Of a stretch of 64,000 nucleotides of DNA, positions 1-64,000 are shown piece after piece (the first letter of the stretch is position 1; the number at the start of each line of letters is the position of its first letter). Source of the stretch: Punctularia strigosozonata HHB-11173 SS5 (Eukaryota > Basidiomycota > Agaricomycetes > Corticiales > Punctulariaceae); assembly GCF_000264995.1 (NCBI RefSeq), contig NW_006767445.1, positions 442,084-506,083 of the forward strand, in the 5' to 3' direction. The translations under genes and the position numbers were made by a program. The notes beneath the pieces are model-generated. The model ran no database searches, had not been told where the DNA came from, and saw only the letters and a list, made by a program, of their open reading frames with translations.

Positions 1-1680
1 CCGCCGTCCGACCCTCAGCCGCCGTCCGACCCGGGCTTGCCATTCGACTCTCATGCGGGTTTCTTGAACGCGATGCGGATCGTGGTGCGCATGGCGTTCC
101 TAGGGCCACGCGAGCTGCTCGTGCTAAGCCATGTCAATAAGTGAGTTTTCGAAGCTGCACTAGTCAAGATGTCGCTCTGACTATCTCGTCGCCTCTAGGA
201 ACCTGCGCGAGCTCTGTACAGACGACCGCCTCTATGAGAAATGGTTTCTTGTGTGTGTTCCGTCCCTGTCAGATGGGTACTCCGCCGAACTGATCACGAT
301 CGGCTTCAGCTGCTGATGGACGGCCAGCTGAAGATCGAACTTCAGCGGGCACAAGTATCCTCGCTCTCGTATACGAAGCGGTGCGTCAATTGGATTTCGT
401 TGAACGTGTCAGTGACCGGCCATTTGCAAGGCATTTCGTGCATCTCGCGATGAAGCTGCATTGCATCGAGTGCAAGGACGCGTACTCCGGACATGTCTAC
501 GTGCTGTCGATGCGGGTGCGTGCTGCGCGCCATGTAGGCATCTGCTATTAACACGTTGCGTTCGTGATCTAGCGCATCTGCTTGAAGTGTCTCGTCGCCC
601 TAGATCGCTACACGTGCATTACGTCGTCAAAAGCAAACAGGTGAGCGATTCCCATGTCGCCTGCAAGAGCTTGTTATGCCGACTTGCATTCATCCAGGAA
701 GTATACGCTCTCCGAGAAGAACCTCAGCGAGTCGACCGTGGTCATCTTGTACGCCTCTCCTCCATTGTGCTCGTTCACCGGCGTCTAAGGCTTAGCTTAG
801 CACCGCGGGTCAGGCTCGAAACGCAGCCAAGATCCTTTGCGAGGAAGTGGTCCGGGAGAAGTATGAATTAGCTCATTGTCTGTCCGAGCCTGGCTGACGC
901 CATCCACAGGGCTAAGGAAAAATATAGCCTGTCTGACCGCGGACTGGAGGTGATGCTAGTAACGAAGGCGAAGCGCCAGCAAGACGACTACGAGCAGCGC
1001 CTAGCCGACTACGAGGCAGCCCGCGAGGCACACGACGCCCTCATCCGCGAAGGTCGTGAAGAGGAGGCCGCGAAGTTCATGAGCCGCATCGGTGCAGACC
1101 CGCCGAAGCTGCGCGTCGTGAAAGGAAATCCGGACGACCTCACCCATCGCATGTCCGCTACGCTGCCTGTCGGGTGAGTCTAACGTTCACGTGTTGCACC
1201 CTGGGTAACAGCGGATTGACGCATCCCACGCCCTCATGAAGGTGGTTGCGCGTCGATGCGGACGGCAATGTCTTCCACGACAAAGTGCGGACCTGCGCGA
1301 TCTGCAAGCTGATCAAGGACTTCGAACACGAGGCGCGCAAACCCACGGCCTCCCCGGTTGCCTCCAGCAGTCGCCAGGCCTCCCAGGCGGAGCCGGCCGA
1401 TACCATCCTCTCCTGGGTGAAAGACGTCTTCCCGGCCTCGGACTATAACGAGCACGTCCGGAAGGACCACGTCGCCCCGCTCAGCGGGGAGTGCCAGCCG
1501 TGGTGCGCAAGCTTCTTCATGGAGGAGAGAATCTCCCGCCCGCTGGTCGCGATTCAGCCAGGCGCGCCCAGCCTGGAGGTAGGGGATAAGGCCGGCGCGG
1601 TGGAGTGGATCGGCGGTGACTGCCAGCTCTGCATGAACCGCAGTGCTATGCGGCGCTTGGGCCTCGTTCATCCTCTTTGA
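1..1680 (+). CDS. F-box-type protein, 3' part (gene runs off the left edge)
   Basis: The first exon in the window (to 140) reads in frame through a segment typical of the end of a fungal F-box (FLGPRELLVLSHVNKNLREL), followed by an intron 141-198 and LCTDDRLYEKW. Further exons carry an internal Cys pair around 430-620, a charged coiled segment (about 950-1177) and a last exon from roughly 1230 with TCAIC and CQLC pairs, ending in a TGA at 1678-1680. This order is usual for basidiomycete F-box proteins with a cysteine-rich middle and a long C-terminal region; such proteins are Skp1-binding substrate adaptors of SCF ubiquitin ligases. The exon joins between 240 and 940 could not be fixed with confidence, so a decayed gene is possible. 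The start lies left of the window. Confidence 0.5.
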
Positions 1681-1863
1681 GGCGGCGTTGGTATCAAGAC
1701 CGGCATGGAGAGCGACGTTCCTGTACTACCTCGGCGCTAACGCCAGCCTCACACTAGCTACAACATGTTATGTAAACCCTTTCATGTCCGTTCCTGTGAA
1801 GCAACTATGAAGCGTCCTCAACCACTGCTAGTCATCCGTTAGACTTCGATTGCCGACGGCCAC

Positions 1864-1886
1864 GTAGGTAGGTAGGTAGGTAGGTA
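1864..1886. repeat. (TAGG)n microsatellite
   Basis: Five to six perfect copies of a TAGG unit lie in the intergenic stretch. Confidence 0.9.
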
Positions 1887-2156
1887 TATTTCCGGCGCGG
1901 TCCCAATAGCGGAACAACCGGTTGCCGCACCGCACGTCAATACGCACGGCTTGGCGCACACAGTGCATCCACGGCCCCCGTGAGCTGCTATACACGCTAT
2001 GCGGCACTTGGGGTGCGAGCTTCGTGGCTGAACGACTGGCAGTAATCGCTTCCGCGGATCATTCACGGAGGCGCGTTGCCAGTCCGGCCCTGGTCTAACG
2101 GTTTACTCCCATCGTTCTTCTTTCTATTATGGCCTCATTGCATCATGCGAATAACA

Positions 2157-2163
2157 TATAAAA
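2157..2163 (+). promoter_or_regulatory. TATA box of the SRPBCC gene
   Basis: The sequence TATAAAA lies 57 bp upstream of the ATG at 2220, a normal distance for a fungal core promoter. Confidence 0.55.
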
Positions 2164-2219
2164 TGGCAAACGGGTCCGGCAAACGATGTACGTTGGCGTG
2201 ATCGTTCGCTCTCACCACC

Positions 2220-3041
2220 ATGTTCAAGCTGCAGACGCTCCTCGTTGCCTCGACATGTCTACTGTTGGATGGCGCGCTGTCGCTCGCCCAGTCCAACCTG
2301 CCTGACCTGGTGTGTTGCCCGGTCCTTGCAACGCGCTTGAGACAGGGTCAGTGATCAACTTCACGTAGGGTACTGGAGTGTTTGAAGTGAGCACGCGTAT
2401 CTTGATCGATGCTCCACTGGAAACCGTATGGAACACGATACTCGACTTCCCTCGGTACCCGGACTGGAACCCTTTCTCTCGGTAGGCTCTAGGGTTCCGC
2501 CGTCATTTATTTGGCCTGAGAATCGCATCAGGTCACAGGTGGTTTGCGATGATCTCTTCGTCCCTCTCGCCAACCAGTAGGTACATCTTTTCCTCGTCTG
2601 AGGAAGGGTTCGCTGACCCGTGCCAAGAACTGCGTTCGAGGGCGCCAGGATCATCATCAATGTACAGATTCCGCCATTGACCCCTCCCGTCAACCGTTCA
2701 ACGCCGTCGAACCTGCTCCACACGCAGATCTCATTCGAGAACATCACGCACTTGCAGCCTGATCTGCACCGCGTCGCCTGGAAGCAGATCGACATCCCAG
2801 ACATCGCGGTGAATGCGACTCGGTGGCAGGCGGTACGTGCTCTCCCCATGGCTGTCAGGGTACGAAGCTGAGTCAATAGAGATAGGTTAGCACGGTGGGT
2901 AACCAGACGTTGTACGAGAGTGCGGAGGTATACGGTGGAGGATTGGCCGGAGCGGTGGAGCTCCTGTACGGCACGGGTTTGCAGGAGGCATTCGACGCGC
3001 AGGGTGTTGCGTTGAAGGCGCTTCTCGAGGGCACTTCATGA
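2220..3041 (+). CDS. Secreted SRPBCC (START-like) domain protein
   Basis: Five exons (2220-2309, 2369-2481, 2532-2576, 2628-2832, 2886-3041) join in frame to 202 residues. Residues 1-23 are a signal peptide (hydrophobic core TLLVASTCLLLDGALSLA). The rest fits the SRPBCC ligand-binding fold: the opening strand and helix read ILIDAPLETVWNTILDFPRY, followed by PDWNPF, a signature of fungal SRPBCC proteins. The C-terminal helix (LYGTGLQEAFDAQGVALKAL) is also typical. Such proteins bind hydrophobic ligands in a helix-grip cavity; the ligand here is unknown. Several NxT/S sites agree with secretion. A TATA box stands 57 bp upstream. I am confident of the family and exon joins, not of a function. 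Confidence 0.82.
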
Positions 3042-3271
3042 TCAGATCCGAGGAGCGATAGTTTTATGTTCCCGTGCTGAAGAATCGGTCCGTCGACTGT
3101 GTTCCTAACGACCTTGCGGGGCGTGTCAGAATGAGGGTGAGATGTGGCGAGGCGTCCCCAGAAGTCCGATTGCATCTAGCTATATATACAGAGTGCTGCA
3201 GATACGCGACCTGTGCCCGATATCAGGACGCCGTCACTTCAGGAAGAGGAGTGGTGGACTGACCCGACATT

Positions 3272-3693
3272 TCACGCGGACGTCTTCAGCAACTGCGCAA
3301 CCCGTGCCTCTACATCGCTAGGCGACAGCCCATCCAGCTCGACATGTTTCTCCACTCCCTTCTCTACGTGCGCATAGAAGTTGTCGTGAGCTTGTCGCAT
3401 ATGACCGCAGTTGCACAGGAGGCTTACCAAACCGCGCGAAGAACCTTGCCGGAGTGCCCGACGCCTCTCGGATGAGTACGGGCAGGTCAGGGTTTGCTTT
3501 CTTTATTGCTGGGTACGCAGACTGAATAAATTGCCTGCTCGTATACGAAGTATATGCACGGTCAGTGCCCCGGAGACAGAGAGGCCCCTTCGAGGGTCAC
3601 TGACCGGGTCCCCTCGGAGCCTGGTCCCGACTGGGAGCAGAGAATACGAAGTTCACGAATCGCGGGAGAGAGTGCCCTTGCAAAAGCAGACAT
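3272..3693 (-). CDS. NDUFA2: NADH:ubiquinone oxidoreductase subunit NDUFA2 (B8, CI-10.5 kDa)
   Basis: Three short minus-strand exons (3605-3693, 3428-3537, 3272-3363) separated by GT-AG introns of 67 and 64 nt join to a 96-residue protein, close to the family's roughly 100. It begins MSAFARALSPAIRELRILCS, followed by QSGPGSEGTRRQFIQ. The central block AIKKANPDLPVLIREASG is the hallmark of the mitochondrial L51/S25/CI-B8 thioredoxin-like family and matches human NDUFA2 (LKKANPDLPILIREC) closely; the tail reads EKHVELDGLSPSDVEARVAQ. NDUFA2 is an accessory subunit of respiratory complex I on the matrix side of the peripheral arm. One Cys lies near the N-terminus (ILCSQS). The alternative, mitochondrial ribosomal protein L43/mL43, shares the fold but not this length. 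Confidence 0.9.
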
Positions 3694-3958
3694 AGTCGCT
3701 AAGATGCCAGTAAATGCGAACAGCCCAGCGTTGTCGTCGTCGACAACACAACCGCGAGCCTATCGGCGCCAGCGGCCACGTGACACGCATATAACTTGCT
3801 CGTTGTGCACGACGGGCTCGGTCTCCTTTGAGCTCTGTCCTCGGGGAAATGAATTACACGTCATGCATCATGTTCAAGCCTGATACTATATACTCTGGTC
3901 GTGATGCGTAACACCTAGAGACATACGACGTCCTGCATTATCAACATTGGACGGCGAG

Positions 3959-6900
3959 CTACTTTGTTGACTCGCACAACAGCTTGTGCCCCGCCTTCCA
4001 GTCCTTCCTCTGGCACTCAGGTGAGCAGTAGCGCACCTTCTTACACCTGCTACAAATGAGTAGCCTCGGCTTTCCAGGCCCTTGACATGCTATGCAAGCG
4101 TCATCCCTAGTACCCCGAGCGTCCTGCAACGCTCCTGCGCGCATGACGCTGACGGGTTCCACGTACGGCATCGCGTACAGAGGAGAGATTGCGACCCGTG
4201 TGGCGTGTCGCAGTAGAGCTCGCAGGTTGTCCTGGCTCTGGAGGCCCTTGGGAAGGTGACGATCTCGTCCGCAGTTGCAAATGGTCGGCCCGCCCGGTTC
4301 GTCGCTCAACGGAATTCGACCGCTGGCAATGTACTCGCAATTCGGTCCGTGCTCCCACGTCCTGCACCGTTCCACGAGCGCAGGAAGCATCTTCCTCCAC
4401 ATCACCTCTTCCGCACGCGACGTGTGGATCCTTGTCGTAACGCTTCCGGGATGGCGGGTGAAAACACCATAAGCCCGCAACACGCCCGCCGCGTTTTCGC
4501 GATTCACAGGGAGGATAGCGCCGTCTATTACGACAGTGAACGCGGCCGAGTCAATCCGGATCCGATCGACGAAAACGAACATGTAGAGATTTCCGACCTC
4601 GGAATCGGCAATTGCGAAGACGCGGCGCTTCGGCCCTTTCATGCCGCAGTACTCAGCGAAGAACGAATTGATGGTCGTCTTCACCTCTCCAAGCACCTCG
4701 GACGCTACGGCCTCTGTCTTTGGCGAAGACTCAGAGGCGCGCTCGCGGTTGGATAGCTGTACGGCAAGGAGCTGCTCGAGCCATGGCATCAACATCTTCC
4801 GATTGGACACGTCCAGGGTGGTCAAACGATCCAAGGCGATTTGATGAACGCTCCATGAGGTCCTTCCGGCGACGGGAAACGGGTTCAAAGCATATCCACC
4901 TCCACCTAATGCGCCACAAGGAGGAACCACGACCTATACCGTGCGTGGTCAGCGTCGGTCTGGGATGAGCAGTTCGAACTAACCTCTACGTAGCGGGACT
5001 TTCTTGCTACACGCAATCTCATCTTGGACCCATCCACGGGATACGGAAACTTGATGGAAAAATCGGACACCCCGACGGAAATCATCATCGTGCAGGGCGA
5101 TTGCTGTTTTGCGGCCACGATAGCACCATTCCCCAGCGCTTGACCCACGCCTACGTCCGAGATAGGTATATGTCCCGTCAGCTTTTTGACCTCGTTCTGT
5201 TCCATTCCGACGATGATGCTGTACGAAGACGCCCTCCGAGTGTGATCGCGAGCGCTGACTGCAACCTTCTCCAGTTCGTTCGTGCAATTGGGCCGGTTCC
5301 GGAGGACCCTCACGTGCGTACTGTCGTTCACAGGGGCGCTAAACAGTTCAAGTTCTATACCGAGGGACTTCACGAACTTGACGCTGATGATAGGGTTGGG
5401 CTTTAGGCAGAGCGCTACGGTGAGGCCCGCAGCCACGACTATCCACGTCGGCGCCCAAAACGTGAATACGACATGGGAAGCATCCTTCAGTCCTCTCGGA
5501 TCTTCAGCGATGACCGCGCAATGCTGTCCACCCGGAGAGTCGACGATCCTTCCTGGGACTGCGTTAATAGCCAAGAAGGCGTTCACGTACATCCCGGACC
5601 AAAGCTGCACCATGATTGTCGGCGAGGAGTCGCCAAGCTCGATCAATGGCAGCAACGCTGACCTCGGGACTGTGAGGGCGATACATACGACTGGCCCGAC
5701 ATCTTTCCAATCCTTAAACAAGCTCATGGGCGGGTGCGACATGGCCAATTCGCGCCATCGTGAGGTCAAAGGGTCGACCGTGTAGAGGCCGAAGAGATGT
5801 AGTTGAAGGCAGAGTTCCTGGTAAGAGGAAGAACGAATCCACCAGTGGGGATCGCGTTCAACTAAATTCAATAGCGACCCGAAGACGTCCCCCCAGGTGC
5901 CGTCCTGGATGATGAGTCGTCGACGTAGCAATGCTAACAACGTGACAAAGGAGTGGCGCCCGTAGTGATCTCTATGCAGACGCTCGAGCGCCAAGCGGGA
6001 GCGGGCGGCCATGATACTGGTCAGGCATTCATTATCGAACATATTCGTGTAGACCTCGAAAAGAAGTTGGGCGAGGGGGATCACACTAAAACACGGAGTG
6101 GGAATCTCGGCGTTGGACATGTCCCCGTGCGCAGGGTTAACCCAAACCAGGCGTTCGTGGAACTGGCTTGTGCGATTTTGTGTCTCCGTCCGAAGCATCT
6201 CTCCAAACTCATGGACAAGCAACTCGTGTGCACAGGACTGGGTCGAGAACCCCGTCAGGCAGGGGCGGGGAGAAAGGCCCACCAAGAGAGCCATAGCTGT
6301 GATATCGACTCCTAAAGCGTTGCGAAGCCCGACGCTTGGTTCGTCAGAATGCTGGAGGAGAGTCTCTGTGTATAGTACTGCCTTGCTACCACTGTCTTCC
6401 TTCATGAGCGGTTGCGTGACTGTAAGGACGTTGACGAGGCCCAAATGGTCATTTAAGTTAGACGAGTCGATAACGTCGAATTTGCAGGGGAAAGCGGGAG
6501 AGGACGGTGTCGAAGAGCGATCGGCAAGCAAGATCTCCGGGGCGCCCCATTGGTCGACGGGCAGAGCGGGAAGATGATCACCGTGTCGTGAGCAGTGATC
6601 GAGTGCACGACAGAAGAACAAGGCGTCTCCGGTGTAAAATCGAAGATTAAGGGAGGAGATGTTCGTGTCGAGCCTCGTCTTGAAGGCATCACCCCATGAC
6701 TTGAATTGCGCCAACATGAAGGCCCGCACATCGCCCTTCTTCCACGAGGTGTACTGTGACTCAGACACTGGCGCGAATGCGTCGAAGATGTGGAAACCTT
6801 GAGCAGGAAACGTGCCGTAATGGACATTCATGACCTCTCCCGAGCGACAGTAAACGAACAGAGGGTTTATGTTCGTCGCCGCGTTGACGTCCACAGCAGC

Positions 6901-7612
6901 CTGGAATGTTGTCCCCGTCTTACAGAACCGCTCGTGACGCTTCCATATGACTGGCGCGGCTTCCCCGAACAAAGGGCCTGCAGAGCGAACCGCGGATATG
7001 CTTATGCCGGTGTCGAGTATGCCTTTAAACCCTTTACGCAGCGCCTCTAGTCGAACCGCGTCCACTTGCGCGAACTTGGAATAGAGACACCATAGACGAT
7101 GAAGCTCCGAGAGCGTGTGGGACGAAACCATATGCATGTACCGTCCATACTTCGATTTCGACCACGTCTCCATGTCCGTCGAAGCATCCGCAAGTTGGGT
7201 GCTTAAACGTCCAAGGAGCTGGAAGGACTTGTCGTCGATGAATATGTGATAGAAGCAATCGAAAGCTACGTCGGAAGCCGTTCCCTCAGCAATCAGCGAG
7301 AACAGAACGATGTTGCGCGCTAGAGCAGACAACCGTGGTTCAATATCCGTTCTCGTGGATCGCGGCGAGTCTAAACGCACCCAATATCGCTGGTTCGTGA
7401 TCACAACAAGTGAAATCTAGCACCCTATCGACTTGCGTTTCCGTTTTCAGATCGGCGTAGAGCGTATAGAGGATGTTACGCGCATCTCCACAACCGAGGA
7501 GAAGCACGTCCGCCGCCAGCCCTGGTGGGAGGTCTTGCGTCAAGCAAACGGCGGGCGTGTTCCCCACGGGATAGAAAAATAGCTTTGTGGGCCAGAACAG
7601 GTTGTGCGACAT
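3959..7612 (-). CDS. DUF4470 and MYND zinc-finger protein, copy A (intact)
   Basis: Three exons (7381-7612, 4984-7319, 3959-4933) join to 1180 residues. The N-terminus (MSHNLFWPTKLFFYPVGNTP, then CLTQDLPPG and VLLLGCGDARNILYTLYADL) is the DUF4470 domain, which looks like a degenerate methyltransferase-type Rossmann start. A long region without a recognised domain follows. The C-terminus is a complete MYND finger: ACQGPGKPRLLICSRCKKVR followed by YCSPECQRKDWKAGHKLLCE, with all Cys and His ligands present. MYND fingers mediate protein-protein contacts. The start was set by homology with copy B; an ATG two codons upstream is also possible. It is the only complete member of a three-copy array at 3.9-13.7 kb. 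No precise function is known for the family. Confidence 0.85.
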
Positions 7613-8861
7613 GACCATGGGGACTTGGTTGCGTGAATTGCAGGTGGCTGCAATGCGAACGGTGACCGTCGTTCAGTCGCTATATGACTGGTAAGCATTG
7701 CGCCGCCGCGTTATGGACATTCCAACACGTTGCCCTATGGAAGGAGGGTTAGATTGCTTCGAAGCGTGATCTGCGTACGTACAAAATACCAATCAAGTTC
7801 GTCTTGGTTGTACCCTTGCTCGCGGAAGTATGAGGGTGGCCGTGAATCCGGTATCCTACGCGTTGACGCCCTATCAGGTAACTCGTCGTCTATGACGGAT
7901 TCCACGTGTTGGTTTCACGTACGTTATACCGCTCATCTTCTTGGCTCGTTGTAACAAACGCATCCGAATCAACTGGTAGGAACATTTCGAACGAGCATGG
8001 CCATGATTTGCACTCGCGAGCGTGATCTTCGAGCCTGACTGAAGGTAACTCCAAGAACTCATTGACGGCGAGGTTTGAGAGATATGTTTCTCATCTTTCC
8101 CATCATACCCACAGATTCACGACGGGGCCGGAATGGTTCTGGATGTAGGAATTCGTTTATAGAAGCAACCTGCTTCTCTCTTCTCTCTTAAGCGGCAATA
8201 TGCTGCTCACGGGAATGGCCTTGCGTTTGGAGATCCTGCTCAATTGACGCCTTCATGTAACGACGATCTAGTCTCCCCATGCTTCATAACGACGATCGCC
8301 GGATAAGCTTCGTAAAGAAACGCAAGCGTCGCATCCTCTCGCCTCATGCGTGCCAGGCCGCCGCTGCCAACATCGAGTCAACCAGATCCTGAGTTTACCT
8401 CTGAGCGACGCACGACGTTAGCCGGTGGTCCAAACGAGGGATGATTAACCCGTAATCTCCTGCAATGCTTACCGGAGTCCATGCCACGGGATCCACAAAT
8501 CCCGTTCATCTGCAACTGCGTGTCCCAGATCTACGGTCTTACGGGAAATGCGGAACAAACTATCCTCATAGATATTGTGGGCTCTTTGGGCATATCGAGG
8601 GACTCCAGCTCAGCGCGGTCGCTGTCGCCGTTAAGGTGGTCAACGACCGCGCCATCCGTCGGCGAGACAAAATTCACGTGACATGCACAGGAGATTTCGT
8701 GGTCGACGTCGCCCTCGACGAACGAACTTTCACGATCATGCGCGCAATCTTCCGCTCAAGCTCGGAGGATCCCATCCCTCTAATCGTGAGCTGAATGACA
8801 CGCGGCGCTCGACATGCGGCGCTCGACATTCTCGGCATTGCGTACAATTGTGTATACCGTA
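7613..8861. other. Intergenic between MYND-array copies A and B
   Basis: No gene recognised. A plus-strand open frame at 8465-8794 encodes 109 residues without any familiar motif and is probably chance. A 14-nt direct repeat (two copies of GCGGCGCTCGACAT) lies near 8803-8830, just past the stop of copy B. Confidence 0.5.
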
Positions 8862-11800
8862 CTACCTGCAGAATTGCTTGTGTCCCGCCTTCCAATCCTT
8901 CCTCTGGCACTCAGACGAGCAATAGCGCACCTTCTTGCACCTGCCACAGCTCAGCAAAGTCGGCTTCCATGGACCACCGCAAGCTTTGCAGGAATTCAGG
9001 TCGTTTTGAATGCTCGCAGACAGACCCTGTTCAGGCGCTGCACGGCCGGTGACGGGCTCCACGTATGGCATCGCGAAGAGCAAGGGGATGGCGACCCTCG
9101 TCGCATACGGTAGGAGAGCCTTCAGGTCGTCCTGGCCGCGCAAGCCTTCGGGCAGGTGGTGCCCGCGCCCGCAGCTGCAGAGTGTGTGGCCGACCAGTTC
9201 GTCGCTGAGCGGGATACATCCTGCGGCGATATACTCGCAATCTGCGCCGTGGTCCCATGTCCTACATCTCTCTACGAGCGCAGGGAGCATCTTCTTCCAC
9301 AACAGCGCTTCCGCATTGGACATCCCGATCGACAACATGCTTCCTGCGGGATGGCTGTCGGGGCGTCTAAGCCGGGCATTCGCTCGCGCAACCACGTTTG
9401 CGTTGTCGGGATCTAAGGGGAGGACGGCACCGTCAATCACCACGGTGAACGATGCGGAGTCCAGCCAGATCCGATCGACGAAGATCAGCATGTATATGCC
9501 CAGCCCCTCGTTCTGAGCAAACCCGAACACGCTGACCCTAGGGCCGCGCATGCCAGCGAACCCTGCGAAGAGTGAGTTGAGGGTTTCCTTAACGTCCCCG
9601 AGGATACCCGGGGAAGCGGCGTCCGCCTTGGGCCGTTCGACCAGGGCGCGCTCGTGATCTGATAGCTGCAGGGTCAGAAGTGGATCCATCCACTTCGCTA
9701 TCATCGCCATTTTAGTGACGTCCAGCATGCTCAGTCGTTCCAGAGCCACGTGATGGACGCTCCATGGGTCCCCCTCGACGATTGGGAACGGGCTCAACGC
9801 ATATCCGCCTTTGTCAACTGGACCAGAAGGACGGACCACAACCTAGAGTCGATATTCAGCTAGCAGCCGTGTCTAGTTCAGGCACAACTTGCCTCGACGT
9901 AGTGCGATTTACGAGCCACGCGGAGCCTCTGACGCGATCCATCGACCGGATACGGATACCTCAGGGAATACCGTGCATCTCCGATGGATATCGCCATTGT
10001 ACAGGGTGCCTTTTGTGTGGCGGTCACTATAGCGCCCTCGGCGAGAGCTTGACACGCGGCTGCGTCCGATAAAGGTATTTTCCCCGTCAGGTGATTCACT
10101 TCAAAGTTTCGTCCTAGGTCAACCGTGACGCTGTACGGAGACGCGCTCCGGCGGGGGCCTCGGACGTCGGTTGCTATCTTCTCCAACTCGTTGGTGCAGT
10201 TCGGCCTGTTTCGTAGCACCCGTACGTGCGCCTTGTCGGTGACCGAGGCGCTGAATATTTCGAGGTTCAATCCGAGGGTCGCCCGGAACTTCATAGATGC
10301 GGGGATCGTCGGTTTCAGGGCCAACGCGACGGTGACGCCTGCGGACGCGACGATCCATGTCGGCGCCAAGAACGTGAAGACGACGTTGAGTGCTTCTTTC
10401 ACGCTTTTCACATCTTCAGCCACGAAAACTGGGTCCTGGCCATCCGGCGAGTCGACCAACTGTCCAGGCGCTGCGTTGACGTACATGAAAGTGTTCATGC
10501 CTCCTCCGGCCTGGAGTCACGTCACGACACTTGGTGATGACTCATTGACCGATATCAGGGAGCGTAAATACGATCTCGGGGCGGTGAGCGCAACGCATAC
10601 GACCGGACCGACATGGTCCCATCCTTCGAACAGATGCGTAGGCGGAGGGGACAGAACAAAGTTTCGCCAGTCCGAGGTGAGAGGCGGGAAGGTGTAGAGG
10701 CCAAAGAGGTGGAGATAGAGGTATAACTCCTGGTAGAAGGTGGACCGTACCATGGCGCTGGGATCTCGTTTGACAATGTCCAGAAACGATTCCATAGTGT
10801 CCTTCCAGGCGCCACCCTCAATATTGAGTCGCTGCTTTATGAGGTTCAGGAACATGACAAAGGAATGGCGGTTGTACTGGTCCTGGCTTAGACGTTCGAG
10901 CGCCCAAGGGGAAGAACGGGCGGCCCTGAGACTATCCAAGCTTTCGTTGTCGAACATGTTCGTGTAGATTCCAAACAAGAACTTCCCCAGGGAATCAGCC
11001 TCATAAGTAGGGGGAGGAGATTCGGCCGTGGACGCGTCCCCCTGCGCTGGGTTGACCCACGCCAGTCGTTCGTGCCATTGGCGTGTACGTCCTTCCTCGG
11101 AGACTATTGAATGAGCTCGCAACTCGTGCACACATGACTGAGTCGAGAATCCTGTCAGCCACGGACGTGGAGCAAGTCCTATGAGGAGGGCCATGGCGTC
11201 AACACTGGCGCATAGAGAGTTGCGGAGGTCAGCGCCCGGTTCGTCGGTGTTCTGGATGAGGGTTTCCGTGTACAGAATCGCTTTGCGACCCCCATCTTCG
11301 TTCATGAGAGGTCGAGTGACTGTGATGATGTTGAGAAGGCCCAAATGGTCGGTCAAATTGGAGCAATCGATGACGTCGAACCTGGAGGGGAATGCGCGAG
11401 GGTATATGGACGAAGAGCATCCATCAAGTACAAGTTCCCCAGAACTCCAGAGACCAACGGGTAAGGCGGGGGTGCTATCGCCGGTCCGGGCGCGATATTC
11501 GAGTGCACGACAAAACAGTAGGGCATCTCCTGTGTAAAATCGAAGGAACAACTTCGAAGATGTTTTGTCCTGGACCCTCGCCCTGAACGAATCACTCCAG
11601 CATCGAAACTGTGCTAGTATTGAGGCCCGCACGTCGCCCTTCTCCCAGGAGATGTTCGGAGATGGTGAGACTGGCGCGAAGGCATCGAATAGGTGAAACC
11701 CCTGGGGAGGGAACGTGCCGTAGTGGGGATTAATGGTCTCTCCCTGGCGGGAATACGCGAAAAGGGGGTTCACGTTCTTCGCTCCATCGAGGGCTTCATT

Positions 11801-12523
11801 TGACGAAAATGTAGTTCCCGTCTTCCAAAACTGCGCTTCCATCTCCCATACAGCTTCCGCAGCCTCCATGAACACGGGGCCCGCAGAGCGGAGCGCGGAC
11901 ATGTTGACGCCAGACTCTTGGCGTCGAGCCAAGTTCTTGAAATCGCGGCGAAGTGTCGCAATCCGGCTTGAGTCAAGGCGCACGAACCCCGCATAGAGAC
12001 TCCACAAGTGGTGGAGTTCTGACAGCGTGTGCGATGCAAGGATGTGCATGTACGATCCATACTCTGATTTTGACCACGCCTCCATACTCGTCGAAGCATC
12101 CGCGAGTTGGCGGCTTCGACGTGCAAGGAGATCGACAGACTGATCATCGATGAATATATGGTAGAAGATATTGAAGATGAAATCGGACTCCTTCCCGTCG
12201 GTGATGAGGGTGAAGAGCACGATGTTGCGAGCTGAAGTACACGCATTATTAGATGTACTCAATTGCAACGGTATAGGGGTGGACATCGTACCCAATATGG
12301 CTGGCTCGTGATCACAACAGGTGATATCGAGCTGTCTGTCACCTTGACTGTCGGGTTTAAGATCCGCGAACAGTGTGTAGAGTATGTTCCGGGGATCACC
12401 ACAGCCTAGGAGAAGCACGTCCGCCGCCTGCCCTGGAGGAAGATCTTGCGTGAGGCAGATGGCGGCTGTGTTCCCAACAGGATAGAAGAAAAGCTTCGTC
12501 GGCCAGAGGAGGTTGGTCGACAT
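8862..12523 (-). pseudogene. DUF4470 and MYND zinc-finger protein, copy B (one in-frame stop)
   Basis: Full-length paralog of copy A with the same three-exon plan (12292-12523, 9893-12231, 8862-9842). The first intron (60 nt) is in frame; the second (9843-9892) has a GC donor where copy A has GT. The N-terminus (MSTNLLWPTKLFFYPVGNTA) is DUF4470 and the C-terminus is a complete MYND finger (CKACGGPWKPTLLSCGRCKK, then YCSSECQRKDWKAGHKQFC). A TGA at 10517-10519 interrupts the frame where copy A has a Gln codon, with no length difference around it, so the simplest reading is a nonsense change that cuts the product to about 650 residues without MYND. A 39-nt intron ending at the CAG just past the stop would rescue it but is shorter than any other intron here. 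Confidence 0.75.
9843..9892 (-). other. GC-AG intron in MYND copy B
   Basis: The donor reads GAG|GCAAGT and the acceptor TCTAG. The exons on both sides match copy A, whose corresponding intron (4934-4983) starts GTTAGT. The second base of the donor therefore differs between the paralogs while the rest of the donor is a strong consensus. Confidence 0.8.
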
Positions 12524-13070
12524 CGTTGCGGCAGGATGAGCACACCAGCGACGGGCACCAGAGCAGCAACGACGCGGAAGTTTGAGTTACATGCGCTGGC
12601 AATATCCGTCGGATGCCACGCTGGCACGAGGTCTGGCCTCATGGCCATTCCAAGCATGCAACTTGCAAAGCATAGCAGCTTCACTCCGTGAATTGGTCTG
12701 TTTGCATGCGCATATGTAAGTACTGCACACGTACCCTCTGCCGCAGAACTCACCAGTGGCCCCCTGACTTTAGCACACGTTATGGAGTTTGCACATGTCT
12801 GAACGATAAGAAAGGGGTTGATCAGCAAAATACGTAGAGGGAGCCGTGAAGAGAGATTTCTACCATCCTCACTGCCGTTGCTTGGTCTTTGTCGTTGCCG
12901 TCGTCGTTGTCGTCGAGGCCGCGGCCCAACGGCGAGTTGGGGCACGTGACGTACAACTTGGCACATCAGTGTTTGTGTTGAAGACATTGATGGTGCCCAG
13001 CTCTCTAACATCCGACAATCCCTCCCAAAATCTGCAACAATGTAGCTATCAATTTATAATGGTATGCTAC
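12524..13070. other. Intergenic between MYND-array copy B and remnant copy C
   Basis: No gene or RNA recognised. It would include the promoter of copy B. Confidence 0.5.
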
Positions 13071-13639
13071 TTAAGAGCAAGAATATTTCCATCGGTTACA
13101 ACCCGGCTGAGTGAAATTCGCGTAGAGGGACCAAAGGCGGTGAAGTTCAGAGAGCGTGTGCGACGAAAGGACGTGCATGTACGATCTGTACTCCGATTGG
13201 ATCCACGTCTCAATGCTTGCCGAGGCATCCGCAAGCTGGCGGCTGACATGCAACAGAAGTTCGAAGGGATTATCGTTTAGGTATACATGGTGACGACGTT
13301 CGAGTCGGTCCCATTTGCGAGTAGGGTAAAAAGTACGATGTTGCGGGCTGCATGGCATTTGTCGTCACATCCGCGTTCATGGAATCGTGCTGGAATAAGC
13401 GTACCTATGATAGCTGGTTCAGAATCGCAGCAACTTATATCGAGCGGTCTATCATCCTGCACGTCCGTTCTCGGATCGGCGTACAGCGTGTAGAGTATAT
13501 TGAGCGGATCACCACAGCTGAGAAGGAGGATGTCTGCCGCCTGCCCCAGGGGTAGATCTTGAGTCAAGCAGAATGCGGCTGTCATCCCAATAGGAAAGAA
13601 GGGTGCTTTCAGGGGCCATACTAGACTGTGCGACATTGA
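13071..13639 (-). pseudogene. DUF4470-MYND family, truncated copy C
   Basis: The start MSHSLVWPLKAPFFPIG is followed by CLTQDLPLGQAADILLLSCG and aligns with the first roughly 190 residues of copies A and B, including a 60-nt in-frame intron at the same place (GTACGC...TGCAG, about 13356-13415). After NIVLFTLLANG the frame is lost near 13285, where about eight residues present in copies A and B are missing. It resumes in another frame (YLNDNPFELLLHVSRQLADA, then SYMHVLSSHTLSELHRLWSL) and homology ends near 13110. No MYND finger or middle region remains. This is the decayed end of the tandem array. An in-frame ATG 60 nt further upstream is less likely by homology. Confidence 0.8.
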
Positions 13640-14275
13640 GGTGAGGGTTGAGGATACTGGAAACAAGTAGTTGCCACGAGAAGATTGAGCTGTGAGCATT
13701 ATAAGGTCACGGGCAAGAAGTCGAGGAAGAACATGCAGGTACGTTCCGTCTTCTCCCTAGCGCACAGTTACTTCGGAATTAATAGGGCCCTTAGCAACGA
13801 TTAAACGTCTAGAGTCTATGCGCATCGTCTGCAACTCGCTCAATTAGCAATGATAAGGGTCAATTTGAGAGTGTATGAAGAGAAAAGCAGTTCAGAGAGC
13901 TCACAGGTTCAAAACTGGTCGAGCTGTCTGTACAAGTAAATCTCAAGGCTATGGGCGCCAGCAAAGCGCCAGTTTATGGCGGGTCGAGCAAAGCGAGATA
14001 TTCTAGAGACCCATCAAACATCTCCTTCAGCATTTGTACGAGATCTTGCTTTCGAGCCATACCTCAGTGCAAAGCAAAGGCAGGGAATAGAGGCAAGGGA
14101 TAGGTAAATGTAGAAAAGTCGACGTTACGTTACATGAACGCGACCTGGATGGCGCGGGGACACAGAGACCGGAAGCCGCGTGTTTCTTACGTAATACGTA
14201 CCTCAACTTGGTCTCGACGACGACCGCTGGGCAACACGCTCGACAGCGCGGACGCTCCGTAAACCCCTACTCACG
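13640..14275. other. Intergenic upstream of the RGS gene
   Basis: Divergent space between the MYND remnant and the RGS gene. No gene, RNA or clear core promoter element was seen. Confidence 0.5.
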
Positions 14276-15574
14276 ATGTCTGGTCACGATGAAGAGTCGC
14301 GGAGGGATAGGCTGCCGTCGTTCGCCGAGGTCCTCTCGCGGCGAACGCGACCTCCTGTTGATCTTTTCATGTTCTAGTGTGTACACAACAATCTCATAAC
14401 TTTTCACACTCAACTAACGCCATTCTAGCCTCTTTCTTCAGCGAGAAGGAGCGGAAGACATCCTGGACTTTTGGCTCGACGTGCAGCAGCACGAGAATCT
14501 GTGCCGTGCCTACTTCAAGGACGTGCGCAAGACCGGGCGGTCGATCAAGGAGGACTGGCCGCAATACTGGGAGTACGCGCGCCGACGTGGATCGATATAC
14601 GGAACGATTGTGGGGATGAGTAACGCCGGTCTTCAGACGAAGCGAAGTACGGCGAGCACGGGCGAGATGCTGAGCGACCAGGAGAAGCACGGGCTCGCGC
14701 AGGCAGGGGAGAAGGGAGCGACCAGCCCCGACCCGCGTTCGACGACGTCTCCCGCAACGGCTGTCGGCAGCGAGTTTGAGCCCGCGAGGAGCACGACGCC
14801 ATGGTCGCTCGGCGCGCGTACCCCAACCCTCTTCAATCGGCGCGCCTCACGCGCACCCACTATTCTCCCCCGTGACGGCGCCGTCACGAAACAGCAGCTG
14901 ATCAAATCGGCGGAATACATCTTCTACCGCTACCTCACGCCGTCCAACACGGTTAACTCGACGGAGAACCACGAGATCTACCTCCCCCCCGCACTTCGCA
15001 TCCACGCGTTCCCGCTCTCCAGCGGCGCGGAGCCCAAGACCGACGCGGAGGAGGCCGTGCTGGCGCAGATTCCGGATATGTTCCACGCGCAAAAGGAGTA
15101 TTGCTTTAGGGCGATGGAGCAAGACGCGTTTCCCAGGTTCCTGAGGGCGAAGGCGTTTGGAAATCTGACCCCGGTATCGGCACTCGTCCGGCTGGTGGTC
15201 GGCCTCATCGTGCTGTGGATTGGGTTCGCGGTGGCGTTCTCGCTCGTCTTCCTTGATGTGAAGCCCAAGTCCGTGCGCTTCTACGTGAGTTCATCCCATC
15301 CGTTCGTACAGGTAACGTTGCTGACCTCTTATTGCAGCTTTTCATCCCTTTCACCCTCTCCGTCCTATTCCTAATCTCACATCAGTACGAACTCGACCCT
15401 CTTCTCGTCTTCCTCAATCGGTCGGAATCCACCCCATTCAGAACCCTCGCCATCAAGGAGTCCTACGTCAAGAAGCTCCTCCTCGGTCGTGCTATCTGGG
15501 TCACCGTCCTGGTGGGCATCATCGCGACCGCCTTGACCCTCATATTCTGGGCCGTGCCGGGCCATCGTCTCTGA
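14276..15574 (+). CDS. RGS-domain membrane protein, Rax1-like
   Basis: Three exons (14276-14376, 14429-15284, 15338-15574) give 397 residues. Residues 1-80 open an RGS-type domain (LPSFAEVLSRRTRPPVDLFM, then LQREGAEDILDFWLDVQQHE), which continues after a low-complexity Ser/Thr/Pro-rich insert with ILPRDGAVTKQQLIKSAEYI and FRAMEQDAFPRFLRAKAFGN. Three transmembrane helices follow: LVRLVVGLIVLWIGFAVAFS, LFIPFTLSVLFLI and VTVLVGIIATALTLIFWAV. A split RGS domain followed by three C-terminal helices is the layout of yeast Rax1, a plasma-membrane protein of polarity and bud-site selection. Whether it acts on a G-alpha subunit cannot be read from the sequence. Other fungal RGS membrane proteins are the main alternative. 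Confidence 0.82.
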
Positions 15575-16404
15575 GCCATCGCACGCGTCATCTTGGTGTC
15601 ATCTTGAAAGGCCGAATGTAATACTTCACGGGGCGGCGGTGGATGGTAATGGAGGGCGTCGGACGGTCTCGCAGCTCATCGAACATCTTATTTTCCCAGT
15701 CTCTTTTGGCTCCCTCGAATTCCAGCGCTTGATCCCACTCATGTCGTTCCTTCCACTCCTTGTTGATTATGTCTCCTCGTCACCTTCTGGATCTATATAC
15801 CTAGGTTGATACCCTCGCTTCATGTTTGCTATCGCAGCTAATAAATTATAGTCAATATTGGACTCGTTTGAGTCGGACGTTGGCATTGGCCGATGCCGGA
15901 AGACTCCGGTGGCGTGCAGGCCTGCGGCTGCGCACGCAACTCGACTTGACTTGTGCCACTACCTCAGCCTTCTTTAATCAGTACACCTATCAGCATTAAG
16001 GCGATATTTGGATGTAAAAACTGTCAACTAGCTCACGAGATGAGAGCGAGCCTTTTCAACGACCGTACACCTGCTACTAAGACGTCGCGTCCGGAGAGCA
16101 AGTGCTGCGGTTCTCCTCAGGACGCTGCGCCGTAGGCGTATCATCATGAGATCCTGGTCCCATATCTGTGCCACTTTGCGGGTTATGTCCGCTAGCCACG
16201 GGGCTCATGCCTAGGTTCGGTCGTGTCCGGTCACAGGCCTCTTCTCGGGTGCACCAACGGATCATAAAGGCCTTGTCGGGCACAGCACAAGATCCCGTAA
16301 GTGTTTTGTGCGTAAATTATGCGCCCAACTTATAAGACCGGCAGTTCCATGCTAGACATCCACAGCGATAAATAAGAGTTACCTCCTCGCAGCCGTCCAC
16401 CATC
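15575..16404. other. Intergenic, RGS gene to arrestin-like gene 1
   Basis: No gene recognised. The A/T-rich stretch near 15800-15870 probably holds the 3' end of the RGS transcript. An AATAAG-type A/T box near 16368 lies about 35 bp before the arrestin-like start. Confidence 0.45.
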
Positions 16405-18054
16405 ATGAGCATCCAACAACCCCCTTCTCTTGACGAGCTCCCTTCGTATTCCCATGTGAACCCGACCTCCTCCAGCCCGACCTTGCGCGCGCAGAAGTAC
16501 CCGCTCAGCCGTGGCGACGCCTCACCCTGGCTCACGCTCACGCTGGTCTCGCCTGCCGCACTGACAACCAAGAGTAGCTTGCCGGTGTACGTTGATGGGC
16601 TTCCAGTCGGCGGGTCCGTCAAACTCGACTTGACGAAGGAAGACGCGATTGAGGCGGTCCACGTTACGGTAACATCCCCTGACTCTCACTGCCTCTATAG
16701 TAGCTGACTGACGTTGTTACGAACGTCCCTTGTAGGTCAGCGGCTTTGTGACACGTACAGATATGTACGCGCTCGAGCGCATCCCATTCGTGACGGTCTC
16801 CCAGACCGTCTGGGATCGCTCTATGGGCGACCCGCGCGCCCCGTCCTCTGGCCCATACCAGGGTAAACTGTCGGGCAGCCTCGAATGGCCTTTTTCAATC
16901 GAGTTGCCCAGGAAGGCGTGGATCTCACTGAAAGATAAGGGCCTGGAGACTCCAAAGGAATATACACTGCCACCTGCATTCCAAAGCAAGATCAGCTTCA
17001 AGTGGGCCGTTGCGTATGAAGTGAAGGTGAAAGTGGAGCGACGTTTCTTCCGGCCCAACGACGCGTATGTTCTCTGTCATTTGGATGACAATCCTCTAAC
17101 GCTCGTTGGTGATGTATCAGTATGCCGGTGGCCGTTGGGTATGTTCCTGTCGTGAAACCGGGTATTGCGTCCCCACTCCGTCAGCTGGCGTACCGAGAAG
17201 CGTCGCCGGAGCTTGTTGGACCAGATGATGATCCGGAGGGATGGGCGGGGTGCGATCCTGTCGCACTGAAGGGAACATTGTTTGGCGAACGAGAAGTAGA
17301 GGTTGTCACGAAGGTTCGCCTATCTCCGCTCAGACGTACTCGCACGATCTAACTTTCCTTCAGCTTTGGATGGCAAAGCCGGTACGGTCCAAGGGATCAG
17401 GGTGCTGTACAACCTGCTGATAATGTACTTCCCAAGTTGAGCTATCCCCGCGGTTCCGTCATCCCGCTCTTCCTCGCGCTGGTGTCGTCAGACGAGCAAG
17501 CGCTCGATGTTCTCGGCGCGCCGTCCTCACCCGCGGTGGACCTCGTCGTTCATCTCGACTTCGAGTCGAAGAAGATAGCAGGGCGAGACAAGTATTCGGA
17601 CGACTCGTATCATCATCGAAAGATAACGTGGGCCAGCGCACGTTGGTGGGTGCCCGCTGGCGACCAGAAAAAGGTCGCAGGAAAACGCGCACTGCACGGC
17701 GAGCTGCATCTGGCACCTGATCTCGTGCCGAGCTTCGTATTCTCCTCCCTCAGCGTATCCGTGAGTCTGCCCTCTCACATGCTTCTCCTTGACGCTGACG
17801 CCCCTACATAGTATCAAGTGGTCATGTATGACTTCGAGGCCACTGGGTTCAAACCCAGGAGCTCCGGGCGCTCCTCAAGTACGACAGAAGGCGGTTTGAC
17901 AGAACTGGTGGCCCAGACGGTAGAGGTTGGGACAGTCTGGCCGGACGGCCCACGGCCGCGCTCGTTCACGCCCCCAGCGTATGGGCCGCCGAAGAGGCAG
18001 GTCGGACTGAACGGGTTTTATCCCTGGGGTGGAGGCAAGCCTTACGAAGAATGA
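16405..18054 (+). CDS. Arrestin-like N-domain protein 1
   Basis: Six exons (16405-16668, 16736-17064, 17121-17313, 17364-17381, 17437-17760, 17812-18054) give 456 residues. The start SLDELPSYSHVNP is a PPxY-like N-terminus common in basidiomycete arrestin-like proteins. Beta-strand segments of the arrestin N-domain follow (KYPLSRGDASPWLTLTLVSP; SVKLDLTKEDAIEAVHVTVS), then the signature LEWPFSIELP and LPPAF with KWAVAYEVKVKVERRFFRPN. Proteins of this fold act as adaptors, often coupling membrane cargo to ubiquitin ligases. The fourth exon is only 18 nt (LWMAKP). It is the first of two tandem copies; arrestin-like gene 2 begins about 550 bp downstream with the same exon plan. Confidence 0.85.
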
Positions 18055-18602
18055 GCGAATTGTCAACATAGATGTCAACCATCGTGTGACCATGTATTCG
18101 TCCTTGTTGCACTGAATGCAAGGGGTTGACCCACGTCAGACCGTGATCTATTCACTAGATCCGATGAAGACGAAGAAGTTGAAGATCGAGGCCCTCATTC
18201 ACGTCTGCATCTTGTAGCACAATGTGACTGCATTGTCATCGGAATTATCATCCTACCAGCGTGGCGATACTGCGGCAAGGCTTATCAAGGTTGGATCCTG
18301 CCCGAAGCAACCGAAGCGACCTCACGCGCATGTGGTTGTACGTTCAAACCGGATCAAGTCCCGCCAATGATGACATTCTTATCTTGTCCATCTCCCAGGC
18401 CTGTCGGGAATATTACCATAGGATCTTCCGATGCGTCTACGGATGTGTTTCAAGAGCTCGGTCAGTTCCTAATCACGCATCTTATCTACATGCATCTCAT
18501 CCACGTCCCGCCTCCAGATGATCCAGGGAAAACGATATGCAGAGTGCTCCCATAGTATAACTGTAACGCTCTCTGGAGGGAAACGGACTGCTACAGAGCA
18601 CC
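18055..18602. other. Spacer between the tandem arrestin-like genes
   Basis: No gene recognised. It should carry the terminator of gene 1 and the promoter of gene 2. Confidence 0.5.
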
Positions 18603-20253
18603 ATGGGCGCACCTGAACCAACAATCATCGACGAACTTCCCGCCTACTCCCACATCGACGCAGCAGAACCCACCCTCGCGTCGCACAAATATCACCTAAG
18701 TCACGGAGACTCGGCGCCCTGGCTTACTCTCACACTCGTCTCACATGCGGCCCGTGCCAGCCAAGGTTACAACAGCCTACCTGTGTACGTCGTAGGTCAG
18801 CCTATGCGCGGGTCGATCGCCCTCGCGCTGCCGAAGGAGGATGCGATTGAGGCGATCCGTGTGATAGTTGAGTGAGATCTCGGTCTCGCGTTGTATCACT
18901 ACCGTTGAACGAATGTCAGGTCAGTGGATACGTGACGCGCACGGAAACCTACGAGCTCGAGCGCATTCCGTTTGCGAGGGTCGCGCAGACTGTGTGGGAT
19001 CGCGGTATGGGCGACCCGCGCGGGTCCTCGGCCATGGCCTCAGAGCCATACAAGGGGAAATTGTCGGGCAATTTCGAATGGCCTTTCGCGATCACGTTGC
19101 CAAACACGGCGGAGATCTCGCTCAAGGACAAGGACGTCGGGGAGGGTGTTCGCGAATATCCGCTTCCACCCGCGTTCCATGGAAAGGGCAGCTTCAAGTG
19201 GGCGGTCGCGTATGAGGTCAAGGTGAAGGTCGAGCGCGCGTTCTTTCGCCCGAACGACAGGTCCGCTCAGGCTGTCCTTGAATGGTACGATTATCGTTGC
19301 CTGACGCTTGATCCACGTTGTGCAGTCTGGCGGTGCCGGTCGGGTACGTGCCTGCGGTCAAGCCGGACCCCGCGTCGTACCTACGCCAAACGGCATACGA
19401 AGACGCGACCCCCGAACTCATAGGTCCCGATGGAGATCCCGAAGGATGGCAGACGTGCGATCCGGTGGTGACGCAGGGATCACTATTCGGGGAAAGAGAG
19501 GTGAAGGTAGTGGCCAAGGTGCGACTGCATCGTGTTCTGGTGGAGGTAATCTGATCATCCTTGTTAGCTGTCGCTGGCGAAGCCGGTAAGGAAATGCTTA
19601 GGCAAAGACGTGTTTCCGTTTCCCCTGACACTCTGCGCCAGCTGAGCTATACCCGAGGATCGGTCGTACCTCTCTTCCTCTGGCTCGAGTCCGCCGACGA
19701 GCAGGCATTGGATCTTCTTTCCACGCCGTCCGCGCCTGCGGTTGATTTGGTCGTTCACTTCGACTTCCAGTCGAAAACCATCGCCGCGTCGGACAAGTAT
19801 GAGGACGACTCTTACCACCACCACAAGATGACCTTAGCGACTGCGCGCTGGTGGACGCCGCCTGGAGATCACACGGTTATCAACGGCAAGCGCGTGCTGC
19901 AGGGAGAGCTGCACCTGGCACCGGAGCTCGTACCGAGCTTCGTATTCTCGTCCCTAAGCGTTTCTGTACGTGCCCTCTTTTCTTTCTCTCTTCCGTGGCT
20001 GTTGAAGCCTGGCATGTCATAGTATTGGATAACGGTGTACAACTTTGAAGCCACTGGGTACAAGTCGCAGAACGACGGTGTGAAGGAGAGCGGCCTCACT
20101 GAGCTGCTCGCCCAGAGGGTGGAAGTTGCAACGGTCTGGCCCGATGGTCCGCGCCCCCACTGTTTCACGCCGCCGGCGTACGGTCCGCCAAAGAGGCAGA
20201 TCGGTCTGGGCGGGTTCTATTGGTGGGGCGGCGACAAACCGTACGAAGCATGA
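18603..20253 (+). CDS. Arrestin-like N-domain protein 2 (tandem paralog)
   Basis: Paralog of the preceding gene with matching exons throughout: start MGAPEPTIIDELPAYSHIDA, a strand segment KYHLSHGDSAPWLTLTLVSH, the conserved FEWPFAITLP and LPPAFHGKGSFKWAVAYEVK, PDGDPEGWQTCDPVVTQGSL, the short LSLAKP exon, LVPSFVFSSLSVS, and the same Pro-rich end (PPAYGPPKRQIGLGGFYWWG). The two proteins differ at many positions but keep intron places, so the duplication is old and both copies appear to be under constraint. The last exon (about 20023-20253) ends in TGA. The role is presumably the same adaptor-type role as gene 1; the substrate is unknown. Confidence 0.83.
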
Positions 20254-21103
20254 CGCGAGTTTGGGCTGATTGGTATATATTCTGTTACTTGGAGCCGGCC
20301 TCAGCTTGGTCGATGCGAGGGCGTCAGGAGTTTACCGTGGCGCGATGTACGAGCAGTGTAAGTGTAAGGCAGATCGGATACCTTTTGTATCATCTCCGCG
20401 AACCTATGACCACGATCAGACTCATGCTCCACAATTATCGGCATGGGTTCTACACATAATTCGACGGTTTGCATTGCAACGGCTTCGCGTATCTTGCGAC
20501 GCCGCTGTGTAGTTCCTGAACCGCGCCCAGGTCCTGGCTAGTTCAAGGTTGGGTCGTAGTCGTAGCCAGGTGTCGGATGTACAGTGCGCGTCGATCCGCG
20601 GGGCTTTACACTGGGGCGCACCCTCTTTGACTGCTAGAATGCCCTCGCAGTGAGGGAGTCGCGTACTTCGCAGTTCGTCTGCATTAAAACCCGCCCACCC
20701 CTCCACAAAAAACCCCAGTAGGGAAAAAACAAAATGGGGGTGGGGGGGAAAAGCATCACACCGAACTGCCCAGCAAGACGTACAACGAGCGGCACACTCG
20801 GGCAAAGAGCACGGAGCTTTCGGCAACAGGAAAAGCGTCAACATCGTTGGGCAAACGTATGCAGGAAAACATCGTCGCGCAAGGACAGCCGAGGTGAGGA
20901 TAGCAGAGGTGACTACCGGTGTCGCGCGCAGTCGCCCATAACCACAGACATTCAGTCGATGACACCGAATGCATAGTCCACAATACATGAGAGGGCTTTG
21001 ACGATAGTACAGGTGACACGGTTCGCGCTACTCTTCCGCTTCCGCAGTCAGGTCCAGTTCGTCTTCGCTGTCCAGGCTGTCGGTACGGGCGGTATGTTCT
21101 TAA
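20254..21103. other. Intergenic with a poly-G tract
   Basis: No gene recognised. A G-rich run (about 20733-20752) lies next to A-rich sequence. A 188-codon minus-strand open frame (20422-20988) has no familiar motif; it was considered as a continuation of the DUF7708 gene but contains no P-loop or NACHT motif. Confidence 0.5.
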
Positions 21104-22003
21104 TTATGAACGCATTGGGTCAAAAAAAAAAACTTCTCGATGGCCTATTGACAGCGTTGCATCGCTTTCAGTCCTTCGCACGGCTATGTCAAGGGAACGA
21201 AGCCGTCTTCGGGCGAGCAGCCTGAATCGCTTCTGCGCGTCTCGCTCCATCACGAACTGCTGCCTATCGCTATGCAGCGTTTCCCGCTCGAGAGCCTTCC
21301 GATGGCAGTCGAATCTGTCGAGGACACCCTCAAGCTTGGTATTGAAAGGACTGAGCGTGAGCAGCAGCAATGCTGCAGAGTCTGCGTGAATCGGAGTCAA
21401 CGAGCGGTTTCGCGCCGATGACGGAGAGAACGTACGACGAGGGCGGCCGGACTTGGTTATGAAAGTGCGACGGACGATGCAGCAGATGTCCAGGATGTCG
21501 CCGTAGACCTTGGCGAGCGCGTCTTGAACGTGGACGTGGCCTACGTACATCTTGGTGGCGTAATCGTCGAAATAGCGTAGATCGTGCGCGATGCGTTCCA
21601 GAACCATGGTGATTGCTTGGAAGTATCTTGGGGCGCGCTGGGCGACCTACGGACAAGGTGAACTTGGGACATGGGCCAGATCTGGGTCCGTACGTACTGC
21701 AATGATGAAGCGCAGCCCTCCCCACACGAGTGCCGCGACGTCTGGATGCGAAGAGACGAGCGTATCGACGGTCGCAAAGAACCGTTGCAATCCTTGAAGG
21801 ATCGCGCCCAAACGTTCGACGCAGCGCCGGGTGCGGCTCCCTGCTTTATGCGCGCGGTCAATGGTTTTGAGGTAGACCACGATGTCTTCGAGCGAGCAGG
21901 ATCGAAAGCATGCGAGTTCTTCTGGGGTGAACTTGTCGTAGCGTTGCTGAAAGGCGACGAGGAATGGGGCGTTGACTTCGAGATTGGCCATGATATTGGC
22001 CAT
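21104..22003 (-). CDS. Orphan DUF7708 (STAND N-terminal) protein lacking NACHT
   Basis: Three exons (21698-22003, 21436-21646, 21104-21381) join to 264 residues. The protein starts MANIMANLEVNAPFLVAFQQ. The core FATVDTLVSSHPDVAALVWG, then GLRFIIAVAQRAPRYFQAIT and LERIAHDLRYFDDYATKM, is the fungal DUF7708-type helical domain that usually precedes a NACHT or other STAND ATPase domain in NLR-like proteins. Here the reading frame ends after a charged helix (about residues 200-264) and no P-loop, NACHT, ankyrin or WD repeat is seen further on. It is either a stand-alone effector-type domain or a truncated NLR. The poly-A/T run near 21122-21133 at the 3' end could also have caused a frame loss. Confidence 0.7.
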
Positions 22004-22752
22004 GTCGAGTCGGACGACACCAGCGTACTGGAGGCGAGAGACAATGTGCAGGAGCTATACACAGTTCCCTCCATCTCAATAGCCAGAGCGCTCTCCCATC
22101 GATGCTATGATATTTGCCTCTGGTGAGCACAGATATGGGCGCCTGCTCGCAGTGCGCACCTAGTTGCCCGCAAACTGTCGATCAGTGCATAATGAGTTCC
22201 ATGCCTCAGGCATGTGTTCTAAGCAGCTCCCAGCCACAGCGAGTGGGACAAATGCGAGCCTATACACGCCGCCGTCGAGGCCTCCTCCGCGTTCGAGCTC
22301 GCGGAGTTGCTGCACAAGGTTGCGCTTTGCTGGTCAGCGGGCGCTTATTCTTTTGCGTCATGACACGTGCTCAATGTGTTTAAGCGCCCAACTATCCTGG
22401 GCCTCTCGCGCGAAGGTGCCATCGTCTCCTCCCGTCGGCCGCCAGGACGCAACTTTCTTCCCCGACCTCCTCCTTACCCTTTGCCGTGCTCGCCACGAGT
22501 CCCTATCACCGATAACTTGCAACCACGAATAACCTCGGACGAGATTCGCAGCTCGTCGCAGCTGGAGAACCTGCGGCGCAGCAGCTTGGTCTAGCCGAAG
22601 TCGTCATATCCGCGTTGTCTTCGCCCCGCCAGAACCGGGCGCGACTCGGTCGCGAGAGAACAACTTTCCCTCTCTCAGTCGACCACGCATACATCCACCG
22701 ACTACTTTGGACTCGACAGTCTTGAATCCGCAAGCTTGAGAACACGCGCACC
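22004..22752. other. Divergent promoter region, DUF7708 gene and Ost-alpha-like gene
   Basis: Both flanking genes point away from this stretch, so it should contain both promoters. C/T-rich tracts precede the Ost-alpha-like start. No gene recognised. Confidence 0.5.
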
Positions 22753-25265
22753 ATGGTGATAGGCATCCTCCCCGGCTCCGGCCACGGCCCCGGCTCGGGA
22801 TCCGCCCTCAACCCCGCGATCCTCACCCTCGCCGGGATCGCGACGTTGGTTGCGACCGTCGTCTCCGCCATCTCCATCTTCCTCCACATCAAGAACTACC
22901 GGAAGCCCATCTTGCAACGGTGTGCGGCCTAGCGTCTCACATTTTACCCGGTGGACTGACAGAAAGGGCGGCATTTACAGGATGGTGATCCGGATCATGC
23001 TCATGGTCCCGCTGTACGCCATCTCGTCGTTCATCTCGCTGTTCTCCCTCGACGCCGCGTTCTTCATCGACGCCATTCGCGATATCTACGAGGTACGTCA
23101 ACCTTGCTCCTGTCCGTATCAGCGGACACTGTTGATGGTGGTTTATCAGGCATTCGTCATATATTGCTTCTTCCAACTGCTGCTTGCGTATCTTGGCGGA
23201 GAACGTTCGCTGCTCATTTTGTTGCACGGCCGTCCACCGAAGGAAGCCGTCTTCCCCGCCACTCTCTTCATGCGCGAGATCGACGTCAGCGATCCATACA
23301 CCTTCCTATTCCTCAAACGTGGCATCATCCGTATGTTCGGAATCACATGCTACCCCTCCGGAGAATTAACTTTCATCATCGCAGAATACGTCCAGGTGAA
23401 GCCGGTCCTTGCGATCGCCACGCTCATCCTCAAAGCTACCGGGAAATACAACGAGGGCGACCTCCGCGTCGACTCCGGCTACCTCTACATCAGCATCGTC
23501 TACAACACGAGCATCTGCCTTAGCCTCTACTGCCTCGCCGTCTTCTGGATGGTCGTCAGCCAGGACCTCAAACCCTTCCGGTAATGCCACTTCACCCCTA
23601 TTCACCCTTATCTAACCCGCGCTTTCCATTTCTCTCAGACCGATGCCCAAATTCCTCTGCGTCAAGGGCATCCTCTTCTTTTCCTTCTGGCAATCGATCG
23701 GCATCTCCGTCCTCGTCAAAGCCGGCTTCATCAAGCGGCTCGGTCCCTACACCGACGCGGAGCACATCTCCCTCGGACTGACCGACACCCTCATCTGCCT
23801 CGAGATGCCGCTCTTCGCGATCGCGCACAACTTTGCCTTCTCCTACCACGACTTCGTCGACCTCTCCTTATCCTACGTCGCGCGCATGCCGATGTACTAC
23901 GCGTTTCGGGACGCGTTCGGCGCGAAGGACGTGCTGGAGGACTCGAAGGCGACGTTGCGCGGGGAAGGGATGGACTACCGCGCGTTCGAGCCGAGCGAGG
24001 GGTATATCCATCAGGGCGTCGGCCGGACCAAAAGGATCAGGGCGGGGTTGAGGTATAGCCAGGGCGGGAAGAAGAAGTACTGGCTGCCGAGGACGACGGC
24101 CGAGCGCGAGCAGCAACATATAGGTGGGGCGGTGAAGGACGCCGTCGTGGGGCGCGCGCAGGATGAGGAGGTGTACGCGCCGCTGTTGGAGGAGGAGGCG
24201 GCGGACGTGGTGCACGACGCGCCGGATATGCAGAGCCCGGGACGGCGCGAGCAGACGGATAGCTTGTGGGTCGATACCGGGCTCCGCCCCAGCTCGCGTG
24301 ACGACGAGGAAGATGGAGATGGGTTCGAGCTTCCGTTTGGCGACCCGGATCCGGCGGAGGACGAGCTGTTCGAGCACGCGAGGCGGTACCTGTTCGGGGA
24401 TTATAATTACCCGTGCATTGACGTGTCGTCGGAGAACGCGAAGGCGCGAATATGGGACGAGGAGGAGAGGATATTGAGGGACGAGCGGGGGGCGTATTTT
24501 TCGCCGATGAGGGGGCCTGGAGGAACGTATGGGGCGGTCGGCGTGTCGGCGAAGAGGCCCAGGGTGGATTCGGCGACGTCGTCGGCTGCGGCGGGGTCGC
24601 CTGTGAATAAGGGCAAGGGGCGGAGCGCGGGGACGCCGAGGGCGGGGACGCCGAAAATCGGGTCGCCGGTCGGTGAGGGTTATGTCGTGGACTATGAGTG
24701 GGACCGCGCGGATGCCGGGGACGCGGGGAGCGGCGTGAAGCTGCACTGGACGAAGGCGCGCAAGGCCGTCGATCGGCAACCGGCGCGGACGCGGTCGCCG
24801 CGCCCCGTCGTGTCGCGCACGGTGTCCGCTATCTCCGCTTCGGCTTCAGGGTCGGGGTCGGGTGGAAGCGCGGCGCCGTCACCGAAGGACCGCCCTGTGC
24901 TGCCGCCAGACGCAGTTGACCTCGTGGTAGAAGATTCGCAGGCGCAGGACGAGGAGATGACGAACGAGCGGAGGAGGGGCGAGCCGGCGCTGCGTGGGTT
25001 ACGGAAGGTGTACAGGCGTGGGTACATTGTACAAGGAGAGGACGGGCGTGAGCAGCAGGTCGAGGTCGAGGAGGAACGGGACGATGACGACGACGACGAC
25101 GATGGGGATGGGGGAGGCGGCGGAGGGGAAGAGGGTATGCGGGAAGGGGAGCGATTGCAGGAGACCCCAATCGAGCCTGTGGCGGAGAGAGTGCCGACGC
25201 CGGCGGTGGTGCATCGGGGCTTGGAAAGGTTGCCGAGCGATACGTTCGATAATCCGTGGGCGTAA
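22753..25265 (+). CDS. Organic solute transporter Ost-alpha / TMEM184 family protein
   Basis: Four exons (22753-22919, 22963-23092, 23150-23580, 23639-25265) give 784 residues. The first about 330 residues are a seven-helix membrane domain: LTLAGIATLVATVVSAISIF, RIMLMVPLYAISSFISLFSL, AFVIYCFFQLLLAYLGGERS, VVSQDLKPFRPMPKFLCVKG, ILFFSFWQSIGISVLV and others. The block VPLYAISSFISLFSLDAAFF and the FLCVKGILFFSFWQ segment are hallmarks of the family (DUF300/Ost-alpha, including TMEM184 and plant LAZ1). The C-terminal 400 residues are a cytosolic low-complexity tail rich in Glu, Arg and Gly with an acidic run near the end. Fungal members sit in internal or vacuolar membranes; transport activity is not established for them. 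Confidence 0.88.
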
Positions 25266-26937
25266 ACGCCGTCGCAGAAGGACCTTTTGGTCCTTCGATC
25301 TTCTTGTTTCATCGCACCTTTTGGCACTACGTTTCGGACATCATGGTCATACCCATATCAGGTCGTTCATCGCATGTTGCATGTAATACTCCACATTGTG
25401 CTTGGCACCATGTATACATAGATAGTACTGCAAGACGCAAATATATATATATATATATATTTGTCGTTGCTCACGCGCAGTTGTTCCAGACTATTGAGAG
25501 GCGATAGGGTGGTATGAATCAATTGTTACAACTTGTAGAAATAGGTGACCTCGAAAAACCATATCGTAGTTTCTCGACCGTATGTCCGTCCCCTGTCCCC
25601 ACCTACCTGCGAACCAAACCTATTTGCCCATTTGTCCCCTGTCCCCTTCCGATTTTCTGCCCGACCACTGATCGTGAGGGGTTCCTAGTCTGACCGTTTG
25701 AATGTTCAAATTGGTTTGAGGATCACTTGGTGAACTTCCACAGGCCCGAACTTGTGAGTGGTGTCCCTTGTCCCCAGGGGATCTGGCCGAACTTACGGTC
25801 AAAAAACTACAGTACCTCTCACTAGCGATTAGAATATGGGTCGAGCTGTCGTGAGAACTACTTGACAGGAATACATGTTGCGTGCTAAATCAGATAGAAG
25901 CGAAGACATCATATACAGCTTGCAGTACAGTGTATGACTGGGGGGGTCCGGACGACGACCGCAATATTGCTGCGATCTCGTAGCAGAGACAATCAGACGC
26001 TCATTTTCTGCTCGGGATCGCTTGCGGACTGACGGTTGTACAGTGCGCGGTGTATAAGCAGTAAGCATCGGACATGGTGACACGGACAGACTTCCAGCAA
26101 CCCTTACAGCCACCTCGCACACGACAGTGTTCTGGAAGATCTCGTAGTCCATAAGAACGGAGTTGAATTTTGACCAACCCGATTATCTAATCAACGCGCC
26201 TCCTGCCAAATGAAGAAATGAGGCGTCGGTCGAGAAGTATATGTAAGAACGTATGTTATAATGTATAAATCAGAGCTTGATCGTGCGCTGTCGGGCAGTG
26301 CTCCACACATACGCAAGCCCTATTCAAAGTAGAATTTGATTCCTATATTGAGAATTTGCGACTAGAGAGGCGATATCAATACCTCGGGCTCGTCCGCAAT
26401 GATTTCAGACCATGTGTCGTCCTATGGCGGACTCGGATGCTCGTCCGTCCAGGACACGGGATACAGCGGAGAGTACTAACGGATCGTTGGATGACCGGCT
26501 TTTCGTTCCAGAAGCAGTACGTCCATTCCACACGCATCTCTGAGATTAAACATGTTCAACGTGGACGCTGGCGAGAACAGGACGCACATTTTCTAGGTTG
26601 TACGCGAGCACGAACCCGACGGTCCCGACCCGACGCCGGATTTCCTGATATGGGGACGTCGCAGCCCGCTTGATCCAGACTCATCCCGCAGGCACGGAAT
26701 TTGTCAGCACCAGGAAACCAGCCTACGAACCTCCGTAGCACCCTCTGAATATCCGAGTAACAGATCAATATCGGAGTTGCGATGGTTGCGCGCATTAGGA
26801 TATTGAACTCGCCCGCGGCGCCATAGATATGGTACCGGGGGATGTCGTTCATTGTTAGTTCGGCGGGTTGAACGTCGCGGTGGCTCATCGCGCGCTAGGG
26901 GAAGACGCGGAGTGGGAGTTTGACCGAAAACAACATA
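25266..26937. other. Intergenic left of the nested transposons
   Basis: No gene recognised with confidence. It holds an AT dinucleotide run at 25440-25460 and a C/T-rich patch with repeated GTCCCCTGTCCCC motifs near 25590-25650. A 110-codon minus-strand open frame at 26556-26888 shows no familiar domain. The last bases before the transposon end in the TA target at 26936-26937. Confidence 0.5.
25440..25460. repeat. (AT)n microsatellite
   Basis: About ten AT units in the 3' flank of the Ost-alpha-like gene. Confidence 0.9.
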
Positions 26938-27012
26938 CAGCCGTTTTCAAAATTCTTGAGCGCGGTGCGAAAAACGGGTCGCGCGTCGTGAGCTGACCCT
27001 ACGTTCGGGTCA
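26938..27012 (+). repeat. Left terminal inverted repeat of the older transposon
   Basis: It begins CAGCCG after TA. The spaced blocks GAGCGCGGTGCG, CGCGCGTCGTG and CCCTACGTTCGGG align with GAGCTGCGCCAC, GCGCGTTGCGTCGTG and CCCTACGCTGGGG of the younger element's repeat. Confidence 0.7.
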
Positions 27013-27063
27013 CCGCCAAATCGTCGCCGTCGCCGGTCTCAACTGCCTTGACAAGCACGAAAT

Positions 27064-28858
27064 ATGCCTAAATCCCGCCGTAAAGTGGTGGAGGTCGAGA
27101 TGTCAGACAAGAAGGACGAAAGTAGCAGCGAGGACGAGCCGGAAATTGTGCCCCCTGGTACGCGATCATAGTCTCTACGTTGCATATTCATGCTCAAACC
27201 CGTTTTGGCTGCAGTTGCCTCGTTGCGCATTCGAATCCCTCCGAATGTAGCAGTACGCAATTCTCAAGGTATATTCTGTTAGTTTCTGGTGTATTTGTTG
27301 CTGACTGATGCGGGCTAGTTGTACGAGAGGAGGAGGAGAGTTCCGAGGACACGGCATCTCCCATCGAGAAGCATGATGTCCCACCCACTCTCCCAAGCTC
27401 CTGTCCAAAGCTCGCATCTCCACACGGAGAAATCTTCGATTTTCCAAGTTCTCCGCAGTACAGCCCAACGGATTTGCTCCCTGGTCCTGAGCCAGATCCG
27501 GTGCCATTACCCGCCGTCTCGACCAAATCCACGACCAAATCTTCGGCAAAACTGAAGGGCAAGGGCACGGGTAACCCGCGTTCAAAGCCTGACAACGGTG
27601 CCGATGCCGAAATATCGGTCTATTTTCAGGTTAACAAACCTGCGTCCGCACGTCCGCTCCAGAAGAAGGGCCACAAAGCCGAAAAACAAGATTATTACTC
27701 TTTCGGCCCGCTAGTCATGTCTGGAAAGTGGACATGGAACATGTTCCTGAGTGGTGCTGCAGAATGTGTGAAGTCGAATCTGTTGACGAACTTCAGGTGC
27801 ACTCATTTTCGTGGAGATTCCTCGAGCCGTCCACTGCACCCGTGCTTCCGCTTGTCAGCGAGAATGGTTTTGATGCTTTGATCACACAAGCACTCGGTCG
27901 ACAGCCCGCGAAGCGGTTCCTCACTGTGCGGATGGATATGCCACGCAAGCAGATCGACAGCCTTGTACGTTAGTCATTTCCTCAAACACGAGCTGGTGCT
28001 GATATAACGCTCAGCCATGGAACAATTCGAAGTCCAAGCATAATAAAGACAATGCTGACAATGAGTCCTCAAGTGGCAAGGAGCCTGAAGACACGCTACT
28101 GGCGCAGGTGAGCCTATATCGTATATTGAACTTGTACTAATAATCTGACAGGGGAAACGTGATGATATTATCAACGAATACGAGAAACAGCTTGCAGTAA
28201 AGTATGCACCTGGACTATGCGCAGAGCACCCCAACATTTCATGCTATCATTACCGCCCAGCAAATCTTCACTTTGAGCTCAATCGTATCTCTCGCCTAGT
28301 ATGGGCAAGTCAAATCGTGAGTGAGCCACTTACCCACATTTGATTGCTGACTTCTGCGAGCAGAAACAGAACAAAGCAACATTTGATCATCCTGTTGTGC
28401 CTTCCGCACATTTCTGCGAAGAGAAAGCACTCAAGACTAAGACTCCAGTGAAGATTCCGATTGTAACAGCTCCGACTATGCCCCAGCCGCTATCCGCACC
28501 AGAGCAAATGGTACCGCCATACATGCCGCACATGTTACCATACTTTATGCCTCCGTACATGCTCCCGCTGCCAATTATGAATCCGGTTACTCCATCGCCA
28601 TCGCCAAGCCGCAAGCGTAGCCACGAGGTTCTCCTGGGCTCGTCGCCAGTGAAAGCTACGATAAGCCTCAAAGAATTCTGTGATAAATATGGTCTACCCG
28701 AATCAACGAAGGAGCGTCTAGAAGAGATGGAGTTCATGCCTGGGGATAGTCTCAGTGGAGTCCCGGAATCGGAGTGGAAAGCGGTTGGTTTCAAGTTATT
28801 TTCTTGGAACCGGGTGGTACGGGCAAACACCGAATACAAGAAGACAGTTAAAAAATAG
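27064..28858 (+). pseudogene. Transposon accessory gene, older copy (one frameshift)
   Basis: Several exons: MPKSRRKVVEVEMSDKKDES (27064 on), two introns with T-starting acceptors, a long Ser/Pro/Lys-rich exon, then shorter exons. Aligned with the younger element's protein it shares a central block (SWRFLEPSTAPVLPLVSENG), a putative metal-binding block GLCAEHPNISCYHY with C-x2-H-P-x3-C spacing, LHFELNRISRLVWASQI, a Met/Pro-rich linker (MPHMLPYFMPPYMLPLPIM) and a C-terminal helical domain (LKEFCDKYGLPESTKERLEE, then PESEWKAVGFKLFSWNRVVR) that looks SAM-like. The frame slips by one base near 27768 between AAECVK and ESVDELQ. No known family was recognised. The role is unknown; conservation beside the transposase suggests a part in transposition. 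Confidence 0.75.
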
Positions 28859-28859
28859 T

Positions 28860-29982
28860 CTACTGCATAATGTATCCACTATGCTTGAACCATTGTTCTG
28901 CCTTCTCTGCCATGACCGTTGCGCATGCATCCATCAACACTGTGTAAGGGTCCTCAGCATGGCAAAGTTGCCGGTATGAACACCGTAGCCATGCTTTCAC
29001 TATCGCAGCAGCAGTGAGATCAAACAGTAAGGTCAAGATCAAAAACTTACATGCACTAAAGCTCTCCTCAATTGGATTTAGATCAGGAGAGTAAGGGGGA
29101 ATGAATATGAGAGAACAACCTAAAGTTAATAATCAGTGCAAAGTAAACAACAAGTTACGAGTTCATTCACACCTTGGGCTTCAGCCAACTCCCTCAAAAC
29201 CTCACTCTTATGTATGGAACAATTGTCAAGCAGCAAAACACTGCAATCACGGGGGAACGGGTTCATCTGCGGCAGCTGGGAAAGATTCAGTAGTGAACAC
29301 TGACAAAACACTGCCGGCGTACCACTTCTTCTACGATGAAATCGAAGAATTCGTCACTGTTGACCGACCCCAAAACAGGTCGGGCAGCAATGTAGCCCCG
29401 GGTAGATAGAGCAGCTACCAAGCTGTAGCGCTGGCCTCGTGCAAATGGGCTCTTGACCTTAACGGAGACTCCACGAGGTGCACGACCGTATACTCGACAA
29501 AGTGTCCTTCCATCCTTGCTGGTTTCATCCACTGCTACGATTTGCTGGGCGACAAGATGCCGCTGCACGTCTTCCTTCCATGCCTCTCGCTGTGCTTCGT
29601 CCTGCTCTATCGCAGCCTTCCTAAGCTTTTTGTATGTCAAACCCGCGTCGGCAATAATCCGGTGGACAGTGCTGAGGGACATGTTAACATCGCGAGCAAT
29701 GGCCAACCATTCTTGTACCTCGTCAAGGTACAGGTCCGGCGCCTCGGAGAGAAGCTGATGCATGTCCCGGCGAGTCTCGGATGTGATCAGCGTAGGGCGG
29801 CCCCTCTTTCCAGGTTGGTGTGGGGGATGGAATGCACCGTGGAGGCGTTGGTTGCGGCGCCATCGTCAGAGACTGGCAAGAGAGAAGCCAAGGATGCGAC
29901 AGATGCTTTCGGGGGCATAGTCATGGTATATAAGCCATAAAGCCCGCTCCTTGATGTCTGAACTGATCTTTTGAAAGGGCAT
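28860..29982 (-). pseudogene. DDE transposase (Tc1/IS630-type), older copy (in-frame stop)
   Basis: It starts MPFQKISSDIKERALWLIYH and has an N-terminal helix-turn-helix region, in which a TGA at 29866-29868 stands where the younger copy has Thr (SLASLTRW). The DDE core is complete: IVAVDETSKDGRTLCRVYGR (first Asp), VLLLDNCSIHKSEVLRELAE (second Asp) and IPPYSPDLNPIEESF (Glu), giving a D34E spacing typical of Tc1-like elements. Introns interrupt the core after FDFIVEEV and after the AEAQG segment, at the same places as in the younger copy. The end reads AEQWFKHSGYIMQ. The stop could be a CpG transition from CGA. As read, the protein would end within the DNA-binding region. Confidence 0.85.
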
Positions 29983-29989
29983 TGGTCGT

Positions 29990-29991
29990 TA
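29990..29991. other. TA target-site duplication, left copy
   Basis: TA immediately before the left inverted repeat of the younger transposon, matched by TA at 33186-33187 after the right repeat. Confidence 0.85.
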
Positions 29992-30066
29992 CAGCTGATT
30001 CGGAAAATCATGTGCTGCACCACTTTTTTGCGCGTTGCATCGTATACGAACCCTACGCTGGGGTTG
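29992..30066 (+). repeat. Left terminal inverted repeat of the younger transposon
   Basis: It pairs with the reverse complement of 33111-33185 over about 75 bp with four mismatches; the outer 21 bp are identical. Confidence 0.9.
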
Positions 30067-30108
30067 ACATCCGTTTCACCGTGTATGCGCTCGATAGCTC
30101 GCTGAATC

Positions 30109-31928
30109 ATGCCTCCGAAACGGTCAAAAGTCTCCAAATCTCGCAGCAGACGGCCCCCCAAGGCTAGGGCAAGTGATCAAGAACCATGCGAGCCGGAGGA
30201 AAATGCGAGGTCAGGTATGGAGAGGCTATTGCTGTTCTCGGTCTCCACTGCTATCTATGGGTTTCATACTCTCCTTTCAAGGCTCTCAGAAGCTGTTCAT
30301 CAAGCTTCCGGCACCCACACTTGCTAAATCCGACCCGAGTACGAGATTCTCCTTGCTCAGAATGACATTGTTGACTGATCATCCATAAAGTCGAGCTGTC
30401 CAGTGATAGAGACTCGAGCTCAAGTGACGAGGACCATCAGCACCACGAGGATGTTCTTGTGCAACGTGAAGAGGAGGAGGAGGAGGAAGAAGAAGAGAAG
30501 GAGGAGGAAGAGGGGGATCCGTTCTCCGAGTCTCCATTCAATTGGGACCTAGAAGAGACTGGCGGCGCCACGCCATGGCCGAACTCAGAGCTCGAGGTTC
30601 CAACCACGCCTATCGCAGCCCGTCGTACGTCTACAACTTTAGGACGTGGTAAACAGCCCCCGGTCCTGCGTGGTGATGATGTAGAAGAGCAGGCATTCAA
30701 TGTCTACTACGAGATTGTGGTGCCGGCCTCGTCTGGGACACGTGTCAGGGGAAGGTCGCAAAATCCCAAGGAGAAAGAAACCATCCATCACGATGGCCCC
30801 GCGGAAATTCCCATGGACTTCTCGTGGGAGGCATTTCTTGCACGAACTGCAGACACGATCGAGGGAGTTGGTTCCGTCGATCAACTCCCAATCTCATCGT
30901 TTATGTGGAGATTTGTCAGACTGAAGAATGCTCCCTTCCTCCCACTCAGCAAACCCGAGGGCTATCGAGCAATGCTTGCGCAGTTTGACGGCAAGAAGCC
31001 TTCGCAATGTAATATCTTCGTTCGCATGGCAAAGCCAAAGAGAGACAAACCTGATACTCCTGTATGTGAACACATTGATTGCTGTCTATAGTTCTAACGC
31101 CTGGATTCCAGACTTGGGCCGCCAAGGCGGACGATAGCAGTTCACCAAGTGACGAAGGTGATGCAGACTTAGACTGGAAGAGCATACTTAGCAGGGGAAG
31201 AAAGGATGAACCTATCGAGCATTACGCGCAGAGGATCCTCGAGATATGGCATATTGGAAAGTGCAAAGAACATCCCAAGATCCCATGCTTCTTTGGTCAT
31301 GAATCACAGCTTCACTTTGACTTGAAGGAGCCGGCACGCCTTGCGTGGGCAGCACAGATTGTATGTGATGCATTCAATCAAGCGGGGTTGTGATCTGACT
31401 CAGATTGTACAGGTACAAGGTGAGGCCTCGATTGTATGTCCGAAGATTCCGTCTGCTACATTCAATGTCCGGACTGCCTTGAAGAAGTCTGCTGTATCTG
31501 CTGCACCGGAACCATCTACCTCCATGCAGCCATCTACGCCGACGCCAGGTCAACCATACATGTTTCCTTCATTTGCTCCATCTTTCCCGTTCATGCCGAT
31601 GCCATTCCCATATTCACCTGGCTTTGCGCCCCATTCTAGTTACCCAAGCGGCAGCAGATTTGTGACTCCACAGCTCCGTAACAAGCGATCGTTCGATGAT
31701 CGGGAATCTTCACCGGTTATGGATCCAGTGTCGCTAGAAGAATTTTGCACAGAGTATCGTCTATCATCAACTATCCGTGATCGGCTTGAGCGGATGGAAT
31801 TTCAGCCTGGAATGAGTTTGGCGCAGATTACGGAGGATGATTGGAAGGAGAAAGGATTTGAGAAGCTTGGGTGGGGAAGTGTTGTTCGGGCAAACATGAA
31901 GTACAAGGAGAAAGCGAATAGCACATAG
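30109..31928 (+). CDS. Transposon accessory protein, younger copy
   Basis: The first exon encodes a basic start (MPPKRSKVSKSRSRRPPKAR), which suggests nuclear import. One or two short exons follow (about 30275-30370, joins uncertain), then a long exon with a Ser/Asp patch and a Glu run, the core block FMWRFVRLKNAPFLPLSKPE, an exon with GKCKEHPKIPCFFGH (C-x2-H-P-x3-C, possibly metal-binding) and LHFDLKEPARLAWAAQI, and a last exon with a Pro/Met/Phe-rich linker and a C-terminal helical domain (LEEFCTEYRLSSTIRDRLER, then WKEKGFEKLGWGSVVRANMK). All blocks align with the older copy. The frame is open to 31928. No known domain was identified with certainty; the C-terminus resembles a SAM-like fold by pattern only. 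A DNA-binding or assembly role in transposition is inference. Confidence 0.75.
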
Positions 31929-31932
31929 ATCA

Positions 31933-33060
31933 TTATCCGATACGGTAACCACTATGTCTAAACCAGCCTATTGCCTTGTCGGCAGTGACAGCATGAGCAC
32001 ATGCTTCGTGTATATCTAAAATTGGGTCATTGCTGTTGAGAAGATGTCGATAGCTTCTGCGAAGCCATGCCTTCACTGGCATAAAGTTAGCGACTGAGTT
32101 GGAGCGACAAAGTGTATTGCACACGCACATGCACTGAAACTCTCTTCAATAGGGTTGAGATCCGGTGAGTATGGTGGGAGAAAGACTAAAAGGCATCCTG
32201 CCATAACATCAGGACCACCGTGTGATGAGAGATTGCAACATGAGACACAGACCTTGTCCCTCAACAACACGGCGTAGCGTGTCCATTTTGTGGATCGAGC
32301 AGTTGTCGAGGATGAGGACACTCTGGTCTTGTGGATATGGGTTCATGCGCGGAAGCTATGCACTCGTCAGACTACTTCAAATGCATCTCCTGATGTGACG
32401 TACCACTTCCTCGACAATGAAGTCAAAGAATTCGTATGCGTTGACGGAGCCCTCCACAACACGTGTCGACACGTATCCCGAGAGGGACAGGGCTGCTACA
32501 ACACTATATCTTACTCCTCTGGCCAAAGGATTTGTCATCGGAGCTCGATCCCCTTCCTGCGAACGACCGTAAACCCGACACAAAGTCCGCCCATCCTTGC
32601 TTGATTCGTCAACCGTGACGATCATCCGCGCACGCAAGTGTTGCTGCACAGTCTGACGCCACGTAGCCCGTTGTTCTTCATCCCTCTCAATGGCAGACTT
32701 CTGCAGCTTCTTGTAGGTATAGCCAGAGTCGTTGATGAGGTCATGGATCGCGGTCTTCGAGAGAGCCAATTCGTGGGCAATAGCAAGCCACTGCTGGACT
32801 TCGTCAAGATAGAGGTCTGGAGCCTCTATAAGTAGATTCAGGATGTCGGACCGCTGCTCGCCCGTCGTCCGAGAGGGTCGGCCACGAATGGACCGGGGAG
32901 GTCGAGCAAGGGAGTCGTATTCCTCGAAATTGTGTTTCCATCGTGTCAAGCTAGCAAGAGACACGCCAATAATGCTACATATTGCTTCGCGTTCGAGTCC
33001 CCTGTCAATCAGATGCAAAGCACGTAGTTTGACGTCGTCACTAATCGTTCGGAAGCCCAT
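31933..33060 (-). CDS. DDE transposase (Tc1/IS630-type), younger copy
   Basis: It starts MGFRTISDDVKLRALHLIDR at 33060. The helix-turn-helix region REAICSIIGVSLASLTRWKH is followed by a second winged-type region (DLYLDEVQQWLAIAHELALS). The catalytic residues are all seen: IVTVDESSKDGRTLCRVYGR, VLILDNCSIHKMDTLRRVVE and LPPYSPDLNPIEESFSAC. Introns lie after the FDFIVEEV segment (GTACGT donor) and after the VVEGQG segment, as in the older copy. The tail is WFRHSGYRIG. It would cut and paste elements at TA sites. The upstream ATG at 33135 lies inside the terminal repeat and is less likely to be the start. Confidence 0.85.
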
Positions 33061-33110
33061 GGGGAGCGTATCAACGTGTATCGCTGGCGTGTCTGCGCTC
33101 TTGACACAGA

Positions 33111-33185
33111 CAACCCCAGCGTAGGGTTCGTACACGACGCAACGCGCAAAAAAGTGGCGCAGCTCATGATTTTCCGAATCAGCTG
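33111..33185 (-). repeat. Right terminal inverted repeat of the younger transposon
   Basis: Reverse complement of the left repeat, ending CCGAATCAGCTG before the TA at 33186-33187. Confidence 0.9.
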
Positions 33186-33479
33186 TAAATATCAGCTCGT
33201 AAGTACTCGTCGATGTCGAAGAAGAAAGAGAGGCGGCGATTGTAGCTTCGGTGTACCGGCTGTATCCACGGAACTTCTAGCCATATTTGCTACATTGCTA
33301 TATATCCACGGTCATCCTATATCGCTAACCCCCTCGAAACCCCTCCTCGGGCTGAACTGCGTCGTAGAAAACCTTCATGTGATTCTACTCAGCGGCTGTG
33401 AAATCCGCCTTCAGACTCGGAGTCTGTGAGCGCCAAGCTTGCGCGCCCCTTCATCGCTTCGTCTACTCTCTGTCTCTCC

Positions 33480-34605
33480 ATGTCATCATCGCACAAGCCG
33501 CACATCGAGGACGAGGAAGACGTCGACGACCTCGACGGTCAGTGACACCGTCGCAGCCTTGTCCCCTCCATCTGAAGCGCGCACATCGCTCAGACGTCGT
33601 CGAACAGTTCGCCACCCCGGCGCCTTCTACTACCGCTGCTAAACCCGCATCGGCAGCGAAGGCGCCCGCGCTCGAGGCGGGAAAGGATAAGGCGGAAGAT
33701 GACGACGGGCTCGATTCCGACTTTGCGCGCGCGTTCGCGAAGGAGATGGAGTCGTTTATGAAGGATCTCGGTGGGCAGCATCCTGGGGCCACCGGCGTCG
33801 CGGGTACGGGGCAGGAGGGAGGCGGGGAGTCGAGCGATGTAGAAAAGGAGCGGCTCATGGCTGCCTGGGAAGCGATGCTGGTCGAGGGCATGAACGGCAT
33901 GAGCGAGGGCGCGCCCACCGGTACCGTCCCCGCGGAAGACAACGACTTCCAGAAGACGATCCGGGAGACGATGGACAAGATGAAGCAGAGCGAGGAGGCG
34001 CTGAAGGAGGCCGACAACGCGCCGCCGCCGGACTCGCTCGAGGCGCTCCTGGCGCAGCTCAAGCTCGACGGCGAGAACGGCGAGACGGAGGAGGACTTCC
34101 AGAGCATATTGGAGAGCATGATGACACAGCTGATGAGCAAGGATGTGCTGTACGAGCCGCTCAAGGAGCTGCACGATAAGGTTCGTCTCTCTTCCTCTGC
34201 GCGTCCTGTTCTCTGCTTGTCGCTGTCCTTTCTGCTGATCGTGTGCCGCTCGCGCAGTTCCCAGATTACCTCGCGGAGAACTCGGCCAAATTATCGACAG
34301 CGGATAAGGACCGGTACGAGCGGCAATACTCGTGCGTCCAACAGATCGTCGAGGTGTTCGAAGACCCGTCCTACTCGGACGAAGACGCGCAAAAGGGGAC
34401 TCGGATCGTCACCCTCATGAACGAGGTAAACGGGCAACCTCTCCTTTTCTTCCCGTCTTACCCGTCGGCTAACGGGGGTTTTTTTTCGCGAAAGATGCAA
34501 TCTCATGGCTCGCCGCCGCCGGAGATCATGGGCCCCCTCCCGCCCGGTCTCGACGTCGGCCCCGACGGCTTGCCAAAGCTGCCAGATGGGTGCACGATAG
34601 CGTGA
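33480..34605 (+). CDS. PEX19: Peroxisomal membrane protein import receptor PEX19
   Basis: Four exons (33480-33537, 33594-34180, 34258-34425, 34495-34605) give 307 residues, normal for PEX19. The start MSSSHKPHIEDEEDVDDLDD is the acidic PEX3-binding end. The middle has DSDFARAFAKEMESFMKDLG, the all-helical cargo-binding domain contains EDFQSILESMMTQLMSKDVL and YEPLKELHDK, and the domain closes with PPPEIMGPLPPGLDVGPDGL. The last four residues are CTIA, a CaaX box, as in PEX19 proteins that are farnesylated. PEX19 binds newly made peroxisomal membrane proteins in the cytosol and delivers them to PEX3. It begins about 290 bp right of the younger transposon. Confidence 0.95.
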
Positions 34606-34910
34606 ACCGACCTCGCTAGTTTCGCTCGTGACAGCCCCTCCTATCCACGACACTTCGCAATGTACCCCTCCAACCACGAAAGAGTCTATGTATCACAAGA
34701 ATAGGAATACAGATCGATCCCCTCTGAGTTTCCAGCCTAGAGAATACCAAGATTATGTGCGAGCATGCGTATGTTACAGGTAGTGATGATGCGCATTAAC
34801 AGTGTGGTGCAGCCTATGCGTATGCTTCAATGATGTAGGAGTAGCGGTGTGCAGGGTGGTACAAGAAATTAAAGATGTGATGGTCTCAGTGCGTCCCACT
34901 GCTGGATTCA
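34606..34910. other. Convergent spacer, PEX19 and DUF6533 gene
   Basis: Both flanking genes end here. No other gene seen. Confidence 0.6.
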
Positions 34911-36824
34911 CTATACACGACCGGACGAGCGCGCGACCTCTTGGATCTCCCATCCGTTGTGACTTGGTGGCGGAGGATCTCGTGGACGATGAAGATCGTA
35001 GTTGAATATTCGCCTCCCGATGAGGTGCGCTGCAGGGGGCGGTGACGGTGCGACGACGTCGTGCGAAGTATGGTGCATGTGCAGAGGCGGCGATGGATCG
35101 GTGGCGGTGAACGGTAGTCCCGGTGGTGGAGGGTGGTCCGGAGGCGAGTTGGGCGGCGGTGGTGATGGGAGGTCATGACGGTCCAAGTTCCGATCTCGGT
35201 CGAGGGCGTCCCGGTGCGCGACGCCGGATTTGAGCTGGAGGGTGAACTGCGAAGGGTTGCTGAAATAGGCATGGATAACTGGGTTTAGCTTGGGCCGGGG
35301 GAAGAGATGATAGGCGCGTACGGAGGCATAGAAATGTGGGAGGTGAATTGCAGGGTCGGGCCCGTCTCCTGGGTGTCCACGACGACGTTGTCGGCATTGG
35401 CGTTGGCGAAGGTCGGGATGCGTCGGTCTTGAGCGTTCGACGCGATCAGGTGCGTCGTGATGCGGCACGAGGCGATGACGCAGACGATGAGCGAGGGGCC
35501 GGTGAGCATTACGTCCATGATGGCTATCAAGAATGGGATGAGCGTCAGGGTGGAGGTATGAGACAAGAGGAATAGGTGTACGCACGGCTCAGCCTCATGA
35601 ATGCGAAGACCTGCTGGTAGTGAGTGGGCAGCTAACGGAGGGAGGGTTTGGGAACGTACCATGGGGATGAGATTCGAGACGCAGGAGATGAGGAAGAAGC
35701 CGACGCCTTGGCGATACAGCGTACGGGGGAGGCTGTCCTCCATCTTCGTCAGGCTGCCCTCCATCTTCGCAAGGGCGGCGATGCTGGCGACCATGACGAC
35801 AAAGTCGTACGCCAGCGCTGAATAGTGGAACTATGCGTGAGCGAGGGATGGAAGAACGATGCGGTGGGGGAACGCACTGTAAGCGTAGATGATCCCGAGC
35901 ATGTGTCCGTTCGTGCTCGAGATCGTGCAGCTTGGGGCGGAGTCTGTAATGTCCGAGTCGATGATCCTGAAGGCTACATGACGTCCAGGTCTAAGAGGAT
36001 GCCCGAGTGAAAGTGAGGACGTCGTACAATTGATTAGCAGTCCCCAGTGACCGATGCAAATGGCGACGAGCGCTGCTATGGCGAGGGAGGCATGCGGCAT
36101 CTGTTTCCAGATATACACACTAGCGACATGAGGATGTTCGTGATTGAAGGACGGAGTGGTCGGACGTCGGACTCACGCGCGAATCATCAAGTTCATGGAT
36201 GCGCATCCGGTTCCTAGCGATGCCATGGCCTATGCGAATGGTCAATGGTAGGGTATATAACGTGATGTGACTGAAGCGTGCCTCGACCGCAGCAGCAGCG
36301 GCTAATGCCAGGGACACATATCAGAACTGGAAGCTGGAGCTATAGCCAAAGGGTACGCACCTTGGCAATTGAGGTCGGGTGCGTCATGATGATCGACAAT
36401 TTGGCTACGGTGGACGCGAAGTTTGCTTCCGAGGACGACGACAGCGAGCTGGCGGGATGACGCACCCCAGGAGTAGGAAGACCAACGCCGAGTACCGCGC
36501 GAGGAAATATGACACCTGTAAATGAGAATCGCGTTGTTCCCGGGTATAGCCAAGCTACTAGACAAAGTACTCACATACGGCCACCTGAACGGCGTCCTCC
36601 CCCGCAACAGCCACCACTCAAACCACAGCGTATGCACATAATCCCATCTGCAGAGTGGAGGAGGAGGCGAGGCAAGGGATAGTACATAGTGATCGAGGTT
36701 AGCGACAGCGCTCTGAGAGGTTGACAGCCAGAAATTCGCACAGGTAGACCCCCATGAACACCGATGACAGGCCGCGGAGCACGGCGCCCTCGAGGACCAG
36801 CGCCTCCAGCGTCGTCCACTGCAT
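34911..36824 (-). CDS. DUF6533-type multi-helix membrane protein
   Basis: It starts MQWTTLEALVLEGAVLRGLS. Short exons then follow: WDYVHTLWFEWWLLRGRTPF, VSYFLARYSALVFLL, the short DHHDAPDLNCQ segment, ASLAIAALVAICIGHWGLLI, ALAYDFVVMVASIAALAKME, GVGFFLISCVSNLIPM and MLTGPSLIVCVIASCRITTH. This order (a W-rich N-terminal helix, an LNCQ loop, a LILxHW-like helix, a cytosolic Pro-rich tail) is that of the large basidiomycete DUF6533 family, which has about seven helices and is often likened to receptors. The last intron probably removes 35280-35340, leading to a Pro/His-rich tail that ends SSGRV at 34911. No function is known for the family. Exon joins in the middle are approximate. Confidence 0.72.
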
Positions 36825-37775
36825 CACCGCCGCGCGCCGGCCGCGCCAGTCACGGAGAGGGGAGGGGAAACGACAGCGGGGGCGGCTTGCGCCAGGATGG
36901 TATGTAGGAACGTGGAGAAGCGAGGCGGGGCGGGAGTAGCGGGGCTGATATGTAGCCCTTGGGGCTTGGGATATTCCTACCTTCTACCTATCCTGTCTGC
37001 ATCTTATTCTTATGTCCATCGAATTCTCTTCCACTTCCGGATCTCCGTCGTCGCACGATCCAAGTGCGCGCGGCTCGCTTAGAGTTAGGCTACGCGCAAT
37101 TTACCTCTCTCGTAAAGGCCAGGCGCTTGCGTCTTCTCTAGGTCTTCTCATATGTTCAACTCAATCACTGGGTCATTTGGATCGATATCTCTTCTGGTCG
37201 GCGGCACCATGCATGGTCTTGATTCTTAGTTATATATACCCATAGCGACGCGTAAGCCTACGCCGTCGATAAGGACGCACCAAGTGCCAGAGGGAATGGC
37301 AAATCGCGAGTGTATGTATTGGGATTCACGATCTGATGGGAAGAAACGCGATCTCATGAACCATGAGAATGAGCGAACAAATGAAATAAAGACTATCAAG
37401 TTCTGAAAGCGACCCCTTTGGCGAGGGTTTTCGTCCATAGTGATACATTGCATGATACCATGCCGAGCACATCGCAGGGATGGGAGGGATGCATGGGTAT
37501 CATCGAGGGTCTCACGGACACAACACGGCGCCGAATGAGCATGTATGTAACAGTGCCGCGATGATCCTCGGACGGTATGGCATGGCGGAGAGCGCGGGGT
37601 TATCGTGGACCTTCGGGCCCGGAGTTTGTACGGCACGTCGCTCTCACCAGATGTCGACGACAGCAAGCGAAAGCGCTGTACCATGCGTCCAGATACTCTC
37701 GGCTGCGGTTCGGCGGGCAAGAGGGAGATGGACAGAAATGACGGGGTGGCGTTCGCTCCATGATCCGCCGGCAGG
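36825..37775. other. Intergenic, DUF6533 gene promoter side
   Basis: Holds the DUF6533 promoter and the 3' flank of TFB5. A TATATATA box near 37222-37229 has no clear gene next to it. No gene recognised. Confidence 0.5.
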
Positions 37776-38152
37776 CTAGCCTTCAAGACTGTACGTATTC
37801 TTCTCCAGCTTGACAGACGTGAGTCGTCGAGGGAAAAGAAGATCAGGTATGGACAAGGGCGCACTTCTGTCTCTAGCTCTCTCCGGACGCGGTATTCTTC
37901 GTCGGCTTTGATGACGACGTGGAAGTCGTCGAGGTCTTCGATGATGAAGTGCCAACGCTCGTTCATGGTGAGCAAAATTTGCTTCACAGCCGAGTCACTG
38001 CCAGGATGAGACTAAGGTTAACACACGCCGTCTTGGAGAGACTGAAGGAATTGTGGCGCACCATGTCAGGAGGACACCTACGGCAAACAACATACGGTTA
38101 AGACAAAATTTCTCTGCCGACCATGGAGGTGCATACCTTTGATAGCTTTCAT
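37776..38152 (-). CDS. TFB5: TFIIH subunit TFB5 (GTF2H5/TTDA)
   Basis: Four exons (38137-38152, 38062-38077, 37865-37997, 37776-37808) give exactly 65 residues. The protein reads MKAIKGVLLTCDSAVKQILL, then TMNERWHFIIEDLDDFHVVI, ending ELETELEKNTYSLEG. The opening KGVLLTCD...KQ(I/F)LL, the central FIIEDLDD(F/T)HV and the last helix match human GTF2H5 (LKGVLIECDPAMKQFLL, FIIQDIDDTHVFV) and yeast Tfb5, with family-typical length. TFB5 stabilises the p52/Tfb2 subunit of TFIIH and is needed for nucleotide excision repair. The first two coding exons are only 16 nt each. A long antisense-free open frame through exon 3 (to 37226) is read-through past the third donor and not the real protein. Confidence 0.92.
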
Positions 38153-38755
38153 GGCCGAGAATGCCTAGCGTAGCGCCCCTCCTTGAAAAGCTGCAGACCT
38201 CGGATTGGAGTGGGGCGATAGCCTCGGTAGGTGCGCTTCGAGCGCCACGATCGCAGCGGGTTGCAAGAGCTGTGCGTGGGAACATTAGACGACTTTCACG
38301 AACACGCAGACTCCGTTTCTGTCGGACGCCAACCATCTTGTATCAAGCACCAAGGCCGGCATCACTTCGCGGGATGGGCAAGCGTTGCCAGCTCACAGAC
38401 ACTTTCTTGGAAATGTCTGGGCTACAGCTTGGGCGGGACGATGTAAATTTTAGCAAGGTACGATGGACGCCGAGCAGCTGATGTTGCGCTGAAAAAAGAC
38501 ATAAGAATGGTTCGTTGCACCAATGCCCGTTACCTCGATAAGACGACGTCTATCTTCCAAAACAATTGAGCTGTTCAGGTGCCGGCAATTTCGTTACAGT
38601 TTCAACCGGCGAGTCGCGCGATCGCTCGGACCAGATGGGCGCGTTCATGTGAGTACGTAAATAACTCGTGTTGCACCGCTCGCCTTGTTCTTCATCCAAG
38701 AGCAGTGGTTCTCGTTTCACGAATACCTTCCCGCCGGGGCTTCCTTTGACTATCC

Positions 38756-38801
38756 TGACTCTCCTCTGACTCGCTCGGGCACCGGACGTGAGTCAGAGGA
38801 G
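38756..38801. promoter_or_regulatory. Hairpin with clustered Gcn4/AP-1-type sites
   Basis: CTCCTCTGACTC (38761-38772) pairs perfectly with GAGTCAGAGGAG (38790-38801) around a 17-nt loop. TGACTC occurs at 38756-38761 and 38767-38772 and TGAGTCA at 38789-38795; this is the core recognised by bZIP factors such as Gcn4/CpcA. A role is inference. Confidence 0.45.
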
Positions 38802-39226
38802 GCCAGAAATCTCACGGGTTGCGTTGCGCACGGACATCTCAGGTTGTGACCGCTGGCGTCGGGAGTTTTGCAACTGACGATCCGTCGCGGAGACCGTGAT
38901 TTGGATAGATGTTAGCTATCTGCAGACTCCTGTGGTATACTGAGCTGCTGTATGCAGCGCCCGGAACTGCCCTTGAAAGTAGGCAAACTGCGTGCTGCAG
39001 TCTTCGGGAGGCGCTGTTCCATCATCGTCCTCAGACACGCGCTTGGACCGGTAATAGAAACCATCCAACTTTACGCGGGAGAACGGAGAGTAGATTGAAT
39101 ACCAGACAGGGTGTCGTGCATACACTGCACAGCACAATCTCAACTGCGGCCCGTGGATCCTGGAGATGATCTAGCGAGATGCTGGGGCCCGCGTCACTTG
39201 TTTGGCACTACTGACTCACTCACCTC

Positions 39227-39232
39227 TATAAA
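39227..39232 (+). promoter_or_regulatory. TATA box of arrestin-like gene 3
   Basis: TATAAA lies 51 bp before the ATG at 39283. Confidence 0.5.
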
Positions 39233-39282
39233 TCCGTGCTACGCCTCTCAGACTCATTTGTATCCCTCCCTGCCACGCACTC

Positions 39283-40870
39283 ATGACAAATTTTGTGGCT
39301 GATACAGACAACTTGCCGGCGTACCGGCCCACCTCTCATCCCGTCCGACCGCTGTCTGAGAGCTCGTTCCACCTGTCCACCAAGGGCAGGCCCTGGGCGA
39401 CATTGAAACTCTCCAGCAGAGCCGCGGATGGCCCCCCCGTTGTCCATGAAGGAGACGGCATCTCCGGATCTGTCGCCGTAGATTTATCCTCTGGTGAATC
39501 TCTTGTCGGCGTCGTGGTGACGGTGAGCATCATTGTTACGCTGCTTTCTATCTCTGACCGTCTTGAAACGGTGACGGTGTAGCTTACCGGAAGGCTGGAC
39601 AGCATAGTGTCCGGGCAACATACATTTTTGTCAGAAACCAAAACTCTCGGCTCGTCGGACGCGACGTTGACGCGCTGTTCGTCGGACGGTTCGGGGTCGT
39701 CCTTCGGTTCGACGGTCCTCAAGCCAGGAGCAGCGAGCACCAAACTCCGCGGACAGCTATCCATGCCGTTCTCATTCGAACTTCCTCGTACCGTCGAGCT
39801 GTCCGCACAAATGCGGGGGAAGTCGCCATCGTCGTCGTTCAAACTTCCGCCGTCGTTCAACGAGGTTCAATCGTCTTTCAGCATCAAATATCACATATCC
39901 GTTCGTCTTCGCAAGGGCATATTGAGATTTGATTCCATGTACGTCGTCATTCACGCTGGTATTCGTATTCTTCAGCTCAATATCGAATCATCAAAGATTG
40001 AGCACGCCGATACTCTTTGTCCCCAGCTTACGTCCAGACCCTCCGTCTTTGTTCCGTCAGTTGGCGTTGTCGAATCAAATCGATCTGCACGGCGTCGAGG
40101 GAGACCCAGAAGGTTGGATCTCGTTTGAGCCGATCAAGATGAAGGGCAAGCTATTCAATAGCCGAGAGGTCGCGGTGAACCTAAAGGTCCGTAATCATTC
40201 AATATTCCAGCGTGTTGTCAGGCCAACGTTGTCTCGTTACATTTCCGTATCAGCTATCGCTCGCGCGTCCGGTACGCTTACTACCGTTTACATTTCTCAT
40301 AAATCTCGTACTGATCTAGCACTTGTCTCATGATCAGCTTTGCTACGTCCGTGGTCATCATTTGCAGATGATGCTGCAAATATCGTCAGACGACTCGCAA
40401 GCTTTAGAGCTCTTGTCCAATCCTTCGGCGCATAACGTCGGTCTGCTCCGGAATGCGCATGATCCTGGAAGCAATCCGAACACTCCGGTGGCATCCCATG
40501 CACGTCCTCTTGGGTACACCACATGGCGTCGGTTTGTCGAGCCCAACAACAATGGCGACCCCGTCAATTCGCGTACGCTCTGCGGAGAGTTTACGCTGCC
40601 CGAGGACATTGCTCCTACGATGATATTCGGCGCGTACAGAATCACGGTACGTATTCATGCTGCACCGATCGTATCTCGTGTGCTAATTGTGCTTCTTAGT
40701 ATCTCGTCGTGATGTATCCGCCAAAAATATCTGGCTTCGTACCGCTCAGAGACAGATATCTCCTCTCCGAATCTGTAAAGGTTGCTACCCTCCCTCCTTC
40801 CGCAGATAGTGCGACTACGACCGCAGGGCTTTCTTTACCTCCAACATATAACCGATTGCCCGGTTCCTGA
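39283..40870 (+). CDS. Arrestin-like protein 3 (dispersed paralog)
   Basis: Multi-exon gene starting MTNFVADTDNLPAYRPTSHP. It follows the same plan as the tandem pair at 16-20 kb: the strand block SSFHLSTKGRPWATLKLSSR, GSVAVDLSSGESLVGVVVT, the signature LSMPFSFELPRTVEL with FKLPPSF, a SIKYHISVRLRKGILRFDS strand, VEGDPEGWISFEPIKMKGKL, an SSDDSQALELLSNPSAHNV block matching SSDEQALDVLGAPSSP of gene 1, and a final exon beginning YLVVMYPP that ends NRLPGS at 40870. Sequence identity to the pair is low, so it split off well before their tandem duplication. It is likely an adaptor; the substrate is unknown. Exon ends in the 39510-40020 region are approximate. Confidence 0.78.
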
Positions 40871-41158
40871 ATGCACAGTTTTGACACATCGATGTTCCTC
40901 GAGTCCGACTGCGGATCGAGTGAATAAACTCCGGCGTCACATACATCAAAAGTTCTGATAGAGTAAAGATAATCCTTGTAATAGTATAATGAATGGCGGA
41001 TAGGTTTTTGTGGACCCGGCGTCGTGACTCCGAGGCTGTATAGAGGCGCTTGTCAGTGTCACTGATTCTGCCATCAATGCACAAATGCACGTGATGCGGG
41101 CTGTGCACGCGTTTGCCTTTGCTCGTTGCGGCGCGCGCTGAGGTCGTCTTCACCGACG

Positions 41159-43588
41159 ATGTCAGCGATACTTCGCTCATCGTTCGCAGCATCCGGATCG
41201 TTCTCTCCGCGATCTCTCTCGAGTATACCACCTGCTGCTCAAAACTACGAACCACTCGTCAAAGCTGTACTCCGACATCGCCTCACGCGGCATGTCTTCC
41301 TTCACTCTGCGCTGTGCTCCTTGGTCGCCTCTGCCATATGGTTGTCCTGGTTGAAGACCGGACTGCGACCTGTCATCACAGGAGGGTGGGTAGCATACAT
41401 ACCTGAGTCTTCGACCTTGCTACTTGCGGCGTTGACGTGGGCTGGCGGTGTCCTGCCTCTCATCATTTTCCGACGGTGGTCATTGACAGGTGAGTCCTTA
41501 ACCAAGATCGCGCGTCAATGAAGCTCACTGTTCCATTAGCCGCAGCCTCTATTGCGCCATCACCATCTCAGACTGTACGCAACGCACTTGCAAAACCCAC
41601 TACGTTGTATGGGTTCGCCACCTACACCGCAAGTTCGGCGTGCATATTCCTCCTCCACATTATTGCCGCGAAATTGGCCCAGGATAATGATCCGCAGCTG
41701 TCGGTATTTGTGAAGTCGAAGTACGTCACTTGGTTTGGTTCATAGCTTCTCCCGCTGACCGTATGCTTCGTCAGGAAGCATCCGTACTACCTCAATGGCC
41801 GATTCTTGTACACCCTCCTATTCTCCGTCTACCTCGGGGCTGCGTTCCTTCTTCGCAACCTCATGTTGGATCGCTTCGCGCTAAGGTCGAAGGCATCACC
41901 GAGCTTTGTATGTATCGGTAGCCACTCTGTCATCTTGAAGCCATTCACCTAACCCTTGCCTCTTTGCACTAGGTGGACAGGACTCAACCAGCCAGTGCCC
42001 GTGTAGTCCTCGCTGGCATCCTCGCTCTGAAAGCGGCAGTGTTTACGCTGATTGCGGCGGCGACATATGCGTTCATCTTTGCGCTATCACGGGCTTTCGT
42101 CATACCAATCGTCCTGAGGATACCACTGCTCGGCCAATTTCTGCGTCCTTTCCTAGGATACGTTATCTCAAGACGGAGCGAGTGGACTTTTGTCCTCCCT
42201 TTGCGGAATCTGGGCTTGCTGTTCAGGACATCTGCCCTCGGATTCTCAACCGTCGTCTTATGGGAAGTCGCGGAGACCCTGTTTGATGACATTGTTGCTG
42301 AGGTGAGTTCGCCGCGTTGCATTCATGTCCTGGTGTACACGCCATACTGACGACAACTGGTTTTCCACCTAGCCGATTACCGTCTATCAATTAACGGCTG
42401 ATCCCGCGTTGGCGTTGGTCTCAGGAATCACGTCCACCGATCCCGCCGGTTACTTCCGTCGCTTTGCGTACGCAGAACTGCAGCAATTGGCGCAAGATGA
42501 TTCGACCGCGGCGAGCGCGAAACGAACGGCGCTGTTCGCGGACCAGAAGTACAATCCGAGCATGTGGGCCGTGCTGTGCCGCGAGAGCCTCCTCCTGCTC
42601 GGCCGAGACTACCAGCACCTTCTCCGACGAGGAAAGCCTCCTCTACCCCCGCCCGCCGCACCTCCCGCCGCGAAATCCGTCGCCCCCAGGGCACCGGGCA
42701 CGCCGCTGAAGAAGGGCCCGATATTCAAGAGCACCCAGGAGAGCCCGATCCGGAAGGTGGTGGAAAGCCTCGCGAGCGACGGAACGATGAGCCAGGCGGT
42801 CGAGGAGACGGAACAGAACCTGCATCTTCCGGATCTCTTCAGGAGCGTGAGGAGCTCGGAGCTCGTGAAGGGCCCCGCGGATAGCTTTGCGGTAGTCAAG
42901 GAGAAGGTGGAGACGGTTAAAGTGCCCGACGTGAGATCCGTCGTAACGACTGCAAAGGGCAAGGGGAAGGAGGTGCTGAGAAGCAACGTGCCGGCGTGGG
43001 CCGTGGAGCTCGGGGACGAGGTATACGACTGGTGGGCTCGAGATAGGGCGAGTAAACTGGTGGAACGTTCGCTACCAAATCGAGAACTGGACGCGATCGT
43101 CGTCGAAGGTATGTTTCGCACTTATGCTTCGGCGACTTGATGACACTCAGCCACGTTACAGTGCTTTCCTACCTGGTGTGCGCGTCACTTAAGGAAGATC
43201 GCTATGGTGTCGTCCAACGCGATATACCTCGCATTCTCGAGGCGTTTGTCTCCCTCCTGACTGCGATAGAAGAATACCACGCTGAGATAACGAAGACGTA
43301 CGCCCCGCCTGCATTATCTCCAGAAGAGGAGGCGGCACTACCCCTGAACCAACTTCGGGAACGTGACGCACAAGCGCAGGAGGTAGCTAAAGCGAGTGAG
43401 CATATGGCAGTGGTATCTGATGGTCAGTTGTTGTCGCCCCCATTGTGCTCTGCCTTTGTCTGACCGACGTTACAGCCCTCAAGGATGGCTTGCTGAGAGT
43501 CGTGCGGACGTTTGGAGAAAAGCTGTCTGCGTTCAAGTTTCCGCCGCGGATAGCCAGGAAGCTGCAGGGTTTCGCTGATTACAGTTAG
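41159..43588 (+). CDS. NDC1: Nucleoporin NDC1
   Basis: Multi-exon gene starting MSAILRSSFAASGSFSPRSL. The N-terminal half has about six helices: HVFLHSALCSLVASAIWLSW, LLLAALTWAGGVLPLIIF, LYGFATYTASSACIFLLHII, YTLLFSVYLGAAFLLRNLML, VLAGILALKAAVFTLIAAAT and the LFRTSALGFSTVVLWEVAET segment. The C-terminal half is soluble, with LALVSGITSTDPAGYFRRFA and AYAELQQLAQDD, a motif pair typical of fungal Ndc1, then a Pro/Lys-rich linker and a final helical region ending FADYS. NDC1 anchors the nuclear pore complex in the pore membrane and, in fungi, helps insert the spindle pole body. The start was chosen by the first in-frame ATG that keeps the conserved N-terminus. Downstream exons lie at about 43150-43425 and 43477-43588. 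Confidence 0.85.
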
Positions 43589-43989
43589 GTTGATCTGCCA
43601 TAGCCAACAATGATCATTGTACATGTACTCAGCAATTTTGGGGCCCGAGTTCTAGGAGCGATACGCGTCTGGTCCGACTTCAGGGTGCTATTCTGTCGTT
43701 CTACCGTCTGTCACACGTCAAGGTAGCGTGCTTCGAGCTACACCGACTCTCCGCATTGGCTGCTTCTTGCGTGGACATATGTCAGCATGTCAGTTTGGAA
43801 AGTCAAAAATTCGGGAAGATACGTTCTCCGGATGTGCATAAGTATCCGCACAGGACAAGTTTACCTCCCCCATGTTCGGGGCGCGCACATAACTATCGAT
43901 TCACCTCAATTCACTCGTTAACACGCACACTTACTACTCTCTTTTCTTGAGTCTATGGTTCTCGAACCTTTACAACCTTCGACGCGGAC
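43589..43989. other. Intergenic, NDC1 to the unrecognised protein gene
   Basis: No gene seen. It contains the promoter of the next gene, including a C/T-rich stretch before its ATG. Confidence 0.55.
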
Positions 43990-45381
43990 ATGAATCGCAA
44001 CCCGTTCAGCCCCGTCCGGCGGCTGCAGCCTCTACTCAATTTCCTCAAGCCGAAGACCGCCCCGCACCACGCCGTTCCGGCCACCCCGCCTCACGCTCGC
44101 GGCCACAAGCGCAGCCGCACCGAAGGCCTGCCTGCCCGCGCCTGCCGCACTCCGCCGCACCGCGTCGCCCTGCAGCACCTCGACACCTCGCGCGACGCGA
44201 TCGTGATCACCGCGCTCGCCGCTTTCCCGTTCTGCTGCCACGAGGACCTGGTCACGATGGCCCGCGCGCAACTCGTCGACGTCGCGCTCGCGCTCAACGC
44301 GAGCTTGCCTGGCCCCATGCAAATCGATGTGAACCCGGCGCGGGGTGAAGGCGCCATCCGGCGGGCGATCGAGGTGGTCGTCGGGCTGAGGGAGAAGGAA
44401 GCTCTTCCAGAACGAGCTAGGGAACGCGGGGCGGGCAAGGGCGGCGTTCGTGGGCCGCCGATAGCGGCGAGGAGCGTCAAGCATGGGCACGGGCGAACGC
44501 AATCGCTGGATGTGGAGGCTCTGGCGCGTATCGAATCGCAAGGCTTGAAGATAAGGCCGCCACGCACGCCGCAGAGCGCGGAGTCTCCGCCCGACAGGAA
44601 GCGCAAGCGGACGCGCGTAGGAGGAGCCCAGACGGGCTTGGCAATATACACCGCGGCGAGCGGACCGGGAGACAGCGCGCGGCTACACATCCTTGCGGAA
44701 GCGGAGGAAGACGCGGACATGGACGACGGCGGGGAAGGGACCGGTATTTGGGATCTTGGAGAGGTCAGGCCGGTGAAGAGGCAGCGGAGCGAGGGTGAGC
44801 GGCAGTGGGAGAGAGTGCGGGAGGGCGAGACGACGCCGACGCCAGCGCCGCGTCAGGCGCGACCTCGCAAAGACGCGCTCCGAAGCGGCGCCCACCGCCG
44901 CACGATGTCGCAGCCCATCTTCGTTGCGTCTGTTGCAGGCGACGCCAAGCTCTCGCTGGAGGCCCTGAAGACCGGGGCAGATCGCACGTTCGTAGGATCG
45001 GCGATGGGTAGTCGGATTCGGCCCAAATCGCGTATGGGACTGACGTCGACCCCGAAGATGGGACACGCTCGGTCGTCGTCCGTCCACGTCAAGAAGAAGT
45101 CCGTGCCGGCGACGTATGGGCTACACGCCCGCGAGCCTGCAACGTGGCGGGCCCAGCGGTCCCCTTGGAGGATGGGCAGTTCCAGTCCTGGGCAACAGGC
45201 GGACGAGGCCGCCCCCTACCCAAGCGACGATTCAGACATCTTCGAGCGCGGCAGGGAGCTAGCGTTGTTGGCCGCAGAGGCGCAACGTCTGTTGGCTGGC
45301 CTGGAAGAAATGAGAATGTCAACTGCGATGGATCAGGGCGGAGCGCGTTCGCGTTCTGACTCGGACGCGAGCATGTCGTAG
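43990..45381 (+). CDS. Unrecognised Arg/Ser-rich protein (463 residues, single exon)
   Basis: Long open frame with strong GC3 bias, starting MNRNPFSPVRRLQPLLNFLK, so it is very likely a real gene. I do not recognise a family. Visible parts: a basic N-terminus; a short helical region near residues 65-130 (DAIVITALAAFPFCCHEDLV); several basic clusters that could act as nuclear localisation signals (PPDRKRKRTRVGG; RPVKRQRSEGERQW); an acidic patch (EAEEDADMDDGGEG); Ser-rich stretches; and a C-terminal helix ELALLAAEAQRLLAGLEEMR before a Ser/Asp tail. Most of it is likely disordered. A nuclear location is inferred from the basic clusters only. Confidence 0.7.
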   Translation: MNRNPFSPVRRLQPLLNFLKPKTAPHHAVPATPPHARGHKRSRTEGLPARACRTPPHRVALQHLDTSRDAIVITALAAFPFCCHEDLVTMARAQLVDVALALNASLPGPMQIDVNPARGEGAIRRAIEVVVGLREKEALPERARERGAGKGGVRGPPIAARSVKHGHGRTQSLDVEALARIESQGLKIRPPRTPQSAESPPDRKRKRTRVGGAQTGLAIYTAASGPGDSARLHILAEAEEDADMDDGGEGTGIWDLGEVRPVKRQRSEGERQWERVREGETTPTPAPRQARPRKDALRSGAHRRTMSQPIFVASVAGDAKLSLEALKTGADRTFVGSAMGSRIRPKSRMGLTSTPKMGHARSSSVHVKKKSVPATYGLHAREPATWRAQRSPWRMGSSSPGQQADEAAPYPSDDSDIFERGRELALLAAEAQRLLAGLEEMRMSTAMDQGGARSRSDSDASMS

Positions 45382-45699
45382 CCGTAACGGGGTCGCCATT
45401 TACTGGGTTTTGGTCTACGTCAATACTTTGGGTTTCATGGTATCCGTCTCTCACTCCTTCTGTGGTATGTACAAGTTTGCGCGCTCGAGCCGCCGTCTGC
45501 CTATACCAGATCCGTAGCCTGGCTCACAAACCGAAAAGCAAGGAACGACTGCGATTTACACGGATACTCAGCAAGCTCGATCTTCCACGTGGCCCTCTTT
45601 ACCTCCTCCCCAGATGTATCGTGGAGTGGTTCAGCTGCCTTGAGCCAGAAAACGTCTCAGGCAGCGACGAATGCCCATGTGTATGCACCTTGCTACCGA
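45382..45699. other. Convergent spacer
   Basis: Lies between the 3' ends of the unrecognised protein gene and LRR gene 1. Nothing recognised. Confidence 0.6.
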
Positions 45700-46416
45700 T
45701 TACAAATAACCCGCACGCAATTGCTCCGCTTTTTCCCTCTCCTTTTCCTTAGTCTGTCTCTTGGTCCAGGCCCATTTGACCGTGTCCGAGCACTGGCCGT
45801 CCACGATGAATCCATTGAGCTCGAGCCTGTGGGATTGTGCCAGGATGGCGTTGACGTAGAACTCGCTCGCGTGCACGGAACGCAGGTGGAGCGTTTTGAG
45901 CGAGGAGAAACCCACGTACGGCTTGGGCTCCCCGTTGATCTGTGTCTCCCCCCGCACCGCCTGGGCGCCCAAGAGGGCTTCGAACACGGCCGTGGAATTG
46001 ACTTGCCGGTCGGCTTCGAGGCCCTCGAGAACTAGAGTCTGGACATGCGGGGCGGCGAAGAGCGAGATGAACCGCAGCGCTTGGATGTCGGACGAGTAGC
46101 CGATCCTGAGGTGTCGCAGGCGAGGGAGGAGGACCGTGCGGGGCGCGCGCTCGGCGCGCGAGAGGTCGCCGTCGAGTCGAAGGACCTCGAGCGTGTCGGA
46201 GCAGGCGGATAGGACGCCGATCAGCTGGTCGCCGGAGGGCATCTCCTCTTCGTAAAGCCCGGTAATTTTCAGCTCGCGGAGCCCGCGGAAGGTATCGAGC
46301 GCGTTCCAGTAGACGCTGTTGGCGTTCCAGTGAGTGCTATTATTGACGCTCCAGCGAGGGCTGTCGGCGTGCCATTGAGCGTTGTTGCTGATCCAGTGGA
46401 CGCTGTTGGAAGTCAT
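45700..46416 (-). CDS. Short LRR protein 1, F-box/LRR-derived, with heptad repeats
   Basis: Single exon, 238 residues. Most of it is leucine-rich: FRGLRELKITGLYEEEMPSG, CSDTLEVLRLDGDLSR, LLPRLRHLRIGYSSDIQALR, HVQTLVLEGLEADRQVNS, FSSLKTLHLRSVHASEFYVN. The same order of repeats is found in the C-terminal half of the F-box/LRR gene at 58.9 kb, but the F-box is absent. Residues 4-39 are five imperfect seven-residue repeats around Trp (NSVHWIS-type units). The C-terminus is basic and charged (TKRQTKEKEREKAEQ). It may be a truncated paralog or a secondary gene. It pairs with LRR gene 2 about 430 bp away. Confidence 0.6.
   Translation of the reverse strand: MTSNSVHWISNNAQWHADSPRWSVNNSTHWNANSVYWNALDTFRGLRELKITGLYEEEMPSGDQLIGVLSACSDTLEVLRLDGDLSRAERAPRTVLLPRLRHLRIGYSSDIQALRFISLFAAPHVQTLVLEGLEADRQVNSTAVFEALLGAQAVRGETQINGEPKPYVGFSSLKTLHLRSVHASEFYVNAILAQSHRLELNGFIVDGQCSDTVKWAWTKRQTKEKEREKAEQLRAGYL
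46300..46407 (-). repeat. Trp-containing heptapeptide repeat inside LRR gene 1
   Basis: Five units of 21 (one of 24) nt encode NSVHWIS, NNAQWHA, DSPRWSV, NNSTHWNA and NSVYWNA. Trp recurs every 7-8 residues. The last unit corresponds to the single NWNA found in LRR gene 2. Confidence 0.75.
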
Positions 46417-46845
46417 CTGCGCGGGATGGTGGGAGAGGGAGGATGGGCGCGGGCAAGGGCAAGGGCAAGGAACGGGAGCGACGAATAGGTTACGGCGACT
46501 TACTCTTCAGCTCGGGACTATAGAGAAACTCGGTACATTGTGGCCCTTCCAAGCTCTCGGCCACATGGTGTGACGGATTATGTGCGAGCTGGAGACAAGG
46601 CCACAGCCGCAAGGACAGCAGCGGCGCGTGGCATAGACCCACTGTGTGGCTTTGGCACCAAGGATGTCGATAGACAAAGGGCAGCAAGGTCCACACGAGA
46701 AGGCAATGCAAGTCGTTCAGTGTTAAAGGAGTTTCAACGTCTTGAAAGTTGGCAGGGAAGATAGGTATATAGTCAGGTCGACAAGTTATTGGGACTACCG
46801 ACGGTTCTAAGGGCGGCGATCAGCAGCGCATTCCCTAGGGTGGTA
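46417..46845. other. Spacer between LRR genes 1 and 2
   Basis: Promoter side of LRR gene 1 and 3' flank of LRR gene 2. No other gene seen. Confidence 0.55.
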
Positions 46846-47541
46846 TCAATATTCCGCGATTCTTTCCCTTTGCTTGGTCCCGTATTCCCATTCCTTATGC
46901 ACCGCGCGGACCACCTCCGAGCAGTCCTCCGCGACAAAGTTCTCGAGCCTCAGGCATGACATCAAGACGAGCATCAACTCGGTTTGGGCCGAGTGCACGA
47001 AGCGTAGGTGGAGCGTTTTGAGCGAGGACAGGGACAGATACGGGACGGTGGTCCACCAGGACGCGGACGCCGAACTGCTGTCGGACTTGTACAAGTGATC
47101 GAAGACGTTCGTCGAGTCGACGGGCGGCGCGCCGGGCCGGACGACGCGGTGGCCTTCGAGGAACAGCGCTTGGAGATGGGGGGCTGATATGAGCGAGAGG
47201 GTGCGGAGAGCGGCGGTGCCGGAGGCGAAGCCGAGGTGGAGGTCGTGTAGGAGCGGGAGCCAGACCGTCAGAGATGGGAATTCTGGTGGCGATACGTCGA
47301 TCCGGAGGACTTGGAGGGTCGAGGCGCAGGCGTCGAGGATGCGGAGAAGCTGGTCGCTGGAGGGACGGCGGTCGTGGGGGATGTCCGTGATACGGAGCGC
47401 TTGTAAGCCCTCGAAGTGGGCGAGCGGGGCGTTCCAGTTGGCAGCGCCGTGGATCCTGAGTGTTTTCGGCTCCGCGGGCGTCGAAATGCGCTGGTACCCG
47501 TCCTGTCCATGGGCAATCGGATCAGTGTCCCCCGTCACCAT
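46846..47541 (-). CDS. Short LRR protein 2, F-box/LRR-derived
   Basis: Single exon, 231 residues, paralog of LRR gene 1. Blocks run in the same order: NWNAPLAHFEGLQALRITDI, RRPSSDQLLRILDACASTLQ, PLLHDLHLGFASGTAALRTL, LISAPHLQALFLEGHRVV and LSLSSLKTLHLRFVHSAQTE. No F-box is present upstream in frame. It ends in a charged tail (TKQRERIAEY) like its neighbour. As the two genes keep the same start and end relative to the repeats, the truncation of the F-box probably came before their duplication. A function as an isolated LRR is not known. Confidence 0.6.
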   Translation of the reverse strand: MVTGDTDPIAHGQDGYQRISTPAEPKTLRIHGAANWNAPLAHFEGLQALRITDIPHDRRPSSDQLLRILDACASTLQVLRIDVSPPEFPSLTVWLPLLHDLHLGFASGTAALRTLSLISAPHLQALFLEGHRVVRPGAPPVDSTNVFDHLYKSDSSSASASWWTTVPYLSLSSLKTLHLRFVHSAQTELMLVLMSCLRLENFVAEDCSEVVRAVHKEWEYGTKQRERIAEY

Positions 47542-48949
47542 CTATGAGACAAGAATGTTGCGAACCGGGCGAGTGGCGGGCGTAGATTGTCCGCGATAGA
47601 AAATGTTTCCGAAATTCATTTTGCGCTGACTCGAAGCAGAGGCTCAAAGACAGATACAGGCAGGGATGAATTTTGGTACGGTGATTGAGTTGTTGGTTGC
47701 GATTCCACCCGGAGATTGTGCTGGCAAAGACCAAGATATAAGTACTGTCTGCGCATTGTGTGCCTCTTCTCTTTTGTCGGCCGCGCAGTGTGTGGCCCTT
47801 TGTGATCTCGCGCCAACCTGAGACAAGGCTCGCCGAGGTATGGCAGCATATCGAGTGCGCAGATGCATCAGAGAGACAATGGCAGTCGGGGCCTGTTGAG
47901 TATGTTACGCACAGGGATGAACTTGCAAGGCCAAGTCCGTTCAGAAAAGTACTGAAGCCTGAGGGGGCCACAGCCTGCGTACAATGCAACGGACAGCAGA
48001 CGTTCAGGCTCGGGGACAGAAGCGAGTCAGGAGCTGAAATGAGGGTTGCCTTGTCATCCCGTATCCCAAGGGTCTTAGCTGCATTGTACGTGTACGGTCA
48101 GCAGATGAACGATGTCAGAAAGATCCGGGAGATGATGTTGCATCGTGAGTGTTGTGGACTGAGGGAAGAGACGATGGCCGGCCGGCAGAGCGGCCGCGTT
48201 CGCGGAGTCGGTCGGACCTCCGAACTCGTGACATTGAGCATGCACAAAGATGGTGTCGCCCCTATTGTATGGCCTCTGCCCATGATCCGTTCCTCGACCT
48301 CCTAAATCAATCCATTCCGCGGCTCTCTCAGCCTTAGGAACAGCATCACAGGTCAGACCAGACATCCACAATTGCAGTCAATCTAGATACCACAGCCCAC
48401 GTTCCTCTTGTCGTCCCGTCGCCGTTCCGATAATCCGATACTTACGCCGCGGACTTGACTTTGTCTTACCAACCCATCCATCGCACTATCTTTCGAAACG
48501 TCTCTGCTCCTATCTACGATGTATAGGAGATTAGGAGATGGCTCACGCTCCGGTGTTCTATCCGCGCTCGAGAACTCGCGCCACTCTCATGAACGAGACC
48601 CAAGTATAGCCGGGAATCCAGAACCGAGACCCCACTGCATGCATGCGTGCGACCGGTTTCTATTCAGCAACGCTCCAGAGGTTAACGTTTCCGGCAGGCA
48701 TGGACGGGAGCATATCCGTGGCGGGTCGATCACCGGGTCTCAGGACGAACGTGGTTACGTGCCTAAATCCGTGTTCGCCGCTTTTGGGGTTGGGGATGGG
48801 AATACCGCGCATTTCACTCACTGGGGGAGGGGGGTTCATTTCAGGCCCGCGCCGATATATTATGAAGCTCCGTAATGGTTCGAGATTGCTGTAAGCCTAT
48901 AGCGCCCTCCCCAGTGTCGAGAGCTCCTTCATCTTCTCCTCCCTCCGTA
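47542..48949. other. Intergenic, 1.4 kb
   Basis: No gene recognised. Open frames at 47760-48305 and 48519-48875 (plus strand) lack familiar motifs, typical codon bias or plausible splice extensions. Confidence 0.45.
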
Positions 48950-49416
48950 ATGGACCTGTGCGCCGTCATCGCGCACCTGCTCGACCTCGTGCTCTTCTGC
49001 CTCCTCTCCTATGCCGCGTCTCGATCTCCACTACGCACCGTGTTCGGCCTTATATGTTGCGCGATCGTAGCCGTCGTCTTCGTCGTGCTCGCCAAGCAGC
49101 GTTCGTCACGGCACGCACGGAGTACCGCTACGATATCTACCTCTGCGCCCACGCGTCCGCGGGTGAACATGCGAGTTCTTCCTTCACTTGCTCAGAGAGT
49201 GAGATGTTGATACAGCGCTCGTCTAGCAGTAATACACGACGATCCTCCATGCCATCCATCCTGAAACGCCTCGAGCTCCCTCCACGGACGGTGCTCTACG
49301 ACTACCTTGGCCTCGTAGCGGACACAAAGACCACACCGCGCACCGCACGGGCGAAATCAGACCCGGACGTGATCCTTAGGCGTCGGCCCAGTCGCGCGGC
49401 CTTCTCGTCATGTTGA
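48950..49416 (+). CDS. Small two-helix membrane protein, unrecognised
   Basis: Exons 48950-49162 and 49216-49416 with a 53-nt GT-AG intron give 137 residues. The N-terminus is two hydrophobic helices in tandem, VIAHLLDLVLFCLLSYAA and FGLICCAIVAVVFVVLA, joined by a short basic turn. The rest is a Ser/Arg-rich cytosolic-type tail with a short ordered-looking segment (ILKRLELPPRTVLYDYLGLV). No family recognised. Without splicing the frame stops at 49210. The choice of the spliced form rests on intron quality and on the conserved-looking tail. Confidence 0.5.
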
Positions 49417-49847
49417 ACGAACCCCGTCACGAACTTGCCACATCTCGTACGCGCGCAGTTATCGTTGCTCACCTCAATCGCGACGCTCACCTTCTCCCAG
49501 TTATCTCACGTTACTTATCCTATTCTAATCGCCATATTGTATCAATAGAAGGTGTACGCGAATGCCGTGAGGGGCGCGGCGCTCTTTCTCTTGGGATGTT
49601 ATGATTGTATGATAATCGGGACATTGGTCGTTTCGCAGTCGCTACTGCTCGGACGTGAGGCTGCTCAATGCGTATTTATCGGCAGAGAGAGAGGGCTGCA
49701 GCAAAAGAGAATTTGAGCAAAGCCGATCTTCCTTATCTTATCATCTTACGCGCTCGAGATCTCGCGCTTCGCCTGTGACCTTCACCACCTTCAGTTCCAC
49801 TTTCATATCCGCACCGCTCATACACTGCCGACTACACGAACCATCTC
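49417..49847. other. Intergenic upstream of the phosphotransferase-like gene
   Basis: No gene seen; an A/T-rich part near 49500-49620. Confidence 0.55.
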
Positions 49848-51104
49848 ATGGCCTCACGAGCCCCGCAAGTAACGCTCGAGCAAGCGCAAAAGATCGTCGA
49901 CCACCACCGAGGCGAGCACACACCTATCACCTCGTTCGAAGAGGTCACAGAGCTCGGCGACATCACGTACGTATTACATCCTCCGCCAACCTCTCCGGAC
50001 TCCCTAGCACACCCCAATCGCGGCATTCCCCCGCTCAACACGCGATATAAACACAGGTGCCCCACGACGTCGATATACACCATCCACACCTCCTCCCCCT
50101 CCCCCTCCCCCTCCTCAGAACCCACCGCAGGAACGGCGCACTCGTACGTGCTCAAAGCCTCCCCGCCCCGTCCCTCGCCCGCGCCCGACATCCTCGCCGG
50201 CAACCCGCTGTCCGCCGAGCTCGCCCTCCTCCACCAGCTCGCGACCCGCCTGCCCCCCTCCGTCCCCGTCCCCCGCGCGCTCGCCCACTCCTCGTCCTGC
50301 TCTCAGCTCGTGCCGTTCGAGTTCCTGCTCCTCTCCCATCCTTCCCCTCCCTCTCCCCCAACTTCCCAAACCACGAAGACCAAGACCGGGAAGACCGAGC
50401 TGCGCACGCTCGCCTCCCTCCGCCGCGCCGGCGCGCTCTCCGCGCGCCACGCCGTCCTGCTCGACCTCCGCCTCGGGACGTACCTCAAAGCGCTGCACGC
50501 GCTCGACCACGATTTCTTCGGCTTGCCGGACACGCCCGCGGCCGAGCAGGCGTACAGCTGGCAGGAGGCGGTCACGCTCATGCTCGAGGAGGCGCTCGCC
50601 GCGTTGGAGGAGGAGGAGGAGGAGGAGGAGGAGGAGGAAAAGGACGGGAGGATCGACGTCGGGAGCGTCAGGAAGAGCCTCGGGCGCGCGATCGGGTTCT
50701 ATCTGTTCGACGACTGCGAGTGGCCGGCGTTCGTCGGGTTCGGGGCGGGGGCCGAGTCGGTGCTCGTCGCGCTTGGGGAGGAAGGGGAGGAAGGGGGGGA
50801 GGGGGAGGAGGAGGAGCCGGAGATCAGGGGTGTCTTGAGCTACGGGCTGGGGAACGCGGTGTGGGGCGATCCGCTGGCGGAGGCGTGGTTCGTCGACCCG
50901 AGCGAGGCGCTGTTGGAGGGGTATGGAGGGAGCCCGGTGGTGTTCCCGAGGCAGAGGACGAAGAGGGTGTGGTATACGCTGCTCGGGGCGTTGGTCGCGC
51001 TCGTGCAGGCTAAGCGGGGGAAAGGCCAGGGAGAGAGGGCGGAGAGGGCGCGGAGGACGGCGAGGGAGTGCGTGGAGGTGTTGAAAGACGCGCCGTGTTA
51101 TTAG
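49848..51104 (+). CDS. Aminoglycoside-phosphotransferase-like (protein-kinase-like fold) protein
   Basis: It starts MASRAPQVTLEQAQKIVDHH. A 90-nt in-frame intron (49967-50056, GTACGT...ACAG) probably splits the first strand block, leaving 388 residues. VLKASPP matches the small-lobe Lys strand, and ELALLHQLATRLPPSVPVPR matches the following helix of fungal APH-like proteins. LLDLRLGTYLKALHALDHDF matches the large-lobe helix and GNAVWGDPLAEAWFVDPSEA the conserved block after the metal-binding Asp. I do not see the catalytic HGDL..N loop or a clear DxD, so it may be inactive. Two acidic runs (a nine-Glu run near residue 255 and GEEGGEGEEEE) expand the large lobe. The substrate is unknown. Confidence 0.6.
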   Translation: MASRAPQVTLEQAQKIVDHHRGEHTPITSFEEVTELGDITYVLHPPPTSPDSLAHPNRGIPPLNTRYKHRCPTTSIYTIHTSSPSPSPSSEPTAGTAHSYVLKASPPRPSPAPDILAGNPLSAELALLHQLATRLPPSVPVPRALAHSSSCSQLVPFEFLLLSHPSPPSPPTSQTTKTKTGKTELRTLASLRRAGALSARHAVLLDLRLGTYLKALHALDHDFFGLPDTPAAEQAYSWQEAVTLMLEEALAALEEEEEEEEEEEKDGRIDVGSVRKSLGRAIGFYLFDDCEWPAFVGFGAGAESVLVALGEEGEEGGEGEEEEPEIRGVLSYGLGNAVWGDPLAEAWFVDPSEALLEGYGGSPVVFPRQRTKRVWYTLLGALVALVQAKRGKGQGERAERARRTARECVEVLKDAPCY

Positions 51105-51172
51105 CTCTGTAGAAAGCAGCATACGTGAGGCTCCGTCGATGCGAGGAGAGAAGGGGAAGGAGAGGGAACGTA

Positions 51173-52069
51173 CTAGCCGGCGATAGGCGTCGACGCCGCG
51201 GACCCCGCGACGGACGAGCTCGGCGGCTCGCCCATCATGACCTCCAGCTCCTCCTCGTCGTTCTCGCTGTCGCTGTCGCTCCCGCTGCCCTCGCTCTCCC
51301 CGCCCTCGGCGGCGGGCGTCGCGCTCGTGTCCGCGTCCCCCATCGCGTCCCGGGCGGCGACGCGCGGGTCCCACTCGAGCTCCTCCGGCTCCTCCTGCTC
51401 GACCTGCACGCGCGAGCGCCAGTCGTACTTGTCGCGGAGCATGTCGACGGCGCGGATGGCGCGCTCGGCGCGCGCGTCGTGTTCGGCCGCGAGCTGGGCG
51501 CATTCGCGCAGGACGGCGTCGTAGGTCGTCCGTGCGGCGTTGGGGGGAGAGGGGAGGAGGACGCCGAGCGAGCCGCGGGTGGTGAGGTGCGCGGCGAGAC
51601 GGCGGACGGTCGCGTTTTCGAGCGCGAGGACGTGCGGGGTTTGCTGTTTGCGGAGGAGGGGGAGGATCTCGGCGTCGAGCTGGGCGTCGGGCATGCCGAC
51701 GGAGGGGTACAGCACGAGGTTTTCGAGGACGTTCGAGGTCTGGGTGTGACGTGAGGTCGGGAAGGAGGACTGGGAGGAGGAGGAGAGGGCGGCGGGGAGG
51801 AGCGAGTTGGAGAAGTTGTGGGTCTGGGAGAGGAGGATGTTGTATTTGGAGAGCAGGTCGGGCCAGGGGGGGAGCGCGTTCTGCCCGTTTTGGTCGATCG
51901 CCGCACGGAGCTGGTCGATGGAGTCGATGATCTGCGTCGCTTTGAACCGGAGGGACTCGAGCGAGGCGACGGGCAGCTGCGACGGGTCGAAGGCGAGCTT
52001 GGGCTGGCCGTCGTTGGCTGGGGCACCGCCGCCGGGTGCGAGCGCGTTGGGTTGAGAGAGGACGTTCAT
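51173..52069 (-). CDS. MED8: Mediator complex subunit MED8
   Basis: Single exon, 298 residues, starting MNVLSQPNALAPGGGAPAND. The Med8 helical domain is clear: LPVASLESLRFKATQIIDSI, DQLRAAIDQNGQNALPPWPD and LLSKYNILLSQTHNFSNSLL, matching the family's coiled bundle. The later block LVLYPSVGMPDAQLDAEILP followed by LLRKQQTPHVLALEN is also a fungal Med8 feature. The C-terminal 70 residues are acidic and Ser-rich (EGSGSDSDSENDEEELEVMM). MED8 belongs to the Mediator head module and bridges activators and RNA polymerase II. It converges with the phosphotransferase-like gene, 68 bp between stops. Confidence 0.88.
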   Translation of the reverse strand: MNVLSQPNALAPGGGAPANDGQPKLAFDPSQLPVASLESLRFKATQIIDSIDQLRAAIDQNGQNALPPWPDLLSKYNILLSQTHNFSNSLLPAALSSSSQSSFPTSRHTQTSNVLENLVLYPSVGMPDAQLDAEILPLLRKQQTPHVLALENATVRRLAAHLTTRGSLGVLLPSPPNAARTTYDAVLRECAQLAAEHDARAERAIRAVDMLRDKYDWRSRVQVEQEEPEELEWDPRVAARDAMGDADTSATPAAEGGESEGSGSDSDSENDEEELEVMMGEPPSSSVAGSAASTPIAG

Positions 52070-52851
52070 ATTCGCGCCTCAAGCTTAAGTCTGGTATCGT
52101 TTTCGTTCAGGCGTTATGAGGAGAAGCGTTAGATTGATTTTATTGTGGTCGCAAGCCGAGGTCAAGAGGCGAAGCGCCCAAGCTTAGAGTTGAGATAGAC
52201 GCTCGTGCATCACGTGGTGAAGATTAGGCGCTCGCTCCGAACGAGCCCTTGCCGAGCCTCCGCGATCGATTCCCGCTGGTGCAAGAAGAATAGATCGGTG
52301 GGAATGAATGGCTTCGAGGCATCGCAGATTCTCTTACACGGCGGAAGGCGCAACATTAGTTCTCGTCAACCTCTGAGCGTCATTGCAGTAACACGAAAGA
52401 GCCGTCCGTTCCCCCGAGGTAATCATCACATCGATCCGAGCCGAATCTACGAGCAAGGTCAGCGATCCAACGAAAGTAAGCCCTGGCAATCTCCCTCTCC
52501 CGATCTCGCGCATTCCAACGATATCAATCGCGCCATCCTACGATACCACAAACGCCCTTCGATTCCGCGCCTCGGGTCGTTCCTCCCACACGTACGCGCG
52601 GCTCCATGTGCATCTTCTGTTGGCTTGGGTCTCCCGGCTGTCCGGCTTTGCCTCCGCCGCGACGATAATCCATGTCGCGCATTGCTAACCCGCTGAGCAA
52701 ATCCGGCCCATACCAGTCACGTGAGTGCATGTATAAGATAGGCGGAGCGCGGGCCAGAGTCCGCGATCGCTGCCCCAGCGATATCTTTGATCTCTTTCCC
52801 TCCCTCACAACAACCCTCCGCATTCCTCGTCCTACTCTCAAAGTCAAAGAA
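52070..52851. other. Divergent promoter region, MED8 and peroxiredoxin
   Basis: No gene recognised. The genes on both sides point away from this stretch. Confidence 0.55.
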
Positions 52852-53816
52852 ATGGCCTCCATCAAAGTCGGCGACACGATCCCGCCCGCGACGTTCACCT
52901 ACATTCCCTACTCGCCCGAGCTCGACGACGCAGTCAGTACCTTCTTCGTACCTCTAAAGTCTTGCCGCGGCGAGCCCCTGATGTGGATGAGGACCTGACC
53001 GAAAGCGCTTGGCCAACTGGCCGTTGATGCAGCTCGCGTGCGGTGTGCCGTCCAAGCTCTCGACCGACGCCTGGAAGGGCAAGAAGGTCGTCCTCTTCTC
53101 CGTCCCCGGCGCTTTCACCGTACGTTTCCAATCCGTTCCCTATCCGACCTGCGTTGACATCTCCATCTTCTGCCCCCATCTGCTTCCCCCATCACTCCGG
53201 CCTCCGCGAACTGGGATCCGTTATCTATATCACGGCGTCGTTATCTTATCGGGCCGGGGCAACCGTATTCTCGATCTTTTCTGCGCCAGCCGACCTGCCA
53301 CCAGCAGCACCTCCCGGGTTACATCAAGCGGTACGACGAGCTGAAGGCGAAGGGCGTCGACGTCGTCGCGGTCGTCGCCGCGAACGACGCCTTCGTGCTC
53401 AGCGGCTGGGCGCGCGTCGAGGGTCTCAAAGATAAGGTAAGCGCATTACGCTCCTCACACGCCCTATCCCTTCCCCTCCCCCCCCTTTCCCTTTCGTCTT
53501 GGCGATGCTACCCATCGCTTACACGACATCGTGATAGATCCTCGCGCTCTCCGACACGGACGCGCAGTGGTCCGCCTCCCTCGGCCTCTCGACCGACCTT
53601 TCCAAGCTCGGCCTCGGCGTGCGCACCAGCCGGTACGCGCTCGTCATCGACGACCTCAAGGTCACCTACATCGGCGTACGTTCCCTTTCCCCCATCCCTG
53701 CCTTTCCCACCCTATCCTACGATTCGCTCACGGTTATTGTTGGTCGATGGATCCAGGTCGAGCCCGCGCCGGGCGTGACCGTGTCCGGCGCCGACGCCGT
53801 GCTCGAGAGCCTGTGA
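52852..53816 (+). CDS. Asp f 3 / PRX5-type peroxiredoxin
   Basis: Five exons (52852-52932, 53033-53119, 53290-53436, 53538-53675, 53757-53816) give 170 residues. It starts MASIKVGDTIPPATFTYIPY. The active site is VVLFSVPGAFTPTCHQQHLP with Cys59 as peroxidatic Cys. The only other Cys is Cys30 (DALACGVP), the same pair of positions as in Aspergillus Asp f 3, so a Cys30-Cys59 disulfide mechanism is likely. Further family marks are VVAANDAFVLSGWARVEG, ILALSDTDAQWSASLGL and GVRTSRYALVIDDLKVTYIG. It reduces hydrogen peroxide and organic hydroperoxides. The end, ADAVLESL, resembles an SKL-like tail only loosely, so peroxisomal targeting is uncertain. Confidence 0.93.
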
Positions 53817-54275
53817 CGGTTTCCGAGTAAACGGGTCTCCTCTCCGCTTCGGAATGTACTGTAGAATGTCTCCTCCCCCCCCCGCCCCCGGCGCCCCCTT
53901 TCCCCCTGCATACCGGCTCGCGCTGTGAATTATGTCGATAAATAAATATGGACGCTTCCTTCGTTTTACACACGCCCTCCTTGGGCACGTTCGTGCGATT
54001 GTGATTCTGAAGGGGGGGGTTGGTGCCGGTATGGCGTGGGAAATGGAGCCCCGACCGCCGTCTTGGCGGCGCAGCTGCTGGTGTCCCACCATCGTTTGCA
54101 GACGAAACGTTCGTCCGTCTTGTTCTCCACCCGCCCGCCCTCTGGATCTCTCGTCTCTCTCTCTCTCTCTCGCCCCTTTTCTGTCGTTTTCAAGCGACGT
54201 TTTGCCATTTGTCCGGGGTTCGTCGAATCAAAAGTCACAAAGTCGAAAGCAAGACCACACCAGTCGGAGAGACAC
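53817..54275. other. Intergenic, peroxiredoxin to SPT small subunit 1
   Basis: Contains a C-rich run near 53874-53890, a G run near 54013 and a TC microsatellite at about 54152-54172. No gene recognised; it holds the promoter of the next gene. Confidence 0.55.
54152..54172. repeat. (TC)n microsatellite
   Basis: About ten TC units about 100 bp before the SPT small-subunit ATG. Confidence 0.8.
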
Positions 54276-54758
54276 ATGCCCGCACGCGCGCCGGATTTCG
54301 AGGGGTCCCCGTATCGTGCGCCCGACGGCGCGGTGCGGCGCTTCATCTGGCGCCGCAAGATGTGGGCCGAGGCGACGTTCGCGTTGTCGATGCTCGAGCC
54401 ATGGGAGAAGGTCGTCGTCTGTGAGTTAAGAACTAAAAGAGTGACTTTGTCCACATGTCCCCCTTCCCCCCTCCCCTATGCAAGCATAGCTTTTTCACTC
54501 TCGCTCTTTTTTTTCTTTGCGAAAAGATGAGATGGGGGGGAGGTTGACTAAGGGTTTTTTTTCACGTATGGTGCAGGGTCGATCTTTCTCGGCGTCGCGG
54601 TGCTGTTCCTCTGCGGCTTGTACCAGTACCTCCCGCACCACCTCGACTTCCTGCGTCGGCGGGCGATGTACTACTTCCTTGGCGAGGAGTCTGGGGAGAG
54701 CGTGTCGTGGCTCACGGCGGGCGCGAGTTGGGCGGGATCTGGGGGCAAGGAGTTGTGA
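54276..54758 (+). CDS. Serine palmitoyltransferase small subunit-like protein 1
   Basis: Exons 54276-54420 and 54577-54758 with a 156-nt intron in the Val-Trp junction give 108 residues. The core FIWRRKMWAEATFALSMLEP followed by WEKVVVWSIF aligns with human SPTSSA (YQYLLVTALYMLEPWERTVF). The second helix FLGVAVLFLCGLYQYLPHHL matches MALYTGYVFMPQHI. Such small subunits bind the SPT core in the ER membrane, raise its activity and influence acyl-CoA choice in the first step of sphingolipid synthesis; yeast Tsc3 has the same role. The C-terminal 25 residues (ESGESVSWLTAGASWAGSGG) extend past the family core. It is tandem with a second copy 0.8 kb downstream. Confidence 0.85.
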
Positions 54759-55574
54759 GCTGGCTGTTATTGAACCACTGTTGAACATGCACGTTAGTTA
54801 GAGTGAGCGCTCGCGGTTCTTTTCCCAGCCTTCCACTCGCGGTAGCTGACGAAGGCGGACAGGTACAGGATGGGGGACATATCACACGATTACAAATTAC
54901 CAATCCACCTTAATGACCTTCGCGACGTCGCTCGTAGGATGAGTCTCTGTTGTTTCTTTTCATCCTCGCCTTCTTTGCTTGGGCGATCTTACTGGTTTAC
55001 GCTTGTCGACACGAACCGGTTTCTCTCCCTCTCTCTTTGATCGAATGGAACTCCGATTATCCCCTGTTGGTACCGCATGAGCTCTAGCCGGGGTTCTGGC
55101 TGGCCTGACATGGGTCTTAGTCGGTGTCGGTGAGTAATGCCGATCCACTTGTCGTCGCATGTATCACTTGTCCACGCTCCCGGGCTGTCCCTATTCTTAG
55201 CGTCGTCTCCTGCGCCGGTCAACCAAACTGCTCGCCGCCGATGACTTGCTATGGAAGGTTAAGCGCCGTGTCGACGCTGTTCGTCTACCCTCACGGCATC
55301 TCTCGCAGCCTCGATGCCCTTTCCGGACGAATAGAAGCAGACCGGTTATGTAATCCCGGCCGCGGCCCGGCGCTCGGCACGCGGCATATCCCCCGTCCCC
55401 TCCCCGGGCCCGGTCTGTTTGTCATCGGCATCCCCTTACTGGCGTTCAAATATACGTCGTCGGGGACGTCAGGGATGCCTATTTCTTATATATATTTTAC
55501 CTAGGGCGTCCCTGTCGCCCGCACGTCTTCTATCCTCTCCATCGACCCCCGACGACCGAAAGTGCTGAGGCGCT
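54759..55574. other. Spacer between the SPT small-subunit genes
   Basis: No gene recognised. A TATATATA-like box near 55488-55497 lies about 80 bp before the second copy. Confidence 0.55.
55488..55497 (+). promoter_or_regulatory. TATA-like box of SPT small subunit 2
   Basis: A TATATAT run about 80 bp upstream of the ATG at 55575. Confidence 0.4.
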
Positions 55575-55917
55575 ATGCACGGCCGCGCTCCCCTACGCTT
55601 TGAAGACTCGCCGTACCGTCCCCCCGAGGGCGCGCTGCAGCGGTTCGTGTGGCGCCGCAAGATATGGATCGAGGTCACGTTTGGGCTCTCCGTGCTCGAG
55701 CCTTGGGAGAAGGCGCTCGTCTGTGCGTGTTCTTTGATCTTTTTTTTTTTGCTCGTGGGCGCGGTGGGCTAAGCTGGCTTGGACTGGTGCAGGGAGCGTT
55801 TTCGCGCTGATGACCGTCCTGTTCGTGACCGGGTTCTACCGGCTGATGCCGCAACACCTCGATCTCGTCCACAGGCGGACCGTGTATTATGTGACGGGCG
55901 ACGGCGTCGTGAGCTAG
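55575..55917 (+). CDS. Serine palmitoyltransferase small subunit-like protein 2 (tandem paralog)
   Basis: Exons 55575-55722 and 55793-55917 give 90 residues. The intron falls at exactly the same codon as in copy 1 (Val-Trp split, T|GG). The protein starts MHGRAPLRFEDSPYRPPEGA, close to the EGSPYRAPDGA of copy 1. The core is FVWRRKIWIEVTFGLSVLEP, then WEKALVWSVF, then ALMTVLFVTGFYRLMPQHLD, which is nearer to human SPTSSA (FMPQHI) than copy 1 is. It lacks copy 1's C-terminal extension and ends YYVTGDGVVS. Both copies keep the MLEPWE-type motif, so both may be functional. They could give different SPT acyl-CoA preferences, as SPTSSA and SPTSSB do in mammals; that is inference. Confidence 0.85.
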
Positions 55918-58054
55918 GCGCGGGAGTGGAAGCGAGAACGCGGGCATCTGAATGCTATGAAATAGGCCTCGCCTCTCCGTGGTGAGCGTGCGCCTGAGTT
56001 GACACATGCGAGGGATCGTGCTGACGATCGCGGCGGCTTCTCTTCCCGGAAGAAACGAATGTGCACCTGTATTATCACTATTTCTGTCGCATCCCGTCCC
56101 ATTTACCTATGATTTCAGTGGGGCGCCAGCTTTTCGTCCCCTTGTATAATTCTGCACACGTCTATATGATAAGACTCGATACACCGCTGATGACCCTCCT
56201 CGACGACTGTCAACGCTGACGCCCTTGTGAGCGTCGATGCAAAGCCGGGGCGATGGGCTAAAGGACGTGAATACGAGCGAGATGCCTTCCGTTGAGTTTC
56301 GTTTCCAGTGTGACTACTTATCCACGAGGACGTATGAAACGCTTCCTACCCGGTGTATGCGGTACCTTAAGCATGCATCCTGCATGAATAGACCAGTACC
56401 GCTTCCAGGAGACCAGGCGGCGAGATGGGTGACCGAGAAACTACTGGCGTGCGGCCACGACGTATACTTGGTGCGATGTTTCAGTTTACCTTTCGGTGAT
56501 AGTTTTCTGCGAGTGCGCCCCGAATTTAACGGCCTTATACTCGGAGCTAGAGGAAGAGAGTTGCGGGAGTAGAAACGATGGAATGTTCACAAACAGACGC
56601 CGAAGAGAGGTATTGCTATTTTTCGATCAATGGCGTCAGCGCCGCGTTACTGCCCCAAACTGCCTTCTTGTCTACGTCGACGTCGACCTCGGTGTGTGCT
56701 CTCATCCATGCCCTCGTCGACTCCGGAACATGGCGTAGAAGGGCAAACTGCTTCGGCGCCTTGATGATACACTCGTTTTGCCCCTCTGAACTGGCTGAGT
56801 GCGCAAGCGACGACGCGCTTGCAGACGCCGCCGTGCGCGCGTGCTTTGGTAACGACGACTAGCTCAGAATCTGTCCACAGAACGCTTCTTGCGGTTCTTA
56901 CAAGCTCTTTCGGGACTTTCTTGTCGATGATGTTGTACACCGGGACTTATTGGACGGCGAACTCGCCCAACTTGCTCCCGTAAGTCCGCAGCTGGAGCGG
57001 AACGCCACAGGCGCAGGGATCAGAAGGCACTCCTCTTCGCTGCGAGGGGCACGGGATATCGACGAGAAGTGGATATTCCTCGCGTATGAGCGCTACATCA
57101 CAGCGTTGGCTGCTGACGGCGCATGATGGGCAGAAATACTGTGCTTGGTGGTTTCCTGGGCGCGATCCGCCGGCCAGCATCGCATGTACTGCGAGGCAAT
57201 ATACCTTCCGCTCGGAGCGGGGTGGGGAGTTCTGCAAATTACAGTGAATGGTAGTGCTATGAACGCCGGATGGCGCTCGAAAATATGCTTTTCATCGCAG
57301 CGTTCTCACCGTCAAGTTCTTCGGTTGCGTACCTGGGCTGGCGTCCTCTGGACTCTCCCTCGAGTCCATCATGCAAATGCTTGCTATGGAATGTCTGGCT
57401 GTACCATGACCGCCATCTGATCCTTTCCATCGATACCGCAGTGTTGCGTTTGACGCCCTAGACACCACGGGAACTATCCTCAGGTGTTTGTTTCCGGTCT
57501 TCAATCCCTACGGTCTGTCCCGCTATCCCGAGGAACAGGGATTACAGGTAAGATACTGCCCTGGCTGCCGTTTCTATTGTAAATCCCAGTCGGGGTATGC
57601 GGATGTTAACACACGTGCGGGTGAACAACATACCGAGCGTCCTCAGCGATTGCGCGCGCACGATCGATCACTCACATGAATGGTAATGGAGAATTGGGCG
57701 ATATCTGCCGTAAGTACCCGGACCATCGTGTGCTGTTCGTCGAAAGCTCACGGATACCGGCGTCAGTCTCTGAATACTACAACGCTCCATCACGAGCAAT
57801 GTTTCCGACGAGTACGAAGCCATCTCGCGATCCTGCGACTAACACCTCTGCATGGACCGTTCTGCGCGCAAGCTATACTGTTCTCGGTTCCGATCCGGGC
57901 TTCCGCTCATCCATAGGCCACCGCGCAGCAACGCGGCTTAGACGCTGGGTCTTTTATTTGCACGCCGTCCTTCCGCGTCAAAGGTATATAAGGGGTCTGC
58001 ATTGGGTGTACAACTACCAGGTCCTCAGCCTTCTACTGCACATTCAACATCAAC
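55918..58054. other. Intergenic, 2.1 kb, before the expansin-like gene
   Basis: No gene recognised. Plus-strand open frames at 56237-56572, 56578-56862 and 57676-58116 carry no familiar motif. The last 70 bp hold a clear TATA box. Confidence 0.5.
57985..57991 (+). promoter_or_regulatory. TATA box of the expansin-like gene
   Basis: TATATAA followed by GG, about 64 bp before the ATG at 58055; a C/T-rich stretch before the ATG fits the start region. Confidence 0.65.
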
Positions 58055-58673
58055 ATGCAGCTCAAGCTCTTGACCGCTGTCGCTGGTGCCGCTGCGTAAG
58101 CCTGTATCGTCCCTAGCGCATGTTCGCAAGAATACTAACTCAGGTGTATCTTAGCGCCGCGGTTGTGTCCGCCCAGCAGTTCCAAAACGAACGCTTCACT
58201 TGGTTTGAGCCTGGACTCGGTAAGAAATTCACTCGCGATCGAATGGGTGAGGCTCAAACATACTCTCGCAGGTGCATGCGGTCAAAACAACGGCCCTAAC
58301 GATTTCGTGAGTCTTATGTAACGACGCTATCCTCCGCTGTTTAACTGTAATCTCTCAGATCGTTGCTCTCAATGCCGACGTACGAGCGCCTGCCTTTTAC
58401 GCTTTACATTTTCTCACTCTGATTTACAGCAATACGATGGTGGAGCTCACTGCTTCCAGACTATTACGATCACGGCCCTCGGCAAGACGACCACTGCTCA
58501 GATCGTCGACGAGGTGAGAGTAAATCTCAGCCGTCTGCGCTCTTCTAACCCAAGCAACCTGCTCATAGTGCCCCGGATGCCCCTTCGGCGGTTTGGACCT
58601 GTCTCCCGGCTTGTTCGAGTTCTTCGCCCCTCTCAGCGAGGGCGTGATCACTGGTGGCTGGTCCTTTGACTAA
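58055..58673 (+). CDS. Secreted expansin-like (RlpA-type double-psi barrel) protein
   Basis: Six exons (58055-58095, 58155-58219, 58272-58306, 58359-58379, 58430-58513, 58569-58673) join in frame to 116 residues. The signal peptide is MQLKLLTAVAGAAAAAVVSA. The rest is one double-psi beta-barrel: FTWFEPGLGACGQNNGPNDF, IVALNAD, GGAHCFQTITITALG, AQIVDECPGCPFGGLDLSPG and LFEFFAPLSEGVITGGWSFD. The Cys pairs and the DECPGCP motif are typical of fungal RlpA-like/expansin-like proteins, which loosen or bind plant or fungal cell-wall glucans. There is no carbohydrate-binding module. The fourth exon is only 21 nt. A good TATA box suggests strong regulated expression. Confidence 0.9.
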
Positions 58674-58943
58674 ACTGATTTGTTATGGATATTTATGTAC
58701 GGTAGAGGGCTTCTTCAACAGGAGCAAGTAGGGGGGTTGTAGTTCTGAATTCGAATTCATATGGCTATGACGATCTGTTGAAGCAAGCGTAAGTTTTACG
58801 AGGTCGGCCGGCCTTTCTGCAGATCAGGTGTTCCGCTTCTCGCAATAATAGCACGCTCCAAGCTACGTGCTGATGATGTGGGCCTTGCAAGCAATCCGTG
58901 CGCAAGGCGCATACGCAGTGTTCAAGTTCAAACAGTACAATTA

Positions 58944-60710
58944 TCATTGGAAGAAATAATTCGGACGATGACGTAAGATGTATGTACCGAGATCTTCGTC
59001 GTAATTCTCTTCGTCCCCTTCCTGGTCTTTGTCTTCTGTCACGTCTTCGTTATCCTCACACTCCTCATAACCATCATCCTCGTCCTCGTTCTCGTTCTCT
59101 TGCTGACAGCATGAGAAAATATGATCTTCGGTCCGACACACAGTAGCATCAATGGACGTTGGCCGTACTTGATACCAGCCTTGCTGTCGGGGCGGCCGTT
59201 CGGCCTCCGGGGGTTGCCACCTGTTACGGTAGTAATTGTCCTGGACGGCAATGCGAATCGCAGCCGCAGCTCCGTGGGCTCTCTTGAGCCTCTGGAGAAA
59301 TCTGAGGCGGCCAGGCGCTCCCCGGTCCTCATCATCCGGGCCCGGGAGAACACAAGCGATGCGGGCGAGTAGCGTCTCTTTCAGCAGTGCTTCGCTCGCC
59401 GTGGATGAGGCCGAATGTCCATGGCATTCCAGCGCTTGGAGGCAGGGGAGTGGCAGCGAATAAAGCCATTGAAGATCGTCTTGGCGCCCTGATTTATTCA
59501 CCATGGCATTATCCGGGAGAATGGTCGCCACGAGCGCTTCAAGCAAGGGGATCGAGCAGTGGGTGAGTTGGATGCATGACAACGTGCGACACGCAGACAA
59601 GAAAGCGCCAAATATGACAGCGTCCGCCACGTGAACGTGTTCCAGGTCCAAGATCTGAAGGGATGGGAGTCTGAGGGTACGCTGCACATCGGGTGGATCA
59701 CTTGCGCTCTCTTGACTGAGGTACTCGAACAAGTCCGAGGAGTCCATTGGGGGATATCCGTACGTGGACTCGTAATCCACGAGACTGAGTTGCGTTAATC
59801 GCGGGGCAGACAGGAGCGAGAATAGAGATATCGCGTGCGGGCTGTCGAGGAAGCCGATCTTCAGAATCCTGAGGCGAGGGAGAGAGACTCGCTCTGAGCT
59901 GAACGGACCTGACACTCCTCCTCCTATTCGCAGATCGTGCAACGAGTGAGAACAGTTGGCCAGAATTCTGCTGAGGTCAACGCCGGTAGGTCGGTGATCG
60001 AATGGGATGTGCGTAATGCAGAGTTTCACCAAGTTGCGCACGTTGAGCGTGCTCCAGGAAACCGCCAAGCAGTCGAGCTCCAGATACCGAAGAGAGACGA
60101 AGCGCTCAGCGGTTTCGAAAACGCTCTTCATCGTAGTTGACTGGTATTCGGGTGGTAAGAATCTCTGACCGTCCAAAACAGCGTGGCGCATAGGCCCCTG
60201 AGCGATTGATAGAAGTTCCAAACATGGAAAGCCGCCGGGGTGGGTCTGCAGATATTCGAGCAGTCGCCAGACGTGTTCCCAGCTCCTGGTCAGGAATTCC
60301 AGGCTGCGAATGCGGCGTGAAACCGGCACGAGCGTTTCCGAGAAGAATGCTTGCGTTTCAAGACGTCCCCATTCGTTCTTACCGAAAACAGGAAAGAACG
60401 GTGCGGCGAGGTTGGCGTTGATGCGAAGAGGTATAGACGGACCCGAGCGGGCTATACATAGATCTCCCCGAGCACGTTGAAGGGTGTATGATGTGGTGGT
60501 GTCGAACACGACGTTTGACCACAGAAGCGGAGAAGAGTATACAACCTCTCGCCACCGACGACACACCCGAGAGAGGGTGAGCCGCGTTTTATCCAGTGAG
60601 CGATTAGGTACCGAAAGCACGGCCTCCAAGAAGATATGGCATAGGATCTCGTTCGGGAGCCCATGTATGTGCCAACGTGTGCTGATGCGTCCCTTGCAGC
60701 GGGAGCACAT
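58944..60710 (-). CDS. F-box/LRR protein
   Basis: Open frame of 588 residues from the ATG at 60710. The start MCSRCKGRISTRWHIHGLPN leads into the F-box ILCHIFLEAV, then LTLSRVCRRWREVVYSSPLL, the classic basidiomycete form LPxEIL...VCRRWR...PxLW. Leucine-rich segments follow (LEFLTRSWEHVWRLLEYL; LRYLELDCLAVSWSTL; LPRLRILKIGFLDSPHAISL; LPSLQILDLEHVHVADAVIF). An acidic tail of about 50 residues closes the protein. It would act as a substrate adaptor of an SCF ubiquitin ligase. The frame stays open for 200 more codons upstream, to 61310, without a recognisable domain; the shorter start is chosen because the F-box normally lies near the N-terminus. The LRR half resembles the two short LRR genes at 45.7-47.5 kb. 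Confidence 0.82.
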   Translation of the reverse strand: MCSRCKGRISTRWHIHGLPNEILCHIFLEAVLSVPNRSLDKTRLTLSRVCRRWREVVYSSPLLWSNVVFDTTTSYTLQRARGDLCIARSGPSIPLRINANLAAPFFPVFGKNEWGRLETQAFFSETLVPVSRRIRSLEFLTRSWEHVWRLLEYLQTHPGGFPCLELLSIAQGPMRHAVLDGQRFLPPEYQSTTMKSVFETAERFVSLRYLELDCLAVSWSTLNVRNLVKLCITHIPFDHRPTGVDLSRILANCSHSLHDLRIGGGVSGPFSSERVSLPRLRILKIGFLDSPHAISLFSLLSAPRLTQLSLVDYESTYGYPPMDSSDLFEYLSQESASDPPDVQRTLRLPSLQILDLEHVHVADAVIFGAFLSACRTLSCIQLTHCSIPLLEALVATILPDNAMVNKSGRQDDLQWLYSLPLPCLQALECHGHSASSTASEALLKETLLARIACVLPGPDDEDRGAPGRLRFLQRLKRAHGAAAAIRIAVQDNYYRNRWQPPEAERPPRQQGWYQVRPTSIDATVCRTEDHIFSCCQQENENEDEDDGYEECEDNEDVTEDKDQEGDEENYDEDLGTYILRHRPNYFFQ

Positions 60711-61502
60711 ATTCTCTCTATAGCACTCAAGTGTTCGCTTGGTAGATGTAACAATGGTGAGGTGACAGTCCAATTTCACAGTACTGCAGAGGGATGTACC
60801 TGGTCCATGTTCGGGTAATAAACCACAGCGGATAAGAGCACGATTTGAGCAGACGCCGCGCGTCACAGCGATGGTCAACAATGGTCTATGCACTAAGCAA
60901 TTCGGAGCACCGGCAGGTGGCAAGCTATGAGTGGGGTAAGGGAACGAACCTAACGCGACACGACCTTTTTTATTATCCTGAAGTACTGTGGCCCCTGTGC
61001 GTCCTGCCGAGACTGTGGCCTCCGCCGCGCCGGCGGTAAGGATCGGGGCGGCCTCACGGAATCCACTCTGCATAACTTTCGTTGCGCAGTAGCGCGAATG
61101 TCCGCGGTGCAGATTCCGAGGGGTGGTATGTTGACCCATCACGAATACTAGTCGCGTGTTGGAGGTGCGTAGGCTCCGGCCCGGGCGAGTTCCATCGAAG
61201 TATGGGTACTTATACCGTGGCCCGCCCGGTTTTGGCACGGTGCAATCGCCGATGAAGCTCAGTGAGCGGATGCGTGTGAGTGAGGCCGAGAGATCTGCGA
61301 GTGGTACCAAGCCCTCGGCAACCGGCGCTCGTGGGTTCGCCGACTATGAACCTCTCCTACCTTGCGATATTCAACCTTTCACTCAACAGCGCCAAGGAGC
61401 GATGTAGCAACGATGACATTAATGAGGCTCCGCCCAAGCCGAGTAATATAGTAGACAATCAAGGCCGTGCGCGCGTCGGGGGCCAAACGTTAGCTTAAGC
61501 CT
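60711..61502. other. 5' side of the F-box gene and 3' flank of uS4m
   Basis: An open minus-strand frame continues from the F-box gene to 61310. It has no known motif and may be a long 5' leader or an N-terminal extension. Confidence 0.4.
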
Positions 61503-62913
61503 TTACCACCACCCCTCGCGCTTCTCCGCCTCCTTCCGATTCTCGGGCTCCCTCGCCCGCCTCTTCGCGCTGCGCAGCCTGACCCGCCGCTTGGAGTACC
61601 ACTCCCAGGCGAGGCGGACGACGGCGCCGTCGGCGTCGTACGGGGTCGGGATCTCCGAGTAGTTCGGGCGCGCGGTCGGGTGCCGGACGTAGATGGCGGA
61701 GCAGGCGAGGAAGGAGACCTCGATGTAGGCCGGGACGAAGATGAAGGGGGAGGCGTAGGGGGGCAGGGTGAAGGGCGTGAGCGACTCGGCGGCGGCGGCG
61801 GCTTCGGCGCGTTTGGCGAGCTTGGCGGCGTATTTGGAGGGGTGGGAGGGGGCGGAGGAGGAGGGGTGGGTGCTGTCTGAGGCGCCGGACTCGGACTCGG
61901 ATTCGGGTTCGGATGAGGGTTGGGCTTCGGCTGAGGATTGTGGTGAGGTCTCGTCCGGCGAGGTGTCGGTCTCGGTGGCGGAGGCGGAGGCTTCATCGGT
62001 GGTTTCGTCGGTAGACGCCTTGTCATCGGCCCTGGGATGTTTCTCGTCGATGGGAGCTGCGGGCGCGGGTTGTAGGAACCGGATGGCGGCCGGGTTGACG
62101 GTGACCATGTCGCCCGGGGCGATGCGGGTATTGGGGTTCGTATGCTGTCAATCGAGTGTCGGGGAGCAGGTCGCAACGGGAGAGAGCGGTGTGTGTGAGA
62201 AAGAGGGGGGGGGGGAGAGTGAGACGTACCTTTTTGCCGTTGAGCTTGACGTCACCGTGGATGACCATCCGTCGGGCTTCGTACACGCTGTGCGCGAGGC
62301 AGGCGCGGAAGATGAAGACGTCCACGCGGCGCTCGACGTCGCTGAACATGAGCGAGGCGACGGGCGGGACTTCGTCGCCCTCCTCGGCGAGCGCCGAGTC
62401 TCGCTCGGCATCCCGTTCCCGGGCCGCTTTGCTCAGACCGCCCTCGCGTCGGGCGAAGAGCGATAGGCTTTTCGTGTCGTCCAACAGGTTACCTGCTCAT
62501 ACGAAGGGAGACGTCAGCGGATCCGGCCGTGTCTTTGGGAAAGGATTTTCAGGTGGAACCTTTGGGGCCGGTTGCGGCGGTCCTCTTGGCGGGCCGCACG
62601 TCGGGCAGGGTTTGTGGGAGATAGTAGCGCTTGAATATCTTCTCGTTTATGAAGTCGCCGTGGTAGGCGCGGACGAGCGCCTTGGACACCCAGCGCTGCT
62701 TGAAGAGCGAGGTCTCGAGCTGCTGGTGAAACTGAATCTCCTTCGAGCGGCCGCCGATGGAGCGCAGCCAGAGGTTGTAGAGGTTGCGCGGGTGCCAGCT
62801 CTGTGCGAGAACGTCCGAAGGTCAGTAGGTGGCGGAGTGGGGGGGCAGGTCGTGGCGGGACTTGCCATGCGCGGCATGCATCGCTGCGAGGAAAGGATGT
62901 TGGCGTCCCTCAT
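61503..62913 (-). CDS. NAM9: Mitochondrial ribosomal protein uS4m (NAM9)
   Basis: Four exons (62866-62913, 62560-62800, 62230-62492, 61503-62144) give 397 residues. [18 protein letters not shown] is the fungal uS4m signature near the start (PRMSW.PxNLxNLW). [20 protein letters not shown] and then [11 protein letters not shown] follow, then the S4 RNA-binding domain [36 protein letters not shown] and [17 protein letters not shown] Ser/Glu-rich insert of about 80 residues is followed by the conserved end [20 protein letters not shown] and [13 protein letters not shown]. It is an essential small-subunit protein of the mitochondrial ribosome. The first intron has a GC donor. The conserved PRM|SW junction spans it, which supports both the start at 62913 and the splice. 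Confidence 0.92.
62801..62865 (-). other. GC-AG intron in the uS4m gene
   Basis: Donor ATG|GCAAGT and acceptor CACAG. Removing it joins MPRM to [11 protein letters not shown], the conserved uS4m block, without a frame change. Confidence 0.85.
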
Positions 62914-63075
62914 CCTTGCCGGTTGGAGACGCGGAGACCGAGACGACGGTGTTGTGGAGGGACCCTGGACGAGGACGGCAGCGGCGGTGGCGGACGAGGA
63001 CGAGCCCGGAAAAGTTGAGCGCGTGGCGCGCGGTCACGAGCGACAACGCGCGACTCGCCTCCGACGACCGCAGGG

Positions 63076-64000
63076 ATGGGCTCGAGAGCGGACACTTATA
63101 CGCCCGGGGCCCGCGTCAGCACGCGCAAGTCGACGCTCAGGCTCTCGGAGAGGGAGTACGAGAAGGTGCGTCGTGGTACGGCACTCGTGCAACCAGACAA
63201 TATTGATGAAGGGCGTCAGATCACTGGCACCATCGCCTCTGTGAGACGGCACCGACAACGGATCGAAGATGGAATCGAGGACTCGACCGAGAGCGATGCT
63301 CGGGATATTCGACGGAAGAGACCAGGGAACGGTATGCTCACATCCGCGCGCATGATCCTGGTCTGCTCATGGCGCGATTTTTCCGACCAGATCGCAACGA
63401 GCCCTCTTTCATCGCGGAAACGAGCTTTGTACGCGCACCCCTCAACTCGCGCGTGGACGTACACGTCAGCGGCGCGTCATCCTCCTCGAAATCGAAAGGA
63501 AAGGGTAAGGAGAGGGAGGAGAGTCTCGCTGGTTTACCCCTGGAGATACAGGAGGCGTTGATACTGGAGGATCTGTTGTACGTGCTGATGGTACGCGCCC
63601 TCGCTTGTCGTCGTGTTCCGGACTCATTGGGAACTTGCAGGGCATAGAAGGAACCTATATCACCCTTCCGCCGGATTATTCCATAGACGAAGACGATCCT
63701 CTCCAGGGAATACACTACGTCGTATCGACAACACTCGGTATGTCCGTGTTCTTCCGTCCCTTTTCCACATACTCAACAACAGAGCCCCAGACCCTTCATT
63801 ACGCGATCTTGTCGAACGCATACTTCCGCTGGGCACATACTATACCGCCATCTCGTCCTTTGTGGAAGCACGCTCGCATCTTGATCATGGCCTGGTCAAC
63901 CACGCGCTCTGCGCATCTATCCGCTCCATGCTCAAGGTACCTACCCCTTACCCTCATAGAAAACTCTGTCTGATGCCGTAATTGCCCGCGCAGGACTACC
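63076..64000 (+). CDS. Gamma-tubulin complex component 2 (Spc97-type), 5' part
   Basis: The gene runs off the right edge. MGSRADTYTPGARVSTRKST is a likely start; several short exons then lead to LMARFFRPDRNEPSFIAETS. After this the family becomes certain: LPLEIQEALILEDLLYVLMG, IEGTYITLPPDYSIDEDDPL, and DPSLRDLVERILPLGTYYTA with ISSFVEARSHLDHGLVNHAL, which is the N-terminal Spc97/Spc98 (GRIP1) domain of GCP2. GCP2 forms the small gamma-tubulin complex with GCP3 and gamma-tubulin and nucleates microtubules at the spindle pole body. Introns at 63592-63640 and about 63740-63786 were read by homology; exon joins before 63360 and the exact start are tentative. Confidence 0.85.

Follow-up and report, generated by a model that had tools for sequence, protein, structure and literature searches.

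Two diverged elements with one gene plan: a possible lineage of two-gene IS630/Tc1-like DNA transposons

IS630/Tc1/mariner elements are a textbook case of one-protein transposition and the basis of widely used gene-delivery tools. The classical Tc1 norm is a single ORF of about 1.3 kb (PMC7325037, cited section). An earlier note on the DNA studied here stated that Tc1/mariner elements normally carry only a transposase, which is right as a rule (PMC12242761, cited section) but has exceptions in the ciliate elements TBE and Tec (PMC12242761 and PMC7325037, cited sections). The extra genes of TBE are under purifying selection and have been proposed to encode accessory factors, according to the parts of PMC12242761 and PMC7325037 cited here. 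TBE and Tec are a precedent for accessory genes in elements of this kind.

In a 64-kb window (the whole stretch of Punctularia strigosozonata DNA that was analysed), we find two diverged elements built on one plan, in which a plus-strand gene converges on a minus-strand DD34E transposase gene (Table 1). The gene models agree with this plan, which the earlier note had proposed, and their coordinates bear out its close spacing of the stop codons: 1 base apart in the outer element (acc1, 28856-28858; tnp1, 28860-28862) and 4 bases apart in the inner one (acc2, 31926-31928; tnp2, 31933-31935). That the locus holds a two-gene transposon maintained by selection is very likely. The two elements are best read as one intact and one decayed older member of a lineage of two-gene IS630/Tc1-like DNA transposons; for the full account given below, in which the second protein is a self-associating partner of the transposase, we consider the odds even.

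Table 1. Coordinates of the features of the two elements in the window.
Feature	Position	Strand	Remarks
Outer left TA flank	26936-26937	.	read from the sequence; TACAGCCG once per strand in window
Outer left terminal repeat	26938-27018	+	like inner repeats; extent approximate
Outer left palindrome TGACCC-N7-GGGTCA	26994-27012	.	57-75 bp from tip
acc1, outer accessory gene	27064-28858	+	frameshift near 27767-27775
acc1 exons	27064-27157, 27215-27268, 27319-27964, 28015-28107, 28152-28316, 28364-28858	+	
tnp1, outer transposase gene	28860-29982	-	in-frame TGA at codon 39
tnp1 exons	29982-29323, 29275-29173, 29119-29051, 28999-28860	-	
Inner left TA flank	29990-29991	.	begins 8 bp upstream of tnp1 start codon
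Inner element	29992-33185		3,194 bp; complete, TA-flanked
Inner left terminal inverted repeat	29992-30066	+	identity with right repeat 71/75
Inner left palindrome AACCC-N7-GGGTT	30049-30065	.	in left repeat
acc2, inner accessory gene	30109-31928	+	532 aa, intact
acc2 exons	30109-30214, 30282-30338, 30391-31061, 31112-31360, 31413-31928	+	
acc2 middle domain, aa 155-278	30690-31061	+	PB1-like in model, pLDDT 80.9
acc2 C-x2-H-x4-C-x8-H motif (C329, H332, C337, H346)	31262-31315	+	kept in acc1
acc2 C-terminal helical domain, aa 461-532	31710-31925	+	SAM-like in model, pLDDT 81.5
tnp2, inner transposase gene	31933-33060	-	323 aa, intact
tnp2 exons	33060-32404, 32355-32253, 32197-32129, 32075-31933	-	
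Inner right terminal inverted repeat	33111-33185	-	partner of left repeat
Inner right palindrome AACCC-N7-GGGTT	33112-33128	.	in right repeat
Inner right TA flank	33186-33187	.	read from the sequence
Putative outer right remnant	33188-33262	.	only tip CGGCTG and TA match left end

The inner element has the TA target duplication and terminal inverted repeats that mark elements of the IS630-Tc1-mariner (ITm) superfamily, and its 75-bp repeats differ by only 4 mismatches, a match equalled by none of 300 shuffles. The tips of the elements read CAGCTG and CAGCCG, i.e., CAGC(T/C)G. Between tip and start codons lies a palindrome that may be conserved, with equal spacing and equal tip distance in both elements and one paired change between them; further palindromes with arms of comparable length occur in these ends. 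One in-frame stop in the transposase and one frameshift in acc1, whose spliced length (1,547) is no multiple of 3, leave the outer element broken.

A younger inner element has probably inserted into an older outer relative. At its left end the outer element is similar to the inner right repeat (score 34, equalled in 1 of 2,000 shuffles) and, less clearly, to the inner left repeat (score 24, equalled in 30 of 2,000). Once the inner element and a single TA are subtracted, the outer element would by arithmetic measure 3,129 bp, close to the 3,194 bp of the inner one. The nesting described in the earlier note is likely, but at the right end only the last 6 bp and the TA match. The 75 bp at 33188-33262 bear no resemblance to the outer left end (315 of 2,000 shuffles are as good) and lack its palindrome, and the next 2.8 kb also yielded no outer right repeat (score 23, where shuffles average 25.7). 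These observations would fit an inner element that landed beside a right-truncated relative which never contained it, with a chance match at 33257-33264, a reading to which we give roughly one chance in three. Against it stand the agreement in length and the sequence TACAGCCG, which is common to both outer ends (right copy at 33257-33264) and occurs once per strand in the 64-kb window, exactly at the two proposed ends.

Some caution about the outer left end is called for by a G+C-rich match to it at 24638-24677, in the 2.9-kb stretch left of that end; the match is part of a reading frame and coincides in part with a short tandem repeat. Its score of 37 exceeds that of the inner right repeat, and 1 of 1,000 shuffles is as good. 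As the top of 38 stretch comparisons outside the elements (the others score 19-33), it is taken as a chance match and not as a true relative of the outer left end. The comparison of the outer left end with the inner right repeat involves much shorter stretches, and the match there spans from the tip to position 73 in both.

The transposase tnp2 has the catalytic triad D151, D236 and E271, with the ITm spacing of 34 residues between the last two; it matches DDE_3 (E 9.4e-27) as well as HTH families. The label Tc1/mariner given in the earlier note fits the DD34E triad, the TA and the inverted repeats, but it is loose, the best curated NCBIfam match of tnp2 being the IS630 model NF033545 (163.6 bits over residues 13-284; curated cut-off, 100 bits). 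Because this model fits well above its cut-off, "IS630/Tc1-like" is the safer name. Over one comparable stretch of 91-92 amino acids the IS630 model gives 68 bits for tnp2 and 46.5 bits for Sleeping Beauty, both short pieces that fall below 100. The family PF01498, the Tc3-type HTH of the classical Tc1 family, has no match in the N-terminal part of tnp2 and a weak one in a piece of tnp1 (E 0.062; a score of 14 bits, below the cut-off of 31.5). The inner element also departs from the classical single ORF of about 1.3 kb in having two genes within 3,194 bp. The two transposases are 59% identical and share their intron sites, as the earlier note had seen, although the number is three and not two: all three introns lie at the same aligned codon and phase, the third at 32128-32076 in tnp2 and 29050-29000 in tnp1.

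The products of acc1 and acc2 are 35% identical, and acc2 matches the second part of acc1 by blastp at E 5e-57 (181 bits, with a top score of 23.1 bits among 50 shuffles). The two genes have four common intron sites, with equal phases once the frameshift is allowed for. Fourfold sites are near saturation: of the conserved fourfold residues, 15 of 22 differ in the third base in the second gene and 34 of 43 in the transposase; since both proteins are nevertheless recognisable, the second gene appears to have been kept by selection. A whole-length comparison gives pS of 0.78 for the transposase and 0.76 for the second gene, with pN of 0.29 and 0.48, but we rejected dN/dS on this basis because synonymous differences are saturated and three codon-shuffled controls, aligned alike, show a similar tilt. 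For these reasons we used three ungapped blocks, which we picked ourselves from the alignment (187 of 464 aligned codons). In these blocks the first codon position differs 81 times, the second 67 and the third 118 (third versus second by sign test, p = 1.5e-7); the block with the C-H motif is not significant by itself (p = 0.087). The position-3 excess speaks against an accessory gene evolving without constraint, which the earlier note had named as an outcome that would undo its proposal, and the common introns together with codon-position asymmetry at near-saturated sites uphold its conserved accessory gene. Judging from these comparisons, the second gene is retained by selection in both elements, as a working part of the element predicts. 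Its retention over very deep divergence suggests that some members of the superfamily depend on a partner.

Domain searches of the second protein returned no kinase, Myb, recombinase, dioxygenase or other enzyme domain; sub-threshold matches are Nop14 (E 0.59) and, in acc1, nSTAND_NTPase4 (E 0.18). Structural models suggest that acc2 has a PB1-like middle, a possible zinc knuckle and, weakly, a SAM-like end. For the middle domain (five models, pLDDT 43-81) the best Foldseek match is the PB1 domain of Cdc24 (E 0.053, prob 0.96), and among the ten best matches four are titled PB1 and a fifth is the phox domain of MEKK3. PB1 domains have an acidic OPCA motif or a basic lysine, neither of which is evident by eye in acc1 or acc2. 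The C-terminal domain is modelled as four helices and a three-residue helix (five models, pLDDT 57-81.5); a SAM fold has five helices. All 14 of its Foldseek matches are weak (E 3.6 or worse); they include p63 SAM, the LEAFY oligomerisation domain and Sla1 SHD2 (E 3.6-9.4), the latter two of which we take to be SAM-type folds. A profile of this domain has six matches among PDB sequences at E 0.47-1.1 (five UPF0335, one M protein, no SAM). No Foldseek match to the acc2 domains reaches E 0.001, and the Pfam families PB1 and SAM do not match the second protein even at E 10. Its acidic and proline/methionine-rich parts are probably disordered.

The collections that we searched for relatives comprise prokaryote, viral, phage, plasmid and PDB sequences, none of them fungal, and the results therefore say little about fungi. 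A 60-amino-acid catalytic piece of the transposase gave 63 stretches and matched 41 loci; the five that were translated (L001, L013, L025, L035, L038) look like IS630-type frames without introns, and none of the 41 matches acc2 at E 0.001. Phage records contain five matches to tnp2 (26-40% identity, E 1e-9 to 1e-15), while full-length tnp2 gave no pattern match in viral contigs. None was confirmed of the 174 stretches found with the two-row transposase profile (A1), nor of the 94 genome-contig and 5 viral-contig stretches found with a fungal-specific 85-amino-acid piece. The exact degenerate pattern of the invariant KDGRTLCRVYG block occurs twice in the window and not once in the genome and viral collections. 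With the profile of the second protein (A2), 600 stretches in viral contigs were obtained and none confirmed. Plasmids hold no match to the element DNA or to acc2, and PDB sequences none to A1 at E 0.001 or to the second protein at E 1. Among the matches listed in open full-text, by title and start of abstract, there is no fungal Tc1/mariner element with such a second gene; we do not claim its absence from print.

How might the second protein act? The transposase would bind the repeat ends and cut and paste at TA. The two inner genes begin 117-125 bp in from the ends, within repeats that are almost the same, so that both would probably fire from duplicate promoters and be made together. It is tempting to picture the second protein as a self-associating scaffold and partner of the transposase, which would most likely bind either the transposase or the palindrome inside the repeat and might keep the two ends paired or anchor the complex on chromatin; PB1-like and SAM-like folds are both able to build filaments. 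We lean slightly towards a direct helper of transposition. An assembly scaffold in particular is a tentative suggestion, and we think it rather unlikely that the elements belong to an undescribed eukaryotic IS630/Tc1-like subgroup, independent of ciliate TBE/Tec, that needs a self-polymerising second protein (PB1-like plus SAM-like) to scaffold its paired ends; the proposal draws on the sequences and models of only two independent elements. A helper is not obviously needed, since the transposase has an HTH of its own, and in the cited part of PMC12242761 the ciliate accessory proteins leave DNA-binding profiles in E. coli unchanged, which also counts against one.

Instead of assisting strand transfer, the second protein could be an anti-silencing or chromatin factor that maintains expression of the element or opens chromatin at the target. 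Self-association on chromatin is common among SAM folds, and the convergent 3' ends overlap and might supply RNA silencing, against which a counter-measure would make sense. TET/JBP dioxygenase genes, thought to counter silencing by methylation, are found in fungal DNA transposons of many other lineages (PMC12730594, cited sections), but no enzyme domain of this or another kind was found in the second protein and no direct chromatin link is seen, so that we consider this role unlikely. The place of the palindrome before the start codons, 57-75 bp from the tips, and its paired change would suit a regulator that binds there and sets or represses both genes. Such a regulator is still less probable: the transposase or a host factor might just as well bind the palindrome, and our searches returned no known DNA-binding domain for the second protein, whose C-H-C-H motif is short and a candidate only. 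Finally, the second gene might be a passenger, gained once by an ancestor and still read but useless to the element. With only two elements, and a second protein that has diverged faster than the transposase, this deserves mention; it is nevertheless very improbable, because the retained frame of the inner gene and the codon-position asymmetry would not be expected without constraint, and the gene has been kept at the same place in both lineages. If a self-polymerising partner is indeed needed, a superfamily that serves as the model of one-protein transposition would here exist in two-component form. The question of why a self-sufficient transposase would need a partner would become testable in yeast, and the second protein offers an unexplored family to seek in fungal genomes.

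Among known systems, IS630 elements also target TA, and tnp2 scores well above the cut-off of their model; the present elements differ in their three transposase introns, their length of about 3.2 kb and their convergent second gene, of which we know no counterpart in IS630. PIF/Harbinger elements likewise encode a transposase and a required partner as two independent genes (PMC2836001, cited section), but their target site is 3 bp long, their partner is Myb-like and their transposase lacks an obvious binding domain, in contrast to the TA, the lack of a Myb match and the HTH domains found here. The TET/JBP-bearing fungal transposons resemble our elements in that they, too, carry an additional gene with a supposed benefit to the transposon (PMC12730594, cited sections); our searches found no dioxygenase domain, and the word "mariner" is absent from the main text of that paper. 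A lead within mushrooms is the Tc/mariner family MarorTcMar-18 of Marasmius oreades, which at 3,972 bp has room for a second gene (PMC9674265, cited section). Tec is a multi-gene DD34E element with one ORF in the complement (PMC7325037, cited section), although its repeats measure about 700 bp and one of its ORFs encodes a site-specific recombinase, compared with 75 bp and no recombinase match in our case. TBE, by the cited accounts a member of the Tc1/mariner superfamily, shares the DD34E transposase, repeats of about 80 bp and selected extra genes; its extra ORFs number two, of which one has zinc-finger and kinase domains, and its tips are telomere-like, whereas the present elements combine a single extra gene, without kinase match, with tips of the form CAGC(T/C)G.

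Two related elements, each with a minus-strand transposase gene and a convergent plus-strand second gene, lie within 26938-33262 of the window (G+C approximately 57%). The inner element (genes tnp2 and acc2) is intact, and the outer element (tnp1 and acc1) is an older relative in which both genes have the matching arrangement. The two-gene plan described in the earlier note, with stops 1 and 4 bases apart, is indeed seen twice.

Coordinates and properties of features in and around the two elements
Feature	Position	Strand	Description
Inner element	29992-33185		TA on both sides; 75-bp inverted repeats, 71/75 identical
tnp2, transposase gene of inner element		minus	four exons, 323 aa, stop-free frame
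acc2, second gene of inner element		plus	five exons, 532 aa, stop-free frame
Stop codons of tnp2 and acc2	31926-31935		4 bases between stops
Stop codons of outer element	28856-28862		stops 1 base apart
Extra intron of acc1	28108-28151		44 nt, without counterpart in acc2
Frameshift of acc1	near 27767-27775		single
GAG/GAA repeat of acc2	30471-30517		encodes a long glutamate run, much shorter in acc1
Pex19 gene	33480-34420		Pfam PF04614, E 2.2e-55
Two further frames	3959-4930, 8862-9839	minus	MYND zinc finger at end of each (Pfam E 1e-11, 2.6e-11)

Introns in the element genes are 44-67 nt long, a size that, like the nearby Pex19 gene, is consistent with fungal DNA. Two had been claimed for the transposase; we find three, at sites common to tnp1 and tnp2, the third parting the ESFSA from the KAWLR stretch in both copies. 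acc1 has introns at all four acc2 sites, in matching phases after allowing for its frameshift. Its one extra intron is a gain or loss inside the lineage. Because so few bases separate the convergent stops, the 3' ends of the transcripts very likely overlap, and double-stranded RNA could be formed from them.

Pfam hits of the transposase are DDE_3 (E 9.4e-27) and several models of the helix-turn-helix type; against the NCBIfam IS630 model it scores 163.6 bits (cut-off 100). A PDB sequence search at E <=10 gave four hits: Sleeping Beauty (E 0.54), the sole transposase, and ribosomal protein L19 three times. Over a comparable 91-92-amino-acid stretch, the IS630 model gives 68 bits for tnp2 and 46.5 bits for Sleeping Beauty. 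Because this comparison rests on one control, we place the element no more exactly than as IS630/Tc1-like.

Is the inner element nested in the outer one, as had been proposed? We think, on sequence grounds, that it is, and that on the right side the outer element's own repeat was lost or replaced. The outer left end (from 26938) resembles the inner repeats, with 1 of 2,000 shuffles as good for the right repeat and 30 of 2,000 for the left. Past the inner element lie 75 bp that end in CAGCCG plus TA, as at the outer left end, and this 8-mer occurs once per strand in the window, at these two ends. The outer element minus the inner element and one TA would be 3,129 bp, which fits the 3,194 bp of the inner element. 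Against nesting, those 75 bp, the shared tip excepted, show no alignment to the left end of the outer element (315 of 2,000 shuffles score as well). The TA preceding the inner element has its first base 8 bp upstream of the start codon of tnp1; tnp1 has a single in-frame TGA, at codon 39. An unrelated G+C-rich coding stretch (24638-24677) scores 37 against the outer left end, above the 34 of the inner right repeat, and was taken as chance.

Since the start codons sit at similar distances inside similar repeats (117 and 125 bp in the inner element, whose repeats are near-identical; 126 bp at the outer left end), each gene is probably driven by a promoter within its own repeat, which would match their expression. 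Both inner repeats contain AACCC-N7-GGGTT and the outer left end TGACCC-N7-GGGTCA, at equal distance from the tip; they differ by one paired change, the two inner copies not being independent.

As for neighboring genes, Pex19 begins 216 bp past the TA that closes the outer element on the right; both insertions therefore fall in the region upstream of it and could affect its expression. The two MYND frames are possibly paralogues.

The second genes are recognizably related: blastp aligns acc2 with the second part of acc1 at E 5e-57 and 181 bits, where 50 shuffles of the residues reach 23.1 bits at best, and with the first part over 71 residues (E 9e-5). The selection test used three ungapped blocks, 187 of 464 aligned codons, and gave 81, 67, and 118 differences at codon positions 1, 2, and 3 (p = 1.5e-7; C-terminal block 7e-5, C-H 0.087, middle 0.0033). 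The constraint expected of the accessory gene is thus supported in these blocks taken together, but whole-length statistics are unreliable, codon-shuffled controls giving a similar tilt. Among conserved residues with fourfold-degenerate codons, third-base differences are near saturation: 34 of 43 in the transposase, 15 of 22 in the second gene. This and the codon-position bias argue that both genes have been carried together, under protein-level constraint, across a very long divergence. The simplest reading is one two-gene ancestor, a single origin rather than two. We regard as real this lineage of IS630/Tc1-like transposons with two genes, the second of which is under selection and is a putative helper.

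What might the second protein do? Pfam gives only sub-threshold matches, Nop14 for the acidic part (E 0.59) and nSTAND_NTPase4 for acc1 (E 0.18), and there is no match at E 1 in NCBIfam or, by sequence, in PDB. For the acc2 middle domain (amino acids 155-278), modeling on an alignment of three rows reached pLDDT 80.9, the five models spanning 43 to 81; the top fold matches of this domain are the PB1 domains of Cdc24 (E 0.053) and PKC-iota (E 0.094), none reaching 0.001. The last 72 residues form, in a two-row model (pLDDT 81.5), a short helical bundle weakly matching the LEAFY oligomerization domain, Sla1 SHD2, and p63 SAM (rank 12 of 14); a profile of this domain against PDB sequences gave six matches (E 0.47-1.1), SAM among none. 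A C-x2-H-x4-C-x8-H motif between the two domains is kept in both copies. From these models, a self-associating scaffold is plausible. The GAG/GAA repeat is the sole similarity of 26000-34000 to the remaining window (50606-50654).

The earlier premise that such elements normally carry only a transposase holds in that accessory genes are unusual in this superfamily, yet precedents exist. TBE and Tec of ciliates have three ORFs, with TBE repeats of about 80 bp (PMC7325037); in Oxytricha, the two additional proteins encoded by TBE are termed surprising for Tc1/mariner elements and described as under purifying selection (PMC12242761). No domain was detected in common between these extra genes and the second gene here. 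TET/JBP genes are reported aboard fungal transposons of other lineages (PMC12730594), and a 3,972-bp mariner family of Marasmius oreades (PMC9674265) may be a candidate relative. The best working analogue is PIF/Harbinger, where two proteins are described as both required (PMC2836001).
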